Shown piece by piece: positions 1-64,000 of a DNA stretch of 64,000 nucleotides (positions are counted from its first letter, which is position 1; each line of letters opens with the position of its first letter). The notes under the pieces were generated by a model that did not search any database, was not told the origin of the DNA, and saw nothing but the letters and a program-made list of their open reading frames with translations. Source of the stretch: Sphingopyxis macrogoltabida (lineage in GTDB: Bacteria > Pseudomonadota > Alphaproteobacteria > Sphingomonadales > Sphingomonadaceae); the NCBI RefSeq assembly GCF_001307295.1, contig NZ_CP012700.1:2421001-2485000 (forward strand). Reading direction: 5' to 3'. A program made the position numbers and the translations under genes.

Positions 1-510
1 ACTGAGAAACATGGAGCCCTGCTGGCGAGCCAACTAGAAGTGTCAAGAAACCTGATCGGCGCTAACCAGTCAATTTTTCAGATTCTGGATACATATTGCG
101 CGGCCAGAGGACTAAATTTGCAGAATGGAGGCAGTCCAAGATGGATTTCTTCTAAAGGTCCCGATCGTCATTTTATGATAAATGCGGACATCGGTGATTG
201 CGTTCATTTCGGTCCACACAGAAAGCTCGCAAGACTGAATATATCGTCAAAGTCCTACCTTTGCACGATTGGCTTTGAGCGCAACCAAGGATTTCTAAGC
301 CAAGCCGAGTTGGACCTTGACCCTGCATTTTCAACTGTTGCCTTGGCAGAATTAAAACCGCGCCCCACCGCTTCGCCGGCGGAAATCCGAGAGGTTGTTG
401 AGTGGTCAGATAAGACCACTGACCCACAGTATCTCGGTCACGATCACGAGAGCGTCGCATCTCTCTTTCCCAAAATTCGTATCTACGGACTAGAAGGAAA
501 AAGGCGATGA
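1..510 (+). pseudogene. 5'-truncated N-terminal part of a HEPN-type protein (frameshifted)
   Basis: This reading frame is already open at base 1, so the gene starts outside the window; a GTG at 40 is only the first internal candidate start. It ends at TGA 508-510. The residues look like real protein but match no domain I recognise. The frame-2 sequence that follows has no stop from 494 to 1097 and reads as its natural continuation, with the junction at the A5 run 498-502. Removing one base there fuses the two parts. The region is much more AT-rich than the rest of the window, which suggests horizontal acquisition. It could be a genuine pseudogene, a homopolymer sequencing error or a programmed +1 shift. 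Confidence 0.6.
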
Positions 511-1099
511 AGAAACGTGGAATGTATTCTTTCAGGCTTGCGTCGATGAGTGTGAGTTAGGCGCCTCTTGGGTCGAGAGCGACCTTGCTTTCACCTTGCG
601 ATCAATGTGTGGGCTTGACCAAAATCGTATTCCATATCGCGTCCTTTGCCGATCAATATTCGACAGCGACAAGAGCAGCTTTTTTCTTGCTCTATACCGA
701 TGCCTAGAAGCTCTCTATTCTTATTCGAGTTCGCATAGTTTAGCGAGCGCGCTAGATTTGAAAACATCTTGGGACGAGATTGCACGAGCATTGGAGGACA
801 ATCTGGGGTGGCATCCGCGTGAGGAAGATAGCTTAACGCGCCTCACGAAATTTTCATCGGCGGTCGATCTTAAGGCGATTTTGGAGGAATTTTCCGATCT
901 GGACCTGCCCGAAGAATTTGAGCTGCTGAATAACAGGGCATCAAAAGCTATTTACAAGCTCAGAAATTCCATCGTCCACTATCGACCCGCTCAGCATAAG
1001 ATTGAAATGGACACCATCAATTGGGAGAAGATTTGCCGTGCGATGGTCGGCATCGTCGTCGATGTCTACGAAGCTGTCTTTAGCGGCAAATCGGCTTAA
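494..1099 (+). pseudogene. C-terminal part of a HEPN-domain protein with R-x4-H motif
   Basis: The frame is open from the stop at 491-493 to TAA at 1097-1099. No ATG/GTG/TTG occurs before TTG 596, yet codons 500-595 already read as protein (for example DEETWNVFFQACVDE), so translation most likely came from the preceding frame. The C-terminal part is alpha-helical and carries RNSIVHYR at 962-985, which fits the R-x4-6-H motif of HEPN nuclease-fold domains (known from Abi, toxin-antitoxin and ApeA-type defence proteins). A preceding helix (FFLALYRCLEALYSY) fits the four-helix HEPN fold. A defence role is inferred from the fold and the island-like base composition. If the frameshift is real the gene is probably dead. 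Confidence 0.55.
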
Positions 1100-1113
1100 C
1101 GCCAGAGAATCCC

Positions 1114-1140
1114 CTTTCCTACAATTCACCCATATGGTTC
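1114..1140 (+). promoter_or_regulatory. Shared promoter/operator motif, copy A
   Basis: The sequence reads CCTTTCCTACAAT-N6-ATATGGTTC. The same string with the same 6-base spacing lies upstream of the endolysin gene (35294-35321), and its CTTTCCTACAA core is also in the DUF6456/XRE intergenic region. TACAAT (1120-1125) could serve as a -10 box, but no -35 hexamer is visible 16-18 bp upstream, suggesting activator dependence. It ends 36 nt before the ATG at 1177. Confidence 0.6.
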
Positions 1141-1176
1141 ATTCTGTCGGTTTCACCCAACCGAAAGGACGAATCG

Positions 1177-2163
1177 ATGGACGACTCCCCGCACGATCCC
1201 GCGCATATCCCCGCCCCCGGCAGCTATCACTGGACGCCGCGGCTCCAGCGCGATTTTCTCGAAGCTTTCGCCACCAACGGGTCGGTAAAGATTTCGGCGG
1301 CGAAGGTCTGCATGTCGCCCGCCGCCGTCTATCAGCTGAGGCAGCGGCCCGAGGGCGCGGCGTTCCGGCTCGGCTGCGCCGCGGCGCTGCTGATCGCGCG
1401 CGGGCGGCTCGTCGACGAGCTGCTCGACCGCGCGATCTGGGGGCATGACGAGATGACCACCGTGATGCGCGAGGAGGATCGCAGCCTCTACAAGCGCCGC
1501 CGCATCGACAGCCGCCTCGGCCTCGCGATGCTCGCGCGGCTCGACAAGATGGTCGAAACGCGCGCGCGGGCGGGCGAGGAAATGCTGGCGCAGGTCATTG
1601 CCGGCGACTGGCCGGGATTCCTATCGCTGTTCGACGCCGCGGAGGCCGCGCGTACCGCCGCCGCCGAAGCATCGGCCGACGCGGCGCCCGACAGCGCAGC
1701 GGAAACCAGCCCCGCAACCGGCATGGCGGCCGCGCTCGCGCTCTGGCTCGCCGGCCGCGACAACCGCGCGGGGCCCCTCGCCGCCCTCTGGCGCGGCACT
1801 GGAATCGCGAATGAAGTTGCGCGGATTTCCGCCGATTGCGACGAAGAACCCGACGCCGAACCGACCCCGGAGGAAGAGGCGGCCGCGATGACCGTCTGGC
1901 CCGACGAGGACAGCGGCGAATGGCGCACCAATTTCCCGCCGCCCGACGATTTCATCGGCGACGAGGAAGGCCGGTTCGGCGACGAAGGCTATGAACGCGC
2001 CCTCGACGTCGACGAGGAAATCGCCCTCGACGCCGCCTTCGCCGAAGCCATCGCCCCGCTGCGCGCCGCCGGCGAAGCCGCCCGCCGCGCCTTTTTCGGC
2101 CTGCCGACACCCGCCAACGATCCGGCGCCGGCCGCAAAGGCCGCAAAACATGCGGGCGGCTAA
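1177..2163 (+). CDS. Helix-turn-helix protein, terminase-small-subunit-like N-terminus
   Basis: This is a 328-aa protein starting at ATG 1177 with GAAAGGA 8 bases upstream. Residues about 18-75 form a predicted helix-turn-helix (FLEAFATNGSVKISAAKVCM, then SPAAVYQLRQRPEGAAFRLG), the arrangement seen in phage small terminase subunits and related DNA-binding proteins. The middle is helical and basic; residues 150-328 are Ala/Asp/Glu-rich, acidic and probably disordered. No catalytic motif is seen. The promoter carries the motif shared with the GTA-type lysis cassette and the DUF6456 gene, so it may be a GTA regulon member, either packaging-related or a DNA-binding activator. That role is inferred from context; the exact function is unknown. 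Confidence 0.6.
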   Translation: MDDSPHDPAHIPAPGSYHWTPRLQRDFLEAFATNGSVKISAAKVCMSPAAVYQLRQRPEGAAFRLGCAAALLIARGRLVDELLDRAIWGHDEMTTVMREEDRSLYKRRRIDSRLGLAMLARLDKMVETRARAGEEMLAQVIAGDWPGFLSLFDAAEAARTAAAEASADAAPDSAAETSPATGMAAALALWLAGRDNRAGPLAALWRGTGIANEVARISADCDEEPDAEPTPEEEAAAMTVWPDEDSGEWRTNFPPPDDFIGDEEGRFGDEGYERALDVDEEIALDAAFAEAIAPLRAAGEAARRAFFGLPTPANDPAPAAKAAKHAGG

Positions 2164-2262
2164 TGCTCCCTGTGGTGCACGGCCACGCCGCTTCCCCAAC
2201 CCCCAGCATTTCTGGCGCTTGCGACCGCTGGACGCCGCCGCGCCGCGGTTTATACCGGCGCC

Positions 2263-2811
2263 ATGCTGACGCACCGCCTTGCCACCCCCGCCGACCTCGA
2301 CGCGCTGCGCGACGTGATGGCGCGCGCCATCGCCGAGTTGCAGCAGGGCTTTCTCGACCCCGCGCAGATCGCCGCCAGCCGCGCGGTGATGGGGCTCGAT
2401 ACCCAGCTCATCGCCGACGGCACTTACTTCGTCATCGAGGAAGCGGGTGCGGACGGGGTGAGGATCGCGGGCTGCGGCGGCTGGTCGCATCGCGCGACGC
2501 TCTATGGCGGCGACCACAGCAAGGATTTGCGCGATCCGGCGCCGCTCGACCCCGCGGTCGACGCGGCGCGCATCCGCGCGATGTACACCCACCCCGATTT
2601 CACCCGCCGCGGGGTCGGGCGGATGATCATGACGCTGTGCGAGGACGCCGCGCGCGCCGCGGGCTTTCGCCGTGCCGAGATGATGGCGACGCTGTCGGGC
2701 GAGCCGCTGTACCGCGCCTGCGGCTATACCCCGATCGAGCATGTCGACACCCCGGGCGCCGATGGCGTCGCGGTGCCGATGATCCGCATGGGGAAGGATT
2801 TGACCCCCTGA
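2263..2811 (+). CDS. GNAT family N-acetyltransferase
   Basis: This 182-aa protein has GNAT fold features: an N-terminal beta-alpha segment (HRLATPADLDALRDVMARAI), a central strand ending in RIRAMYTHPDFTRRGVGRMI, where the R-R-G-V-G-R stretch is the acetyl-CoA pyrophosphate-binding motif A (about residues 104-125), and a C-terminal EPLYRACGY segment typical of motif B. It should transfer an acetyl group from acetyl-CoA to an amine; the substrate cannot be read from sequence. It stands alone, 99 bp after the HTH gene, and is followed by a palindromic repeat. Confidence 0.85.
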   Translation: MLTHRLATPADLDALRDVMARAIAELQQGFLDPAQIAASRAVMGLDTQLIADGTYFVIEEAGADGVRIAGCGGWSHRATLYGGDHSKDLRDPAPLDPAVDAARIRAMYTHPDFTRRGVGRMIMTLCEDAARAAGFRRAEMMATLSGEPLYRACGYTPIEHVDTPGADGVAVPMIRMGKDLTP

Positions 2812-2816
2812 CTCGC

Positions 2817-2888
2817 CATCCCGGCGAAGGCGGGGATCTCAAGGGCGCGGCCTTTAGCAGGGGCGAGATCCCGGCCTTCGCCGGGATG
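2817..2888. repeat. Palindromic intergenic repeat (family A)
   Basis: Two 24-bp arms (2817-2840 and 2865-2888) are reverse complements with one mismatch around a 24-base loop; core CATCCCGGCGAAGGC. The same family occurs at 22037-22114. It directly follows the acetyltransferase stop codon and may act as a terminator. It resembles the REP-like elements common in sphingomonad genomes. Confidence 0.8.
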
Positions 2889-3020
2889 ACGGTAAGCGGG
2901 GAAAGGTGAGTCGTCCCGCCGCCCGCCGCAGCGCGCCCACGCCTGACCGGATCGCCGTATCGCCCGCCGCCGCTTTGGCGTTAGGCGCGGTGGCAGGGGT
3001 TGGCTGATGGAGTAAGCATC

Positions 3021-3587
3021 GTGAACGCATTTACGCCCCCCGCCACGGGCGCCCGCCCCGCCGTGCCGGTCGATCCGGCGAATCCGGACGCGGCCGGGAT
3101 GTTCTGGGGCCTGCAATATTGCCGCGCCGGCATGTTGTCGCTCACCCGCCTCGAACTGGCGATGGAAAGCGGCGACCGGCAACGGATCATCGAGGCGATC
3201 GACCGCCTCCACGCCCTCGACGGCGAGATCGAGCGCACCGTTGCCGCGCTGCCCGCCCCCGCCGCGCCCGACCCGGCGCGCGCCGCGATCGAGGAATATC
3301 TGGGGCGCGAGAAGATGGCGGTGGCGTTCGAAAAGCTCGTCCTCGCCAGCGGGATCAGCGGCCCCGGCATCGCCTCGCCCGCCGGACGCCCGCCGCGCCC
3401 GCATGCCCCCGCCGCCGCGGTGCCCGCGCACCCCGACGCGGGCGCCGACACCCTCTGGCCGACGCTCGACGACGAACCGCCCTTTGCCGCCCGGCCGGCG
3501 GGATTCCTCGCCGAATATGGCGCGAAAGCGGCGATCCTGCTCGCCATCGTCGCGGCGACCGGGGCGACGCTGGCGGTGGCATTGTAG
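3021..3587 (+). CDS. Hypothetical protein with C-terminal membrane anchor
   Basis: I do not recognise this 188-aa protein. The start is taken as GTG 3021 because GGAG (3009-3012) sits 8 bases upstream; a TTG at 3000 is also in frame. Residues 1-100 are helical and soluble (LSLTRLELAMESGDRQRIIEAIDRL pattern), followed by a Pro/Ala-rich linker and a single C-terminal hydrophobic helix (AAILLAIVAATGATLAVAL) that ends at the stop. This predicts a tail-anchored inner-membrane protein facing the cytoplasm. It is separated from the metE control region by only 9 bp. Confidence 0.6.
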   Translation: MNAFTPPATGARPAVPVDPANPDAAGMFWGLQYCRAGMLSLTRLELAMESGDRQRIIEAIDRLHALDGEIERTVAALPAPAAPDPARAAIEEYLGREKMAVAFEKLVLASGISGPGIASPAGRPPRPHAPAAAVPAHPDAGADTLWPTLDDEPPFAARPAGFLAEYGAKAAILLAIVAATGATLAVAL

Positions 3588-3596
3588 GAGCGGGTA

Positions 3597-3624
3597 CATC
3601 ATATAAAGAAATCTTTATATGATG
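3597..3624. promoter_or_regulatory. 28-bp palindromic operator upstream of metE
   Basis: This is a perfect inverted repeat with 13-bp arms, CATCATATAAAGA - AA - TCTTTATATGATG. It abuts the -35 box of the metE promoter, so a bound protein could block or recruit RNA polymerase. ATATAAAGA palindromes fit operators of winged-helix (ArsR-type) methionine-cycle regulators such as SahR in alphaproteobacteria; that assignment is from memory of the family and is tentative. Confidence 0.65.
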
Positions 3625-3625
3625 C

Positions 3626-3653
3626 TTGACAGAGGAGGGCGACAGGCTATGCT
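3626..3653 (+). promoter_or_regulatory. Sigma70-like promoter of metE
   Basis: TTGACA (3626-3631), a 16-bp spacer and TATGCT (3648-3653). The -10 box lies within a short inverted repeat (CGACAGGCT / AGCCTGTCG, 3640-3664). Transcription should begin near 3660, just before the riboswitch. Confidence 0.7.
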
Positions 3654-3657
3654 TCAG

Positions 3658-3842
3658 CCTGTCGAGGTTCTCCGCGTCCGCTTTGCGGGCAAGGAGCTAA
3701 GACGGGAAGCCGGTGCAAAACCGGCGCTGCCCCCGCAACTGTAAGCGGTGAGCGGCGGTCGCTACGTGTCACTGGTCCGGCAAGGGACCGGGAAGGCCAG
3801 ACCGCCGCGGCGATCCGCGAGCCAGGAGACCTGCCTCGTCAG
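3658..3842 (+). promoter_or_regulatory. Cobalamin (adenosylcobalamin-type) riboswitch
   Basis: The conserved cobalamin riboswitch blocks occur in order: AGACGGGAAGCCGGTG near 3700-3715, then CTGCCCCCGCAACTGTAA at 3727-3744, then the B12 box GAGCCAGGAGACCTGCC at 3819-3835. The element lies in the 5' leader of metE. In bacteria that also make or import B12 and have MetH, such a switch shuts off the cobalamin-independent enzyme when B12 is plentiful. It is about 130 nt from the start codon. Confidence 0.93.
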
Positions 3843-3944
3843 ATACGTCCTCCGGCGGGGTGCCCGGTCAGGCCGCATGCACGCCTGTGCCGGCCCCGCC
3901 TTGCTTTGGGGTGCGCTGTTCCGTGCCTGCCCGTCTGACCGGCG

Positions 3945-3961
3945 CCTTGCCCCTTGCAAGG
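3945..3961 (+). promoter_or_regulatory. Hairpin sequestering the metE ribosome binding site
   Basis: CCTTGC (3945-3950), loop CCCTT, GCAAGG (3956-3961). The right arm contains the AAGG Shine-Dalgarno for ATG 3972. This is the likely expression platform of the riboswitch, acting on translation. No U-tract follows, so intrinsic termination here is unlikely. Confidence 0.6.
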
Positions 3962-3971
3962 TGTTTGAACA

Positions 3972-6296
3972 ATGACTGTCCGCGTCGCTACCCTCGGCTT
4001 TCCCCGCATCGGCCCCCGCCGCGAGCTCAAGCATGCCCTCGAAAGCTATTGGGCCGGCAAATCCTCGCTCGCCGACCTCCGCGCCGCCGCCGCGGGCCTC
4101 CGCGCTTCGGCCTGGGCCCGACAAAAGGCGCTCGGCGCCGACATCCTGCCGTCGAACGACTTCTCGCTCTACGACCATGTCCTCGACACCAGCGCCCTGA
4201 TCGGCGCTGTGCCGCGCCGCTACGACTGGGACGGCGACACCGTCGATCCCGACCTCTATTTCGCCATGGCCCGCGGTTCGCAGGCCGATGCCGGCCACGC
4301 CGGCTGCACCCACGCCGCCGCCGACACCACGGCGATGGAAATGACCAAATGGTTCGACACCAACTATCATTTCCTCGTCCCCGAACTCACCGCCGGCCAG
4401 ACATTCCGCATCGCCTCGACCAAGATTTTCGACGAGTATGAGGAAGCGAAAGCGCTCGGCTATCCGACCCGCCCCGTCCTTCTCGGTCCGGTCAGCTATC
4501 TGATGCTCGCCAAGGGCAAGGCGGTCGAACCGCTGGCGCTGCTCCCCCAGCTTCTCGACACCTACGCCGAAATCCTTGGTCGCCTTGCCGGTGCCGGCGC
4601 CGAATGGGTGCAGATCGACGAACCCTGCCTCGTCCTCGACCTGACCGACGAGCAGCGCACGGCGTTCGAGCGTGCCTATGCCCGCCTCGCCACCAGCGGG
4701 CCGAAACTGATGCTCACCACCTATTTCGGCGGCCTCGGCGATAACCTCGACCTTGTCGCAGGGCTTCCTGTTCACGGCCTCCATCTCGACCTCGTCCGGG
4801 CTCCCGGACAGCTCGAACCGGCGCTGCAGAAGCTGCCGCCGCACGTCCTGCTGTCGCTCGGCGTCATCGACGGCCGCAACGTCTGGCGCGCCAATCTTCC
4901 CGACCTCTACTGGCGCCTCAAGGATCTGGCGGGCCGGCGCGACCTCATTCTGGCGCCCAGTTGCTCGCTGCTTCACGTTCCGGTCGACCTCGCACTCGAA
5001 ACCGCGCTCGATCCCGAAATCGCCCAATGGCTGAGCTTCGCGGTGCAGAAGATCGAGGAACTGGCCGCGCTTGCCAAGGCGCTGAATGAGGGCGAAGACG
5101 CCAGCTTCGCCGCCTTTTCGGCATCGCGGATCGCTGCGGTCGCCCGGCAGACATCGCCGAAGATCCACGACCCGGCGGTCGCGGCGCGCCTCGCCGCGCT
5201 CGACGAAAACGCGGCGCGGCGCACCTCGCCTTTCGCCGCCCGCCGTGAAGTCCAGCAAGCGCGCCTTTCCCTGCCGGCCTATCCGACGACGACGATCGGC
5301 TCCTTCCCCCAGACCCCCGAAGTGCGGAAAGCCCGCGCCGCGCATCTCAAGGGCGAGATCGACGACGCGGCCTATGCCCGGTATCTCCGCACCGAAACGC
5401 GCGCCGCGATCCGCTGGCAGGAGGAAATCGGCCTCGACGTCCTCGTCCATGGTGAGTTCGAGCGTAACGACATGGTGCAATATTTCGGCGAGCAGCTTGC
5501 CGGTTTTGCCTTCACCCGTGCCGGCTGGGTCCAAAGCTATGGCTCGCGCTGCGTCCGCCCGCCGATCCTCTATGGTGACGTCTCGCGCCCCGCGCCGATG
5601 ACCGTCGATTGGTGGCGCTATGCGCAGGAACAGACCGAGCGGCCGATGAAAGGCATGCTCACCGGCCCGGTGACCATCCTCAACTGGTCGTTCGTCCGCG
5701 ACGACCAGCCACGCGAGCAAAGTTGCCGCCAGATCGCGCTGGCGATCCGCGACGAAGTGCAGGATCTCGAAACCGCCGGTGCCGCGATCATCCAGATCGA
5801 CGAAGCCGCGCTCCGCGAAGGCCTGCCGCTTCGCCGCGGCGAGTGGCAGCACTATCTCGACTGGGCGGTTGAAAGCTTCCGCATCGCCGCGTCGGGTGTC
5901 CGCGACGACACACAGATCCACACCCACATGTGCTATTCGGAATTCAACGACATCATCCGCGCCATTGGGGCGATGGATGCCGACGTCATCTCGATCGAGA
6001 CCGCAAGATCGCAGATGGAATTACTCGGCGCCTTCGCCACCTATGTCTATCCGAACGAGGTGGGACCGGGCGTTTACGACATCCACTCGCCGCGCATCCC
6101 GGCGGTTAGCGAGATGGCCGACCTGCTCACGCTCGCTGGCAAACATGTGCCGTCGCAGCAAATCTGGGTGAACCCCGACTGCGGGCTCAAGACGCGGAAA
6201 TGGGAAGAGGTCCGCCCGGCGCTGATCGCGATGGTCGCGGCAGCGCAGGCGATGCGCGCCAACTCGTCGGTGCGCCAGGCCGATGCCGTCGGCTGA
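3972..6296 (+). CDS. metE: Cobalamin-independent methionine synthase MetE
   Basis: This 774-aa cytosolic enzyme transfers the methyl group of 5-methyltetrahydropteroyl-polyglutamate to homocysteine, giving methionine. Length and both domains match the family: an N-terminal barrel beginning VATLGFPRIGPRRELK, and a catalytic C-terminal barrel from about residue 430 (TTTIGSFPQTPEVRKAR). Zinc and substrate residues are visible: HMCYSEF near residue 650 (His and Cys), and NPDCGLKTR near 736 (third ligand Cys). The start follows a weak AAGGTG site. Expression appears controlled by a palindromic operator, a cobalamin riboswitch and an SD hairpin. The next gene converges on it across a terminator. 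Confidence 0.97.
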   Translation: MTVRVATLGFPRIGPRRELKHALESYWAGKSSLADLRAAAAGLRASAWARQKALGADILPSNDFSLYDHVLDTSALIGAVPRRYDWDGDTVDPDLYFAMARGSQADAGHAGCTHAAADTTAMEMTKWFDTNYHFLVPELTAGQTFRIASTKIFDEYEEAKALGYPTRPVLLGPVSYLMLAKGKAVEPLALLPQLLDTYAEILGRLAGAGAEWVQIDEPCLVLDLTDEQRTAFERAYARLATSGPKLMLTTYFGGLGDNLDLVAGLPVHGLHLDLVRAPGQLEPALQKLPPHVLLSLGVIDGRNVWRANLPDLYWRLKDLAGRRDLILAPSCSLLHVPVDLALETALDPEIAQWLSFAVQKIEELAALAKALNEGEDASFAAFSASRIAAVARQTSPKIHDPAVAARLAALDENAARRTSPFAARREVQQARLSLPAYPTTTIGSFPQTPEVRKARAAHLKGEIDDAAYARYLRTETRAAIRWQEEIGLDVLVHGEFERNDMVQYFGEQLAGFAFTRAGWVQSYGSRCVRPPILYGDVSRPAPMTVDWWRYAQEQTERPMKGMLTGPVTILNWSFVRDDQPREQSCRQIALAIRDEVQDLETAGAAIIQIDEAALREGLPLRRGEWQHYLDWAVESFRIAASGVRDDTQIHTHMCYSEFNDIIRAIGAMDADVISIETARSQMELLGAFATYVYPNEVGPGVYDIHSPRIPAVSEMADLLTLAGKHVPSQQIWVNPDCGLKTRKWEEVRPALIAMVAAAQAMRANSSVRQADAVG

Positions 6297-6314
6297 AAGC
6301 ATCGTGCCGCGCTG

Positions 6315-6346
6315 GGCCGGTGGAAAGCTCCGCTTTTCACCGGTCC
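6315..6346. terminator. Hairpin between convergent metE and PEP-CTERM gene
   Basis: Imperfect arms CCGGTGGAAAGC and GCTTTTCACCGG around a 3-base loop lie in the 59-bp gap between two converging genes, so it can end transcription from both sides. No long U-tract follows. Confidence 0.6.
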
Positions 6347-6355
6347 GAGCGATGA

Positions 6356-7468
6356 TTACTCGTCGCCTGCCGCGTCCGTCTTCGCACGGCGGCGGCGCAT
6401 GTAGAGCAACCCGCCGACGCCGAGCGCGAACAGTCCGAACATGCCGGGCTCAGGAACCGGCACCGCCCCGCCCGAGCTACCGCCCGACGAAGTTCCACCG
6501 CTGGACGTCGTTCCGCCGCCCGAAGAAGTGCCGCCGCTCGGCGGGCTGACATAACCGCCCTTGAACGTCCCGATATGCATTTCGCCATTCTGGGTCAGGT
6601 TACCGAACACTGCCGATCCCTGGATGTAATTGCGAATCTCGGCATCGGCGAGCGGCGCCAGCACCGACCCGCCCCATGCCGTCGACTGTTTGAGGCTCTC
6701 GGCCTCTGGGAAATTCCAGATGACATGTTCGCCAAGGTTGTTGGTGCCGCCGAGGAAATTGTCATTGAGGTTGATCGTCCGCCCGCTGACATTGACGATC
6801 GCCGTGTCGGCGCCGTTCAGATTGAACTGAATCTCGCCGATCTTGTCGAGGTCGGCAGCGCTGATGTTGAACACCGCCAGCCCCTTCGCATCGGGCTGCG
6901 CAGTGAAGGTACCGCGGTTGCCCTGGATGGTCAGTTGGCTGTTCGTTTTCAGCGTCCCCATCTCGTAGGACAGGCTGTTCAGGCTCCCGGACAGCCGCGT
7001 CTTGTCCTGTTGCAGATTGACGCCGAACGCTGGATTGCTGGCGTTGATATTCGACAGCACCGTATTCTGGTTGACGTTGGTGTTGCTGATCGTTCCGCCG
7101 ACCTTCACCGTCTGGTTCGGGCCGTTGAGGTTGAAACCGCTCGACACATTGCCGCCGACGATGGCGCCCGATCCGTTGTTGAGATTCTTGTGGCTGCCGG
7201 TGACGTTGCCGACGACGGTCAGCCCCGGCTGACCGTTCGCCGACGTCGTCGCGCGAATGCCATAGTTGGACGAATTGCCCGACAGGTTGCCGCCGACGAA
7301 AGTGCGCCCCTCGACCTCGGACGAGCTGTTGAGATCGCCAAGGACGACGAGGTTCCATTCGCGGAGCGCATCGATGCCGCTGATCTGGCTGCTCTGCGCC
7401 AAGGCGGGAACGGCAAGCACCGCCGCGACAAGCGCGACGGGAAGCAGAGAACGGGAGGATAAAGCCAT
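6356..7468 (-). CDS. Choice-of-anchor A family exported protein with PEP-CTERM signal
   Basis: This 370-aa exported protein begins with a signal peptide (SLLPVALVAAVLAVPALAQ). The body is the Asn/Gly-rich beta region typical of choice-of-anchor A domains (LREWNLVVLGDLNSSSEVEG, then TFVGGNLSG, VVGNVTG and IVGGNVSSG repeats). A Ser/Gly/Thr linker near residues 310-335 leads to a C-terminal sorting tripartite: VPEPG, a hydrophobic helix (MFGLFALGVGGLLYM) and RRRR. PEP-CTERM proteins are processed by exosortase and linked to exopolysaccharide; no exosortase gene is in this window. Start 7468 is chosen so the signal peptide is N-terminal; an in-frame ATG at 7483 is the alternative. Confidence 0.85.
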   Translation of the reverse strand: MALSSRSLLPVALVAAVLAVPALAQSSQISGIDALREWNLVVLGDLNSSSEVEGRTFVGGNLSGNSSNYGIRATTSANGQPGLTVVGNVTGSHKNLNNGSGAIVGGNVSSGFNLNGPNQTVKVGGTISNTNVNQNTVLSNINASNPAFGVNLQQDKTRLSGSLNSLSYEMGTLKTNSQLTIQGNRGTFTAQPDAKGLAVFNISAADLDKIGEIQFNLNGADTAIVNVSGRTINLNDNFLGGTNNLGEHVIWNFPEAESLKQSTAWGGSVLAPLADAEIRNYIQGSAVFGNLTQNGEMHIGTFKGGYVSPPSGGTSSGGGTTSSGGTSSGGSSGGAVPVPEPGMFGLFALGVGGLLYMRRRRAKTDAAGDE

Positions 7469-7625
7469 GTAAATCATGTCCATAAATGGATGAAGGAGGA
7501 ATCGCCGGCGCCCATAAGCGCTTTGTCGTTCGCTATACACCGCAGTGCGACAGACCGTTGTCCCGTTGTGGAACAGCCCGCATTTGGTGTCGATGGAGCG
7601 TGGCAATCGGGCGCCGCAATGTGCC

Positions 7626-8297
7626 CTATGCGCCGATCGAAAAGAAAGCTGTGACGGTGAGGCGTCCACTGCATGGATCCTCCGACAAGGTCGCGTCGGC
7701 TGCGATGGCGCCGCTGTGGAGGTTCGTGCTGCGATAGAGCAGCGCGCGGTTGTAGCGGGCTTCGACACTGTGCACGCATTCGAATAGCGGCGTGTCGCCG
7801 GCGATGTAGGCGGCCGGCGGCGGCCCTACATGCCGCAACTCGGTCTCGAGGTGACGAAAGAAGAGATCGCGACGCTGTTCGTCGATGGTTTCAAACCGCG
7901 TCGCCCGGTGACGGAAAAAAGCGGTACCGTCGCTCGCCACCGGGGAAAGATAATGGATCAGCGCGATCCGGTCGGCAGTGAAAGCGTCGATATGCGGCAG
8001 CCGCTGCGCGATGGTCAGCGCCTCGACCGGCGTCGAAACGATTGAAAAGCTCGCATCGATCACGCTGACCGGTCCAATGCGACCGAAAGCCTGTCGCACC
8101 GCGGCCTCGATCGCAGGTAATTGTGCCGACAGATAATCGCCCGGCAGCGCGGCGCGGATTCCGGGATAGTGATTCAGCGCGGGCGCAAACGCGGCGACCC
8201 GCGCCTGTTCGCGCAACGCATCGGGGTCGGCTGCGAAATCGTCGAGAATAACAAGCGGCTGCGCTTCGGCACCGATCGTCTCGACCGTCGCCCGCAT
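7626..8297 (-). CDS. DUF6445 family protein (2OG-Fe(II)-oxygenase-like)
   Basis: This 223-aa protein resembles the DUF6445 family, uncharacterised proteins distantly similar to 2-oxoglutarate/iron oxygenases. It shows LVILDDFAADPDALREQA near the N-terminus, HYLSPVASDGTAFFRHRATRF in the middle and RALLYRSTNLHSGAI toward the C-terminus, in the places where the metal-binding His and Arg of the double-stranded beta helix would lie. Its ATG overlaps the stop of the upstream ECF sigma gene (TGATG), so the two are translationally coupled. The substrate is unknown. Confidence 0.7.
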   Translation of the reverse strand: MRATVETIGAEAQPLVILDDFAADPDALREQARVAAFAPALNHYPGIRAALPGDYLSAQLPAIEAAVRQAFGRIGPVSVIDASFSIVSTPVEALTIAQRLPHIDAFTADRIALIHYLSPVASDGTAFFRHRATRFETIDEQRRDLFFRHLETELRHVGPPPAAYIAGDTPLFECVHSVEARYNRALLYRSTNLHSGAIAADATLSEDPCSGRLTVTAFFSIGA

Positions 8298-9568
8298 CAG
8301 CGGTCGGCCGCCGCGCAGGCCGTGGCCCGCGCGAGCAGGAAAGCACGCTCGCGCTCGTTCGCCGAAAGCTCGGCTGCGGTCTCAAACTGGGCCTTCGCTT
8401 CCTCGAATCGCCTGGCGCGGAGCAGGAAGTCACCCCTAGCGGCAGGAAGGGGCGCATAGTTTCGGAGCAGCGCCGCATCGGCAATCCCATCAACCAGCCG
8501 TAAGCCTGCTTCGGGTCCGAACGCCATGCTATGCGCCACCGCACGATTGAGCTCGACCACCGGCGAAGGCATCACCCTTCCCAAAAGGTCATAGAGCGCA
8601 GCAATGCGCGTCCAGTCGGTATCCTCCGCCCGCCGGGCCCGCGCATGACACGCCGCCAGCGCGGCCTGCAAGGCATAAGGCCCTTCGGCGCCTCCCAATG
8701 CTTCGGCGCGCGCGAGTGCATTCAGCCCGCGGCGGATCAACAATTGATCCCAGCGCGCCCGGTTCTGCTCGGTCAGCGGTACGAAAGCGCCATCGGGCCC
8801 GGCACGCGCCGTCAGCCGCGACGCCTGAATCTCCATCAGCGCGAGCAATCCCCAAACTTCGGGCTCATCGGGCATCAATCCGGCAACTATGCGCCCCAGC
8901 CGCTGCGCCTCAGCGCAGAGAAGCGGGCGAACCAGCGACGGCCCCGAAGTCGCCGCATAGCCCTCGTTGAAGATCAGGTAGATGACCTCGAGCACCGATC
9001 CCAGCCGCGACGTCAGTTCGGCACCGCGCGGCACCTCGAACGCGACTCCCGCCTTGGCGATTGCTTTCTTGGCCCGGGTGATCCGCGCCGCGATCGCCGC
9101 TTCGTTCGACAGGAAGGCGCGGGCAATCTCCAGGGCCGTTAGTCCGCCGACAAGCCGCAGGGTCAGCGCAGCGCGTGCGTCGGGGGAAATCACCGGATGG
9201 CAGGCCGCAAAGATCAGGCCGAGCAGTTCGTCGCCGAGCGGATCGTCCAGCGCCGCCTCGACCGCTTCTGCGCTCATGTCGCGCTCCCCGCCCAGGTCAT
9301 GGGCGATTTCGGCATGCTTCCGATCCTGCATCGCGCCACGCCGGATGCCGTCGATCGCGCGCCGCTTGGCGGTTGCGGTAAGCCAGGCGCCCGGCTTGTC
9401 CGGAACCCCCGATTTCGGCCACTCGGTCAGCGCGGCAAGCAGCGCCTCCTGCGCCAGTTCCTCGGCACGGTCGACGTCCCTCGTCATCCGGGCAAGCGCG
9501 GCGATCAGCCGCGCCCGCTCGATCCGGAACACGGCCTCGATCGCACGATGGGTTTCACCAGCTGCCAT
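8297..9568 (-). CDS. ECF sigma factor with C-terminal TPR-like extension (ECF42 type)
   Basis: The N-terminal ~170 aa hold sigma region 2 (FRIERARLIAALARMTRDVDRAEELAQEALL) and region 4 (LTLRLVGGLTALEIARAFLSNEAAIAARITRAKK). A further ~220-aa helical extension (YDLLGRVMPSPVVELNRAVAH) is the conserved domain of ECF42-group sigma factors. It should direct RNA polymerase to its own operon. The gene follows a DGPF/YCII gene and overlaps a DUF6445 gene, a classic ECF42 arrangement that has no anti-sigma factor. I chose ATG 9568 because GAGAAGG lies about 6 bases upstream; an in-frame ATG at 9619, three bases after the preceding stop, has no Shine-Dalgarno. Confidence 0.88.
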   Translation of the reverse strand: MAAGETHRAIEAVFRIERARLIAALARMTRDVDRAEELAQEALLAALTEWPKSGVPDKPGAWLTATAKRRAIDGIRRGAMQDRKHAEIAHDLGGERDMSAEAVEAALDDPLGDELLGLIFAACHPVISPDARAALTLRLVGGLTALEIARAFLSNEAAIAARITRAKKAIAKAGVAFEVPRGAELTSRLGSVLEVIYLIFNEGYAATSGPSLVRPLLCAEAQRLGRIVAGLMPDEPEVWGLLALMEIQASRLTARAGPDGAFVPLTEQNRARWDQLLIRRGLNALARAEALGGAEGPYALQAALAACHARARRAEDTDWTRIAALYDLLGRVMPSPVVELNRAVAHSMAFGPEAGLRLVDGIADAALLRNYAPLPAARGDFLLRARRFEEAKAQFETAAELSANERERAFLLARATACAAADR

Positions 9569-9622
9569 GCCCGCCTTCTCGGCGAAGAGCGCCGGGGAGG
9601 CAAGCACGGCGGCGGGCATCGA

Positions 9623-10054
9623 TTATTGACTGCCGAGCTTGTCGCGCAACGCCTGTTCGCGTTCCGCGAGTTCGGGCGTCATCGCGTCGCCAAAATCCTC
9701 CATTTCGTAGAAAGGACGGATCTCGAGCTCGCTCGGCCCGGGCATCGGGTTCGGGCAGCGCTTCGCCCAGGCGACCGCCTCGTCCATATCCTTGACCTCC
9801 CAGACCCAATAGCCCGCGACCAGTTCGCGCGTTTCCGCGAACGGTCCGTCGATCACCGTCCGGCTCGCGCCATCGAAGGCGATCCGCTTGCCCGCCGACG
9901 AAGGCTTGAGCCCGTCGCCGTCGACCATCACGCCAGCGTTCACCAGTTCCTCGTTGAACTTGCCCATCGCCTCGAACATCTCGGTCATGTCCTCGGTGGG
10001 CAGCAGGCCCTTTTCGCTGTCCTCGGTCGCCTTGACGAAAACCATCACACGCAT
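9623..10054 (-). CDS. YCII-related DGPF-domain protein
   Basis: This 143-aa protein starts MRVMVFVKATEDSEKG and carries the family's diagnostic TVIDGPFAETRELVAGYWVWEV block, followed by the DEAVAWAKRCPNP motif. YCII-like proteins form small ferredoxin-like dimers. DGPF proteins are the regular partners of ECF42 sigma factors, encoded immediately upstream as here, and are thought to be targets or partners in the response; their biochemical role is not settled. It is the first gene of a three-gene operon read toward lower coordinates. Confidence 0.92.
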   Translation of the reverse strand: MRVMVFVKATEDSEKGLLPTEDMTEMFEAMGKFNEELVNAGVMVDGDGLKPSSAGKRIAFDGASRTVIDGPFAETRELVAGYWVWEVKDMDEAVAWAKRCPNPMPGPSELEIRPFYEMEDFGDAMTPELAEREQALRDKLGSQ

Positions 10055-10146
10055 CGTTCAACTCCTCTTTGTCGGGCCATGATCGGCCTCGTATCAGGAC
10101 GACGAACGAGCCGCCGCAAAATCGACACGCAGGTGAAAATATTTTT

Positions 10147-11151
10147 TCAGGCAACTTCGGCCAGCGGCTGCGGCACCGCAAAACGCTGGCGATATTCGTT
10201 CGGCGACAGCCCGGTAATGCGGTGGAACAGCTTGCGGAACGCCGCCGCATCCTCATAGCCGACACTCCACGCGATCTGGTCGACGGTACGCCTGGTGAAT
10301 TCCAGCAGTTCGCGCGCCTTGCCGACGCGGATGTGCTGGACATATTCGACCGGGGTCATCGCGGTAGCCGCCTTGAACCGGCGCTGGAAGGTCCGCTCCT
10401 CCAACCCGGCCTCGCGCGCCATCTCGCCGACGCCGTTCACCCGGCCTTCCTTCGATTGCAGCCAGTGCTGAACCTTCAGAATCGCCTCATCGCCATGCGT
10501 CAGCTTGGGCGCAAAGCTCGCATAATTCCTCTGCTCGCGTCCTGCGGGGTCGATCAGGAGGAAGCGCGCGGTCTCCATCATCACCGAAGGCCCGAGCAAC
10601 CGCTCGACAATGCGCAGGCCTAGGTCGGTCCACGCCATCAGCCCGCCCGCGGTGACGATGTCTCCGTCGTCGATCACCATCCGGTCGGCTTCCAGCCGCA
10701 CATCGGGAAAACGCGTCTTGAACTCCTCGGCGAAATACCAATGCGTTGTCGCGGGCCGCCCCGCGAGCAGCCCGGTCGCGGCGAGCGCAAAGGCGCCGCC
10801 GCAATTCGACGCCAGCACCGCCCCCTGTGCATGCCGGTCGAGCAGCCAGCGCGCATAGGGTGCGACCTCATCCGCCTCCAGCAGCTTGTGGAGGCTTCCG
10901 GGCGCGATCAGCACTGTGGGCGAATTGCCCGCCGGTTCGCCCGGATGGCTGTCGTAGCAGCGCGCAAAGCCCCCGCCGTCCTGCAATCGCCAATGGCTGA
11001 CGCGAACCGGCGCCCGGCCGTTGTCGACCGCAAAGCGGCCGGCGATGTCGAACAGGTCGGTGATGCCGTGGACCATGCCGGTCTGGCAGTCGGGGTAGAG
11101 CATCAGACCGACTTCGACGAGCGAGGCCGGATGTTGTCGAAGTTGCCGCAT
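10147..11151 (-). CDS. GlxA family transcriptional regulator (DJ-1/PfpI plus AraC HTH)
   Basis: This protein of about 334 aa has an N-terminal DJ-1/PfpI amidotransferase-like domain (VEVGLMLYPDCQTGMVHGI through SNCGGAFALAATGLLAGRPATTHW) and a C-terminal AraC double HTH (EMAREAGLEERTFQRRFKAATAM, then QIAWSVGYEDAAAFRKLFHR with GLSPNEYRQRF). The cysteine in SNCGG sits at the nucleophile-elbow position. GlxA-type regulators are usually activators of adjacent genes. The divergent haloperoxidase gene starts 131 bp away, making it the likely target. ATG 11151 is preferred (AAAGGTG 9 bases upstream) over an in-frame TTG at 11202. Confidence 0.9.
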   Translation of the reverse strand: MRQLRQHPASLVEVGLMLYPDCQTGMVHGITDLFDIAGRFAVDNGRAPVRVSHWRLQDGGGFARCYDSHPGEPAGNSPTVLIAPGSLHKLLEADEVAPYARWLLDRHAQGAVLASNCGGAFALAATGLLAGRPATTHWYFAEEFKTRFPDVRLEADRMVIDDGDIVTAGGLMAWTDLGLRIVERLLGPSVMMETARFLLIDPAGREQRNYASFAPKLTHGDEAILKVQHWLQSKEGRVNGVGEMAREAGLEERTFQRRFKAATAMTPVEYVQHIRVGKARELLEFTRRTVDQIAWSVGYEDAAAFRKLFHRITGLSPNEYRQRFAVPQPLAEVA

Positions 11152-11282
11152 AGCGTGAAGCACCTTTGTCGCAATCGGCCCGCATAATGTCGTATCCGCC
11201 AATCCCGCGCAAGACCCCGCCGGCCTATCTCCTGTTTCACCGGACGGACATCCCGCCCCCTCGCAACGAAAGGAACCACGAC

Positions 11283-12110
11283 ATGACCACGATCACCACC
11301 AAGGACGGTACGCGCATCTTCTACAAGGACTGGGGTCCGAAGGACGGCCAGCCGATCGTCTTCTCGCACGGCTGGCCGCTCAGCGCCGACGCCTGGGACG
11401 CACAGATGGTCTTCTTTGCCAATCAGGGCTTCCGCACCATCGCCCACGACCGCCGCAGCCATGGCCGTTCGGACCAGGTGTGGGTGGGCAACAATATGGA
11501 CCAATATGCCGACGATCTCGGCGAACTGATCGAACAGCTCGACCTGAAAGACGTCATCCTCGTCGGCCACTCGACGGGCGGCGGCGAAGTCACCCGCTAT
11601 ATCGGCCGTCACGGCACGCGCCGGGTCGCGAAGGTTGCCCTGATCGGCGCCGTTCCGCCGCTGATGCTCAAGACCGAAGCCAATCCCGGCGGCCTGCCGA
11701 TCGACGTCTTCGACGGCATCCGCAAGGGCACCTTCGACAACCGGCCGCAGTTCTTCAAGGACCTGACGCTCCCCTTCTACGGCTATAACCGCGAGGGCGC
11801 CGAGGTGTCGGAAGCGGTCCGCGACGAATTCGTGCGGCAGGGCATGAACGGCGGCCTCAAGGGCCTGCTCGACAGCATCCGCGCCTTTTCGGAAAGCGAC
11901 TTCAACGAAGACCTGAAGACGTTCGATGTCCCGACGCTGGTGCTCCACGGCAACGACGACCAGATCGTCCCGATCGGCGCCTCGGCGCTCTCGACGGTCA
12001 AGATCGTCAAGCAGGCGGTGCTGAAGGTCTATGAAGGCGGCAGCCACGGCCTCACCGTAACCGAACAGGACCGGTTCAACGCCGACCTCCTCGACTTCAT
12101 CAACAATTGA
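11283..12110 (+). CDS. Alpha/beta hydrolase, non-heme haloperoxidase family
   Basis: This 275-aa cytosolic enzyme has an alpha/beta-hydrolase fold: oxyanion region [13 protein letters not shown], nucleophile elbow VGHSTGGGE (Ser near residue 97), acid in [12 protein letters not shown] and catalytic His in [12 protein letters not shown]. The [13 protein letters not shown] stretch and overall length match bacterial cofactor-free haloperoxidases/arylesterases. The physiological reaction is probably ester or peracid hydrolysis; the halogenation name is historical. Shine-Dalgarno AAAGGA lies about 8 bases before ATG 11283. It is divergent from the GlxA regulator and leads a two-gene unit. Confidence 0.92.
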
Positions 12111-12164
12111 ACCGGACAGGGGCGCGGCGGCGCGGCCGCCGCCCCCGAACAGGGAGTAAAGACA

Positions 12165-12659
12165 ATGATCCTCGGCCTCACCATCCCGCAGTTCACCGCC
12201 CTCCACGTCGCGATCAGCCTCGTCGGCATCGGCGCAGGCCTTGTCGCGCTTCCTGCCTTTGCCCGCGGACGCGCGCTGCCGCGCACGACCGGCATCTTCC
12301 TCTGGGCGACCTTGCTAACCAGCCTGTCGGGTTTCCTGTTCCCAATCGTCGCCTTCACCCCGGCGCTCGGCGTGGGCATCCTCTCGACGCTGATCCTCGC
12401 TCTCGCCTTCCACGCTTATTACGGTCGCAAGCTCGCCGGCCGCGCCGCCACGGTCTATGCGGTGACCGCCACCCTCGCCCTCTACCTCAACCTGTTCGTG
12501 CTGGTGGTGCAGTCGTTCCTGAAAGTCCCCGCGCTGAACGCGCTCGCGCCGACCGGAACCGAACCGCCGTTCCTCGCCGCGCAAGGCGCCCTCGTCCTCG
12601 CGGCGGCGCTGTTCGGCGCCATCGCCGTCAGGGCGACGCGCCACCGCGCTGCGGCCTGA
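12165..12659 (+). CDS. Small integral membrane protein, four predicted helices
   Basis: This 164-aa hydrophobic protein of unknown family has four predicted transmembrane segments: residues about 8-30 (FTALHVAISLVGIGAGLVAL), 44-65 (IFLWATLLTSLSGFLFPIVAF), 70-85 plus 98-120 (YAVTATLALYLNLFVLVVQSFL), and 138-158. It follows the haloperoxidase gene by 54 bp on the same strand and is likely cotranscribed. A ribosome binding site (GGGAGTAAAG) precedes ATG 12165. Function unknown. Confidence 0.75.
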   Translation: MILGLTIPQFTALHVAISLVGIGAGLVALPAFARGRALPRTTGIFLWATLLTSLSGFLFPIVAFTPALGVGILSTLILALAFHAYYGRKLAGRAATVYAVTATLALYLNLFVLVVQSFLKVPALNALAPTGTEPPFLAAQGALVLAAALFGAIAVRATRHRAAA

Positions 12660-12677
12660 TATCCCGGGTCCGGCGCT

Positions 12678-12700
12678 AGGGCGGCCGTAGAGGCCGCCCT
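12678..12700. terminator. Bidirectional terminator hairpin
   Basis: Perfect 9-bp stem AGGGCGGCC / GGCCGCCCT with a 5-base loop lies between a plus-strand gene ending at 12659 and a minus-strand gene ending at 12705. A short T-rich tail (TGTCTTA) follows on the plus strand. Confidence 0.8.
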
Positions 12701-12704
12701 TGTC

Positions 12705-13184
12705 TTATGCCCCGAACAGCCGGTCGATCGCTTCGTCGAGATAGGGGCGGTCGGCGAACAGCCGCATCGGGTCGCGCCGGTTCAGCCAGAAGCCGGCCCG
12801 GTGCCGATCGGTGAGCGCCCGCCGCATCACATCCTGCAACAGCCGCAATCGCATCGATGCGGTGCGCCGTGCGGTGCCGGGATCGATCGTGATCTGCGAT
12901 GCGAAATGCGCCCGGATCCGCTCGACCCGGGCGGCAACGACATCGCTGTAACCATGATGCGGCCCGCGATGCAGCGCGTGCCCGAGTTGCAGCGCCGCGG
13001 GCTCGCATGCCGGCAGGATGAGGCCGTTAACAGAGAAATGCTGAAGCGCGAAACCTTCGGACTGCAACTGGTCGAACATGGCCGCCATCTGCGGACGCCG
13101 CAGCAGCGCGATCGGAATGAGGTGATGGCGCTGGAAACCCGCGCGCGGCAACGGCGCCCCTTGCCATCCCAACCGCTGCCTCAA
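12705..13184 (-). CDS. AHH-domain protein (predicted HNH-like nuclease fold)
   Basis: This 159-aa protein has the AHH signature: LPRAGFQRHHLIPIALL near residues 12-28 and ALHRGPHHGYSDVVAARVERI near residues 70-90, where paired His residues would form the metal-binding centre. AHH domains were described as toxin-type nucleases of the HNH/Endo VII superfamily, but free-standing versions are common in sphingomonads and their role is untested. The start is TTG 13184: the upstream gene ends in TGA sharing two bases with it (TTGA), implying coupled translation. No secretion signal is present. Confidence 0.75.
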   Translation of the reverse strand: MRQRLGWQGAPLPRAGFQRHHLIPIALLRRPQMAAMFDQLQSEGFALQHFSVNGLILPACEPAALQLGHALHRGPHHGYSDVVAARVERIRAHFASQITIDPGTARRTASMRLRLLQDVMRRALTDRHRAGFWLNRRDPMRLFADRPYLDEAIDRLFGA

Positions 13185-14014
13185 AGATCGCCGCCAAATT
13201 CGACCCGCACGGGGCTGCCCCCCCCGACATCGGGCGGCGGCGACAGGTGCACCCACTCGCCAGGATCGAGACCGCGCATCCGGCGGCTTTCCCGAACCGG
13301 GCCGTTGAGCATCATGTCGAGCGACAGCCGCGCAAGCCGCCGGACCATCTCTGCCACGGTCCACCCGTTGGGAATCCGCCCTTCAAGCTCTTGCTCGGCG
13401 AACAGCGCCAGGCCGCGCGTGCCGACAAAATCGACACCGTCGACCTCGTGCCGGCGAAAGGCGACGAGATGCAATATGGGCGGCATGCCGCTGATCAGCA
13501 TTTCGGCGACCGACGCCCGAAACTGCGGCGCATCGGACCAAAGCCGTGCGGGGGACCAGAAAAAGTGGCTGGCGTCGAACAGGTCGATCAACAGCACCAT
13601 CATCTTGAAAAACTCGCGCATCTGCATCGTCTGCTCGTGCGCGCCGTGCCTGTCGTCCTCGGGCACGAACATCCAGCACTGGCCGCTTTCGCGCCAATCC
13701 TGCGGCAGGCTCGCCGCAAGCAGGCTTGTCGCCGGATCCGCCGGATCGACCAGCGCGAGCGCCGTATCCGCCGCCCGCCCGGCCAGCATCGATTCGCGCC
13801 CGAAACGCAGACGGAACACCGGCGGCGCGATCTGCTCGATCATGTCGGTGCGGTCGCTGTCCGCACGCTCGGGCCGCAGCCCCATATGGCGGAGCGAGGT
13901 TTCCAGCGACACATTCGAAGCGCCGCGCATCGATGGTCCGATAATCAACGCAAAGGGTTCCGGCGGAACCGGCAAGATGGGCGCATTGCTTTTGCCGGTA
14001 TCCATGGTGCGCAT
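13181..14014 (-). CDS. DUF4261-like protein coupled to the AHH gene
   Basis: This 277-aa soluble protein contains a block (FKMMVLLIDLFDASHFFWSP, LWSDAPQFRASVAEML, then DGVDFVGTRGLALFAEQELEG) that resembles DUF4261, a family of unknown function sometimes proposed to act in immunity. The resemblance is by eye only. It starts at ATG 14014 (a second ATG lies at 14005) and its TGA overlaps the start of the AHH gene. If the pair is a nuclease with a partner protein, this would be the candidate partner; that is inference from the overlap. Confidence 0.55.
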   Translation of the reverse strand: MRTMDTGKSNAPILPVPPEPFALIIGPSMRGASNVSLETSLRHMGLRPERADSDRTDMIEQIAPPVFRLRFGRESMLAGRAADTALALVDPADPATSLLAASLPQDWRESGQCWMFVPEDDRHGAHEQTMQMREFFKMMVLLIDLFDASHFFWSPARLWSDAPQFRASVAEMLISGMPPILHLVAFRRHEVDGVDFVGTRGLALFAEQELEGRIPNGWTVAEMVRRLARLSLDMMLNGPVRESRRMRGLDPGEWVHLSPPPDVGGGSPVRVEFGGDL

Positions 14015-14142
14015 CGACCTACTTGGGGTCAGGGCCCCGAGACCCCCGCTTGCATTGCAAGACTTGCGGCAATGTTCAAACGCTTATTGTGCGGCACTGC
14101 GGCTTAATTCGTCCGTTCCGGAACGGTTGCAGGCGCGCGACC

Positions 14143-16104
14143 TCAGATCGCGACCTGGCTTCCCAGTTCGACCACACGGTTGGTCGGCAGGCGGAAATAT
14201 TCCATCGCGCTTTCCGAATTGCGCAGCATCCATGCGAACAATTTTTCGCGCCAGATCGGCATGCCGGGCGTGCTTGCCGCGATAAGGGTCTGCCGCGACA
14301 GAAAGAAACTCGTCTCGATCATCTTGAATTCGGCGCCGCAGCCGGTGACGCGTTTCAGCGCCTCGGGCACGTCGACGGGCTGCATGAAGCCGTAATTGAG
14401 GATCAGCCGGTGAAATCCCTGCCCCAGATCGTCGAGCGCGCAGTGATTCTCCTCGCGCACGAAGGGCACGTCGGCGATCTTGATCGTCAGCAGGATGATC
14501 CGTTCGTGCAGCACCTTGTTGTGCTTCAGATTATGGAGCAGCGCGTGCGGCACCCCGTCGGCGGACGAGGTCATGAATACCGCCGTCCCCGGCACCCGCG
14601 TCGCGCTGTTCGCGGCCGATTTGACGAAGACCGGGATCGGCATCGCGCCTTCGGCCATTTCCTTCTGCATGAGCTTGCGCCCGCGCGACCAAGTCGTCAG
14701 CAGAGTGAAGATGGTCAGGCCGATCGCCAGCGGCACCCAGCCACCGTCGGGCACCTTGATCAGGTTGGCGCCGAAATAGGCGATATCGACGATGAAGAAG
14801 ATCGCGAGGATCGGCACCGCTTTCCACGCCGGCCAGCGCCACAGGCTGAACAGCACGACGCTCATCAGGCAGGTGTCGATGAACATCGCGCCGGTCACCG
14901 CGATGCCATAGGCGGCCGCGAGATTGCTCGACGAGCCGAAGAACAGGACGAGAAGGATGACCATCACCATCAGGCCCCAGTTGACCATCGGGATGTAGAT
15001 CTGGCCCGCCGCCGACGCGCTGGTGTGTTCGACGCGCAGGCGCGGGATGAAGCCGAGTTGAATCGCCTGCTGGGTCAGCGAAAAGGCGCCCGAGATCACC
15101 GCTTGGCTGGCGATGATCGTCGCGAGCAGCGCGAGGATGACGATCGGCACGCGCCACGCGTCGGGCATCATCAGGAAGAAGGGATCCTGGATCAGCCCGA
15201 GCCGGTTGCCCATTTCGGCCTCGAGCACCATCGCGCCCTGTCCCATATAATTGAGCATCAGCGCAGGAAGGACGAAACACAGCCAGCTCAGCCCGATCGG
15301 CTTGCGCCCGAAATGCCCCATGTCGGCGTAGAGCGCCTCGGCGCCAGTGACCGCGAGCACGACCGCGCCGAGCGCGATGAAAGCGGTGAAGCCGTCGACA
15401 TAGAAGAATTTCAGCGCATTGAGCGGATTGAGCGTCGCAAGGATGATCGACGGATGGTCGACGATATGCATGATGCCGAGCACCGCGAGCATCAGGAAAT
15501 AGCAGAGCATGATCGGGCCGAAGAGCGCCCCGACCTTCGCCGTCCCGCGCGACTGGATCGCGAACAGCCCGATCAGGATCGTCAGCGCGATCGGCACGAT
15601 ATAGGGGTCGAAGCCCTTGTTGATGTAGCTCAGCCCCTCGGTCGCCGAGAGCACCGACATCGCCGGGGTGATCATGCTGTCGCCGTAGAAGAGCGCGGTC
15701 GCGAACACCCCGAGCAGGATGATCGGCCAGGTCCAGCGCTTCTCGCCCGACGAGCGGCTGATTAGCGCCAGCAGCGCGAGACTGCCGCCCTCGCCCTTGT
15801 TGTCGGCCTTCATGATCGTCAGCACATATTTGAAGGTGACGACGAGCATCATCGACCAGAAGACGAGGCTCAGCACGCCATAGATGTGGAGCCGGTCGGC
15901 ATCGATCGAATGATGCCCCGCAAAGGTCTCGCGAAAAGCGTAGAGCGGGCTGGTGCCGATGTCGCCGAACACAACGCCGACCGCGCCGATGGCGAGCTTC
16001 AGCTTGCCATCACCCTGATGTCCGTGGCCGTGATGGCCCGTATCGGCGGCAGCCGGGGCGGCGCTTTCGGCCCCGCCTGCTGCCTGTTGCGACTCAGCAG
16101 TCAT
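14143..16104 (-). CDS. kup: KUP-family potassium uptake transporter
   Basis: This 653-aa inner-membrane protein has a His/Gly-rich N-terminal tail ([10 protein letters not shown]) followed by about twelve predicted membrane helices and a cytosolic C-terminal domain. The family signature [22 protein letters not shown] is at residues about 38-60, and [14 protein letters not shown] follows the third helix. Kup/HAK proteins import K+ with H+. Length fits the family (about 620-650). It appears monocistronic; the cytochrome c operon ends 44 bp upstream on the same strand. Confidence 0.97.
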
Positions 16105-16148
16105 CGCGCGCCTTTAGACGAGCCGGGGGCAATGGAACAGCACCCAAA

Positions 16149-16799
16149 TCACGGCTCGGCCGGCGCCGGCGGCGGAGGCTGCGGTCCCAGCGCCTGCCGG
16201 AGCTGCGCCAGCCGCATTTCCAGATCCGGCCGCCACGGCGCGTCGGCGGGGCTGCGCGCGAGAAGCTGGCTCCACACCGCCTCGGCGCCTTTCAGGTCGC
16301 CGCCCTGCGCGAGCGCGAGTCCCGCGAAAAAGGGCGGCGCGGGGTGCGACGGATCGCGCCGCGCCGCCTCGTCGAACGCCAGCGCCGCGGCGGGCGACAT
16401 CATCCCGCCGCTATGCACGGCGAGCGCGTTGCCGAGCGCGACCCACAGGTCGACATTGTCGGGATATTTCTCCAGCCCCTTTTCGAGCGTCTTGGCCGCA
16501 AGCTCGGTCTTGCCCGTGCGAGCGAAACCGTCGGACATGCCGAGCCACTGCGCCGCCGGGCCGAAGCGGTCGGCCATCCCCTGCCGCTGGTCGGTAATCG
16601 CCTCGCCGAACCCCTCGGGCTCCTCCGCCGCCGCGACCGGCTTGCCGGGGAGCGACGGGCTTCCCTCGAGCGCATAGCCGGCGAGCCCAAGCATCACCGC
16701 TGCGCCCGCAAGCGGCCGCGCCGCCGCGGGCAGCTTGCCGAGCCACAGCATGCCGCCGATGGTCAGCGCCGCGGCGAGCATGATCCACAGCCAGATCAT
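16149..16799 (-). CDS. ccmI: Cytochrome c maturation TPR protein CcmI/CycH-like
   Basis: This 216-aa membrane protein starts MIWLWIMLAAALTIGG. It has two N-terminal helices and a periplasmic region with TPR-like repeats (KTLEKGLEKYPDNVDLWVALGNALAV; AALAFDEAARRDPSHPAPPFFAGLALAQ). CcmI presents apocytochrome c to the CcmF/CcmH haem lyase. It is shorter than classic CcmI. Its ATG overlaps the ccmH stop (ATGA at 16796-16799), so it is the last cistron of the ccm operon. The C-terminus is Pro-rich. Confidence 0.88.
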   Translation of the reverse strand: MIWLWIMLAAALTIGGMLWLGKLPAAARPLAGAAVMLGLAGYALEGSPSLPGKPVAAAEEPEGFGEAITDQRQGMADRFGPAAQWLGMSDGFARTGKTELAAKTLEKGLEKYPDNVDLWVALGNALAVHSGGMMSPAAALAFDEAARRDPSHPAPPFFAGLALAQGGDLKGAEAVWSQLLARSPADAPWRPDLEMRLAQLRQALGPQPPPPAPAEP

Positions 16800-17227
16800 G
16801 CGCCGCCCTCTTCTTCGCTTTCGCCGCGGCGGAAGCGGCCGAAGGCGAGCCAGCCGCCGAGCGCGAGGAAGGCGAGCGGCCCGAGCCAGAGTAGCGCTGT
16901 CGCGCTGTCGAACGGCGGATCGTAACTCACCCAGTTGCCATAGCGCGCGACGAGCCATTTCTTGATCCCGGCGGGGCTTTCGCCCGCGGCGATCTTGCTC
17001 CGCACTTCGTGCCGCATGTCGCCGGCAAGCGGCGCATCGGAATCGGCGATCGACTGGCCCTGACAGACGAGGCAGCGAAGTTCCTCCATCAGCGCTTTCG
17101 CCCGCGCTTCCTTCGCGGGGTCGTTGAGCTGCTGATAGGCATAGGGCGCGGGCGGCAGCCGGTCCTGCGCGGCGATGGGCGATGCCAACGTGCCGAGAAG
17201 GCAAAGCATGGCGAGCCGCAGCCTCAC
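16796..17227 (-). CDS. ccmH: Cytochrome c-type biogenesis protein CcmH
   Basis: This 143-aa protein begins at GTG 17227 within a GTGA overlap with the ccmG stop. A signal peptide (LAMLCLLGTLASPIAAQ) is followed by the thiol-redox motif LRCLVCQGQSI (C-x-x-C, residues about 51-56), the site that handles apocytochrome c cysteines. A single C-terminal membrane helix (ALLWLGPLAFLALGGWLAFG) anchors it. It reduces apocytochrome c, receiving electrons via CcmG, and hands it to CcmF. Confidence 0.96.
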   Translation of the reverse strand: MRLRLAMLCLLGTLASPIAAQDRLPPAPYAYQQLNDPAKEARAKALMEELRCLVCQGQSIADSDAPLAGDMRHEVRSKIAAGESPAGIKKWLVARYGNWVSYDPPFDSATALLWLGPLAFLALGGWLAFGRFRRGESEEEGGA

Positions 17228-17754
17228 TTCATCGCCTCGAGCTTCGCGACGATTTCGGGCACCTGATCGGCGAGGATCACACCCTGGATCTGTTCGCGGA
17301 TGATGCCCTTGCCGTCGATCAGGAAGGTTTCGGGGACCCCCGACGAACCCAGCGCAATCTGGACGCTCGACTGCATGTCCGATCCGATGCGATCGAACGG
17401 ATTGCCGAATTCATTGAGGAAAGCCGCGACGTCCTCGGGCCGGTCGCGGATCGCGATGCCGTCGATCGGTACGCCGGCTGCCTTCAGCGCCTCGAGCTGC
17501 GGCGCCTCGGCGCGGCACGGGATGCACCAGCTGGCAAAGACGTTGACCAGCCGCGGCCGGCCGTCGGCAAGCTGGCTGCTCTTGAGGCCCTCGACCCCCG
17601 CCGTCGCCGGCGGCAGGTCGAACAGCGGCATCGGCTTGTCGATCCATTGCGACTGGATCAGCGTCTCGGCGGGCGTCACCAGCCGATAGATGAAGGCGCC
17701 GAACAGCAGCCCCATGATCGCCAGCGGCACGAACAGGACCCAGCGGTTCTTCAT
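17224..17754 (-). CDS. ccmG: Thiol:disulfide interchange protein CcmG/DsbE
   Basis: This 176-aa thioredoxin-fold protein is anchored by an N-terminal helix (WVLFVPLAIMGLLFGAFIYRL). The active site is FASWCIPCRAEAP (W-C-x-x-C) and the cis-Pro segment is SSGVPETFLIDGKG. It keeps CcmH and apocytochrome c reduced in the periplasm. AAGGAG (17766-17771) precedes ATG 17754; an open frame further upstream runs into an inserted repeat element and is not part of the gene. The insertion separates it from ccmF by 273 bp, whereas every other ccm junction overlaps. Confidence 0.96.
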   Translation of the reverse strand: MKNRWVLFVPLAIMGLLFGAFIYRLVTPAETLIQSQWIDKPMPLFDLPPATAGVEGLKSSQLADGRPRLVNVFASWCIPCRAEAPQLEALKAAGVPIDGIAIRDRPEDVAAFLNEFGNPFDRIGSDMQSSVQIALGSSGVPETFLIDGKGIIREQIQGVILADQVPEIVAKLEAMK

Positions 17755-17770
17755 GGCGCAAATCGCTCCT

Positions 17771-18036
17771 TGGCGGTGAACACAGATATGACGCGTTCGA
17801 GGCGGCGAAATGGCGAAGATATCGGCTTCGGGTGGCCGCCGCAGATGGTGGTTCCATCTGCAAGGCCGCGCGGAGCCGAGATCGAAGCCATTTCGCCGTC
17901 CCTTCGGGATTTGACCGATTTTGTCCATGGCCGCGTCGGCGCGCCTTGGAATATATTCATATGCCTACGCCTCGCCTCCTAGCCCTGAACAAAATCGCTT
18001 CAAACCTCGAACGCGTCATATCTGTGTTCACCGCCA
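17771..18036 (-). mobile_element. Dispersed palindrome-flanked element, copy 1 (ccmF-ccmG junction)
   Basis: Perfect 32-bp inverted repeats (17771-17802 and 18005-18036) enclose about 200 bp. Read on the minus strand the core begins GAGGTTTGAAGCG and ends CGCCTCGAACG, and matches copy 2 (25145-25410) without gaps at about 190 of 215 positions by hand count. An internal hairpin GCAGATGG / CCATCTGC lies mid-core. The outer arms differ between copies and belong to the locus: the arm on the ccmF side contains the final ccmF codons TGG CGG TGA. No transposase is encoded. Confidence 0.8.
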
Positions 18037-19986
18037 CACCTTGCGGGTGCGGCGCGTGCGCCAGATCGCCAGCAACTGCGCGCGCCCGAGCATCGACAGC
18101 GCTGCGCCCACGGCGATCAGCGCGCCGCCGAGCCAGATCCACCACACCAGCGGCTTCCACCACAGGCGGAGCTGGTATCGGTCGGCGGTCCCGTCATCGC
18201 TCGGCACCGGCTGGCCGAGCACGGCGTAGAGCTGGCCGCCCGGCCGCGTCAGCAGCGCCGCCTCGTTGGTTTCGGTCGGCGCGGTCCCCATCAGCCCGGG
18301 GAAGGTTCGCGCCTCGGGCCGCAGCATGAAGCTTTGCCCCGACGGCGTCGTCGCGACCAGCGTGCCCTCGATCGCGGTATAGTTTGGCCCGGCGATCGGT
18401 TTTACCCCGACGAATTTCACCACGAAATCGTCGACCTTCACCACATCGCCCGGCGCCGCGGCAACCAGCCGCTCCTTGATGAAGGCGCTTTCGGCGCCCA
18501 TCCCGGCGAGGCAGACGGCGACGCCGAAATGCGCGATCACCATGCCCCAGGTCGGCAGCGGGGTGCGGCGGAGGTTGCGGCCCCACAGCGGCGCAAGGCT
18601 CGCCACCGCAACGACACCCGCCACCGTCATGCCGAGCAGCGGCAATATGCCGACCTTGCCGCCGAACAGGATCAGCGCGAACAGTACCGCCGCCCCGGCG
18701 AAGATCGCCAGCGGCAACCGCGACCAGAGTTTCTTGCCGTCGTCCTTGCGCCATGCGAGCAGCGGGCCCGCGACCATGACAAGGCAAAGGATCAGCGCCA
18801 GCGGCCCGGCGACGCGGTTGTAATAGGGCGGCCCGACCGAAATCTTCTCGCCCATCGCCTCGGCAACGATCGGGTAGAGGGTGCCAAGCAGGACGAGCGC
18901 GAGGATCGTCGTCAGCAACAGATTGTTGATCACCAGCGATCCTTCGCGGCTGAGCAGCGCGAATTTCTTGCCCTCGGCGACGCTCCCGGCGCGCAGCGCG
19001 AACAGGGTGAGCGCGCCGCCGATATAAACCGCCATCAGCACGAGCAGGAACGTGCCGCGCTCAGGGTCGACGGCAAAGCTGTGGACGCTGGTCAAGAGCC
19101 CCGAGCGGACGATGAAGGTGCCGACCATCGACATCGAGAAACCGATCACCGCGAGCATCACCGTCCAAGCACGCAGCGCATTGCGCGTCGCCGTCACCGC
19201 GACTGAATGAAGCAAGGCTGCGCCCGCGAGCCAGGGCACCAGCGAGACATTCTCGACCGGGTCCCAGAACCACCAGCCGCCCCAGCCTAGCTCGTAATAG
19301 GCCCAGTAGCTGCCCGCGGTGATGCCGAGGGTCAGGAAAATCCAGCTGCCGAGCACCCACGGGCGCATCGCGCGGGCAAAGGCCGGGCCGATCTCGCGCG
19401 TGATCAGCGCGCCGACGGCAAAGCTGAACGCCACCGACAGCCCGACATAACCGACGTAGAGCGTCGGGGGATGAAAGGCGAGACCCGGGTCCTGGAGCAA
19501 CGGGTTGAGCCCCTGCCCGTCGGGCGGCGCCACCGGCAAGCGTTTGAACGGGTTCGACGAAAAAATGAGGAAGGCGAAGAAACCAAGACTCAGCGCCGCC
19601 TGCGCCGCCAGCGTCGCGACCAGCGTATCCTCGCGCAACCGTTTCTCGAAAACCGCGATCAGTGCGCCCGACAAGCCGAGGATCGTCAGCCACAGCAGCA
19701 TCGACCCTTCGTGGTTGCCCCAGGTGCCGGCGACCTTGAACAGCATTGGTTTCAGGCTGTTGCTGTTGCGCGCCACCAGTTCGACCGACATGTCGGAGCG
19801 GACGAACAGCGCGATCAGCAGCGCGAAGGCGACGGCGGTGAGCACGCCCTGCGCCACGCTCGCCGGCCGGACGAGCGCGGCGAGGTCCTTCGGTCCGCCG
19901 CGCAGGAACAACGCACCCGCGACCAGCGACAGACAGGCGAGCGCCGCCGCGATCCAGAGCAGGGCAAGACCGAGTTCGGCGATCAT
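18028..19986 (-). CDS. ccmF: Haem lyase subunit CcmF
   Basis: This 652-aa polytopic membrane protein is the core of the cytochrome c synthetase that attaches haem to apocytochrome c. It shows the tryptophan-rich WWD haem-handling motif (WGGWWFWDPVENVSLVPWLAG, near residues 230-250) and flanking conserved His-bearing loops (GTWGNHEGSMLLW). Length matches the family (about 650). Its start overlaps the ccmE stop (ATGA), and its last three codons lie inside one arm of the element that separates it from ccmG. Confidence 0.97.
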   Translation of the reverse strand: MIAELGLALLWIAAALACLSLVAGALFLRGGPKDLAALVRPASVAQGVLTAVAFALLIALFVRSDMSVELVARNSNSLKPMLFKVAGTWGNHEGSMLLWLTILGLSGALIAVFEKRLREDTLVATLAAQAALSLGFFAFLIFSSNPFKRLPVAPPDGQGLNPLLQDPGLAFHPPTLYVGYVGLSVAFSFAVGALITREIGPAFARAMRPWVLGSWIFLTLGITAGSYWAYYELGWGGWWFWDPVENVSLVPWLAGAALLHSVAVTATRNALRAWTVMLAVIGFSMSMVGTFIVRSGLLTSVHSFAVDPERGTFLLVLMAVYIGGALTLFALRAGSVAEGKKFALLSREGSLVINNLLLTTILALVLLGTLYPIVAEAMGEKISVGPPYYNRVAGPLALILCLVMVAGPLLAWRKDDGKKLWSRLPLAIFAGAAVLFALILFGGKVGILPLLGMTVAGVVAVASLAPLWGRNLRRTPLPTWGMVIAHFGVAVCLAGMGAESAFIKERLVAAAPGDVVKVDDFVVKFVGVKPIAGPNYTAIEGTLVATTPSGQSFMLRPEARTFPGLMGTAPTETNEAALLTRPGGQLYAVLGQPVPSDDGTADRYQLRLWWKPLVWWIWLGGALIAVGAALSMLGRAQLLAIWRTRRTRKVWR

Positions 19987-20420
19987 GCCTTCGGCGCCGC
20001 CTTCATATCCTTGGGCATGTCGCCCATCTGCGGCGGCATATAGCGTTCGTCATGCTTGGCGAGGATGCGGTCGGCGACGAAAGTGCCGTCGCCGCGCATC
20101 CGGCCGTCGGCGACCATCCCCGATTCCTCGCTGAACAGGTCGGGGACGATCCCCTTATACTCGACCGGGACCGACGCCTTGCCGTCGGTCGCGACGAAAC
20201 GGATCGTCAGGCCGTCGGCCTGCCGCGCGATGCTGCCCTTGGCGACCATGCCGCCGAGCCGCATCGCTTCGCCGACCTCGGTCTTGCCGGCCGCGACCTC
20301 GACCGGCGTACGAAAATAGGCGGCCTCGTCGCGCAGCGCGCTCGCCGCGAGCACGCCCGCGCCGCCGACGCCGACGAGCGCGACCAGCGCCAGGATCAGT
20401 CGCTGATGCTTCGCCTTCAC
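19983..20420 (-). CDS. ccmE: Haem chaperone CcmE
   Basis: This 145-aa protein begins at GTG 20420, which overlaps the ccmD stop (GTGA). It has an N-terminal membrane anchor (LILALVALVGVGGAGVLAAS) and a periplasmic OB-fold domain. The haem-binding His is in AKHDERYMPPQM near the C-terminus, the normal H-x3-Y arrangement. It receives haem from CcmC/CcmD and delivers it to CcmF. Longer upstream frames are not credible because they overlap ccmD. Confidence 0.96.
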   Translation of the reverse strand: MKAKHQRLILALVALVGVGGAGVLAASALRDEAAYFRTPVEVAAGKTEVGEAMRLGGMVAKGSIARQADGLTIRFVATDGKASVPVEYKGIVPDLFSEESGMVADGRMRGDGTFVADRILAKHDERYMPPQMGDMPKDMKAAPKA

Positions 20421-20572
20421 TTGCGGTCCTTTCGCAGCGCGTCGCTGCGTTTCTCGGCCTTCGTCATCGCGCGCCAGCTCGACCACAGGACCACGCCGGT
20501 CAGCAGCGCGGTCAGCGCATAGGCGGCCGCCACATAGGCCCATTGGCCACCCCCGCTGATCACCCCGGTCAC
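20417..20572 (-). CDS. ccmD: Haem exporter protein CcmD (51 aa)
   Basis: Translating complement 20572-20417 from GTG gives a 51-aa protein with one membrane helix (WAYVAAAYALTALLTGVVLW) and a basic tail (KAEKRSDALRKDRK), the usual CcmD design. Its GTG overlaps the ccmC stop (GTGA) and its own TGA overlaps the ccmE start, so it fits exactly between them. CcmD stabilises the CcmC-CcmE complex and assists release of holo-CcmE. Confidence 0.9.
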   Translation of the reverse strand: MTGVISGGGQWAYVAAAYALTALLTGVVLWSSWRAMTKAEKRSDALRKDRK

Positions 20573-21309
20573 GCCCTAGATCCCTCGTCGTCGGCCAGCC
20601 GCCGCAGCCGTGCCGCAACGCGGTTGTCGGCGATGATCCGCCGCATCCGCATCAGCACGATGGCCCCGAATAACAGCGAAAAGCCGAACACGGTCAAGCC
20701 CAAAGGCCAGAGCAGCGCCCCGTCGATGCTCGATCCGCGAAGCGTGATGCTCGGCCCCTGATGCAGGCTGTTCCACCACACGACGCTGCGATTGATGATC
20801 GGGATGTTGATTGCACCGACCAGCGCATAGATGGCGGCGCCACGCGACAGCGTGCCGCCCTGTTTCTGCCCGTCGTCGCCGCTGGTGAGCGCGATGAAGC
20901 CCGCATAGAGGAACAGCAGGACGAGCATCGAGGTCATCCGCCCGTCCCATTCCCACCAGGTGCCCCAGGTCGGCTTGCCCCAGATCGATCCGGTGGCAAG
21001 ACACAGCGCGGTGAACAGCATCCCCGGCACCGCAATCGCGCGCGCCGCGATCCCCGCGAGCGGGTGGCGCCAGACAAGCTGGACCAGCCCGGCGACCGCC
21101 AGCGACGTCCAGCCGCCCATGCCGAGCCAGGCCGACGGAACATGGACATACAGTATTCGCGCGGTTTCGCCCTGCTTGTAATCGCCCGGAACCTGCGTCA
21201 GCCCCGCCCACGCGCCGCCGAGCAGCAGCAACAAGCCGACTCCCAGCAGCCACGGCGTGAGCGGCCGGGCGATCGCCAGAAAACGGGTCGGATTCGCATA
21301 AGCGTGCAT
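20569..21309 (-). CDS. ccmC: Haem exporter/handling protein CcmC
   Basis: This 246-aa protein has six predicted membrane helices. The WWD-type motif is ATGSIWGKPTWGTWWEWDGRM and the flanking haem-ligand histidines are in YVHVPSAWLGM and WNSLHQGPS. It loads haem onto CcmE in the periplasm. It is the first gene of the ccmC-D-E-F-G-H-I operon; ccmA and ccmB are not in the window. The 326 bp upstream (21310-21635) hold only its presumed promoter region and a palindromic repeat. Confidence 0.96.
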   Translation of the reverse strand: MHAYANPTRFLAIARPLTPWLLGVGLLLLLGGAWAGLTQVPGDYKQGETARILYVHVPSAWLGMGGWTSLAVAGLVQLVWRHPLAGIAARAIAVPGMLFTALCLATGSIWGKPTWGTWWEWDGRMTSMLVLLFLYAGFIALTSGDDGQKQGGTLSRGAAIYALVGAINIPIINRSVVWWNSLHQGPSITLRGSSIDGALLWPLGLTVFGFSLLFGAIVLMRMRRIIADNRVAARLRRLADDEGSRA

Positions 21310-21503
21310 CGGTTCGCGTCCTTAGGGGAGCCGGGCTTGACGGTCCAGCAATTTGCCCGGCGCGACCCGGCGCCGCTCTTGTCGCCTGCGTGTGGCGGAG
21401 CGTCAAGGCTTTGCCTGCCCTGCTGTCCAGGTCCGGTCGCGAACGACAAATAGCGAATTGAGTCCGCCGTCGGCTGGGAGGCGATGCCGGCGTAAATCAT
21501 ATC

Positions 21504-21593
21504 CGTCACCCCGGGTTTGACCCGGAACCCGCCTTCCTTCTTTCTACGTCAGATCAAAGAAAAGGCAGGCCCCGGGTCAAGCCCTGGGTGACG
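21504..21593. repeat. Palindromic intergenic repeat (family B)
   Basis: Arms at 21504-21525 and 21572-21593 (core CGTCACCCCGGGTTTGACCC) are imperfect reverse complements. A related copy lies at 61946-62017. It sits between ccmC and the YbaN gene, in an otherwise featureless gap. Confidence 0.75.
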
Positions 21594-21635
21594 ACTTAAA
21601 CAAGCGACAGCTCTCCAGCCCGAAGTCGCCAAAGC

Positions 21636-21989
21636 TCACCCTTCCGGCCGCGTCCAGATCCAGCTTCCGGTCACCGCTGCCGCGACGACCGGCGCCATCA
21701 TCCACGGCCAAGGCGCAAAGGCCACGGCAAGGACGATGCTGAAAGCGAAGGCCAGCGTCGCTGCGATCTTGCCCTTGCGGCTGATCGCGCCCTTCTCGCG
21801 CCACGCAACGATATGCGGGCCGAAGGCCGGGTGTTCGACCAGCCACGCCTCGAGCCGCGGCGACGATCGCGCGAAACAAAAGGCTGCGAGGATCACGAAC
21901 GGCACCGTCGGGAGCAGCGGCAGGACGGCGCCGATCGCTCCCAGAGCGAGCGACAGCCAGCCCGCGACGAAATAGAAATGCCGCTTCAT
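21636..21989 (-). CDS. YbaN family (DUF454) membrane protein
   Basis: This 117-aa protein starts MKRHFYFVAGWLSLALG. The family pattern is clear: a first helix with GxxLPLLPTVPFVILAAFCFARSSPRLEAWL, the segment HPAFGPHI..W.E.GAI, and a pair of closely spaced C-terminal helices (TLAFAFSIVLAVAFAPW, MMAPVVAAAVTGSWIW). YbaN/DUF454 proteins are inner-membrane proteins of unknown function, often near haem or metal genes. It is monocistronic, followed on the minus strand by a family B palindrome. Confidence 0.9.
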   Translation of the reverse strand: MKRHFYFVAGWLSLALGAIGAVLPLLPTVPFVILAAFCFARSSPRLEAWLVEHPAFGPHIVAWREKGAISRKGKIAATLAFAFSIVLAVAFAPWPWMMAPVVAAAVTGSWIWTRPEG

Positions 21990-22036
21990 CGCGGGGAGGC
22001 TTAGCGGAAATCGACGGTCAGACCAGCCAACAATAT

Positions 22037-22114
22037 CGTCATCCCGGCGAAGGCCGGGATCTCACCATCTCGTTCTAAAGTAACGGCGAGATCCCGGCCT
22101 TCGCCGGGATGACG
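22037..22114. repeat. Palindromic intergenic repeat (family A), perfect copy
   Basis: 27-bp arms (22037-22063 and 22088-22114) are perfect reverse complements; core GTCATCCCGGCGAAGGCCGG. It is the second member of the family seen at 2817-2888 and lies downstream of the dehydrogenase gene. Confidence 0.85.
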
Positions 22115-22136
22115 AAAATGATTCTCCTCAGGACGC

Positions 22137-23189
22137 TCAGCCCCGCCCGATCAGCTTCTGCGCCATGCGGTCGGCGACCACCGAAGCCGGCGTCCCGCTC
22201 GCCTTGCTCTCGGCCCAGATTTCGGCGAGCCGGCCGGGAATTTGCGCGATCCGGCTTTCGACCTCTTCGCGGCTCCCCTGGCCCAGATATTCGAGCGCGA
22301 CGTTGATGATGCCGCCCGCGTTGATCACATAGTCGGGGGCGTAGACGATGCCGCGATCGTGAACGCGTTGCCCATCCTGAGCGGTCGCGAGCTGGTTGTT
22401 CGCACCGCCCGCCACGATCGGCACGCGCAGCTTTTCAATACTTTGCTCGGTCAAGATCGCGCCGAGCGCGTTGGGGCTCAGCACATCGGCCTCGATCTCC
22501 ATGATCGCCGCCGAATCGGCCAGATCGGCCCCCAGTTCTTCAGCGAGCGCCTTGGCGCGCGTCAGATTGATGTCGGCGAGGGTCAGCTTCGCACCTTCCG
22601 CTGCCAATCGCCGCGCGACGCCGCCGCCGACGCTGCCGACACCCTGGATCGCGACATGCACGCCCTTGGCATCGTCGGTCCCGAGACCTTGTTTGATCGC
22701 GGCCTTGATCCCCAGATAGACGCCCAGCGCCGTAAACGGTCCTGGATCGCCGCCGGCATCCGCACCGCTCTCCACCGGCAGGCCGCTGACGTGCTTCGTC
22801 TGCTTCGCAATCTGGACCATATCGGCGTCGGTGATCCCGACATCCTCGGCCGTGACATAGGCGCCGCCGAGCGATTCGACCGCGCGGCCGAACGCCGCCA
22901 GCAATTCGGGGGTCTTGGCGCCATGTTCGTCGGCAAGGATCACGCCCTTGCCGCCGCCCATCGGCAGACCGGCCATCGCGTTCTTGTAGCTCATGCCGCG
23001 CGACAGGCGCAGCGCGTCGGTGATTGCCGCGGCGCGCTGCGGATAATGCCAATAGCGCACGCCGCCGGCGCCGGGGCCGAGGTGCGTCGAATGAACCGCG
23101 ATGACCGCCGTAAGCCCGCTGGCGCGATCGCGGAACATGTGGACATGCTCATGATCGTCGAAATCGGCGAAATCCCAGACAGCGGACAT
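22137..23189 (-). CDS. Glu/Leu/Phe/Val dehydrogenase (leucine dehydrogenase-like)
   Basis: This 350-aa NAD-dependent oxidative deaminase has the substrate-binding and catalytic lysine region MAGLPMGGGKGVI near residues 73-85, a second conserved segment AYVTAEDVGITDADM, and a Rossmann domain with VAIQGVGSVGGGVARRL near 190. The short length and N-terminus (DHEHVHMFRDRASGLTAVIAVHST) match the leucine/phenylalanine/valine dehydrogenase branch rather than glutamate dehydrogenase. It converts branched-chain amino acids and 2-oxo acids reversibly. It stands alone, 97 bp from the tRNA-His gene. Confidence 0.92.
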   Translation of the reverse strand: MSAVWDFADFDDHEHVHMFRDRASGLTAVIAVHSTHLGPGAGGVRYWHYPQRAAAITDALRLSRGMSYKNAMAGLPMGGGKGVILADEHGAKTPELLAAFGRAVESLGGAYVTAEDVGITDADMVQIAKQTKHVSGLPVESGADAGGDPGPFTALGVYLGIKAAIKQGLGTDDAKGVHVAIQGVGSVGGGVARRLAAEGAKLTLADINLTRAKALAEELGADLADSAAIMEIEADVLSPNALGAILTEQSIEKLRVPIVAGGANNQLATAQDGQRVHDRGIVYAPDYVINAGGIINVALEYLGQGSREEVESRIAQIPGRLAEIWAESKASGTPASVVADRMAQKLIGRG

Positions 23190-23285
23190 ATTTCATCCTC
23201 ACGTTAAAAAATTACGTGGAGGCGTAATAATGAAACAGGGGCGACGAGTCACCCCAAAAGCCGCTATGCCTGAAGATAGGAAAAA

Positions 23286-23363
23286 TGGGGCGACCAACGG
23301 GGCTCGAACCCGCGACCTCCGGTACCACAAACCGGCGCTCTAACCAACTGAGCTATGGTCGCC
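23286..23363 (-). tRNA. tRNA-His (GTG anticodon)
   Basis: The minus strand folds as a complete cloverleaf starting with the extra G(-1) typical of tRNA-His: acceptor GCGACCA / TGGTCGC, D arm GCTCAGTTGGTTAGAGC, anticodon stem CCGGT / ACCGG with loop TTGTGG carrying GTG, T arm GGTTCGAGCC, discriminator C73 pairing with G(-1), and an encoded CCA. Confidence 0.96.
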
Positions 23364-23476
23364 ACATAAGCGAAGAGAGCCGCACGAAGCAGCCTCGACA
23401 GCGCGCGGCGAATAGGCGTGCATCCCCCCGCTCGTCAAGCATTGTTCGCACGCGCTTCCCTGCTAAAACGCGCGCC

Positions 23477-24157
23477 ATGGCTGACAACGAACATGTCGAC
23501 ATGAGCACCTCGGGCGCCGACAGGACCGCGGAGCAGCTCTCCGCCGTGCCCGGCATCCGCCGTGCGCCCACGCCAAAGCTGGAGCAGTTCATGCTCGCGC
23601 GCTTTCTCGACGCCGAAACCTGCGCCGCGCTGATCGCGCAGATCGACCGCGACGTCCGTCCCTCGACGATCGCCGACCCGAATGGCGACGACGCATTCCG
23701 GACGAGCACGACGTGCGACCTCGACCACCGCGACCCGCTTGTCATCGCGGTGAACAACCGCCTCCACGAGCTGACCGGCATCCCGCTCGAATATGGCGAA
23801 CCGATGCAGGGGCAGCGCTATGATGTCGGGCAGGAGTTCAAGGCGCACACCGACTATTTCGACCCGCACGGTAGCGACTGGGAAACCTATTGCGCGATTC
23901 CGGGCCAGCGGAGCTGGACGCTGATGATCTATCTCAACGAACCCGCGGCGGGCGGCGCGACGCGTTTCCTCGCCAACGGCAAGATGCATCAGCCGGAAAC
24001 GGGCAAGCTGCTCGCGTGGAACAATGTCCGCACCGACGGCACTGCCAACCCCGACACGCTCCACCACGGGATGAAGGTGCGCAAGGGACGCAAATATATC
24101 ATCACCAAATGGTTCCGCGAACGGCCGTGGCCGTGGGCGGAGGGGGAACTGGGGTAG
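23477..24157 (+). CDS. 2OG-Fe(II) oxygenase, prolyl 4-hydroxylase-like
   Basis: This 226-aa protein has the double-stranded beta-helix metal triad: YDVGQEFKAHTDYFDP (H-x-D, residues about 117-119), HHGMKVRKGRKYIITKWFRE (distal His and the 2-oxoglutarate-binding Lys/Arg) and the WTLMIYLNEPAAGGATRF core strand. These are hallmarks of the P4Hc (prolyl 4-hydroxylase alpha subunit-like) family. It should hydroxylate a protein or small-molecule substrate using O2 and 2-oxoglutarate; the target is unknown. The start is ATG 23477; upstream in-frame sequence runs through the tRNA gene and is not coding. Confidence 0.92.
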   Translation: MADNEHVDMSTSGADRTAEQLSAVPGIRRAPTPKLEQFMLARFLDAETCAALIAQIDRDVRPSTIADPNGDDAFRTSTTCDLDHRDPLVIAVNNRLHELTGIPLEYGEPMQGQRYDVGQEFKAHTDYFDPHGSDWETYCAIPGQRSWTLMIYLNEPAAGGATRFLANGKMHQPETGKLLAWNNVRTDGTANPDTLHHGMKVRKGRKYIITKWFRERPWPWAEGELG

Positions 24158-24180
24158 GCCAGCTATAAAATCCGCTCGCA

Positions 24181-24241
24181 TCGAGCGAAGTCGAGATGCC
24201 AATCGGCAGTTACACCCTCACGGTGTCTCGACTTCGCTCGA
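24181..24241. terminator. Palindrome between convergent genes
   Basis: 16-bp perfect arms TCGAGCGAAGTCGAGA (24181-24196) and its complement (24226-24241) lie between a plus gene ending at 24157 and a minus gene ending at 24264. The sequence is a well-known repeated palindrome type in sphingomonads and can terminate both transcripts. Confidence 0.75.
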
Positions 24242-24263
24242 CACGAACGGAATTGGTCGGTCC

Positions 24264-25010
24264 TTACCGCACCAGCCGGTACTGGAAACTCAGCGTCAGC
24301 GTATTCGACACCTGGCCCGGCTCGACCGGAGTCGCCTTGGCGTCCATGGCCTGCAGGCGCACCATGGGCGGCATCGGCGGCGGCGGGCTGGCAAAGCTGC
24401 CGCCCTCGCTGATCGAGACCAGCTCGACGCCGCGGAAACCGGCAAGCCGCGCATAGTCGGCGGCCTTCGCCTCGGCTTCCTTGATCGCGGTGCCGCGCGC
24501 GCCAACGAGCTGCGCATCGGCATCCTTCATCCCGAACCACGGCCCCTCAATGTTGGTGCCCCCGGCGGCAACCAGCGCATCGAGCAGCGGGCCGATATCC
24601 TCGATTTTCGGCGTCGTCGCGCGAACGCTGTTCGACACCTGATAGCCGAGGAAGCGCGGCGGCTGGCCGGGGGTCTGATTGTTATAGTCATATTGCGGCG
24701 ACAGGTTGATGCCGCTCGTCTGGATATCCTCGGTCTTGATTCCGCGCGCCTTGGCGGCGGCGATCAGCTTGTCCATCGCGGCGGCATTCTGACGCATCGC
24801 CTCGACCGCGGTCGGCGCGGTCGTCGTCACCCCGGCACCGACGGTCGCCTGATCGGGACGCGAACGTACTTCCTCGCTGACCGAAAAGCTCAGGATCGGT
24901 CCCTGCGTCGTCGCTGCGGTCACCGTCGAACCTCCTTGCTGTGCGAGCGCGGGCGTCGCCGCCATCAGCGCCAGTCCGGATGCCATAACGGCGAACATTT
25001 GCTTCGTCAT
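24264..25010 (-). CDS. SIMPL domain (DUF541) exported protein
   Basis: This 248-aa protein has a signal peptide (MFAVMASGLALMAATPALAQQ). The SIMPL/YggE pattern is visible: ILSFSVSEEVRSRPDQATVGAGV, AAMDKLIAAAKARGIKTEDIQTSGINLSPQYDY, and the RATTPKIEDIGPLLDALVAAGGTNI segment. The family forms ring-like periplasmic oligomers; a role in oxidative stress protection has been suggested for E. coli YggE. The start is ATG 25010 with AGGAG 7 bases upstream. Confidence 0.92.
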   Translation of the reverse strand: MTKQMFAVMASGLALMAATPALAQQGGSTVTAATTQGPILSFSVSEEVRSRPDQATVGAGVTTTAPTAVEAMRQNAAAMDKLIAAAKARGIKTEDIQTSGINLSPQYDYNNQTPGQPPRFLGYQVSNSVRATTPKIEDIGPLLDALVAAGGTNIEGPWFGMKDADAQLVGARGTAIKEAEAKAADYARLAGFRGVELVSISEGGSFASPPPPMPPMVRLQAMDAKATPVEPGQVSNTLTLSFQYRLVR

Positions 25011-25144
25011 TTCATTCTCCTGTGAACCGGGGTTCCGGCCATGTCCGATCGTCACCCCGTAACGCAGACGGAGTGGACCCGTTCCTGCCTTTGTACGCGG
25101 CGCGCTTGCATGATGCTGAACGTATCGGTAGCGCGCCGTTCATA

Positions 25145-25410
25145 TGGATCAGGGTCTGCTTCTTGCGCGTCGGAGGTTTGAAGCGATTTCGTTCAGGGCG
25201 AGGAAGCGGGACGCAGGCATATGACTATATTCCAAGGCTCGCTGACGCGGCCATGGACGAAATCGATCAAATCCCGCAGGGACGTCGAAATGGCTTCGGT
25301 CTCGGCTCCATGCGCCCTTGCAGATGGAACCACCATCCGCGGCGGTCGCACGAAGTCGATACCTTCGCCATTTCGACGCCTCGAACGTGCAAGAAGCAGA
25401 CCCTGATCCA
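25145..25410 (+). mobile_element. Dispersed palindrome-flanked element, copy 2 (before ABC-F gene)
   Basis: Perfect 22-bp inverted repeats (25145-25166 and 25389-25410) enclose a core homologous to copy 1 at 17771-18036, in the opposite genomic orientation. Core ends are again GAGGTTTGAAGCG and CGCCTCGAACG. The outer arms (GGTCTGCTTCTTGC type) share nothing with those of copy 1. The right arm ends one base before the ABC-F start codon, so the element supplies that gene's whole 5' leader. No transposase is encoded, and short frames through the core are not convincing. Confidence 0.8.
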
Positions 25411-27186
<1,776 letters not shown>

Positions 27187-27298
27187 GCAAAGCTGCGGAC
27201 GGCTTCGGGGTGGGGAGCGGACGTTCGAGCAAACTCCGGCCCTCCCCTTCAGGGGAGGGCAGCGAGACTTGGCAGCTTGCTGCCTAGTCGCAGTGGGT

Positions 27299-27334
27299 GG
27301 GGTCGATCGGCCTTGCGCGAGGCCGATCGACCCC
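27299..27334. terminator. Strong hairpin after the ABC-F gene
   Basis: 14-bp perfect arms GGGGTCGATCGGCC and GGCCGATCGACCCC flank an 8-base loop. A second hairpin (GCCCTCCCCTTCAGGGGAGGGC pattern, 27239-27260) precedes it. Both lie between the ABC-F gene and the convergent DUF6456 gene; the 177-bp gap contains nothing else recognisable. Confidence 0.7.
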
Positions 27335-27362
27335 GCTACCGGTCGACACCCCGCCAATATCG

Positions 27363-27845
27363 TCACCCCGTCCCGTAAAACCGCGCCAGCCGGTCGAGCG
27401 CCAGTCCCAGCACCAGCTTGCCCGACCGCGCCGGCCAGCCCAGCCCCTTTTCGGCGCACCCGATCCCCTCGCCGGCGCAGATCACCCGCCAGCAAATGTC
27501 GGCCAGCCCCGGCCCCGCCGTATCGAGCGCCGCATGAAAGCGCCGGCGGGCATCGATCCGCGCCAGCGAGGCATCCGCCGCGCGGGCGCCGCCGCGACTC
27601 TTGCCCGGCGGCGCGGCGTCCCAGCGCATCGTGACCCGCGCCGCCAGTCCCGCGCGCTCATAATCGGCGCGCAGCCGTTCACCCGCGCGCAGTTGCGCAT
27701 CGGTCAGATGCCCGCGCGATGCGAGCCAGGCGATCGGGCTTTCGGCGACATTCACCGTCACGTGGCGCATCACCTGCGGCCCTGCCTTTCCCGGGTCGAT
27801 CCGGTCGTCGGGGTGAAGGCGGGTTTCGAGGCGGCCTGTCGGCAT
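27363..27845 (-). CDS. DUF6456 domain protein, GafY-like candidate GTA activator
   Basis: This 160-aa protein is essentially one DUF6456 domain: LTDAQLRAGERLRADYERAGLAARVTMRWDAA, ARRRFHAALDTAGPGLADICWRVIC, GIGCAEKGLGWPARSGKLVLGLALDRLARFYG. DUF6456 is an alphaproteobacterial domain found in GTA activators of the GafA/GafY type, as I recall the family. The DnaA-like N-terminal HTH of GafA is not obvious here. ATG 27845 has GGAG 7 bases upstream. It is divergent from an XRE regulator across 88 bp that contain the CTTTCCTACAA motif, placed 45 bp before this start. The domain is well supported; the GTA role is inferred. Confidence 0.75.
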   Translation of the reverse strand: MPTGRLETRLHPDDRIDPGKAGPQVMRHVTVNVAESPIAWLASRGHLTDAQLRAGERLRADYERAGLAARVTMRWDAAPPGKSRGGARAADASLARIDARRRFHAALDTAGPGLADICWRVICAGEGIGCAEKGLGWPARSGKLVLGLALDRLARFYGTG

Positions 27846-27874
27846 GCGATTCTCCTTTGGCTTGCACGCCGGGC

Positions 27875-27922
27875 TTGACATTGGGATATTTTGTAGGAAA
27901 GAAGAAACCGATTTGGTTATAT
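27875..27922. promoter_or_regulatory. Divergent promoter region with motif copy C
   Basis: On the minus strand CTTTCCTACAAAATATCCCAAT (27881-27901 region) matches the motif at 1114 and 35294, 45 bp before the DUF6456 start. On the plus strand a TTGACA (27875-27880) precedes it and TTATAT (27917-27922) follows toward the XRE start. A protein bound to the motif would cover both promoters, consistent with autoregulation by the XRE protein. Confidence 0.55.
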
Positions 27923-27933
27923 GGAAGTTCGCC

Positions 27934-28494
27934 ATGATCAACAGCATCCGCGCCGTCCGCCGGGCCAAGGGCCTCACATTGGAGGAAGTGGGCGCGCGCT
28001 GCGACCCGCCGACGACCGCGCAGACGATCGGCCGCCTTGAAACGGGAACGCGTACCCTGTCGCTCGGCTGGATGAACCGCATCGCCAAGGCGCTTGGTGT
28101 CGAAGCCGCCGAACTCGTGCAATTGCCGCAGGACACGCAGCTTACGATCACCGCGCTGCTCGGCACCGAGGGCGCGCAAGCGCCGACGCGCGTCGAGCAG
28201 GCGCTGACCGCGCGGCCGGGGGAGGATATGGTCGCCGTCCGGGTCACCTCGTCGATCGGCGACTATCGTTCGGGGGATGAAATCTGGTGCCGGCGGATCG
28301 AGGGCGACTGGGCCCATGCCCTCAACCGCGACCTGCTCGTGCCCCGCCCCGCCGGCCGCTTCTTCTTCGCGCGGCTGCTCAACGTCGACGGTGAAAAGCT
28401 GCATCTGCTGCCGCTCGGCACCGGCCAGCGGCAACAGGTGGTAAGCAACCCGCCGTGGGCGGCGGTCGCGGTCCGGCTGATCCGCACGCTGTGA
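27934..28494 (+). CDS. XRE-family transcriptional regulator, RogA-like candidate
   Basis: This 186-aa protein has an N-terminal Cro/C1 helix-turn-helix (MINSIRAVRRAKGLTLEEVGARC, then TAQTIGRLETGTRTLSLGWMNRIAKAL). The C-terminal part (DMVAVRVTSSIGDYRSGDEIWC, RFFFARLLNVDGEKLHLLPLG) recalls the LexA/S24 beta fold but has no GDSM catalytic serine, so self-cleavage is unlikely. It is divergent from the DUF6456 gene. In Caulobacter the XRE repressor RogA represses the GTA activators gafYZ, which makes this pair a plausible counterpart. The start is ATG 27934, since in-frame codons further upstream cross the operator. Confidence 0.8.
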   Translation: MINSIRAVRRAKGLTLEEVGARCDPPTTAQTIGRLETGTRTLSLGWMNRIAKALGVEAAELVQLPQDTQLTITALLGTEGAQAPTRVEQALTARPGEDMVAVRVTSSIGDYRSGDEIWCRRIEGDWAHALNRDLLVPRPAGRFFFARLLNVDGEKLHLLPLGTGQRQQVVSNPPWAAVAVRLIRTL

Positions 28495-28528
28495 GAGCGC
28501 TTCCTGACGAACGGGTCGCAGGCTCGCC

Positions 28529-29695
28529 ATGACACCCTTACGCGTCCTGTCCATCGCGACGCTCTTCCCCGACGCCGCGCGCCCCAATTTCGGGTTGTTC
28601 GTCGAGAAGAGCCTGCGTGCGCTAGCAGCGCAGCCGGAGATCGATTTGACGGTCGTCGCCCCGGTCGGGCTGCCGCCCTTCCCGCTGTCGCTCCACCCCC
28701 GTTACCGCACGTTGCGCACGCTGCCGCGCCGCGAGGATCGGCACGGCCTCACCGTCCACCGCCCGCGCTTCCGCCTCCTGCCGCGGATCGGCGCCCGCTT
28801 CAATCCCGCCGCGATCGCGCGCGCCGTGATGCCGATCGCGCGCGCGGACCGTTTCGACGTCGTCGATGCGCAATTTTTCTATCCCGACGGCCCCGCCGCG
28901 ATGCGCGTTGCGGACGCGCTCGGTCTCCCCTTCTCGATCAAGGCGCGCGGCGCCGACATCAGCCATTTCGGCCATGATCCCGCCACCACGCCGCAACTGC
29001 TCGCCGCCGCGGATCGCGCAGCGGGTCTGCTCGCGGTGTCGGACGCGATGCGGCGCGACATGGCGGCGATCGGCATCGATCGGGCGAAGATCGCGGTCCA
29101 TTATACCGGCATCGATGCCGCGCGCTTCCACCCCGGCGACCGCACCGCCGCCCGCGCTGCGCTCGGCATCGGCGCCGAACGCGCGATCCTGACCGTCGGC
29201 GCGCTGATCCCGCGCAAGGGGCAGGCGCTGGTGATCGAGGCGCTGCCCGCGCTGCCCACTGTCCATTACTGGCTCGCGGGCGCGGGCGAGGAAGAAGCAA
29301 GCTACCGAGCGCTGGCTGCGCGTCTCGGCGTCGCGCAGCGGGTCCGTTTCATGGGACCGATCGCCAATGCCGAATTGCCGCAGCTTTACCGTGCCGCCGA
29401 TGCGGTGGTCATGCCGTCGGTCAGCGAAGGCCTGGCCAATGCGTGGGTCGAAGCGCTCGCCTGCGGCACGCCGATCGTGATCAGCGACGCCGGCGGCGCC
29501 GCGGAACTGGTCACGTCTCCGGTCGCAGGACGCATTGTCGAGCGCACCCCGCCGGCGATTGCGACCGCCGTACAGAGCATCCTTGCCGCGCCGCCATCAC
29601 CGGCCGATGTCGCGGCGAGCTTGGGCGGCCGTTTCGACTGGGACCGCAACGGCCGCGAACTGGCGGAGCATCTCCGCCGGCTCGCCGCCCGTTAG
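28529..29695 (+). CDS. Glycosyltransferase family 4 protein
   Basis: This 388-aa GT-B glycosyltransferase has an N-terminal domain with ATLFPDAARPNFGLFVEKSL (glycine-rich acceptor loop) and KARGADISHFG. The C-terminal domain carries LTVGALIPRKGQALVIEAL and the nucleotide-sugar signature PSVSEGLANAWVEALACGTPIV (E-x7-E, near residues 292-302). It should add a sugar from a nucleotide donor during cell-surface polysaccharide synthesis; donor and acceptor cannot be told. It begins 34 bp after the XRE gene on the same strand and ends 4 bp into the convergent secF end. Confidence 0.92.
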   Translation: MTPLRVLSIATLFPDAARPNFGLFVEKSLRALAAQPEIDLTVVAPVGLPPFPLSLHPRYRTLRTLPRREDRHGLTVHRPRFRLLPRIGARFNPAAIARAVMPIARADRFDVVDAQFFYPDGPAAMRVADALGLPFSIKARGADISHFGHDPATTPQLLAAADRAAGLLAVSDAMRRDMAAIGIDRAKIAVHYTGIDAARFHPGDRTAARAALGIGAERAILTVGALIPRKGQALVIEALPALPTVHYWLAGAGEEEASYRALAARLGVAQRVRFMGPIANAELPQLYRAADAVVMPSVSEGLANAWVEALACGTPIVISDAGGAAELVTSPVAGRIVERTPPAIATAVQSILAAPPSPADVAASLGGRFDWDRNGRELAEHLRRLAAR

Positions 29696-30672
29696 ACGAC
29701 CGCGCCGTCGTCCTTGCGTTCGATGCGTTCGCCGCCTTCGATCCCGGCGCTGGTCCGCGGCACGAAGCTGCCCGGACCGACCTTCAGCCACACGAGCACC
29801 GGGGTCGACATCAACACCGAGGAATAGCCGCCGATGAACACGCCGAACAGCATCGCGGCGGTGAAGCCGAAAATCACGTCGGGGCCGAAAATCAGCAGCA
29901 TGCCGAGCGCGAGCACCATCGCGACGGTGGTCATTACCGTGCGCGACAGCGTCTCGTTGATGCTGAGGTTGAGCAGCGGGATGATTTCCATCTTGCGGTA
30001 TTTTTTCAGATTCTCGCGAATCCGGTCATAGACGACGATGGTATCGTTGAGCGAATAGCCGACGATGGTCAGCAGCGCCGCGACGCTGTTGAGGTCGAAC
30101 TGCATCTGCGTCACCGCGAACAGCCCGAAGGTCAGCGACACCTCATGGAAGAGGCGGCCGAGCGCGCCGACGCCGAACTGCCATTCGAAGCGGATCCAGA
30201 TGTAGATCGAAATGCCGATGATCGCGAGACCGAGGCTGAGCGCGCCGGTCCGGATCAGTTCTTCCGACACCTTGCCCGACACGGTTTCGACCGAGCCGGT
30301 CTTGGCGGTCGGAAAGGCTTTCTGGATGCCGGCGACGAGTTGCTGCCCCGCGCGTTCGGCGACCGTCTTGTCGCCTTCGGGCAGCGCGGTGCGGATCGAT
30401 ACCGCCTTGTCCGACCCGAATTGCTGGATCGTCGCTTCGCCGAGGCCGATCTGACCGACCTTTTCGCGAATTTCGTCGATCGGCGGCATTTCCTGCGTGA
30501 ATTCGACGCGCACCGACTGGCCGCCGACGAAATCGACGCCGAAGTTCAGGCCCTTCACCGCCACGAGCGCGATCGACACCGCGACGAGGAAGAAGCTCAT
30601 GAACGAGGCGAACTTTCGCCAGCGCAGAAAGTCGATGTTGGTGTTGTCGGGGACGAGTTTCAGCAAGCGCAT
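29692..30672 (-). CDS. secF: Protein translocase subunit SecF
   Basis: This 326-aa inner-membrane protein has six predicted helices, an N-terminal periplasmic loop after LNFGVDFVGGQSVRVEF, and the conserved GYSLNDTIVVYDRIRENL segment of TM4 plus the SRTVMTTVAMVLALGML helix. With SecD it uses the proton gradient to complete Sec-dependent export. It lies 13 bp after secD in a yajC-secD-secF operon. Its 3' end overlaps the convergent glycosyltransferase gene by 4 bp. Confidence 0.97.
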   Translation of the reverse strand: MRLLKLVPDNTNIDFLRWRKFASFMSFFLVAVSIALVAVKGLNFGVDFVGGQSVRVEFTQEMPPIDEIREKVGQIGLGEATIQQFGSDKAVSIRTALPEGDKTVAERAGQQLVAGIQKAFPTAKTGSVETVSGKVSEELIRTGALSLGLAIIGISIYIWIRFEWQFGVGALGRLFHEVSLTFGLFAVTQMQFDLNSVAALLTIVGYSLNDTIVVYDRIRENLKKYRKMEIIPLLNLSINETLSRTVMTTVAMVLALGMLLIFGPDVIFGFTAAMLFGVFIGGYSSVLMSTPVLVWLKVGPGSFVPRTSAGIEGGERIERKDDGAVV

Positions 30673-30685
30673 GATATCGCCTTCC

Positions 30686-32299
30686 TCAAATATTGATCGA
30701 CGTCGGACGCTTGGTCCGCAGCCAGTGGGCGACGAACATGCGCGTGACGGTGACGGCGGTGAAGACGCTGGTGACGATGCCGATGGTCAGCACGACCGCG
30801 AAGCCCTTGATCGGGCCCGACCCGAACCAGAACATCAGCGATGCCGCGATAACGTTGGTGACGTTGGCGTCGAAAATCGCGCGGCTGGCCTCGGAATAGC
30901 CGAGCTCGACCGCCTGGAACACCTTGCGCCCGCGCGCGAGTTCTTCGCGTATTCGTTCGTTGATCAGCACGTTCGCGTCGACCGCGGCGCCGATCGTCAG
31001 CACGAAACCTGCGATACCCGGCAATGTCAGCGTTGCGTTGAAGGCCGCCATGATCGCGATGATCAGGAAGACGTTGAAGACCAGACCGATGCACGCATAG
31101 ACGCCGAAGCGGCCGTAGACGACGAGCATCAGCGTCAGCACTGAAACGGTCGCAATGATCCCTGCGATCGCGCCCTTGCGGATCGAGTCGGCGCCGAGTT
31201 CGGGGGTAACGGTGCGTTCCTCGACCACCGCCATCTTCACCGGCAGCGCGCCCGAGCGCAGCGAGATCGCCAGCGCGTTGGCACTCGCGACGCTGAAGCT
31301 GCCCGAAATCTGGGCGCTGCCGCCAAGGATCGGCTCGTTGATCGACGGGGCCGACAGCACCTTGCCGTCGAGCACCATCGCGAATCTTTTGCCGACGCTC
31401 TGCGCCGTAACCTTCGCGAAGGTGTTCGATCCGCCCGAATCGAAGCGGATCGACACGACCGGCTGGTTCGACTGCGGGTCATAGCTCTGCTTGGCGTCGA
31501 TCAGCTGTTCGCCGCTGATCATCACCTGCCGGCGCAGCACCTCGAATGCGGCGCCATTGCCTTCGCCTTCGGCATAGGGGACGATTTCGCTGCCCACCGG
31601 CACGCGGCCGGCGGCGGCCTCGTTCGGGTCGGCGTTGGCGTCGACCATACGGAATTCGAGGCGCGCGGTCTTGCCGATCAATTCCTTCAGCGCCGCGGGG
31701 TCCTGCAGCCCCGGCACCTGGACGACGATGCGGTCGTTGCCCTGGCGGATGATCGTGGGCTCGCGCGTGCCGAGCGCGTTGACGCGGCGGTCGATGATGT
31801 CGCGCGCCGTATCCATCGCATGCGCGATCGCCTGTGTCTGTCCCGCGCTCGTCGGTGTCAGCACGATCCGCGTCGTATCGACGATGTTGATGCTCCAGTC
31901 GCGCTGCCCGGTCAGCCCCGCGCCCTGCGTCTCGTTGAACAGCCGGTCGCGCGCGTCGTCGAGCTGCGCCTGATCACGAACGAGGAAGCTGATCTGGTTG
32001 CTCGCGACGCGCAGTTCGCCGATCGCGATATCGTCGTCGGGACCGCGTTCGCCGCGCATTGCGGCGCGCACCGTCTTTTCCATATTCGCAAGCTGCGTCT
32101 TGCGCAGGTCGGCAATGTCGGCTTCGAGCAGCAGGTGGCTGCCGCCGGCAAGGTCGAGGCCCAGATTGACCTTCGTCTGCGCGATCGACGGCAGGCTGTT
32201 GAAGGTCTTTTCCGGCACGAAGCTGGGAATCGAAAACAGGATACCGAGCAGCAGGATGATGCTGATGCCGATGGTCTTCCAGCGCGGGAAATCTAGCAT
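30686..32299 (-). CDS. secD: Protein translocase subunit SecD
   Basis: This 537-aa protein has an N-terminal helix, a large periplasmic P1/P4 region starting KVNLGLDLAGGSHLLLEAD, and a C-terminal five-helix bundle with GFVLTIGAAVDANVLINERIREEL, the conserved D-x-N segment used in proton coupling. It partners SecF and SecYEG. The family length is usually 500-620. It is followed by secF after 13 bp and preceded by yajC. Confidence 0.97.
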   Translation of the reverse strand: MLDFPRWKTIGISIILLLGILFSIPSFVPEKTFNSLPSIAQTKVNLGLDLAGGSHLLLEADIADLRKTQLANMEKTVRAAMRGERGPDDDIAIGELRVASNQISFLVRDQAQLDDARDRLFNETQGAGLTGQRDWSINIVDTTRIVLTPTSAGQTQAIAHAMDTARDIIDRRVNALGTREPTIIRQGNDRIVVQVPGLQDPAALKELIGKTARLEFRMVDANADPNEAAAGRVPVGSEIVPYAEGEGNGAAFEVLRRQVMISGEQLIDAKQSYDPQSNQPVVSIRFDSGGSNTFAKVTAQSVGKRFAMVLDGKVLSAPSINEPILGGSAQISGSFSVASANALAISLRSGALPVKMAVVEERTVTPELGADSIRKGAIAGIIATVSVLTLMLVVYGRFGVYACIGLVFNVFLIIAIMAAFNATLTLPGIAGFVLTIGAAVDANVLINERIREELARGRKVFQAVELGYSEASRAIFDANVTNVIAASLMFWFGSGPIKGFAVVLTIGIVTSVFTAVTVTRMFVAHWLRTKRPTSINI

Positions 32300-32349
32300 G
32301 GGGTCGATCCGATGGCCTGGGCCGGCCCGCCGCAGCGAGCCGCGCCGCG

Positions 32350-32679
32350 TCAGTCGTTGGCGGGCTTGCCGCCGGGCTGGAGAACGTCGGCGAGGGTCGA
32401 TTTCACGACCTTGATCTTCACGCCCTGTGCGATTTCGACATCGGCGAAATCATCGTCGACGCGCGTCACCTTGCCGACGATGCCGCCGCCGGTCACGACC
32501 TGATCGCGCGGCTTGACCGCCGCGACCTTGGCGCGATGTTCCTTTGCGCGCTGCTGCTGCGGGCGGATCAGGAAGAACCAGAAAACGACAAAGATCAGCA
32601 GATAGGGCACCAGCATGAGCAAACCGGCGGCCCCGCCGCCCGATCCGGCCGCTTGGGTCAGAAGCAATTGCGTCGACAT
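32350..32679 (-). CDS. yajC: Preprotein translocase accessory subunit YajC
   Basis: This 109-aa protein has one N-terminal helix (LLMLVPYLLIFVVFWFFLIRPQQQ), the diagnostic RPQQQR end of helix, and a cytosolic basic domain (VKPRDQVVTGGGIVGKVTRVDDDFADVEIA). ATG 32679 is chosen because it gives the usual short N-terminus; longer upstream frames are implausible. It heads the secDF operon, 50 bp before secD. Confidence 0.96.
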   Translation of the reverse strand: MSTQLLLTQAAGSGGGAAGLLMLVPYLLIFVVFWFFLIRPQQQRAKEHRAKVAAVKPRDQVVTGGGIVGKVTRVDDDFADVEIAQGVKIKVVKSTLADVLQPGGKPAND

Positions 32680-32952
32680 GAATGAAAGACTTTCCGTTCG
32701 ATACGCCGCCGTCCCCCACGGAACGGCCACGCAAGAATATGGCGGGGCGCCTATCACGCAGGGGGCCCGCACGCAACCGTCGCTGCGCCCTCCCCCGACG
32801 GCAAGCGTCCTGCAAATGGGGACTGCGGGGCGAAGGTCAAGGCTCGATAGCAAAGTGTACCACGCCCGCGCTTCCGCTTCGACTTTGCTCAGGAGAGCCT
32901 TGCATCGCCCGCGAAGCCGCGCTAGGGGCCTCGCCTGCCCAACAGGGCCGGT

Positions 32953-33029
32953 CGGGACGTAGCGCAGCCTGGTAGCGCATCACACTGGGGGTGTGGGGGT
33001 CGGAGGTTCGAATCCTCTCGTCCCGACCA
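32953..33029 (+). tRNA. tRNA-Pro (GGG anticodon)
   Basis: Cloverleaf with acceptor CGGGACG / CGTCCCG, D arm GCGCAGCCTGGTAGCGC, anticodon stem CACAC / GTGTG with loop TGGGGGT carrying GGG, T arm GAGGTTCGAATCCTC, discriminator A and encoded CCA (33027-33029). The C1-G72 pair is typical of proline tRNAs. Confidence 0.96.
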
Positions 33030-33107
33030 ATTTTCCACCGCCGCCCCGTGCGGTCCTACCGCACAAGCGTGATGCGCCGCGCGGCATTTCGCGGAAAGCG
33101 GCGCACG

Positions 33108-33851
33108 ATGCAGACAAGCGTGCTGATCGTCATCGCGGCCTTTGCAACCTCCATTCTCTCGGGCATTTTCGGCATGGCGGGCGGCCTGCTGCTGATGGGC
33201 CTGCTCGCGTGGCTGCTCCCTGCGGCCACCGCGCTGGCATTGCACGGTGTCATCCAGTTCGCGTCGAATCTCTGGCGCGCGACCCTGCATCGTCGGCATG
33301 TCGTGTGGCCGGTGCTGCTGTGGTTCGCGCTCGGTTCGGTGGGTGCGATCGCGCTCTTCTCGCTGCTGATCTTCGCCCCGACGAAATTTTACGTGTTCCT
33401 CGGCCTCGGGCTGATGCCGATTCTCGTCTGGCTGCCCGAACGCTGGCTGCGCCTCGACGCGGCGCGGCCCGCGCATGCAGTCGGCGGCGGCTTCGTCTCG
33501 ACAGGGCTGGCGCTGGTGTCGGGCGTATCGGGGCCGGTCACCGACCTGCTCTTCATCCATTCGCGGCTGAACCGGCATCAGGTGGTGGCGACCAAGGCGG
33601 TGATGCAGGCGATCGGCCATGCGTCGAAGATCGTCGTTTATGGCGGCGTGCTGCTGAGCGCTGCGGCGCGGGATGCGATCGCGCTGCCCGCCATGGCGAT
33701 CGCGATCGCGGCATCGATGGCCGGTATCATGGTGGGCGGCATACTGCTCGACCGGATCAGCGAGGCGCAATTCCGGTTCGTCCGCCGATGGCTGGTAACG
33801 CTGATCGGCGCGTCATTTCTTCTGCAGGCGGCGCGGATCGCCCTCGTCTGA
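33108..33851 (+). CDS. TauE/SafE family sulfite exporter-like membrane protein
   Basis: This 247-aa protein has seven or eight predicted helices. The N-terminal repeat SILSGIFGMAGGLLLMGLLAWLLP and the second repeat GGGFVSTGLALVSGVSGPVTDLLF show the paired glycine-rich motifs of the TauE/SafE/YfcA (DUF81) family, putative anion or sulfonate exporters. The substrate is unknown. The start is ATG 33108, about 80 bp after the tRNA-Pro gene. It ends at a hairpin terminator. Confidence 0.9.
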   Translation: MQTSVLIVIAAFATSILSGIFGMAGGLLLMGLLAWLLPAATALALHGVIQFASNLWRATLHRRHVVWPVLLWFALGSVGAIALFSLLIFAPTKFYVFLGLGLMPILVWLPERWLRLDAARPAHAVGGGFVSTGLALVSGVSGPVTDLLFIHSRLNRHQVVATKAVMQAIGHASKIVVYGGVLLSAAARDAIALPAMAIAIAASMAGIMVGGILLDRISEAQFRFVRRWLVTLIGASFLLQAARIALV

Positions 33852-33860
33852 CGGGAAAAC

Positions 33861-33883
33861 GGGGCGGCCTTATCCGCCGCCCC
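33861..33883. terminator. Bidirectional terminator hairpin
   Basis: Perfect 8-bp stem GGGGCGGC / GCCGCCCC with a 7-base loop lies between the convergent TauE gene and EF-hand gene. On the plus strand it is preceded by AAAA. Confidence 0.75.
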
Positions 33884-33889
33884 GCCCGC

Positions 33890-34207
33890 TCATTCGCTTT
33901 CCGACGGCGGCGGCGATGCGCGCGAGTCGCGGATCGCCTGGATCTCGCCCTTGTCGATCGCGCCGTCGCCATTGGTATCGATATGCTTGATGAAGCTGTC
34001 GATCTTTTCGGGTGCCGCCAGCGACGGATCGCCCTTCTCCTTCGCGCGCATCTCGGCCATCTTGGTGACTTCGGCCTTGTCGAGCTTGCCGTCACCGTTG
34101 GTGTCGATCGCCGCAAACATCCGGCCGTTATCGTCCTGCGGCTGCGCCGCGGCAGCGGCCGGAAGGGCCAAGCCGAGCGAAGCGGCGATGATCGTCAGTT
34201 TCTTCAT
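33890..34207 (-). CDS. Exported EF-hand calcium-binding protein
   Basis: This 105-aa protein has a signal peptide (LTIIAASLGLALPAAAAAQ). Two canonical EF-hand loops follow: DTNGDGKLDKAE and DTNGDGAIDKGE, each with Asp/Asn at positions 1, 3 and 5 and Glu at 12. Small periplasmic EF-hand proteins of this sort are frequent in sphingomonads and presumably bind Ca2+; their role is unknown. The start is ATG 34207; upstream in-frame codons would hide the signal peptide. Confidence 0.9.
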   Translation of the reverse strand: MKKLTIIAASLGLALPAAAAAQPQDDNGRMFAAIDTNGDGKLDKAEVTKMAEMRAKEKGDPSLAAPEKIDSFIKHIDTNGDGAIDKGEIQAIRDSRASPPPSESE

Positions 34208-34305
34208 GCAAAATCCTCTGGTCAGATCGGCAAAGCTGCCGGGATGCCCCGCCGCCGACATGCCAGTTCACGCGCCGCAAGGCCATGCGGGCGCCGCTCG
34301 GTTCG

Positions 34306-35283
34306 TCACGGTTTCAGCACGACCTTGCCCACCACCTCGCGCCGTTCGAGCATCGCAAAGCCCTCGCGCCAATCGGCGAGGTCAAGCGCGGCGTGCACGT
34401 GCGGGCGGATTTTCCCCGCCGCCGCGAGCGCGTCGATCGCCGCGAGATTTTCGGCGCCGCGGTCGGGAAAGCGGCGCCCATATTCGCCCGCGCGCACCCC
34501 GACGACCGAGAATCCCTTGATCAGCGGCATGTTCACCGACACCTCGGGTATGCGCCCCGACGCAAAGCCGACCACCAACAGCCTGCCGCCGAACGCGATG
34601 CAGCGCGTCGATTCGTCGAACACGTCGCCGCCGACCGGATCGAAGATCACGTCGGCGCCGCGTCCGCCGGTCAGGTCCTTGACCGTTTCGCGAAAGCCCG
34701 GCGCCGCGTCGATTACGGCTTCGGGAGCGTATAGTTCGGCCAGCGCGGCGCGTTTCCCGGCGCTGCTTGCCGCGGCGATCACCCGCGCCCCCAGCGTCCG
34801 CGCCAGATCGACCGTTGCGAGCCCGACCCCGCCCGCCGCGCCATGGACCAGCACCCACTCACCCGGCTCGACCCGCGCGCAGCGGACCAATGCAACCCAG
34901 GCGGTGAGATAGGCGGCCGGATAGGCAGCCGCTTCCTCCCAGCCCAGCGCCGCGGGCTTGCGGCGCAACGCGCCCGCCGGAACGATGCAATATTCGGCCA
35001 TCGCACCAAAGCGGTTGCCGCCAACCACCGCATCGCCGGCGCGCCATCCCGTCACGCCCGGACCGATCGCATCGACCTCGCCGGAAAATTCGAGCCCCGA
35101 GACGAAGGGCAATTCGGGTTTGAGCTGATAGGCGCCGCGGGTCATCAGCAGGTCGGGGAAATTCACCGCCGCCGCGCCCACCCGCACCCGCACTTCGCCC
35201 GGGCCGGGCTCGGGCACCGGCAGATCGACCAGCCCGGCGCCGGCATGATCGGGGAGCAATTCACGCACCTGCAGCGCCCGCAT
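34306..35283 (-). CDS. NADPH:quinone oxidoreductase, zinc-free MDR family
   Basis: This 325-aa medium-chain dehydrogenase/reductase has GroES-like N-terminal strands (GEVRVRVGAAAVNFPDLLMTRG), the NADPH-binding motif VLVHGAAGGVGLATVDLAR, and VIDAAPGFRETVKDLTGGRGADVIFDPVGG. The cysteines that bind zinc in alcohol dehydrogenases are absent, which places it with quinone/acyl reductases. It reduces quinones or enones using NADPH. Its start is divergent from the endolysin gene; the 73-bp gap carries the shared GTA-type motif. Confidence 0.92.
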   Translation of the reverse strand: MRALQVRELLPDHAGAGLVDLPVPEPGPGEVRVRVGAAAVNFPDLLMTRGAYQLKPELPFVSGLEFSGEVDAIGPGVTGWRAGDAVVGGNRFGAMAEYCIVPAGALRRKPAALGWEEAAAYPAAYLTAWVALVRCARVEPGEWVLVHGAAGGVGLATVDLARTLGARVIAAASSAGKRAALAELYAPEAVIDAAPGFRETVKDLTGGRGADVIFDPVGGDVFDESTRCIAFGGRLLVVGFASGRIPEVSVNMPLIKGFSVVGVRAGEYGRRFPDRGAENLAAIDALAAAGKIRPHVHAALDLADWREGFAMLERREVVGKVVLKP

Positions 35284-35293
35284 CGGCAAAAAT

Positions 35294-35321
35294 CCTTTCC
35301 TACAATATTCCAATATGGTTC
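35294..35321 (+). promoter_or_regulatory. Shared promoter/operator motif, copy B
   Basis: The sequence reads CCTTTCCTACAAT-N6-ATATGGTTC, identical in both blocks and spacing to copy A at 1114-1140. TACAAT (35301-35306) is a plausible -10 box 51 bp before the endolysin ATG; no -35 box is visible. The same core is in the DUF6456/XRE gap, linking the three loci in one putative regulon. Confidence 0.65.
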
Positions 35322-35356
35322 GTTTTATTTTCTCAAGCGAACCACAGGAGCGAATC

Positions 35357-35932
35357 ATGCCGAAAGCCTACCCTTCGACCTCCGACGTAGACACGCTGGT
35401 CGATGCCGTCATCGACCGCGAAGGCCGATATGTAAACCACCCCGCCGATCGCGGCGGCCCGACCTGCTGGGGGATTACCGAAGCGGTCGCACGCGCGCAG
35501 GGTTATGACGGGGCGATGCGCGACCTTCCCCGCGCGGAGGCGGTATCGATCTATCGCCGCCTCTATTGGCTGCGCCCCGGCTTCGACCGGGTCGCGCTGC
35601 GCGCGCCGAAGATCGCCGCCGAACTGTTCGATACCGGGGTCAACATGGGGACCGGCACCGCGGCCGGCTTTCTCCAGCGCGCGCTCAACGCACTCAACCG
35701 GGCCGCGCGCGACTATCCCGACATCGCGGTCGACCGCGATGTCGGCCCGCGCACCCTGGCGGCGCTCGACGGCTTCCTGAAGGCGCGCGGCAAAGGCGGC
35801 GAGACGGTGCTCCTCCGCGCGATGGAGGCGCTGCAGGGCGAACGCTACATCGCGCTCGCCGAACGGCGCCCGAGCCAGGAAGCCTTTCTCTACGGCTGGC
35901 TGGCGAACCGCATCGGCGACGCAAGCCACTGA
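35357..35932 (+). CDS. Endolysin, glycoside hydrolase 108 family (GTA/phage-type)
   Basis: This 191-aa muramidase-type protein has the GH108 N-terminal motif DREGRYVNHPADRGGPTCWGIT, with the catalytic Glu at about residue 22, then a C-terminal peptidoglycan-binding region (FDTGVNMGTGTAAGFLQRALNALN ... DVGPRTLAALDGFL). It cleaves murein glycan strands. No signal peptide is seen, so release depends on a holin, encoded 58 bp downstream. In Rhodobacter a matching endolysin/holin pair, located away from the capsid cluster, lyses cells to release GTA particles. ATG 35357 has GGAG 7 bases upstream. Confidence 0.93.
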   Translation: MPKAYPSTSDVDTLVDAVIDREGRYVNHPADRGGPTCWGITEAVARAQGYDGAMRDLPRAEAVSIYRRLYWLRPGFDRVALRAPKIAAELFDTGVNMGTGTAAGFLQRALNALNRAARDYPDIAVDRDVGPRTLAALDGFLKARGKGGETVLLRAMEALQGERYIALAERRPSQEAFLYGWLANRIGDASH

Positions 35933-35990
35933 TTAATAACACCACCCGGTGGCAAGTTTGACAAGTTAAGGATGAAAGGAACGCCAGAAA

Positions 35991-36404
35991 ATGAGCATCA
36001 TCGAAGGCCTGATCGGCCCCATCGCCACGCTGATCGACAAGATCATTCCCGACCCCGACGCCCGCGACCGCGCCAAGCTCGAGTTGCTCAAGCTGGAGGG
36101 CAGTCAGGAAATGGAAGCGATCCGCACCCGGATGACCGCGATCGTTGCCGAAGCGGGCAGCGCCGACCCGTGGACCAGCCGCGCGCGGCCGAGCTTCCTC
36201 TATGTGATGTACGCGCTTTTGCTGTGGGCGATTCCGATGGGCCTGATCGCCGCCGCGCGCCCCGAAATGGCGAAAGGCATCGCCGAGGGCATGAACACCT
36301 ATCTCGCGGGCATTCCGGAACCGCTCTACGCGCTCTTCGGCACCGGCTATCTGGGCTACACCGCCGCTAGGGCGTGGGGGAAGGCAAAGGGGGTCGAAGG
36401 CTGA
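35991..36404 (+). CDS. 3TM-type holin (GTA holin family)
   Basis: This 137-aa protein matches the family described as holin of 3TMs for gene-transfer release: an N-terminal helix IIEGLIGPIATLIDKIIPDP, a charged amphipathic middle (RAKLELLKLEGSQEMEAI), then WTSRARPSFLYVMYALLLWAIPMG and a C-terminal hydrophobic segment (LYALFGTGYLGYTAARAWG). It would form membrane lesions that let the upstream endolysin reach the cell wall. It is on the same strand as the endolysin and probably shares its promoter. No other phage genes are nearby, which argues for a GTA lysis cassette rather than a prophage. Confidence 0.9.
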   Translation: MSIIEGLIGPIATLIDKIIPDPDARDRAKLELLKLEGSQEMEAIRTRMTAIVAEAGSADPWTSRARPSFLYVMYALLLWAIPMGLIAAARPEMAKGIAEGMNTYLAGIPEPLYALFGTGYLGYTAARAWGKAKGVEG

Positions 36405-36436
36405 TTCCGTGGCCGAAACAAAAAGCTATGTGCACC

Positions 36437-36506
36437 CGCGAAGGTGGGTGCCCAGAGGGGCCAACACTACAATGGCGTTGTATCGCTCTGGGTCCCCGCC
36501 TTCGCG
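36437..36506. repeat. Palindromic intergenic repeat (family C)
   Basis: 21-bp arms (36437-36457, 36486-36506; core CGCGAAGG...CCCAGAG) are reverse complements with three mismatches around a 28-base loop that itself contains a small hairpin (AACACTACAATGGCGTT). It lies between the convergent holin and SRPBCC genes and may terminate both. Confidence 0.7.
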
Positions 36507-36518
36507 GAGACACAGGAA

Positions 36519-36995
36519 TCAACCCTCAACCTCCGCCGCAAGATTCGCCAGCGACGAGTTCAGCCCCGCCTCATGATCCTTCGCCGAAATGCCCGGCGGG
36601 ACATGATGCGCATCGATCGTCACCAGCGTCCCGCCGCTTTTCCGCGACAGATACCAGTGCATCGCCATCGTACCCGAAAAGCGCGGATCGTCGGATTCGA
36701 ATTCGACTTCCCAGACGATCAACCGGCCGTCGTCGAGCACCGGGATATGGACTTCGACCACATCGCTGTCGTCGTCGCTCTTGGTCTCGACATCGGGGTC
36801 GTCGAAGGTCAATCGCAGCCTGAAGCCGCCGCCCTCGCTGAGGTCGCAATGCTCGAATTCGCCGGTAGCGTCCTCGGGCGGCAGCCAGCGCGCGAGCTTG
36901 TCGGCGCTGGTGAAGGCCGCGAAGACATCGACCAGCGGCGCGTTGATCAGCCTCTCGGCATGATCGGTGCGCCGCGTCTTCTTGCTCTGTTTCAA
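36519..36995 (-). CDS. SRPBCC (AHSA1-like) family protein
   Basis: This 158-aa protein has an AHSA1-type SRPBCC fold: [38 protein letters not shown] at the N-terminus, [27 protein letters not shown] in the middle, and a C-terminal helix [23 protein letters not shown]. Members bind hydrophobic ligands or act as Hsp90 co-chaperone-like proteins; the ligand is unknown. It overlaps the alaS stop by 4 bp (ATGA) and is coupled to it. Confidence 0.9.
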
Positions 36996-39646
36996 GCCAG
37001 CGCCGCTTTGACCGCGGCGACCGCGGCATCGGCCGCACCGCCATCGGGACCGCCGCCCTGCGCCATGTCGGGACGGCCGCCGCCGCCCTGCCCGCCGAGC
37101 GCCGCGACCGCCGCCTTGACCAGGTCGACGGCGCTATGCTTGCCGGTGGTGTCGTCGGTGACACCGACCGCGACCGAAGCACGCCCGTCGTTCACCGCGA
37201 CAAGCATCGCGACGCCGCTGCCGACCTGCTTCTTGAGCCCGTCAACGGTGCCGCGCAATTCCTTGGGATCGAGCCCGTCGACGACCTGCGCGAGGAAGGC
37301 GGTGTCGCCGACCTTTTCGATCGCCGGACCGGCAGCCGCGCCGCCACCACCGCCGGAGCCGCCAAGCGCCAGCGCCTTCTTCGCATCGGCAAGCTCGCGC
37401 TCGGCCTTCTTGAGCTGCTCGGCCAGCGCCGCGACGCGCGCCGGAACCTCGTCGGGCGAGGTCTTGAGCGCCGCCGCTGCCGCCTTCAGCGCTTCGTCAC
37501 GGCCGTTCAGCCAGGCGCGCGCCGCTTCGCCGGTCAGCGCTTCGATGCGCCGCACCCCCGACGAGACCGCGCTTTCGCTGACGATCTTGAACAGGGCGAT
37601 ATCGCCAAGCGCACGGACGTGCGTGCCGCCGCAAAGTTCGACCGAATAATGCTGATCGTCGGCCTTCCCCATGCTGAGCACGCGAACCTCGTCGCCATAT
37701 TTCTCACCGAACAGCGCCATCGCACCCGCCGCGATCGCATCGTCGGGCGTCATCAGCCGCGTCGACACGGCTTCGTTGGCGCGGATCTGCGCGTTCACAT
37801 CGGCTTCGACCAGGGCAATCTCTTCGGCGGTCAGCGCCTTGGGATGCGAGAAGTCGAAGCGGAAGCGGTCCTCGGCGACAAGGCTGCCCTTTTGCGTCAC
37901 ATGTCCGCCGAGCCGGTTGCGCAATGCCGCGTGCAGCAGGTGCGTCGCGCTGTGGTTGGCACGAATACGGTCGCGGCGCTCGGCATCGACGGTGAGTTGC
38001 ACCGTATCGCCCACCTTCAGCGTCCCGGCCTCCAGCTTTGCCTGATGCGTGTGCAGGCGGCCGAGCGGCTTGCCCGTGTCGCTGACCGAAGCCTTGGCGC
38101 CTTCCAGCGTCGCGATCCTGCCCGCGTCGCCCATCTGGCCGCCGCTTTCGCCATAAAAAGGCGTCTGGTTGGTCAGCACGACGACCTCGTCGCCCGCCTT
38201 CGCCTCCTCGACCGGCTTGCCGTCCTTGACCAGCCCAATCACCGTCGCCTCGCCGACGGTCGATCCGTAGCCGGTAAATTCGGTGCTGCCGTTGGTCTCG
38301 GCAAGGTCGAACCAGATTTCGTCCGACGCCTTTTCGCCGCTGCCCTTCCACGCCGCGCGCGCTGCCGCCTTCTGCTGCGCCATCGCGGCATCGAAACCCG
38401 CACGGTCGACCGCGATGTCGTTGGCGCGCAGCGCGTCCTCGGTCAGGTCGTAAGGGAAGCCATAGGTGTCGTAGAGCTTGAACGCGACCTCGCCCGGCAG
38501 CGTGTCGCCCTTGCCCATTTGGGCGGTCGCCTCGTCGAGCAGGCGCAGGCCATTCTGCAACGTCTGGCGAAACTTGGTTTCCTCGCGCTCCAGCGTCTCG
38601 GCGATCAGCGGCTGCGCGCGAATGAGCTCGGGATAGGCGGCGCCCATCTCGGCGGTCAGTGACGGCAGCAGCCGGTGCATCAGCGGATCCTTCGCGCCGA
38701 GCAGATGCGCATGACGCATCGCGCGCCGCATGATCCGGCGCAGCACATAGCCGCGGCCTTCGTTCGACGGCAGCACGCCGTCGGCGACGAGGAAGCTCGA
38801 TGCGCGCAGGTGGTCGGCGATGACGCGGTGGCTGGCCTGCGTGGCGCCCTCGGCCGAAACGCCGGTCAGGTCGACCGACGCCGCGATCAGCGCCTTGAAG
38901 GTATCGGTGTCGTAATTGTCGTGGACACCCTGCAGCACCGCGGCAACGCGCTCCAGCCCCATGCCGGTGTCGATGCTCGGCCGCGGCAGGTCGACGCGCT
39001 CGCCGCCCGGCAACTGCTCATATTGCATGAACACGAGGTTCCAGATCTCGACGAAGCGATCGCCGTCTTCCTCCGGCGATCCCGGCGGGCCGCCCCAGAT
39101 ATGGTCGCCATGGTCATAGAAGATTTCGCTACACGGACCGCACGGCCCCGTGTCGCCCATCGACCAGAAATTGTCGCTGGTCGGAATGCGGATGATGCGA
39201 TCCTCGGGCAAGCCCGCGATCCGCTTCCACAGATCATATGCCTCGTCGTCGGTGTGATAGACGGTCGCGGTCAGCTTTTCCGGCTTGAGCCCCCAGGTTT
39301 TCGTAATCAGCGTCCAGGCATGCTCGATCGCCTGTTCCTTGAAATAATCGCCGAAGGAGAAATTCCCCAGCATTTCAAAGAAGGTATGATGGCGCGCCGT
39401 ATAACCGACATTGTCGAGGTCATTGTGCTTGCCGCCCGCGCGCACGCATTTCTGCGCCGACACCGCCGTCTTGTACGGCCGCGTTTCGAGGCCGGTGAAG
39501 ACATTCTTGAACGGCACCATGCCCGCGTTGACGAACATCAGCGTCGGGTCGTTGTACGGCACCAGCGGCGCCGACGGTTCGATATGATGTCCCGCCCCCG
39601 CGAAATAGTCGAGGAAAGAGCGGCGAATGTCGTTGGTCGATGTCAT
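36992..39646 (-). CDS. alaS: Alanyl-tRNA synthetase
   Basis: This 884-aa class II synthetase charges tRNA-Ala. Visible are the aminoacylation domain with [35 protein letters not shown] (motif 1-2 region), the editing domain with [12 protein letters not shown] (H-x3-H) and [12 protein letters not shown] (Cys and His completing the zinc site), and the C-Ala domain, which is Gly/Ala-rich and ends in an unusual low-complexity [16 protein letters not shown] stretch. Length is normal. It starts at 39646 and is cotranscribed with the SRPBCC gene. Confidence 0.98.
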
Positions 39647-39709
39647 TCGCGCGATCTAGTGCGGCGCGGCGCGTTTCTCAAGCAGGATACGCGCGCCGCG
39701 GCCCTTTCG

Positions 39710-40450
39710 TCAGCGCTGGCAAAGCCGGTTGAGCTCTTCGTCGCTATAGCCTGCCTCGTCGATCAACGCCTGCGAGATATAACGAACGTCATATTGCGAG
39801 ATCGTATAGACACCGCTGCTGACCCGATAAAGCAGCAAGCCGCCGCAGGTTCCGGCGATTCCGGGATGGCTGCTGATGACCGCGAAATAGGCGTAAGCGC
39901 CGGGATAGGCCGCATCTGGGGGGTTGTTGAGCCAGCCGTCGAGCCGGACGGTAAACTCGCCCGCACCGGTCTGGTGCATTTTCGCTTCGTCGCTGAAGCG
40001 CTTCATTTCCGCCGTTGTCGCTTCGAGCGCCGGGTCCATGAGCTTCGCAAGCGCGGCCCCGTTGCCGCTGTCCAGATAGGAGACGAAATCCGCCGCCACC
40101 CTGGTCGCCGCCCCGATTTCGGCCTCGTTCGCCTTCCAGTCGGCGGGCACCGGCTTGTAGGGATCGGTCGCGGGATCGTAGCAGGAAAAGCTCTGGCGAA
40201 AATCCTTGATCACCGTGACGCCGCGGTCGACATCGATCTGGTTGTCGAAATAATAGCGCCCGAACCGTACCTTCAGCTTGCCGCAGCGCTCGCTCGCCAA
40301 CGCCGTGATACGCTTGATCGTCGGATCGTACTGGTCGGCGTCGATCATCGCCACCGTTGCCGAATAGCCTTTGCCCGGCACCGGCTCGAGCTTGATCTCG
40401 GGCTGGCCGGCCGCCGCCGCTGCGAACAACGCGAGTGCGATCATCGTCAT
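39710..40450 (-). CDS. Exported hypothetical protein
   Basis: This 246-aa protein has a short signal peptide (MTMIALALFAAAAAG) and a soluble domain with conserved-looking segments (ITALASERCGKLKVRFGRYYFDN; VIKDFRQSFSC; VISSHPGIAGTCGGLLLYRVSSG). Four cysteines suggest disulfides in the periplasm. I do not recognise the family. It lies downstream of another small exported hypothetical protein on the same strand, 91 bp away. Confidence 0.65.
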   Translation of the reverse strand: MTMIALALFAAAAAGQPEIKLEPVPGKGYSATVAMIDADQYDPTIKRITALASERCGKLKVRFGRYYFDNQIDVDRGVTVIKDFRQSFSCYDPATDPYKPVPADWKANEAEIGAATRVAADFVSYLDSGNGAALAKLMDPALEATTAEMKRFSDEAKMHQTGAGEFTVRLDGWLNNPPDAAYPGAYAYFAVISSHPGIAGTCGGLLLYRVSSGVYTISQYDVRYISQALIDEAGYSDEELNRLCQR

Positions 40451-40541
40451 AAGTCCCCCGCCAAATCCCGGCGCGGGCGCCGGTCCCGTGCTCTACCCCG
40501 CGAACGCCCCCGCGCCCGCAACCCAATTTATTTCCGCAATA

Positions 40542-41129
40542 TCAGAAATCGGTCGCGATCCCTTTGCCCAGATAACAGGGCAGTTGCCGCAGAACGTCGG
40601 CCTTCGGGACGCCGTCCTCGATCAGGTCGGGCGGCACTTCGGAGGCATCGGTGCGGACAACGGTGAAATCGGACCCCGGCGCCGAACGATGGACGACGAC
40701 ATAGCCGCAATCCATCGTCCCGTCCTTGCGGTCGCCGCGGAAATCGAACGCCGCGTACAACCCGGCGGGCTGGCCGGCGGGATCGGGATACCAGCTCGCC
40801 CTGATGACGCGAATTTGCCCATCGGCCCACAAGGCCGGCCGCTTGCGGAGGTTCATCTCCCATTCGAGACGCGGGTTTGACGCCTGGAACGACAGGCGCA
40901 GCATCGCATAGGCGGCATCATAATCGCGCTTGGCAAGCGCCATCGTATAGGCAGCGAACCGGTCGATCGCACCTTCCTCGTCGACCGCCGTCGGCGCGAA
41001 GGTCACGCCGTCGCCTGCCACAACTTCGCGCTCCACTCCGGGCGCGAGCAGCGACGGCGCGGCGAGCGCGGCGGGCGTCCAGATCAGCGCTGCCGCAATG
41101 CACCCCATCAACCGGCGATCAATAGCCAT
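40542..41129 (-). CDS. Exported hypothetical protein, DUF4019-like
   Basis: This 195-aa protein has a signal peptide (RLMGCIAAALIWTPAALAAPS). The central part (YDAAYAMLRLSFQASNPRLEWEMNLRKRPALWADGQIRVIRASWY ... GLYAAFDFRGDRKDGTMDCGYVVVHR) loosely resembles DUF4019-type domains, in which a folded sheet follows an alpha hairpin. That resemblance is by eye. It overlaps the GST gene by 11 bp, suggesting an operon with it. Confidence 0.6.
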   Translation of the reverse strand: MAIDRRLMGCIAAALIWTPAALAAPSLLAPGVEREVVAGDGVTFAPTAVDEEGAIDRFAAYTMALAKRDYDAAYAMLRLSFQASNPRLEWEMNLRKRPALWADGQIRVIRASWYPDPAGQPAGLYAAFDFRGDRKDGTMDCGYVVVHRSAPGSDFTVVRTDASEVPPDLIEDGVPKADVLRQLPCYLGKGIATDF

Positions 41130-41745
41130 AATAGGCGCCGCCCTTTTCGCGCGCGCGCTGCCACGCCGGCCGGGCGTGGCATGCGTTAACGAAGGCCGCG
41201 AGCTTGGGATAGCGCGGCGCCATGCCCTGCATCACCGCGATTTCGGCCGGAAAGCTCAGCATGATGTCCGCCGCCGACAGGCTATCGCCGATGAAATGGC
41301 CGTTGTCGCCGACGCGGCTTTCCATGAAGGCGAAATGCGCGTCGAGCTGCTGCGCGATGCGCGGTTCGAGCGGCGCCGCCGCTTCACCAAGGCGCGCGGT
41401 ATAGATGCGCAGCAGGATCGGCGTCATCGCCGATCCCTCGGCGAAATGCAGCCATTCGAGATGGCTGACATGATCGTCACTACCGCGCTCGGGCACGAGA
41501 TGCCCGCCGCCGTGCCGCTCGCAGAGATATTCGGTGATCGCCCCCGATTCCATGATCACGCGGCCGCCATCCTCGATCAGCGGCGACTTGCCGAGCGGAT
41601 GGACCGCGAGCAGTTCGGGCGGTGCAAGGTTGGTCGCCTGGTCGCGGTCGTAAAATTTGATCTCATAGGGGGCGCCGATTTCTTCGAGCAACCACAATAT
41701 GCGTTGCGAGCGGCTGTTGTTCAGGTGGTGGACGATCAGGGTCAT
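41119..41745 (-). CDS. Glutathione S-transferase
   Basis: This 208-aa protein has a thioredoxin-like N-terminal domain (MTLIVHHLNNSRSQRILWLLEEIGAPYEIKFYDR, then AVHPLGKSPLIEDGGRVIMESGAITEYL with the cis-Pro and the E-S glutathione contact) and an all-helical C-terminal domain ending in FVNACHARPAWQRA. It conjugates glutathione to electrophiles or acts as a peroxidase; no specific class is assigned. It lies 20 bp downstream of the ureohydrolase gene, on the same strand. Confidence 0.95.
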   Translation of the reverse strand: MTLIVHHLNNSRSQRILWLLEEIGAPYEIKFYDRDQATNLAPPELLAVHPLGKSPLIEDGGRVIMESGAITEYLCERHGGGHLVPERGSDDHVSHLEWLHFAEGSAMTPILLRIYTARLGEAAAPLEPRIAQQLDAHFAFMESRVGDNGHFIGDSLSAADIMLSFPAEIAVMQGMAPRYPKLAAFVNACHARPAWQRAREKGGAYYGY

Positions 41746-41765
41746 GGCGCGTTCCTCATTTTATG

Positions 41766-42581
41766 TCAGGGCCGATAGGTGCCGTTGCGGTCGATCAGCG
41801 CCGCGAGTTCGCGGACCAGCTTGGCGCCGACGATCGCAGTGACGTCGCCGATATCGCGGCCGGGATGATGCTCGACGATGTCGGCGCCGACGATCGGTGC
41901 GGTCTGCCGGTGCAGCGCCGCCAGCATTTCGCGAACCGTCAGCCCGCCGGGCTCGGGATGGGCGACGCCGGGCGCCGCCGACGGGTCGAGGCCGTCGAGG
42001 TCGATCGAGATATAGAGCGGACCGCCGAGCACCGGCACTTGATCGGGCGTGAAGCCGGCCATCGGAATGATTTCGACCCCGAAACGCTCGGCCTGCGCCC
42101 GGCAATGGCCGCCCAGCGTGCGAATGCCGACTTGAACCAGCCGCGCGGCGTGGCCCGCCTCGCAAATGCGGGCAAAGGGCGAAGCATGGCTGCGCGGATT
42201 GCCGCCGAAATCGTCGTAGAGATCGGGGTGCGCATCGAAATGGAGGATGTTCAGCGGCCCGAAGCAATTTGCCGCCGCCTCGACGAGCGGAAAGCTCACG
42301 GCATGATCGCCGCCGAGCGCGAGCGGGATCTCGCCGTCCTCGTGTAGCATCGCGACATGGCGGCGGATCGCGGCGTCGTCGCGCGGCGTGTCTTCGATGA
42401 GCGGAAGGTCACCGTCGTCGGCGAAGGCGATATCGACGCCGATCTCGGGGCCCAGCTCGCTCGCCAGATTGCCGCGGTCGCTGCGCAGCGCGGTACGGAT
42501 CGCCGCCGGGCCGGCGGCCGCACCGCGTTCGAAGCTGCTGTTGATGTCGGTGGGCAGGCCGAAGAGGCGGATCGCGGGCAT
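41766..42581 (-). CDS. Ureohydrolase (arginase/agmatinase family)
   Basis: This 271-aa enzyme has the full manganese-binding set: LALGGDHAVSFPLV, HFDAHPDLYDDFGG (D-x-H-x-D), and ISIDLDGLDPSAAPGVAHPEPGG (D-x-D). It hydrolyses a guanidino compound to urea and an amine; arginine, agmatine and others cannot be separated by eye, though the HPDLYDDFGGNPRSHASPF segment is more agmatinase-like. It starts at 42581 and probably begins an operon with the GST and two exported proteins. Confidence 0.93.
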   Translation of the reverse strand: MPAIRLFGLPTDINSSFERGAAAGPAAIRTALRSDRGNLASELGPEIGVDIAFADDGDLPLIEDTPRDDAAIRRHVAMLHEDGEIPLALGGDHAVSFPLVEAAANCFGPLNILHFDAHPDLYDDFGGNPRSHASPFARICEAGHAARLVQVGIRTLGGHCRAQAERFGVEIIPMAGFTPDQVPVLGGPLYISIDLDGLDPSAAPGVAHPEPGGLTVREMLAALHRQTAPIVGADIVEHHPGRDIGDVTAIVGAKLVRELAALIDRNGTYRP

Positions 42582-42666
42582 GTGCCGCTTTTAGCTGCTG
42601 ACCGGGGTCGCGCAAGGCCGACGATCAGGGGGGCCGGACCCCGGCGCGCCCGCGCAACTTGTCAAC

Positions 42667-42784
42667 CACCCGGCATAAAAAAAGGGGGTTAGAGGCCATC
42701 TCTTGTGCCGGGTGCACCATCAACGGCTGGCGGGCCGACCTGCATGGGAGAGGTGAGTGCAGGCCTGAGGGGCTGGTGGCCCGC
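42667..42784 (-). other. Structured intergenic region, possible small RNA
   Basis: The 255-bp gap between recA and the ureohydrolase holds nested dyads: a 9-bp stem (42667-42675 with 42706-42714), a 7-bp stem (42730-42736 with 42778-42784) and, inside it, CCTGCA / TGCAGG with a 13-nt loop. On the minus strand that loop reads CTCACCTCTCCCA, resembling an anti-Shine-Dalgarno. A T7 run (complement of 42677-42683) could mark an end. No match to a named RNA is recognised. Confidence 0.35.
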
Positions 42785-42836
42785 CGCCGTCGGCCGGCCG
42801 GTTCGAGCAAGGCGAGCCGACCGGATGGCAATCGCA

Positions 42837-43916
42837 TCAATTATCGTCGTCGCCCTCATCGTCGGGACCGGCCATCATCTCTTCGGCCACTGCGTCGGTG
42901 CGGCCGCGGATGGCGGCTTCGAGCCGTTCGCGAAGTTCGGGATTTTCGGTCAGGAAGGTCTTCGCATTTTCGCGGCCCTGCCCGATACGGATCGAGTCAT
43001 AGCTGAACCAGGCGCCCGATTTCTCGACGAGTCCGGCCTTGACCCCGATGTCGAGGATCTCGCCGATCTTCGAAATGCCCTGCCCGTACATGATGTCGAA
43101 TTCGACCTGCTTGAACGGCGGCGCGACCTTGTTCTTGACGACCTTGACGCGCGTCGTGTTGCCGACGATCTCGTCGCCATTCTTGATCTGGCCGGTGCGG
43201 CGGATGTCGAGACGGACCGAGGCATAGAATTTCAGCGCGTTGCCGCCGGTCGTCGTTTCGGGATTACCGTACATCACGCCGATCTTCATGCGGAGCTGGT
43301 TGATGAAGATCACCATGCAGCGCGAGCGGCTGATCGAACCGGTAAGCTTGCGCAGCGATTGCGACATCAGGCGCGCCTGCAGGCCGACGTGGCTGTCGCC
43401 CATCTCGCCCTCGATTTCGGCGCGCGGCACAAGCGCCGCGACCGAGTCGACGACAAGCACGTCGATCGCATTCGAACGCACCAGCGTGTCGACGATTTCG
43501 AGCGCCTGTTCGCCGGTGTCGGGCTGCGACACGATGAGTTCGTCGATGTTGACGCCGAGTTTGCGGGCATAGACGGGATCGAGCGCATGTTCGGCGTCGA
43601 CGAAAGCGACGGTGCCGCCGGTCTTTTGCGCCTCGGCGAGCGTGTGCAGCGCCAGCGTCGTCTTGCCCGAGCTTTCGGGACCATAGATTTCGATGACGCG
43701 GCCGCGCGGCAGGCCGCCGACGCCGAGCGCGATGTCGAGCCCGAGCGAACCGGTCGAGACCGCCTCGACCTGCATCGTTTCCTTCTGGCCGAGCTTCATT
43801 ACCGAGCCCTTGCCGAAGGCGCGATCGATTTGCGCCAGCGCGGCGTCGAGCGCCTTCTGCCTGTCCGTTCCGTTCACTGATTTCCCCGATTCCACGAGTG
43901 ACAATTGTCCGGCCAT
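42837..43916 (-). CDS. recA: Recombinase RecA
   Basis: This 359-aa recombinase coats single-stranded DNA, drives strand exchange and activates LexA cleavage. The Walker A is GPESSGKTT, Walker B follows [12 protein letters not shown], and the L2 DNA-binding loop is [28 protein letters not shown]. The N-terminus [23 protein letters not shown] and the acidic C-terminus ([10 protein letters not shown]) are standard. ATG 43916 is chosen over an upstream in-frame ATG that has no family support. An SOS box lies 78 bp upstream of the start. Confidence 0.98.
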
Positions 43917-43993
43917 TTGCCGTCCCTTTCCAGCTCTAGAGCGACGGCCCGACCATCGCAACGTCGAAGCTGTGTACGTCATTTGTTCTTACA

Positions 43994-44008
43994 GAACAAG
44001 AGTGGAAC
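43994..44008 (-). promoter_or_regulatory. LexA (SOS) box upstream of recA
   Basis: On the minus strand the sequence is GTTCCACTCTTGTTC, an exact GTTC-N7-GTTC direct repeat, the alphaproteobacterial LexA operator. It lies 78-92 bp before the recA start, so recA is expected to be induced by DNA damage. Confidence 0.9.
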
Positions 44009-44029
44009 AAAAGAAAAATCGCCAGCGAG

Positions 44030-44383
44030 CTAATCCGCGAAAAATTCGTCGAGGATGGCTTCTATCTGGCTGATCCGGAACGGCTTGGTCACCAGTGTCC
44101 GGTGCGCGTGCGCGGGCGGAATGACGTCGCCGCCGCCGGTCGTGAAGGCAAAGGGAACGCCGCGTTCGGCGAGCGCATCGGCGACTGGCCAGCCCTTTTC
44201 GTCGCCGAGGTTGATATCGACGAGCGCACCGTCGAGCGGCCCGGCGCCGATGATCGCCAGCGCCTCCTGATTGCTTGTCGCCTGCTCGGGCTGGGGAAAG
44301 CCGAGCGCGTCGAACATGTCGACGAGCATCATGCCGATCAGCACATCGTCCTCGACGAGCAAGATGCGGCGATTATCCGGCAT
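44030..44383 (-). CDS. Single-domain response regulator
   Basis: This 117-aa stand-alone receiver has acidic pocket residues VEDDVLIGMM, phosphoacceptor Asp in GALVDINLGDEKGW, Thr in AFTTGG and Lys in TLVTKPF. There is no output domain. It overlaps the 3' end of cckA by 11 bp and is surely cotranscribed with it, so it may be a phosphate sink or partner of CckA or another kinase. It is not DivK or CpdR by sequence that I can recognise. Confidence 0.9.
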   Translation of the reverse strand: MPDNRRILLVEDDVLIGMMLVDMFDALGFPQPEQATSNQEALAIIGAGPLDGALVDINLGDEKGWPVADALAERGVPFAFTTGGGDVIPPAHAHRTLVTKPFRISQIEAILDEFFAD

Positions 44384-46829
44384 CGGACACCCGATGCGCC
44401 GCGTCGTCGAGCGCCGCCGACACGGCTTCGGTCAACTGCGCGACGGAAAAGGGTTTGGGAAGGAAAGCCACGTCGTCAATATCGATCGACTGGCGCAATT
44501 GTTCCTCGGCGTAGCCCGACATGAAGAGCACCGGTAGCGCCGGACGCTTCGCGCGCATGGCGCGAACCATCGCCGGCCCGTCCATCGTCGGCATCACGAC
44601 GTCGCTGACGATCAGATCGACCTTGTCCATCTGGCCGAAGCGTTCGAGCCCCTCTTCGCCCTGCGACGCTGTGACGACGGTGTAGCCCGCCCGGACCAGC
44701 GCGCGCTCGGCAACCGCACGCACCATATCCTCGTCCTCGACGAGCAGGATGGTGCCGGTTCCCCACTGGCTTTTCTTCGGCTTGGGCGGCGGCGCAGCCA
44801 CGACCGGCGCGTCGCCTTCCGCACGGTGGACGGGGAGGTAGATGGTGAAGCTGGTTCCCTGCCCCGGCTTGCTGTCGGCGAAAATGAAACCCGCCGACTG
44901 CTTGATGATGCCATAGACGGTCGACAGGCCGAGCCCGGTTCCCTTGCCGACATCCTTGGTGGTGAAAAAGGGTTCGAAAATCTTCGGCAACACGTCGGCG
45001 GCGATGCCGGTGCCGGTATCGCTGACCTTGAGTGCGCTATAGTCGGCAGGCGGCATGATCTCGCTGCCCATCTGCCGCGCTTCGGCGGCCGAGACCGGAT
45101 AGGTTTCGATCGTCAGCGTGCCGCCGCCCGGCATCGCGTCGCGTGCATTGACGGCGAGGTTGATGATCACCTGTTCGAGCTGACCGGGGTCGGCGCGCAC
45201 CGCGCCGAGCCCCCGGCCATGATGGACCGACAGTTTCACCGTATCGCCGATCAGCCGCTTCAGAAGATGCGAGACTTCGGAGATGACGTCGGGAAGCTGG
45301 AGAATTTGCGGCCGCAACGTCTGCTGACGCGAAAAGGCCAGAAGCTGCCGCGTCAGGCTGGCGGCACGGTTGGCGTTGCTGCGGATTTGCTGGATATCGT
45401 CATAATCGCTGTCACCGGGCGTATGGCGCATCAGCATCAGGTCGCACGCCCCGAGCACCGCGGTCAGGATATTGTTGAAATCGTGCGCGACGCCGCCGGC
45501 GAGCTGGCCCACCGCCTGCATCTTCGACGCTTGCGCCACCTGCCGCTTGAGCCGCGATTCCTCGCTCGAATCCTTCAGGCTCAGCAGCACTGCCGCCTCG
45601 CCTAGTCCGCGCACGCCTACAACGCGCATCGACACCGGCTCGTCACTCTGCCCCGCCAGCCGGATCGACAGGTCGCCGCCGACCTGCTGCCCGCTGCTGT
45701 GACGGCGGATCATGTCGGCGAGCGGTCCTTTATCCTCGCCCACCACCAGGTCGCCGGGATAACGGAGCATCTTGCCTTCGGCGAGCCCTGCCGCGCGCAG
45801 GAAAGCCCGGTTCATGTAGAGGAAGCGTCCGTCGCGATCGACCATCGCGAGCCCGAAGGGCAGCAGCGACAGCAAGGTTTCGACATAGCCCTGCGCCGTG
45901 CCGCGATCGGTCGGCCCCATTTCCTCGTCGAGCATCGCGAGGAGCATCGGCGTGTGGCTGTCGGCGGGCGCGAGCGGAATCTGGAGCATGCGCACGGGTG
46001 TCGCACGGTCGCCCTCGCGCGCGAAATAGAGCGAGCCGCCATCGTCGAGGCGCAGCATCGGCGCGACGTCGCGGCCGGCATAATGGGTGACGTCGCCTTC
46101 GCCCAATGCGCGCAGCAGAAACGCCTGATTCGCGACCCGGAGCCGCCCCTCGGCGCTGACGAGCGCCGCCATCACCCCCGCCTGCCCCAGCGTCCGTCCC
46201 GCCGGTCCATCAAGGTGGCGGACGATTTCCGACACGAGGTCGAGCCGTTCGAGCGCCGCGAAGCGCCACACGAGATAATCCTCGGCCTGCCCGGTCCGCG
46301 TCACCTGCGCGCGCAATTGCAGCGGCCCCACCGCCAGATCGTCGACCCGGCCTTCGCCGTCACGCCACGCCGCGCGTCCGGCATTCTTGAGCAATTCGGC
46401 CCCGCGTCCGTCGACCGGCAGGCCCGGCGGCGTAATGAAGCCGCCGAACCAGGTCGCGAACAGGTCGTTGGCGCAGACCAGCCGGCCGGCGCGGTCGGTG
46501 ACCGCGATCGCGACATCGTCGTGATTGACCGCGGCGCGCAGCATCGTCCAGTCGGGAAGCGGGGCCTCGCCCGCCGCGGCGACCGGAAACAATCGGCGCG
46601 CCAGCACTACCCCGCCGACCGCGATCGCCAGCCCGGCGAGGAAACCTGCCGCGAGCGGCGCATTGCCGGTGACCCAGAACAGCAGCGCGACCGACAGCAG
46701 CGCCAGCGCGCCGAGCATCGCATAATCGATGCGCGACAGGGTCGGCGGGACCAGCAACGGGCCGCCCGGGCCCGCCTCCCTGCTGAAATCTTCCTCAGCG
46801 GCAGGCAGGCTTTGCGCGGTCAATGACAA
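44373..46829 (-). CDS. cckA: Hybrid sensor histidine kinase CckA
   Basis: This 818-aa hybrid kinase has two N-terminal membrane helices (residues about 35-80), two or more PAS-like domains ([26 protein letters not shown]), a HisKA domain with the CckA-type H-box [22 protein letters not shown], a HATPase domain ([51 protein letters not shown]) and a C-terminal receiver ([30 protein letters not shown]). CckA drives phosphorylation of CtrA through ChpT, controlling cell cycle, motility and, in Rhodobacter, GTA release. chpT is also in this window at 61195. Confidence 0.95.
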
Positions 46830-46844
46830 TCTTTCCTGTTGGCG

Positions 46845-48914
46845 TTACCAGATGCGGACGCGATCTTTCGGCGCCAGATAAAGCTTCTGGCCTTCCTTGA
46901 CGTTATAGGCCTTATACCACGGGTCAAGGTTGCGCGAGACCCAAGACCGCTGAATCGACGGCGAATGCGGATCGGTGGTGATCCGCTGCGACAGATTCTG
47001 GTCGCGATAGTTGCGCCGCCAGACCTGCGCCCAGCCCAGGAAGAAGCGCTGGTCGCCGCTCAGCCCGTCGATCACCGGCGCTTCCTTGCCGCCAAGCGAC
47101 TTCTTGTACGCATCATAGGCGATCGTCAGCCCGGCGAGGTCGCCGATATTCTCGCCAAGCGTGAAGGTTCCGTCGAGATGTTCGCCGGGCAGCACCTCAT
47201 AGGCGTCATATTGCGCGACGAGCGCCTTGCCCGCCGCCTCGAACGCCGCGACGTCGGCGGGGGTCCACCAGTCGGCGAGCTTGCCGGTCTCGTCATACTT
47301 CGCGCCCTGATCGTCGAAATGGTGGCTGATCTCGTGGCCGATGACGGCGCCGATGCCGCCATAGTTGATCGCGGCGTCGGCGTTGGGATCGAAGAAGGGC
47401 GGCTGCAGGATCGCGGCGGGAAAGACGATCTCGTTCATGCCGAAATTGGCATAGGCGTTCACTTCCATCGGGGTCATCCCCCACTCCCAGCGACGGATCG
47501 GACCGCCAAGGCGGCTGATATTGTCGTCGTGCGCGAACTGGTTCGAGCGAAGCGCGTTGCCGAACAGGTCGTCGGCCTTGATTTCCAGCGCGCTGTAATT
47601 CTTCCACTGGTCGGGGTAGCCGATCTTGGTCGTGAAGTTGGCGAGTTTCTTCTTCGCCTTGACCTTGGTTTCGGGCTGCATCCAACTCAGGTTGCCGATG
47701 CGGGTGTCGAGCGCCGCGAGGACATTCTTGACCAGCACGTCCATCGCTGCCTTGGTTTCGGGCGGGAAATATTTGGCGACATAATCCTGACCGACGGCCT
47801 CGCCCATATTGCCCGTGGTGAAATCGACCGCGCGCTTCCAGCGCTCCTGCATCTGCGGCGTGCCCGACAGCGCGGTGCCATAAAAGGCAAAGGCTTCCTG
47901 TGCGACCGCGTCGGGCAGCACGTCGGAGAAGCCGTCGAGGCTGCGGACGATCAATATGTCGCGGATGACGCCGATCGGCGCATCGGCGAGCAGCTTGGCT
48001 TCGCCGGTGAAGGCGCTCGGCTGCGCGACCAGCAGTGTGTCTTCCTTGACCCCGACGCCGCGGATGAAGGTCGCCCAGTCGAAGCCCGGCGCCGCCTTTG
48101 CCAGCTCGGCGACCGTCATCTTGTTATAGACCTTGACCGCGTCGCTGCTGTCGTTCTTGTCCCAGTGGACGGTCGCGACCTGCTTTTCGAAATCATAGAT
48201 CGCCTTGGCGCGCGCCGCGGCATCCTTCTCGCCCGCCAGCGTCAGAACATTCTGGAGATGCGCGAGATAAGCAGCCTGCAGCTTCGTGTTGCGTTCGCCG
48301 TCCTTCAGGTAGAAATCGCGATCGGGCATGCCGATGCCGCCCTGCCCCATCGAATAGATATAGACTTCGGGATTCTTGTCGTCCTGCCCGACATAACCGC
48401 CGAAGAAATGCGGAATGCCGTTGCGGTCGGCTTCGGCGAGCAGCGCGGCGAGGCCGGCCTTATCGACACCGCGGACCTTCGCCAGCCACGGCTCGATCGG
48501 TGCAAGCCCCTTGGCCTCCACCGCGGCAGAATCGAGGTACGACGCATAGGCGCGGCCGATCATGCTGTTCGGGTCGCCCTTCGCTGCCTCGAGGATTTCC
48601 TGCGTGCGCTTCTGCGACAGGTCGCCAAGCGCGGTGAACATGCCATAGTTCGACTTGTCGGCCGGAATCTGGGTGTTCTTCGCCCAGGTACCGTTGGCAT
48701 AGGCGTAGAAATCGTCGCCGGGCTGGACGCTCTTGTCCATGCCGCTGGTGTCGAACCCGAAATCGCCGATTTCGGGCTTGCCGGCATCCGTGCCGACAGA
48801 CGCGGCGGGCGCGCTTTCCTGTGCCGCGGCGCTGGTCGCCGGGACGATGCCGGTCAGGATTGCGCCAAGCGCAGCGGTCGCCATCAGGCGCGAAGAGACA
48901 TTGAGACGAGACAT
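46845..48914 (-). CDS. M13 family zinc metallopeptidase (neprilysin-like)
   Basis: This 689-aa exported peptidase has a signal peptide (LMATAALGAILTGIVPATSAAAQ). The zinc site is IGHEISHHFDDQG (HExxH) with the third ligand in GENIGDLAGLTIAY (E-x3-D). N-terminal segments (DDFYAYANGTWAKNTQIPADKSNYG) and the C-terminal DPHSPSIQRSW...VRIW end match M13 endopeptidases. It would act in the periplasm or at the outer membrane on peptides. The start is ATG 48914, preceded by GGGGA. It appears monocistronic. Confidence 0.96.
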   Translation of the reverse strand: MSRLNVSSRLMATAALGAILTGIVPATSAAAQESAPAASVGTDAGKPEIGDFGFDTSGMDKSVQPGDDFYAYANGTWAKNTQIPADKSNYGMFTALGDLSQKRTQEILEAAKGDPNSMIGRAYASYLDSAAVEAKGLAPIEPWLAKVRGVDKAGLAALLAEADRNGIPHFFGGYVGQDDKNPEVYIYSMGQGGIGMPDRDFYLKDGERNTKLQAAYLAHLQNVLTLAGEKDAAARAKAIYDFEKQVATVHWDKNDSSDAVKVYNKMTVAELAKAAPGFDWATFIRGVGVKEDTLLVAQPSAFTGEAKLLADAPIGVIRDILIVRSLDGFSDVLPDAVAQEAFAFYGTALSGTPQMQERWKRAVDFTTGNMGEAVGQDYVAKYFPPETKAAMDVLVKNVLAALDTRIGNLSWMQPETKVKAKKKLANFTTKIGYPDQWKNYSALEIKADDLFGNALRSNQFAHDDNISRLGGPIRRWEWGMTPMEVNAYANFGMNEIVFPAAILQPPFFDPNADAAINYGGIGAVIGHEISHHFDDQGAKYDETGKLADWWTPADVAAFEAAGKALVAQYDAYEVLPGEHLDGTFTLGENIGDLAGLTIAYDAYKKSLGGKEAPVIDGLSGDQRFFLGWAQVWRRNYRDQNLSQRITTDPHSPSIQRSWVSRNLDPWYKAYNVKEGQKLYLAPKDRVRIW

Positions 48915-49010
48915 TTTATTCCCCGGATTTCGAGACATTTCGAAAGGCCGCCCCGCCCATGCAGGCCGGTCTTGAGCGATAGACCAGCTATACGCCGCGT
49001 CTTCGAGGGT

Positions 49011-49640
49011 TCAACCGGCGGCCGTGTCGCTCGTCGATGCCTCAAGTCGTTTGTCGCGAGCGCGGCGAATCTTTTGCCGCCAGCGTAGGCGAATCCAGCT
49101 ATCCCAAATCACCGAGGCGAGGACATAGCCGACGACCGCCGAAACAACCGAGATGACGAACAGCCCGGCAAGGCCGCCGAGCAGCGCCGTTCCCGCGTTG
49201 GCGGTGAACCAGTGCCACCATTCGACCAGCGAAGCGCCTTCGTCATAGAGGATATAGAGGTTCGACACGTTGGTGTGCATGCCGAACAGCGCGCTGCCCA
49301 GCCACACCGACGCCGCGAGAATCAGCGGCGTGGTGACCGGATTCGACAGGAAGGTCATCGCCGCCCCGACTGGAATATTGGCGCGAAACGGTAGCGCAAG
49401 CAGCGCGACGCCCAATATCTGCACGCCGGGGATCAGGAAAAAAATGCCGACAAACAGTCCAAGCGCGGTGCCGCGGCGGACCGAGGTCCGCGTGAAACGC
49501 CACAGATGGCTGTGCGCGACGCGGTGGGCAAACGGCTTGATGAAACGGCTTTCCAGCAATTCCTCGCGGCTGGGGGAATTGCGCCGAATCCAGTTCATCA
49601 CCGCGGCTTTGTCGCGCGGCTTCTTTCCTGCCCCGCTCAT
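49011..49640 (-). CDS. DUF2062 domain membrane protein
   Basis: This 209-aa protein has a basic N-terminus ([23 protein letters not shown]) and the DUF2062 core: [59 protein letters not shown], followed by two further helices. DUF2062 proteins are inner-membrane proteins of unknown function. The start overlaps the smpB stop by 4 bp (ATGA). Confidence 0.92.
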
Positions 49641-50122
49641 CCGCGCTCTTTCATCAGCCGTTGCTTGTCGCGCTTCCAGTCGCGTTCCTTGATCGATTCC
49701 CGCTTGTCGTGCGCCTTCTTGCCCTTGGCGAGCGCCAGTTCGACCTTCGCCCGGCCGCGGCTGTTGAAATAGACGCTGAGCGGCACCAGCGTCATGCCCT
49801 GCCGCATCACGCCCGCGTGCAGCTTGTTGATCTCGCGCCCGTTGAGCAGCAGTTTGCGCGGCCGCTTCGGCTCATGGTTGAAGCGGTTGCCGTGGCTGAA
49901 TTCGGGGATGTTGGCGTTGATCAACCAAACCTCGCCGCCGGTCACCTCGGCATAGCTTTCGGCGATCGTCCCTTCGCCGAAGCGCAGCGACTTCACCTCG
50001 GTGCCCTGCAGCGCGATCCCCGCTTCGAACACCTGTTCGATCGCATAGTCGAAGCGCGCGCGCCGGTTCTCGGCGACGACCTTCTTCTTGTCGAATTCGG
50101 CGGCGGACTGCGGACGGGCCAT
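49637..50122 (-). CDS. smpB: SsrA-binding protein SmpB
   Basis: This 161-aa protein binds tmRNA and brings it to stalled ribosomes for trans-translation. The OB-fold core is visible: [74 protein letters not shown]. The basic C-terminal tail [21 protein letters not shown] is the part that enters the empty mRNA channel. It lies 9 bp downstream of dapA and is coupled to the DUF2062 gene. Confidence 0.98.
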
Positions 50123-50131
50123 GACGAAAGC

Positions 50132-51007
50132 TCAGATCACTCCTGCCGACGACAGCGCGGCATCGACGGCGGCACGCGATGCGTCCGACGCCGGAATGAT
50201 AGGTAGGCGCACTTCGGGCGAAAACCAGTCATGGATACGCGACAGCGCATATTTGGCCGGTCCCGGCGACGCGTCGGAGAACATCGCCTTGTGGAGATCG
50301 AACAGCCGGTCATGCAACGCCAGCGCCTTCGCCCAGTCGGCGGCGGCACACGCCGCAGCAAACTCCGCGCAGAGCCGCGGTGCGACATTGGCGGTGACCG
50401 AAATGCAGCCGACGCCGCCCATGACGGCGTGCGGCAGCCATAGATCGTCGTTGCCCGAAAGCTGACAGAAGTCCGTCCCCGCGCCCGCACGATGAACCGT
50501 CACGCGGGCGAGGTCGCCGCTCGCATCCTTGATCGCAACGACCGAGGGGATTTCGGCGAGCTTGCACATCGTCTCGGCGCTGATGTCGGCGACGGTGCGG
50601 CCGGGGACGTTATAAACGACGATCGGCAGGTCCGACGCATCGGCAAGCGCCCTGAAATGCGCGAGCATGCCCTCCTGCGTCGGGCGGTTGTAATAGGGCG
50701 CGACGACCAGCGCCGCGGTGGCTCCGGCGGCCTGCGCGTGGCGCATGTGGCGCATCGCGGTCGCGGTGTCGTTCGACCCGCAGCCGGCGATCACCGGGAC
50801 GCGGCCCGCCGCCGCCTCGACGCAGGCGTCGATGACCTGATAATGCTCGTCGAAGCCGAGCGTCGGGCTCTCGCCGGTCGTGCCGCACGGGACCAGCGCG
50901 CTCGTTCCCTCGTCGATCTGCCACTCGACCAGCCGTTTGAAGGCCGGCGCGTCGAACGCTCCATCGCGAAATGGCGTCACCAAGGCGGGAATCGAACCCG
51001 AGAACAT
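50132..51007 (-). CDS. dapA: 4-hydroxy-tetrahydrodipicolinate synthase
   Basis: This 291-aa class I aldolase condenses pyruvate with aspartate semialdehyde in lysine and meso-diaminopimelate synthesis. It shows GSIPALVTPFRDGAFD, PCGTTGESPTLGFDEH, VVAPYYNRPTQEGMLAHF (catalytic Tyr), VVYNVPGRTVADI and the Schiff-base Lys in VVAIKDASGDLARV (near residue 161). Length is typical. It is divergent from slt across 101 bp and is followed by smpB. Confidence 0.98.
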   Translation of the reverse strand: MFSGSIPALVTPFRDGAFDAPAFKRLVEWQIDEGTSALVPCGTTGESPTLGFDEHYQVIDACVEAAAGRVPVIAGCGSNDTATAMRHMRHAQAAGATAALVVAPYYNRPTQEGMLAHFRALADASDLPIVVYNVPGRTVADISAETMCKLAEIPSVVAIKDASGDLARVTVHRAGAGTDFCQLSGNDDLWLPHAVMGGVGCISVTANVAPRLCAEFAAACAAADWAKALALHDRLFDLHKAMFSDASPGPAKYALSRIHDWFSPEVRLPIIPASDASRAAVDAALSSAGVI

Positions 51008-51108
51008 GCTCCGCTCCTTTACAAAAACAGGCCCGCGACCGATAGGAATCTCAGGCGCGCCGCCTAATGGACGTCTATTCAGCGCCCCGCAAGGAGTTTG
51101 GCATTAGT

Positions 51109-53136
51109 ATGGCCGCTATGATCTCGCTGCCCAGGATTTCCCGCCTCGCGCTCGCCGCGGCCCTGCTCGTCCCCACTGCTGCCACCGCCAGCGAACTCAC
51201 CCCCGAACAAATGGCCTGGTACCGCGCCCAGATGGGGCTCGCGTCGGCCTCGGGTCCGCCGCCCGCGACCAGTTCGGTCGGCGACGCGGTGATGGAATGG
51301 CGGCGGCTGACCGCGAACACGGGCGCCTCCTTCGACCAGTTGTCGCGCTTCCTGATGGCGAACAAGGGCTGGCCCGACGCCGACAAGATGCGCAATCGCG
51401 CCGAAAAGGCGATCGCGCTCGACAGTTTCGACCCGTCGCGCACCCTCGCCTATTTCGCCGCCTATCCGCCGCAGACTGCGAGCGGCCACCTGCGCATGGC
51501 GCTCGCGCTCAACGCGACCGGACGCCGCGACGAGGCCAATGCCGCCGTCCGCCGCGCATGGACGAGCGGCGCGCTCGACGATTATGAAGCGAGCCGGGCG
51601 CTGAGCTTCTTTCCCGGCGCGCTGACGCCCGCCGATCACGATGCGCGAATGGACCGGCTGCTGTGGCTCGGCGCCACCGCGGCGGCGGGCCGCCAGCTTG
51701 CCTATACGTCGCCCGAGAAGCGCAACATCTTTGCCGCCCGCCTCGCGATGCGCAGCGGCGCGGTCGACGCCGCGATGCAGGCGATGGCGGTCGAGAGCGC
51801 GAACCCGTCGCTCACCCGCACCGACGCCGGCTATATCACCGACAAGGCGACGTGGCTGCGCAAGGGCGGCCGGGTCGGCGAAGCCCGTGCTTTGCTCGCC
51901 GCACCGCGGTCGCTCGCCGCCGCGCCGACCGATGCCGAGGAATGGCTCGAAACGTTGCTCACCAATGCACGGCAAGCCGATGCCGCGGGCGACAAGCAGA
52001 CGGCCTATAATATCGCGCGGCAGCTCGACGATGCGCTGCCGCCCGGCACGGTGATCCGCGAGACGCCGCTCGGCATCCGCGACGATTATACGTCGCTCGC
52101 CTGGCTGGCGGGCCAGCTCGCCTACAAGAACCTCCGCCGACCTGCCGAGGCGGTACGCCTGTTCCGCAATTATGGCGAAGCGGCGCGCTCGGCGCAGACG
52201 CGGACGAAGGGCTTCTATTGGGCAGGCCGTGCGGCGCTGGCCGCGGGCGATCCCGCGACCGCCAATGCGGCCTTTGCCGATGCCGCCCAGCATTATGACC
52301 AGTTCTACGGACAATTGTCGCTCGAGCGGCTGAACCGGCCGCAACCGAAGCCGACGCCGGTTCCCTCGATCCAGGTGAGCGAAGACGAAAAGCGGGCGTT
52401 CGGCGACGACCGCCTCGTCCGCGCCGCCCGCGCGCTGGGCGAGATCGGCGCCTGGCGCGAACAGTCGCTGTTCCTGCGTGCGCTAGCGCAGAAGGCGACC
52501 TCGCCCGCCGACCATGTCCTCGCCGGCCAACTGGCGTCGCAGATCGGCCGCCCCGACCTCGGCGTGATGATCGGCCGCAGCGCGCAAGCGAACAGCCTCG
52601 ACGCCGTCGAAGTATCGGGCTTTCCGACCGTCCGTGTCCCGGCCGGCCACGAAAGCAACTGGACCTTCATCCACGCGATCACCCGGCAGGAAAGCCAGTT
52701 CGACCGGCAGGCGATCAGTCACGCCGGGGCACGCGGGATGATGCAGTTGATGCCGGGCACGGCACGCGAGGTCGCGGGCAAGCTGGGGCTCAGCTATGAC
52801 GCCGGATCGCTCACGACCGACACCAATTACAACATGATGCTGGGCTCGACCTATTTCCAGCAGATGCTGAGCTATTTCGGCGGCAGCTATCCGCTGGCGG
52901 TCGCGGCGTACAACGCCGGCCCCGGCAATGTGAACAAATGGCTGCGCGCCAACGGCGACCCGCGCGGCGGCGGCGTCGAAATGGTCGACTGGATCGAGGC
53001 GATTCCGATCTTCGAGACGCGCAACTATGTCCAGCGCGTGCTCGAAAACGCCGTCGTCTACGACACGCTGCGCGACGGGCGGACGCTGCCGCAGGCACCG
53101 CTCAGCTTCTATCTCGGCAAACGCACGCCGGGATAA
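51109..53136 (+). CDS. Soluble lytic murein transglycosylase (Slt family)
   Basis: This 675-aa exported enzyme has a signal peptide (RLALAAALLVPTAATAS), a long helical superhelix of TPR-like repeats, and a C-terminal SLT lysozyme-like domain: HAITRQESQFDRQAISHAGARGMMQLMPGTAREVA (catalytic Glu in RQESQF) and YFGGSYPLAVAAYNAGPGNVNKWL. It cleaves murein glycan strands with anhydromuramyl formation. ATG 51109 is chosen, with AAGGAG 12 bases upstream; ATG 51118 is an alternative. Confidence 0.95.
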   Translation: MAAMISLPRISRLALAAALLVPTAATASELTPEQMAWYRAQMGLASASGPPPATSSVGDAVMEWRRLTANTGASFDQLSRFLMANKGWPDADKMRNRAEKAIALDSFDPSRTLAYFAAYPPQTASGHLRMALALNATGRRDEANAAVRRAWTSGALDDYEASRALSFFPGALTPADHDARMDRLLWLGATAAAGRQLAYTSPEKRNIFAARLAMRSGAVDAAMQAMAVESANPSLTRTDAGYITDKATWLRKGGRVGEARALLAAPRSLAAAPTDAEEWLETLLTNARQADAAGDKQTAYNIARQLDDALPPGTVIRETPLGIRDDYTSLAWLAGQLAYKNLRRPAEAVRLFRNYGEAARSAQTRTKGFYWAGRAALAAGDPATANAAFADAAQHYDQFYGQLSLERLNRPQPKPTPVPSIQVSEDEKRAFGDDRLVRAARALGEIGAWREQSLFLRALAQKATSPADHVLAGQLASQIGRPDLGVMIGRSAQANSLDAVEVSGFPTVRVPAGHESNWTFIHAITRQESQFDRQAISHAGARGMMQLMPGTAREVAGKLGLSYDAGSLTTDTNYNMMLGSTYFQQMLSYFGGSYPLAVAAYNAGPGNVNKWLRANGDPRGGGVEMVDWIEAIPIFETRNYVQRVLENAVVYDTLRDGRTLPQAPLSFYLGKRTPG

Positions 53137-53142
53137 GCGCCG

Positions 53143-53631
53143 GTGGCGGGGGAGAAGACCAACATCATTTCTCCGGCGGGCTTCGCCGCGCTGCGCGCCG
53201 AATATGATGCGCTGTTCGCGACCGAACGCCCGAAGCTGGTCGAAACGATCAGTTGGGCAGCCGGCAACGGCGACCGCAGCGAGAATGGCGACTATATCTA
53301 CGGCCGCAAAAGGCTGCGCGAGATCGACCGGCGCCTGTCCTTTCTCGCCCGGCGTATGAAAGCGGCGCGCGTCGTGGATCCGGCGGCACAGCCCGACAAG
53401 AGCCGTATCTGGTTCGGCGCGACCGTCGAGCTCGCCGACGACGATGACGTACGGCGCATCGTCACGCTGGTCGGCGACGACGAGGCCGACGCGGGCGACG
53501 GCCGCATCGGCTGGAACAGCCCCCTCGCCCGCGCCCTGCGCGGCGCGGCGGTCGCTGACCTCAGAACCGTGCAACTCCCGGCCGGACCGAAGGAATGGGA
53601 AGTGATCCGCGTCGATTATCCCCAAAATTGA
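53143..53631 (+). CDS. greB: Transcription elongation factor GreB
   Basis: This 162-aa protein starts at GTG 53143, 6 bp after slt. The N-terminal coiled coil (GFAALRAEYDALFATERPKLVETISWAAGNGDRSENGDYIYGRKRLREIDRRLSFL pattern) carries the acidic tip residues D and E in GDRSENGDY, and the C-terminal FKBP-like domain ends PAGPKEWEVIRVDY. GDRSENGDYIYGRKRLREIDRR is the GreB, not GreA, form. It rescues backtracked RNA polymerase by stimulating transcript cleavage. Confidence 0.95.
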   Translation: MAGEKTNIISPAGFAALRAEYDALFATERPKLVETISWAAGNGDRSENGDYIYGRKRLREIDRRLSFLARRMKAARVVDPAAQPDKSRIWFGATVELADDDDVRRIVTLVGDDEADAGDGRIGWNSPLARALRGAAVADLRTVQLPAGPKEWEVIRVDYPQN

Positions 53632-53759
53632 CACCATAGGCGCTATCCCTCCCCCACCCAAAAACCGGCATCGACCGACCGCCAATCTGACTATCACCGA
53701 TGGCAACTGGACGATCGGTTAATCGCTGATAAGCTGGCGGCGGAGGGGAGAATGCGGGG

Positions 53760-54404
53760 ATGAGAAAAGCGATCTTTCTGGCGACGCTGCTTCTGCAGGG
53801 CGCCGCCCATGCTGCACCGGCACGCCCGCCGATCACCGACCAGTTCCTCTTCGACCAGCTCGAGCTTGGCGAGGAGATCGAGGGCCGCGTCGATGGCGAT
53901 CTCAACAGCGACGGCGATCCCGACACGGCGTTTATCGTCGCGAGCCCCGACGAGCGGCATGTCTATGTCGTGCTCAGCTATCGCAGCGAGGTCGATTTCG
54001 GGCATCAGCCCGGCGGCGATTTCAAGCTGGCGCCCGACGCGCTGGGCCCCGCCGAGCTGTCGATCAGCAAGGGGGTGCTCACGATCAAGAATCTGACCGG
54101 CGGCACCACCGCGCTTTCGGCGACCTACCGCTATCGCGCCGACAAGGTCGAGCCGAAGCTGCGGCTGATCGGGCTCGACGCCACCGTCTACAGCCGTACC
54201 TATGCCCATGACGGCAATGAGATGAGCTGGAACCTCCTCACCGGCGACGTCGAGACCAAGACGCTGAAGCTGACCGGCGAGGGCGAGGACCCGACCTATG
54301 AGGATGCGTTCGTGACCCGCTTCAAACGTCCCTCGAAACCTGTCTATATGGCGGATACGCCCGATCCCGAGGAACAGCTCGTCGCCTTTACCAAGGCGAA
54401 ATAG
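53760..54404 (+). CDS. Exported hypothetical protein with FG-GAP-like segment
   Basis: This 214-aa protein has a signal peptide (AIFLATLLLQGAAHAAP). DGDLNSDGDPDTAFIVAS near residues 45-62 is a calcium-binding D-x-N-x-D-G-x-x-D loop of the kind found in FG-GAP repeat proteins, followed by beta-rich sequence (VYVVLSYRSEVDF; LSATYRYRADKVEPKLRLIGLDA). No overall family is recognised. It probably folds in the periplasm. Confidence 0.7.
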   Translation: MRKAIFLATLLLQGAAHAAPARPPITDQFLFDQLELGEEIEGRVDGDLNSDGDPDTAFIVASPDERHVYVVLSYRSEVDFGHQPGGDFKLAPDALGPAELSISKGVLTIKNLTGGTTALSATYRYRADKVEPKLRLIGLDATVYSRTYAHDGNEMSWNLLTGDVETKTLKLTGEGEDPTYEDAFVTRFKRPSKPVYMADTPDPEEQLVAFTKAK

Positions 54405-54413
54405 CAGCAGTAC

Positions 54414-54569
54414 CTAGGGCTGCAGCAGTGCGGGGATTATCCATACCGCCGATAGCACGACAATCGCCGCGATCAGCGAAATGGCGAGCACATAGCGGAC
54501 ATTATGTCCCTTGACCCCGCTGCTCGCCTCGGTCTCGGTGACTTCGACATGATCCTCGACGACTTTCAT
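54414..54569 (-). CDS. Small single-span membrane protein (51 aa)
   Basis: This 51-aa protein has an acidic N-terminus (KVVEDHVEVTETEASSGVKGHN) and a single C-terminal helix (YVLAISLIAAIVVLSAVWIIPALL). GGGAGACGAACC on the minus strand gives a Shine-Dalgarno before ATG 54569. Its stop lies 9 bp from the convergent exported protein. Function unknown. It follows rnpB, on the same strand, 76 bp away. Confidence 0.65.
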   Translation of the reverse strand: MKVVEDHVEVTETEASSGVKGHNVRYVLAISLIAAIVVLSAVWIIPALLQP

Positions 54570-54645
54570 GGTTCGTCTCCCTTCTGGTCCGGTTAATACG
54601 CGGACCTGCGGCGCGGGGTTCCGCGCCTTGCTTCGGGAGAGAAAT

Positions 54646-55029
54646 GCCAGAGGGTCTGTAAGCCGGGTTCTGTCCACCCCCTTTGACGGGGGATAGGCGA
54701 TCATTCCTCTAGGCGGACGGTTACCCGAACGCTCAAGCAGTCAACCCGGACGGCGGGGCCGGAACCGACCCTGGATAAATCCGTGCCATCCCTATTCGAC
54801 CTTGCTCCCGGTGGGGTTTGCCATGCCGCGTCCGTTACCGTCCGCGCGGTGCGCTCTTACCGCACCCTTTCACCTTTCGCCGGGCCGAAGCCGTTGGCGG
54901 TCTTCTCTCTGTGGCACTTTCCCTAACCCCCTTGCGGAGGCCGCCGGACGTTATCCGGCACCGTGGTTTCCGTGGAGCCCGGACTTTCCTCCCCCGCTTG
55001 CGCGGCGGCGATCGCCCGACCCTCTGGCG
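54646..55029 (-). ncRNA. rnpB: RNase P RNA (type A)
   Basis: The minus strand begins GCCAGAGGGTCGGGCGATCG and includes the conserved GGAGGAAAGTCCGGGCTCC block near the 5' end, and ends with the matching ACAGAACCCGGCTTACAGAC and complementary CCCTCTGGC closing stem. Interior conserved pieces such as GGTAAACCCC-type and AGGGTGAAA-type segments are present in order. It is the catalytic RNA that trims tRNA 5' leaders; length (about 384 nt) is normal for an alphaproteobacterium. Confidence 0.96.
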
Positions 55030-55065
55030 CGGACGATTATAGGCCCTTTGGCCGGGTTTGACGAG

Positions 55066-55755
55066 TCAATTGCCTTCGGGCTGTGGCAACAGCAGCGCGA
55101 GCAGGATGGCGCGGCATTCGCCGTCGATCGTCCCGTCGATCAGTTCGGGGCGGAACCGGCGCTGGAAGGCGACCGTCGCGGCGAAACCGTCGGTCACGTC
55201 ATAACCGAAACGTTCGAGCGCCAACAGGAAACCGGCGTCGGTCCACAAGGGGTCGGTCAGCTTCTTGGTCGGGCGCGGCAGAGCGAGGCGGCGGCGCGCC
55301 AGTTCCTCCCAAGGGAACAGCTCGCCGGGGTCCTGCTTGCGCGTCGGCGCAATGTCCGAATGGCCGACGACGTTGCCGCGCGTGATCGCGTGGCGGTCCT
55401 TGATCAGGTGGACGAGGCGCACGACCGAGGCGACTTGCGGATCGGGAAAGGGCGTGTAGCCCCATTCGTGCCCTGGATTGACGATCTCGATCCCCACGCT
55501 CGCCGAATTAATGTCGCTGACCCCGCGCCAGTGCGATTTTCCGGCGTGCCAGGCGCGCTTCTCCTCGGGCACCATATGGGTGATCTGCCCGTCCTCGCTG
55601 ACGACATAGTGCGCGGACACCTTGGCCTCGGCATCGGCAAGCCGATCAATGGCTTCGGCGCCGGTCTTCATACCGGTATAATGCAGCACGATCATCGAGA
55701 CAGGCAGGGCGCGGTCGTCGAAATTGGGAGACCAGCGTTCGATGAAATCGCTCAT
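55066..55755 (-). CDS. N-acetylmuramoyl-L-alanine amidase, AmpD-like
   Basis: This 229-aa zinc amidase has zinc ligands in MIVLHYTGMKTG, KRAWHAGKSHWRG and VVGHSDIAPTRKQDPGELFPW, and a C-terminal peptidoglycan-binding-like helical region (VAFQRRFRPELIDGTIDGECRAIL). No signal peptide is visible, so a role in cytoplasmic recycling of anhydromuropeptides (AmpD/AmiD type) is likely. It sits between rnpB and cheR, on the same strand as the chemotaxis genes but 66 bp after cheR. Confidence 0.93.
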   Translation of the reverse strand: MSDFIERWSPNFDDRALPVSMIVLHYTGMKTGAEAIDRLADAEAKVSAHYVVSEDGQITHMVPEEKRAWHAGKSHWRGVSDINSASVGIEIVNPGHEWGYTPFPDPQVASVVRLVHLIKDRHAITRGNVVGHSDIAPTRKQDPGELFPWEELARRRLALPRPTKKLTDPLWTDAGFLLALERFGYDVTDGFAATVAFQRRFRPELIDGTIDGECRAILLALLLPQPEGN

Positions 55756-55821
55756 GCGTGTCGTTGCCCGTCCTCAATCAGCCCCCGCCCCGATTGCGCC
55801 AGCGCCGGACAAATTGCAAGC

Positions 55822-56679
55822 TCAGGCAGCGGTCGCCCGCCTCGCCTGCTGGTCGGCGGGCTCGTAGAGACCACGCAGCCGCGGACTGGCGACGAACTGG
55901 TCGGTCTGGCCGAGCACGGTCTCACCCGCCCCGAGGACGAGGAAGCTGTGCGGCGCCGCCATGGCGCGCAGCCGCGCGAACGCCTTCTGCCGCATCGGCA
56001 GCGAGAAATAAAGCAGCAGGTTGCGGCAGAAGATGAGGTCGGCCGGACTGCCCAGCGGCGGCCGGTCGGTGAGCATGTTCTGCACCGAAAAATCGATGCG
56101 GCGGCGAATTTCGGCCTTGGCAAGCCAGCCACCGTCGGCCTGGTCGAACCAGCGCACCATGCGCTGGACGGGTAGCCCGCGCTGGATCTCGAACTGGCTA
56201 TACAGCCCGATCCGCGCTCGCGAAACCGCGTGCCGGCTGACATCGGTGCCGACGATGTCGACCTGCCAGCCCGCCCACCGGGCATCCTGTTCGGCGAGTA
56301 GCATCGCCATCGAATAGGCTTCTTGCCCGGTCGACACGCCACAGTGCCAGATGGTGACCCGCCGCTGCGCCGCGTTGATCTTGCGCAACTGTTCGAGCGC
56401 TGTCGAAGCAATGTCATCGAAGACACTATATTCGCGATAGAAATAGGTTTCGTTGTTGAGCATCGCATCGACCGTGTCGTCAAGCAGTCCGCGACTGTTC
56501 GAGGTCAAGAGCGCCGCCACCAGCGCGTCGAGGTCGGCGATGCCGTGGCGCTGCATTACCGGCTTCAGCGACATTTCGATCCGCCAGATCCGGTTCGGCG
56601 ACAGCGTCTGGCCGGTGCGCGATTCCAGCACGCCCATCAGGACGCGGTACGCCGATTCGCTGGCGCTGCTCCCCATCAT
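55822..56679 (-). CDS. cheR: Chemotaxis methyltransferase CheR
   Basis: This 285-aa SAM-dependent methyltransferase modifies glutamates of chemoreceptors. It has an N-terminal helical domain (GQTLSPNRIWRIEMSLKPVMQRHGI), NNETYFYREYSVFDDI, the SAM-binding motif IWHCGVSTGQEAYSMAML, and DLIFCRNLLLYFSLPMRQKAF. The start ATG 56679 overlaps the cheB stop (ATGA), so the two antagonistic enzymes are translationally coupled. It is last in the che operon. Confidence 0.96.
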   Translation of the reverse strand: MMGSSASESAYRVLMGVLESRTGQTLSPNRIWRIEMSLKPVMQRHGIADLDALVAALLTSNSRGLLDDTVDAMLNNETYFYREYSVFDDIASTALEQLRKINAAQRRVTIWHCGVSTGQEAYSMAMLLAEQDARWAGWQVDIVGTDVSRHAVSRARIGLYSQFEIQRGLPVQRMVRWFDQADGGWLAKAEIRRRIDFSVQNMLTDRPPLGSPADLIFCRNLLLYFSLPMRQKAFARLRAMAAPHSFLVLGAGETVLGQTDQFVASPRLRGLYEPADQQARRATAA

Positions 56680-57788
56680 GACCCACGCCGTCCGGCGAGG
56701 AAGCTGCCCAGCATCAGGGCAATCGCATCGGGGTTGAGCGTTGCCGCAGCAACGCCCGCTTTCGCCACCGCGCCGGGCATGCCCCAGATCACGCAGCTTT
56801 CGGGCGCCTGCGCGAAAACGGTACCGCCCGCGGCCTTCAGCCGCGCCGCGCCGCTCGCGCCGTCGCGTCCCATGCCGCTGAGGACCACGGCCACCCCGCC
56901 CTCGCCATAAGTTTCGGCGACCGAGGCGAACATCGGGTCGGCCGACGGACAACAGCCGTTGTCGGTCTGGCGGCGATCGAGCACAATCTCGCGGCGCCGG
57001 CCGCTGGCAACCACCGTCAGATGCGCATCGCCGGGCGCCAGATAGATATGGCCGCGCTCGATCGGCATGCCCGCCGCCGCGACATGCACGGGACGTTCGG
57101 TCATCGTCGCGATCTGTCGCGCGTAAAATTCCATGAAGGCGTCGGGCAGATGCTGGGTCAGCAGGATCGGCGCAGTGATCCGGCGATCGAGATGCGCGAG
57201 GAAAGTCGCGAACGCCGGAATGCCGCCCGTCGACGCGGCGACCGCGATGCAGTCGATCGACTGGATGGCGTCGACCGCGACGGGAGCCGGCGGGCGCATC
57301 GCCTGCCGCGCCACCTGCGCGACGGCAGGCATCGGCAGCTGCCCCAGCGACAGGATACGCTCGGTCAGCACTTCGGCGAAGCGCCCCGAAAAACTGCCGC
57401 GGCCGGGCTTGGCGAGCGTGTCGCTCGCGCCGAGCGCCAGCGCCTCGATCGCCGCGGGACCGCCCTCGACGCAGTTCGACGAGAGGATCAGAACGCGGGC
57501 GTTGTCCGCCCGCTCGATAATGTGCGGCAGCGCGTCGATGCCGTTCATTCCCGGCATTTCGATGTCGAGGATGACGACGTCGACCGGCTCACAGGCGAGA
57601 AAGGCCAGCGCGTCGTGCGCCGAGGCGACCGAGGCGCAAATCTTGAGCCCGGGGTGCTGGTCGACGATGCGTTCGAGGATGCTGCGCACGACGAGGCTGT
57701 CGTCGACGAGCATCACGCGAACCGCACGCGTCGCCGGCAGGTCGGCATCCGGCGGATTTTCGGGAAGAAGGCGCCGCGTCGTCGCCAT
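56676..57788 (-). CDS. cheB: Chemotaxis methylesterase CheB
   Basis: This 370-aa protein has an N-terminal receiver (VRVMLVDDSLVVRSILERIV; phosphoacceptor in DVVILDIEMPGMNGIDALPHI) and a C-terminal methylesterase domain with the catalytic Ser in AVAASTGGIPAFATFL, His in LTQHLPDAFMEFYARQI and Asp in LSGMGRDGASGA. It demethylates receptors and provides adaptation. ATG 57788 gives the usual short N-terminus. Confidence 0.97.
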   Translation of the reverse strand: MATTRRLLPENPPDADLPATRAVRVMLVDDSLVVRSILERIVDQHPGLKICASVASAHDALAFLACEPVDVVILDIEMPGMNGIDALPHIIERADNARVLILSSNCVEGGPAAIEALALGASDTLAKPGRGSFSGRFAEVLTERILSLGQLPMPAVAQVARQAMRPPAPVAVDAIQSIDCIAVAASTGGIPAFATFLAHLDRRITAPILLTQHLPDAFMEFYARQIATMTERPVHVAAAGMPIERGHIYLAPGDAHLTVVASGRRREIVLDRRQTDNGCCPSADPMFASVAETYGEGGVAVVLSGMGRDGASGAARLKAAGGTVFAQAPESCVIWGMPGAVAKAGVAAATLNPDAIALMLGSFLAGRRGS

Positions 57789-57796
57789 GCCGCGCG

Positions 57797-58171
57797 TCAG
57801 GCGACCCCGACGAGCTGCAATTTTCCTTCCAGCGTTTCGCGATCGAACGGCTTCATCACATATTCGTCGGCGCCAGCTTCGATCGCAGCGCGGATATGGT
57901 CGATGCTGTTTTCGGTGGTGCAGAAAACGACGCGCGGCCGTTCCGCCCGTCCATAGTCGAGGTCGTTGAACGCCCCGAGAAATTCCATCCCGCTCATCAC
58001 CGGCATGTTCCAGTCGAGCAGGATCACGTCGGGACGATGTGCGCGGCAAAAGGTTAGCGCCTCCTGCCCGTCGGCCGCCTCCTCCACCGCAAAAGACATG
58101 CTTTCAAGAATATGGCGGGCGACCTTGCGAATCACCTTGCTATCATCGACGACCAGACACGATTTCGACAT
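57797..58171 (-). CDS. cheY: CheY-like response regulator
   Basis: This 124-aa single receiver has CLVVDDSKVIRKVARHIL, phosphoacceptor DVILLDWNMPVMSGMEFL, Thr in VVFCTTEN and Lys in EYVMKPFDRETL. It carries the signal from CheA; whether it binds the flagellar motor or serves another che function is not shown. It lies 8 bp before cheB. Confidence 0.94.
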   Translation of the reverse strand: MSKSCLVVDDSKVIRKVARHILESMSFAVEEAADGQEALTFCRAHRPDVILLDWNMPVMSGMEFLGAFNDLDYGRAERPRVVFCTTENSIDHIRAAIEAGADEYVMKPFDRETLEGKLQLVGVA

Positions 58172-58257
58172 ATTGACCTCCGACCCCCGGGGATTTCCGC
58201 CACGTTATGGCGAAGGGGTGTCCAGCCCGTTAACGACCCGATTAATTACGATAGGGG

Positions 58258-58695
58258 TCACGCTGCCGTCTGAACCGGCAGAGTGACGAAATGCGACGGA
58301 TCGACGACCAGCAGCGAAGCGCCGCGATGTTCGATCACCGCCTCCGCCACGCGCGCCCACCCGGGCAGCAGCTTGCCCACCACCCGCGTCTCCGGCGCGT
58401 CGATAAAACAGACATCCTCGATCTCGTCGGCGAGCAGCGCATAGCCATGCTCGGCCACATCAACGACGATGACCCGTTGCCCCGGCACCACGGGGACGGG
58501 CGCAAGCCCGACAACGACATGCGGATCGATCAGCGTGAAGACGCGGCTGCGCAGCGCGAAGAGCCCCGCAACGTGCGGCGGCGCCGCAGGCACCTCGACC
58601 GGCGTTCCGACGGTGACCACCGAATTGATCGACTGGCTGCGCAGCGCGACGCGGGTGTCGGCGATACGCGCGATCAGATAGAGTTTTTCCATCAT
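58258..58695 (-). CDS. cheW: Chemotaxis coupling protein CheW
   Basis: This 145-aa protein has the CheW SH3-like fold: YLIARIADTRVALRSQSINSVV, PAAPPHVAGLFALRSRVFTLID, VIVVDVAEHGYALLADEIEDV. It bridges receptors and CheA. Its ATG overlaps the cheA stop (ATGA). The 86-bp gap to cheY contains a TTAA-N8-TTAA pair but no convincing regulator site. Confidence 0.93.
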   Translation of the reverse strand: MMEKLYLIARIADTRVALRSQSINSVVTVGTPVEVPAAPPHVAGLFALRSRVFTLIDPHVVVGLAPVPVVPGQRVIVVDVAEHGYALLADEIEDVCFIDAPETRVVGKLLPGWARVAEAVIEHRGASLLVVDPSHFVTLPVQTAA

Positions 58696-61082
58696 GCCCG
58701 GCCTCCCCCGACCCGGCTGCGCAGCGCGTCGAGCAGCGCGGCGCGATCGTAGCGATAGACGGTTTCGTCACCCGGTCCGCTTGCGGAGAGCGAAGCACGC
58801 AGGCGAATGACCGGGATCGCGTCACCGGGGTGCACGCAGGCATCGGCTTCATCCGACAGGCAAAGCAGCACATCGGGCGCTTCGCCGGCTTCGTCCCCGG
58901 ATATGACGCGGTACCCCGCGTTGAGCAGGATCGGCGTCAGAAAATTGCTGCCCCAGCCGTCATCGTCGCCGGCAAGGCGGCAGAGCGGCTGACGGAGCAT
59001 CGGCGCGGGATGGCCGGCGCCATATTGTGCCATCAGCCAGAAGGGATCGAGGAGTTCGACCGGCTCATCGCCGACAAGAATGACGCCGGCGATGAGACCC
59101 GGTGCCGCCGCCGGCTGGATGACGTCGGGCAGACGGACGATATCGACCACCGATGCGATCGGATAGCAAAGGACGGCGCGCCCGTCGTGAATCCGCAGAA
59201 GCTTGAGCGTCTCGCCGCCGCCCTCATGCGTTGTCGCGTGAACGGGGAAGATATCTTCGCCAATCCGGACCTGAACCCTGCCCGCGCTTTCGAACATCGA
59301 TGCCGCCGGCACCTCCTCGACACGTTCAATCGCAGAGAGATGGACGCCGCGCGTCCGCCCGTTCATATCGCGGAACAGCAGCAATTGGGTGGCATGACGC
59401 GCGCTTTCCGCTTCGTCGGCGGCCGCCGCCTCGGCATCGCCGCTGCGGCCCTCTTCGGACGCGTCGATCCCCGACGCGGCGAGCATGCCCTGGACATCGA
59501 GGAGCAACACCGGCCGGCCGTTGTCGGGCAAGGTGGTGCCTGCATAGAGGCCCGTCGCCATGATCATCGGCGCCGCCGGCTTGATCACCAGTTCCTCATG
59601 GTCGTGGATCGCCGCGACGCTGAGCGCATAGCTTTGCCCCTGCCCCGGCCGGATCACGACGAGCGCGCGATCATCGACGTCGTCCTGTTCGTCGCGCGTG
59701 CAGCCGAGAACGTCCTCGAGCCGCAGCAGCGGCAATTGTTCGCCGCGCACTGTCGCCAGCTCGCCGCCGCCGACGCGATCGATGCGGACGGTATCGCTCG
59801 TTTCGAGCAGGATTTCACGCACCGCGCCCCGCGGAAGGGCAAAATATTGTCCGGCCGCGCGCACCATCAGGCCCGAGATGATCGTCAGCGTCATCGGGAC
59901 GCGCAGCAATATGGTCAGGCCCCGCCCCTCGTCGTTACGCAATTCGACGACGCCGCCGATTTTTTCGAGGTTCGCCTTGACGATATCCATGCCGACGCCG
60001 CGGCCCGAAATCGCCGTGACCTTGGCCGCGGTCGAAAACCCCGGGCGAAAGATGAGCTCAAGCCTGTCCTTCGCGGTCAGCGCGCGCGCCTCGGTGGCGG
60101 TGACGATGCGCGCCGCGATCGCCTTCTGGACCAGCATGTCTGCAGACAGGCCGCGGCCGTCGTCGCGCACCGCAATCTCGATCTGGTTGCCCGACTGGCG
60201 CGCCGCGACCGAAATCGTCGCGGTGATCCCCTTGCCCGCCGCGACGCGTTCGTCGAGCGGCTCGATCCCGTGATCGATCGCGTTGCGGACGATGTGGATC
60301 AACGGGTCGCGGATATTTTCCATCATCTCGCGGTCGAGTTCGACCTCCCCGCCGCTGGTGGTGAATTTGACCTTCTTGCCGAGATCCTGCGCGAGGTCGC
60401 GGACGATGCGCGGTAGTGGCGCGAACAATTTGTCGATGCGCTGCATCCGCATCTGGCTGACCGACTGGCGCATCCCGGCGATCGAGTCCGACAAGCGGTC
60501 GAAAGACGCGATGAGCGATACATCGGCGCCCGATTCCCGGAGCATGCGGGCAAATTCGTTGCGCGCGAGGACGATGTCGGTGACCCCGGTCATCACGGTG
60601 TCGAGCAGCGGCAGGGGAACACGGATCGAGCGCCAGCTCTGTAATTCGGCGGCGAAATCATCCTCGCGGCGGAGGGTGATCCCGGCGACTTCCACCGGCA
60701 CTTCGGGCACGACCTCGGCTATCGCGAGCGGCTCGATGACATCGGCATCGTTGCCCGCCGGTTCGACGCCATCGCTACCGAGAGCCCGGCAAAGCTCCGA
60801 CAACCGGTCGACGACGGCCAGCACCGCCGAAACGAGCGCACTGTCAGCGGCACGCGTGTCGCGGCGGACCTGATCGAGCGCCTCCTCGGCGGCGTGTGAA
60901 AGTGCGGTGACGCGCGGCAGCGCCAGGAAACCCGAGCTGCCCTTGATCGTGTGAACGAGGCGGAAAATCGCGTCGAGCTGGGCTCGATCGGTCGGATCGG
61001 CTTCCCACGCGACCAGCGCCCCGCCGGCTTCGGCGAGAATTTCGGCCGTTTCGGCCAAAAAGTCGTTCAGCAGATCGTCCAT
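58692..61082 (-). CDS. cheA: Chemotaxis histidine kinase CheA with two CheW-like domains
   Basis: This 796-aa kinase has an N-terminal Hpt domain with the phospho-His in FRLVHTIKGSSGFLALPRV, a dimerisation helix pair (RMQRIDKLFAPLPRIVRDLAQDLGKKVKF), a HATPase domain (IHIVRNAIDHGIEP; VRDDGRGLSADM; GRGVGMDIVKANLEKIGG), a CheW domain (LMVRAAGQYFALPRGAVREIL), then a second CheW-like domain (FRDMNGRTRGVHLSAIERVEE) and a weak receiver-like C-terminus. The usual P2 CheY-binding domain is not obvious. ATG 61082 starts the Hpt domain directly. Confidence 0.95.
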   Translation of the reverse strand: MDDLLNDFLAETAEILAEAGGALVAWEADPTDRAQLDAIFRLVHTIKGSSGFLALPRVTALSHAAEEALDQVRRDTRAADSALVSAVLAVVDRLSELCRALGSDGVEPAGNDADVIEPLAIAEVVPEVPVEVAGITLRREDDFAAELQSWRSIRVPLPLLDTVMTGVTDIVLARNEFARMLRESGADVSLIASFDRLSDSIAGMRQSVSQMRMQRIDKLFAPLPRIVRDLAQDLGKKVKFTTSGGEVELDREMMENIRDPLIHIVRNAIDHGIEPLDERVAAGKGITATISVAARQSGNQIEIAVRDDGRGLSADMLVQKAIAARIVTATEARALTAKDRLELIFRPGFSTAAKVTAISGRGVGMDIVKANLEKIGGVVELRNDEGRGLTILLRVPMTLTIISGLMVRAAGQYFALPRGAVREILLETSDTVRIDRVGGGELATVRGEQLPLLRLEDVLGCTRDEQDDVDDRALVVIRPGQGQSYALSVAAIHDHEELVIKPAAPMIMATGLYAGTTLPDNGRPVLLLDVQGMLAASGIDASEEGRSGDAEAAAADEAESARHATQLLLFRDMNGRTRGVHLSAIERVEEVPAASMFESAGRVQVRIGEDIFPVHATTHEGGGETLKLLRIHDGRAVLCYPIASVVDIVRLPDVIQPAAAPGLIAGVILVGDEPVELLDPFWLMAQYGAGHPAPMLRQPLCRLAGDDDGWGSNFLTPILLNAGYRVISGDEAGEAPDVLLCLSDEADACVHPGDAIPVIRLRASLSASGPGDETVYRYDRAALLDALRSRVGGGRA

Positions 61083-61194
61083 GACGGTAACGGCGCGCCC
61101 CAAATTCCTTGGCACGACCATGGCGGACAATGGTTAATGGAGCGTTTGTGCGGCAGCGCGGCGACAGAAAATCGTGGAGCCAAAATCGCCGGGC

Positions 61195-61836
61195 TCAGCG
61201 CCCCTTGAGGACCGCCCCGACCAGCAGCGATGTCGCGGTTTCGCGCGCGAGCATGACGGTCCCGCCATTCTGCGCCGCGACCGCCTGGACGAGCACGGCG
61301 GGCGCGGTGCGCGACGTCATCGCGGTCGCCCCCTCGCCTTCCTGCAAGATCCGTTCGACATCGGCGTCGAGGAACAGGCGCTCGGCCTCGACATGCAGGG
61401 CAATTTCGATTCCGTCACCCTGCGTTTCGCAGCCGACGTCGAGCCGCCCGCCACGCACCAGCGCATCGACGAGGATCAGCGACAGGTTGAGGATGATCTT
61501 GACCGCCGGCTTGGGCAGCGGTTCGCTCCCGATCATCCAGTTGAGATCGATCGCGCGGTCGCCGATAATCCCCTCGATCGCCGACTTCGCCTCGTCGGCG
61601 GGGACGCGCTCGCCGAACCCCCCGGCCGAACCGAAGGCCAGCCGGAAGAATTTGAGCTTGTTGGCCGATGTGCGCGCGCTTTGTTCGAGCAGGTCGATAC
61701 AGCGCGCCCGCATTTCGGGGTCTTTTTCGTCCGCGAGCAGTTCGAGCCCGTTGGCGAACGCCCCCACCGGACTCAGCAGGTCGTGACACAGGCGCGAGGC
61801 CAGCATGGAGGCGAAATCGACGCGATCGTCGGTCAT
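61195..61836 (-). CDS. chpT: Histidine phosphotransferase ChpT
   Basis: This 213-aa protein has a HisKA-like dimerisation helix with the phospho-His in ASRLCHDLLSPVGAFANGLELL and a degenerate ATPase-like domain (LPKPAVKIILNLSLILVDALVRGGRLDVGCET) lacking the ATP lid motifs. ChpT passes phosphate from CckA to CtrA and CpdR. It lies 112 bp before cheA on the same strand, so it may be the first gene of the che transcript. ATG 61836 is chosen over an upstream in-frame ATG at 61866. Confidence 0.95.
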   Translation of the reverse strand: MTDDRVDFASMLASRLCHDLLSPVGAFANGLELLADEKDPEMRARCIDLLEQSARTSANKLKFFRLAFGSAGGFGERVPADEAKSAIEGIIGDRAIDLNWMIGSEPLPKPAVKIILNLSLILVDALVRGGRLDVGCETQGDGIEIALHVEAERLFLDADVERILQEGEGATAMTSRTAPAVLVQAVAAQNGGTVMLARETATSLLVGAVLKGR

Positions 61837-61945
61837 GGATGAATGGGCTCCCCGCAGACCGGACATTTCCGGCTCGCGAACGCTCCCTACGGCAGGGATA
61901 TGGTTAAGGGCAAGCCTGATGCGTCGAGGCCAAATCCCTTTCGTT

Positions 61946-62017
61946 CGTCACCCCGGACTTGATCCGCGGTCCATAGCAGCGAGGCTGAATGGATGCCGGA
62001 TCAACTCCGGCATGACG
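61946..62017. repeat. Palindromic intergenic repeat (family B)
   Basis: 21-bp arms (61946-61966 and 61997-62017; core CCCCGGACTTGATCCG) are reverse complements with three mismatches. It lies in the 239-bp divergent gap between chpT and rluD; apart from the promoters that must be there, nothing else is recognised in it. Confidence 0.7.
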
Positions 62018-62075
62018 AAGGAGAATGGGCTGACCTTCCCTTGAAATTCCATGCCTCACCACCACATTCGAACCA

Positions 62076-63032
62076 ATGTTGGGGGACGACGAAATACTGA
62101 CCGTTGCGCTTGGCGACAATGCCGCCGGACTGCGTCTGGATCGCGCGCTTGCCGAAGCGCTCCCCGAACTTTCGCGCGAGCGGCTGAAGACGCTGATCAA
62201 GGGCGGACGCGTGGCCGATGCGAGCGGCCAGGTGCTGTGGGATCCCTCTGCCAAGGCGGCGGCGCCCGCTACGCTGGAAGTTCGCGTTCCCGCAGCCGCG
62301 CCCGCGCACAATGTCGCGCAGGACATGAACTTGGTGATTGCGTTCGAGGACGAACATCTGATCGTCGTCGACAAGCCCGCCGGAATGGTGGTCCACCCCG
62401 CTGCGGGCAATCTCGACGGGACGATGGTCAATGCGTTGCTCCATCATTGCGCAGGACAGTTGTCGGGGATCGGCGGCGTCGCCCGGCCCGGAATCGTTCA
62501 CCGCATCGACAAGGATACGAGCGGTTTGATCGTCGCCGCAAAGCACGACAAGGCGCACGAAGGGCTGGCAAGGCAGTTCGCCGCGCACAGCATCGATCGC
62601 CGCTATCTCGCGCTCGCGACCGGGCGGCCGATGCCCGCGAACGGCACGGTAAACGCCGCGCTCGGCCGGTCGAGCACCAACCGCAAGAAGATGGCGGTGG
62701 TCGCCGAAGGGCGCGGCAAACATGCGATTACCCATTACCGGACGATCGAGCCACTGAAAGGGGCGACGCTGGTCGAATGTCGCCTTGAAACGGGGCGCAC
62801 GCATCAGGTCCGCGTCCACATGGCGCATATCGACCACCCGCTTGTCGGAGATCCCGTCTACGGCCGCGCCAAAAAGCCGCTGTCGGAGGTGCTGAAAGCC
62901 CGGAATTTCGCGCGGCAGGCATTGCACGCGGCCCATTTGGGCTTTATTCATCCGGTGACCGGTAACAGGATCGCGCTCGACAGCGAAATCCCCGCCGATA
63001 TGCGGGAACTGATCGATGCATTGCGCGTTTAA
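62076..63032 (+). CDS. rluD: Ribosomal large subunit pseudouridine synthase, RluD-like
   Basis: This 318-aa protein has an N-terminal S4 RNA-binding domain (RLDRALAEALPELSRERLKTLIKGGRV) and an RsuA/RluA catalytic domain with IVHRIDKDTSGLIVAAK (catalytic Asp), VVDKPAGMVVHPAAGN, and ETGRTHQVRVHMAHIDHPLVGDPVYG. It isomerises uridines of 23S rRNA helix 69 (positions 1911/1915/1917 in E. coli). It is divergent from chpT and 81 bp upstream of rpoH. Confidence 0.95.
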   Translation: MLGDDEILTVALGDNAAGLRLDRALAEALPELSRERLKTLIKGGRVADASGQVLWDPSAKAAAPATLEVRVPAAAPAHNVAQDMNLVIAFEDEHLIVVDKPAGMVVHPAAGNLDGTMVNALLHHCAGQLSGIGGVARPGIVHRIDKDTSGLIVAAKHDKAHEGLARQFAAHSIDRRYLALATGRPMPANGTVNAALGRSSTNRKKMAVVAEGRGKHAITHYRTIEPLKGATLVECRLETGRTHQVRVHMAHIDHPLVGDPVYGRAKKPLSEVLKARNFARQALHAAHLGFIHPVTGNRIALDSEIPADMRELIDALRV

Positions 63033-63113
63033 GTTTCGAATGAAAATCTATCTCGACCGCCGGACCCAACCGCGGCATATTTCTCCTCTGAAAAATTAGG
63101 GAAGACGCTAACA

Positions 63114-64000
63114 ATGGCTAATAAAAGCAATGTTCCGGCCACGGTGCCCGCGCTCGGCGGTGAGGCGAGCCTGAACCGCTATCTGGCCGAAATCCGCAAA
63201 TTTCCGCTGCTGACGCCCGAGCAGGAATATATGCTCGCAAAGCGTTTCCAGGAGCATGGCGACAATGAAGCTGCCGCGCAGCTCGTCACCTCGCACCTCC
63301 GCCTCGTCGCGAAGATCGCGATGGGATACCGCGGCTATGGCCTGCCGGTCAGCGAACTGATCAGCGAAGGCAACATTGGATTGATGCAGGGCGTGAAGAA
63401 GTTCGACCCCGAACGCGGCTTTCGCCTCGCCACCTATGCGATGTGGTGGATCCGCGCCTCGATCCAGGAATTCATCCTGCGGTCGTGGAGCCTCGTGAAG
63501 ATGGGCACCACCGCCGCGCAGAAAAAGCTGTTCTTCAACCTCCGCCGGATGAAGAACAACCTCGAAGCGTTCGAGGACGGCGACCTGTCGCCCGAGCATG
63601 TCGCGAAGATCGCGACCGACCTCGGCGTGACCGAGGACGAGGTGGTCAGCATGAACCGCCGCATGGCGATGGGCGGCGACACCTCGCTGAACGTCCCGAT
63701 GGGCGAGGATGGCGACAGCCAGTGGCAGGATCTGCTCGGCGACGAAGGTCCGTTGCAGGATGAGCGCGTCGCCGAGGCGCAGGAACGCGACGTCCGACAT
63801 TCGCTGCTCAGCGAAGCGCTCGAAACGCTGAACGAGCGCGAACGCCATATCCTGACCGAACGCCGGCTGACCGACGATCCCAAGACGCTTGAGGATTTGA
63901 GCCAGATTTACGACGTCAGCCGCGAACGCGTGCGCCAGATCGAAGTGCGCGCCTTCGAAAAGCTGCAAAAGGCGATGCTGAAGCTGGCGGGCGACCGCCG
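63114..64000 (+). CDS. rpoH: RNA polymerase sigma-32 factor RpoH (3'-truncated by the window)
   Basis: This gene starts at ATG 63114 (AGGGAAG 8 bases upstream) and runs off the window after 295 codons, near its expected end. Region 2 is SHLRLVAKIAMGYRGYGLPVSELISEGNIGLMQGVKKFDPERGFRLATYAMWWIRASIQEFILRSW (pattern), the RpoH box is TAAQKKLFFNLRRMK, and region 4 is LNERERHILTERRLTDDPKTLEDLSQIYDVSRERVRQIEVRAFEKL. It directs transcription of heat-shock genes. Confidence 0.97.
   Translation, partial: MANKSNVPATVPALGGEASLNRYLAEIRKFPLLTPEQEYMLAKRFQEHGDNEAAAQLVTSHLRLVAKIAMGYRGYGLPVSELISEGNIGLMQGVKKFDPERGFRLATYAMWWIRASIQEFILRSWSLVKMGTTAAQKKLFFNLRRMKNNLEAFEDGDLSPEHVAKIATDLGVTEDEVVSMNRRMAMGGDTSLNVPMGEDGDSQWQDLLGDEGPLQDERVAEAQERDVRHSLLSEALETLNERERHILTERRLTDDPKTLEDLSQIYDVSRERVRQIEVRAFEKLQKAMLKLAGDR

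Follow-up and report, generated by a model that had tools for sequence, protein, structure and literature searches.

A divergent DUF6456/XRE gene pair as the likely switch of a distant gene transfer agent cluster in Sphingopyxis macrogoltabida

Background

Control of gene transfer agents (GTAs) in Rhodobacter and Caulobacter needs an activator with a DnaA-like part, which is the N-terminus of GafA or the separate protein GafY. The Caulobacter GTA promoter has a poor −35 element (AATCAT) and needs GafY together with IHF, and a near-consensus −35 made it active regardless of GafYZ (PMC11150451). The element recognised by GafZ in this promoter is a palindrome located between −35 and −10, and GafZ acts, together with RNAP, NusA, NusG, and NusE, as an anti-terminator (PMC11150451). 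The repressor RogA is described as a helix-turn-helix (HTH) domain joined to a LexA/CI-like domain without catalytic residues; its gene (CCNA_00080) is unlinked to gafYZ (CCNA_01111-2), and its ChIP peaks are at gafYZ and CCNA_02002 only (PMC9632790). According to a figure derived from counts in the same paper, 265 of 759 GafZ homologues have no adjacent GafY. As for the order studied here, the passages of PMC9765227 on gafA homologues report them, as DUF6456 proteins, in 196 of 208 genomes and in all GTA-containing orders, Sphingomonadales included; to this extent the DUF6456 proteins of Sphingomonadales are already known as gafA homologues.

The window analysed here is the whole stretch of 64,000 nucleotides of Sphingopyxis macrogoltabida at positions 2,421,001 to 2,485,000 of contig NZ_CP012700.1. 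Relatives were searched in 98 genomes, 59 of them Sphingopyxis (99 genomes with its own). The coordinates of the features are given in Table 1.

Table 1. Features of the regulatory pair and of the related loci in the window
Feature	Coordinates	Strand	Basis
DUF6456 protein, 160 aa, GafZ/GafA-C-terminal-like	27363..27845	−	PF20057
XRE regulator, 186 aa, predicted RogA-like repressor	27934..28494 (ATG at 27934)	+	HTH_31/HTH_3
Divergent control region, 88 bp	27846..27933	.	Architecture kept across loci
AACC-N5-GGTT palindrome, candidate XRE operator	27906..27918	.	ACC-N5-GGT conservation
CTTTCCTACAA box in the −35 position of the promoter of DUF6456, with TG following TTTCCT by 14 bases	27891..27901	−	
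Endolysin (Glyco_hydro_108 + PG_binding_3)	35357..35932	+	Pfam; PHROG endolysin
GTA-type holin (PF11351 GTA_holin_3TM)	35991..36404	+	E 1.4e-32
CTTTCCTACAA box upstream of the lysis genes	35295..35305	+	
Palindrome-like TCCAATATGGT at the lysis genes	35309..35319		
Terminase-small-subunit-type HTH protein, 328 aa	1177..2163	+	phrog_4044, E 1.9e-7
CTTTCCTACAA box upstream of the terminase-small-subunit-like gene	1114..1124	+	
ACCCATATGGT palindrome at the small-terminase-like gene	1128..1138		

Results

Conservation of the gene pair

The original prediction placed a DUF6456 gene and an XRE regulator gene back to back across a short gap holding the CTTTCCTACAA motif, and both the coordinates and Pfam agree with this: the PF20057 (DUF6456) match spans residues 30–158 (E 6.3e-43) and is the single match of this family in the whole 5.1-Mb genome. 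Among the named loci, which are the best 80 of 165 and come from Sphingopyxis, Sphingomonas, Sphingobium, Novosphingobium and others, the XRE gene stands divergent beside DUF6456 in all 80, with one XRE gene cut by a contig end. The same arrangement is found in 29 of 29 fetched loci of further relatives, 14 of which belong to other families of the order and 15 of which are same-genus loci that overlap the named set. In the short stretches fetched for the 14 distant-relative loci, 12 show a large terminase gene 3′ of DUF6456 and on its strand. Of the 80 named loci, each fetched over 10 kb, 8 contain a large terminase and a further 2 only a small-terminase match. Since the pair is conserved and adjoins terminase in distant relatives, it is taken as a GTA-linked regulator locus. 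In other orders of the class, an XRE gene, a Bac_DnaA_C (GafY-like) gene and DUF6456 stand in line in 3 of 16 loci (L283, L284, and L287).

Two kinds of additional sequence were noted in the window. GAATC, an instance of the CcrM methylation site GANTC, directly precedes the start codons of DUF6456, the endolysin gene and the small-terminase-like gene (stretches 27846–27933, 35340–35357, and 1160–1177, respectively). Of the 81 stretches between the pair genes, 60 contain GANTC (control mean 32.5, maximum 44), as do 30 of the 32 leaders of endolysin genes (control mean 11.5, maximum 17). The cobalamin riboswitch at 3648–3852 and the RNase P RNA at 54643–55027 are ordinary.

GTA cluster and its distribution

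The genome has a capsid cluster of the RcGTA type at about 201–218 kb of contig 1, with 2.2 Mb between it and the window, so that in this genome the pair is far from the genes it might control. The head–tail genes include the small terminase (phrog_4044), the large terminase, the HK97 capsid and the tail tube, as well as a fused TIM-barrel (PF23845)/DUF2460 protein of the Rcc01695 family, with DUF2460 at G000:C1:213530; a short cluster protein matches the first part of the ‘GTA megatron’ below the cut-off. PF13547 (GTA_TIM) has no match in the 99 genomes, the own one included, with control matches in Caulobacter. Because GTA_TIM finds nothing although the cluster is present, DUF2460 was used as the cluster marker.

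According to this marker, 9 of the 51 Sphingopyxis genomes with a full-length DUF6456 are without DUF2460 (G007, G014, G015, G019, G020, G027, G029, G032, and G040). DUF6456 itself is split, partial or missing in 8 of 59 (G010, G013, G016, G026, G033, G034, G042, and G055), including G026, in which it is cut by contig ends, and G042, whose genome is incomplete; 4 of these 8 keep DUF2460. The joint loss of DUF6456 and DUF2460 is therefore a weak trend only (Fisher p 0.06). Both groups of genomes speak for the view that many strains retain the pair as a relic switch, without a working GTA. In the genome studied here, however, the two regulator genes, the endolysin and holin genes and the seven scanned genes of the cluster all have open frames, and we consider this view unlikely. 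A lysis gene with its box is kept at least in G007 and G014 despite the absence of a DUF2460 match.

Palindrome at the pair and at the GTA promoter

The gap of the pair and the GTA cluster promoter have the same palindrome, AACC-N5-GGTT, the second copy lying outside the window at G000:C1:201071-201083. ACC-N5-GGT is present in 79 of 81 pair loci (the window and the 80 named loci; control mean 0.9), with the strict form in 70 of 81, and two tandem palindromes were seen by eye in the gap of L033, L035, L037, and L039. In the 5.1-Mb genome AACCNNATNGGTT has 6 copies (reversed control 0), of which one is in the 88-bp gap, one at the GTA promoter and four in or at the end of open reading frames. 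Across Sphingopyxis, 20 of the 22 GTA promoters have ACC-N5-GG followed by TTGACA (control 0), and outside this genus the relaxed palindrome occurs at 7 of 8 GTA promoters and strict ACC-N5-GGT at 3 of 8.

The box and variants of the palindrome also stand at the lysis genes: CC-N5-GGTT lies downstream of the box in 30 of 32 endolysin upstream stretches. ACC-N5-GGT variants likewise lie downstream of the box at the promoters of the small-terminase-like gene at 1177 and of its second copy, which has its own box at G000:C1:~949 kb. The protein encoded at 1177–2163 belongs to the same PHROG as the small terminase of the GTA cluster itself; the Caulobacter GTA regulon also holds a ‘homeodomain-related’ gene (PMC9632790). 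Six paralogous phrog_4044 genes, each headed by a box, are present in the own genome (1177–2163, L271, L280, L269, L281, and L029).

XRE regulator

The structure model of the XRE protein (pLDDT 89.5, pTM 0.62) most resembles the lambda-186 hybrid repressor, followed by LexA and a lambda CI fragment, with TM-scores of 0.37–0.53. Pfam gives no match for the C-terminal part. In an alignment of 33 sequences, none of the C-terminal columns that are invariant, or almost so, holds a Ser or Lys; self-cleavage is therefore not expected. The protein is thus predicted to consist of an N-terminal HTH and a LexA/CI-like C-terminal domain without catalytic residues, in the manner of RogA.

The recognition helix, TTAQTIGRLE, is readable in 80 loci (the XRE gene of L181 is cut). 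V replaces Q in this helix only in L253 and L257, which are the only two pair loci without the palindrome, and this coincidence points to XRE as the palindrome binder. As these two loci resemble each other, the substitution may have arisen only once. In addition, 5 of the 14 distant loci have no strict palindrome though their helix is mostly unchanged, which argues against a simple rule.

In the GTA promoter, about 9 bp separate the end of the palindrome from TTGACA downstream of it, and a site upstream of the −35 and not over it also fits an activator. Lambda CI, for instance, activates at its own promoter. Both this position and the modelled fold match to lambda-type repressors would suit an XRE protein that activates the GTA promoter from the palindrome and represses only elsewhere. 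Nevertheless, a consensus −35 hardly needs an activator, and RogA, the nearest characterised counterpart, represses GTA (PMC9632790), so that we regard activation by XRE as very improbable.

Promoter box

The CTTTCCTACAA box has three exact copies in the 5.1-Mb genome, all inside the window (reversed-pattern control 1); with up to 2 mismatches it has 10 matches in the window, a number reached in 0 of 100 shuffles. At the pair, 62 of 81 loci retain the form CTTTCCTACA (maximum of first-order resampled controls 0), and upstream of the endolysin 27 of 32 stretches have TTTCCTAC. In 10 of the 16 own-genome CTTTCCTACA sites, a TG resembling that of an extended −10 stands 14 bases after TTTCCT (other offsets ≤4). 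The same spacing is found in 24 of 32 genus sites from which the orthologues of the pair (DUF6456), lysis and small-terminase genes had been dropped (other offsets ≤5), many of these sites coming from one dispersed element and therefore not being independent. In the Sphingopyxis GTA promoter, TTGACA is followed by TG at this distance too. Given this spacing, the CTTTCCTACA box appears to take the −35 place.

The original prediction had regarded the CTTTCCTACAA motif as the link between the pair and the capsid promoter, and this is ruled out: the box is absent from all 22 Sphingopyxis GTA loci (0/22) and from the 8 other terS upstream regions (0/8), and the site that the pair and the cluster do share is the neighbouring AACC-N5-GGTT. 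The motif was also set aside as an XRE operator, as it has promoter-like spacing and heads genes and elements without a palindrome.

Two readings of the box compete with the explanation preferred below. According to the first, the box is read by a protein with no relation to DUF6456, either an alternative sigma factor or a general activator, with the GTA regulator, lysis and small-terminase-like genes among the targets and GTA release tied to a stress response. In its favour, the box has promoter-like spacing without a good −10, there are box targets outside the GTA genes, and the exact 11-mer has 202 copies against 66 for the reversed control in the 59 Sphingopyxis genomes. In the own genome, however, every exact copy of the 11-mer belongs to one of three GTA-type genes, and 8 of the 16 CTTTCCTACA sites lie ahead of genes of this type (DUF6456, lysis, and the six phrog_4044 small-terminase-like genes). 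We consider this explanation less likely than not.

The second reading makes DUF6456 itself a promoter activator, comparable to phage proteins that redirect sigma70. Its sigma-4-like domain would read CTTTCCTACA at the −35 of its own promoter (positive autoregulation) and of the lysis and small-terminase-like promoters, with anti-termination secondary or absent. The box at the −35 place with its TG spacing, the 8 of 16 sites at GTA-type genes and the sigma-4-like structure model are in its favour, as is the autoregulation described in PMC9638019, where the GafA C-terminus binds its own promoter. On the other hand, the GTA cluster promoter carries no box, non-coding elements are among the sequences that the box precedes (in two genomes, with 15 and 21 copies), only 1 of the 14 distant-relative DUF6456 loci has one, and Caulobacter GafZ has a sole target, the GTA promoter (PMC11150451). 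We consider direct activation through the box rather unlikely.

The dispersed non-coding elements headed by the box have a common downstream sequence (L145–L156 in G022; L124, L126, and L142), and the 15 and 21 copies belong to G022 and G054, respectively. Rfam gives no match at gathering scores in 10 of these element loci, which are possibly a small RNA or mobile element family. A box also stands in front of a gene for a protein of 627–629 aa that starts with MTISTF, in two species (L144:2028 and L164:2032); this protein might be a GTA accessory or surface protein.

DUF6456 protein and the search for GafY

The pair had been labelled GafY/RogA-like. The RogA half of this label is retained, since the XRE model is LexA/CI-like as RogA is described, and the GafY half is not, since the DUF6456 protein matches GafZ, the C-terminal half of GafA. 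Residues ~89–160 are modelled much like sigma region 4. Other proteins of the GafZ type have an extra N-terminal part, winged-helix-like by eye, which is present in L032–L045, L283, and L284 (other orders and distant relatives) and absent from the 160-aa form; the latter may therefore not work in the same way. A PDB sequence search gave a single match for DUF6456 (E 0.24), which was not used.

As for GafY, profile A1 was built from six GafY-like genes and run on the 99 genomes, of which it matches 97. In the own genome, where 41 of 62 first-look candidates were scored, its sole match is DnaA (PF00308, PF08299, and PF11638), and the same profile finds no protein like DnaA domain IV beside or fused to DUF6456. 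Three relatives have a second, weaker match to the profile. One of these matches, a 191-aa Bac_DnaA_C protein at L351:887-1459, located away from DUF6456, is the only same-genus GafY-like candidate outside DnaA; its genome (G018) is fragmented, with 7% contamination. A freshwater phage record (MW462191.1:76124-76579) encodes a DUF6456 relative with 35.6% identity, which is in line with a phage origin of the regulator.

GTA promoter and proposed switch

The GTA promoter has the consensus −35, TTGACA. Between −35 and −10, CGYNACG is found in 20 of 22 Sphingopyxis GTA promoters (in 18 as the palindromic CGTNACG) and in 5 of 8 from other genera; of the five distant clusters, TTGACA-CGYNACG is present in two (L329 and L330) and not in L328, L331, and L332. 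Predicted terminators inside the cluster number 7 against a shuffle mean of 3.8, and 5 against a mean of 5.1 (both strands), which is no clear excess over the shuffles.

Since the pair and the GTA promoter have the palindrome in common, the DUF6456/XRE pair is likely to be the on/off switch of the distant GTA cluster. The switch that had been originally predicted is supported in this respect, with a conserved pair that adjoins terminase in distant relatives and a palindrome common to the GTA promoter; the GafY-like identity and the motif link do not. The more specific reading that we favour, and judge somewhat probable from the sequence comparisons, is that XRE represses both DUF6456 and the GTA cluster through the palindrome, while a GafZ-like DUF6456 protein and a consensus −35 make GafY unneeded. 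Its chief weak points are the site of the palindrome upstream of the −35, the terminator counts inside the cluster, and the Sphingopyxis genomes that have DUF6456 but not DUF2460 or the reverse (9 and 4 of 59).

In detail, XRE dimers would bind ACC-N5-GGT between the two genes and curb both. On the palindrome upstream of the GTA −35, XRE would hold the structural cluster down directly, and the palindrome variants would put the lysis and small-terminase-like promoters under the same control. Upon release of XRE, DUF6456 would be made, and its sigma-4-like domain might bind CGYNACG between the GTA −35 and −10, where Caulobacter GafZ has its element. It would then let polymerase read through the long GTA cluster, which is the anti-termination job of GafZ. 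With the consensus TTGACA as the GTA −35, transcription could start upon de-repression alone. On the simplest reading, control would have moved from activation, as in Caulobacter, to repression.

A bolder version turns the pair into a two-gene, phage-like circuit, in which a single kind of palindrome would let XRE directly repress its partner gene as well as the lysis genes and the GTA cluster. The reduced 160-aa DUF6456 protein would replace GafY as well as GafZ, steering polymerase at the CTTTCCTACA −35/TG-N14 promoters and through the capsid cluster. We offer this version tentatively and hold it to be rather unlikely.

Discussion

If a large environmental group does without the DnaA-like part, the core of GTA control would be a DUF6456 protein with an adjacent repressor. 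The change would then be readable in the promoter itself, as a poor versus a consensus −35, and the favoured reading would offer a simple way to switch GTA on in sphingomonads. The literature search found no title on GTA control in sphingomonads and no account of a divergent XRE partner, a missing GafY, a shared palindrome or the promoter class; the passages of PMC9765227 on gafA homologues mention no domain loss, XRE neighbour, palindrome or promoters.

In comparison with the Caulobacter RogA–GafY/GafZ system, the locus has a predicted repressor of HTH and LexA/CI-like build without catalytic residues, likened to RogA by description, as well as a GafZ-type protein, a palindromic element between the GTA −35 and −10, and a GTA cluster and accessory genes at separate loci. 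In contrast to Caulobacter, the regulator gene is divergent from and adjacent to its partner and not unlinked as rogA is to gafYZ, GafY was not found in the own genome, and the GTA −35 is TTGACA instead of AATCAT. The palindrome common to the pair and the GTA promoter also suggests direct repression of the cluster, unlike RogA with its peaks at gafYZ and CCNA_02002. As for GafA of Rhodobacter capsulatus, PMC9638019 describes homologues annotated as DUF6456, like the protein studied here, and a sigma-like C-terminal region, to which the sigma-4-like model of residues ~89–160 may correspond. GafA-type homologues (P0212), however, have about 390 aa and a DnaA-like N-terminus, and the protein of the window has 160 aa and no such N-terminus. 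T4 MotA and AsiA are phage proteins that take over the host polymerase at a box near −35 combined with an extended −10, and lambda Q loads at a promoter and rides along as an anti-terminator. DUF6456 is likened to these proteins by its proposed mode of action, and not by sequence.
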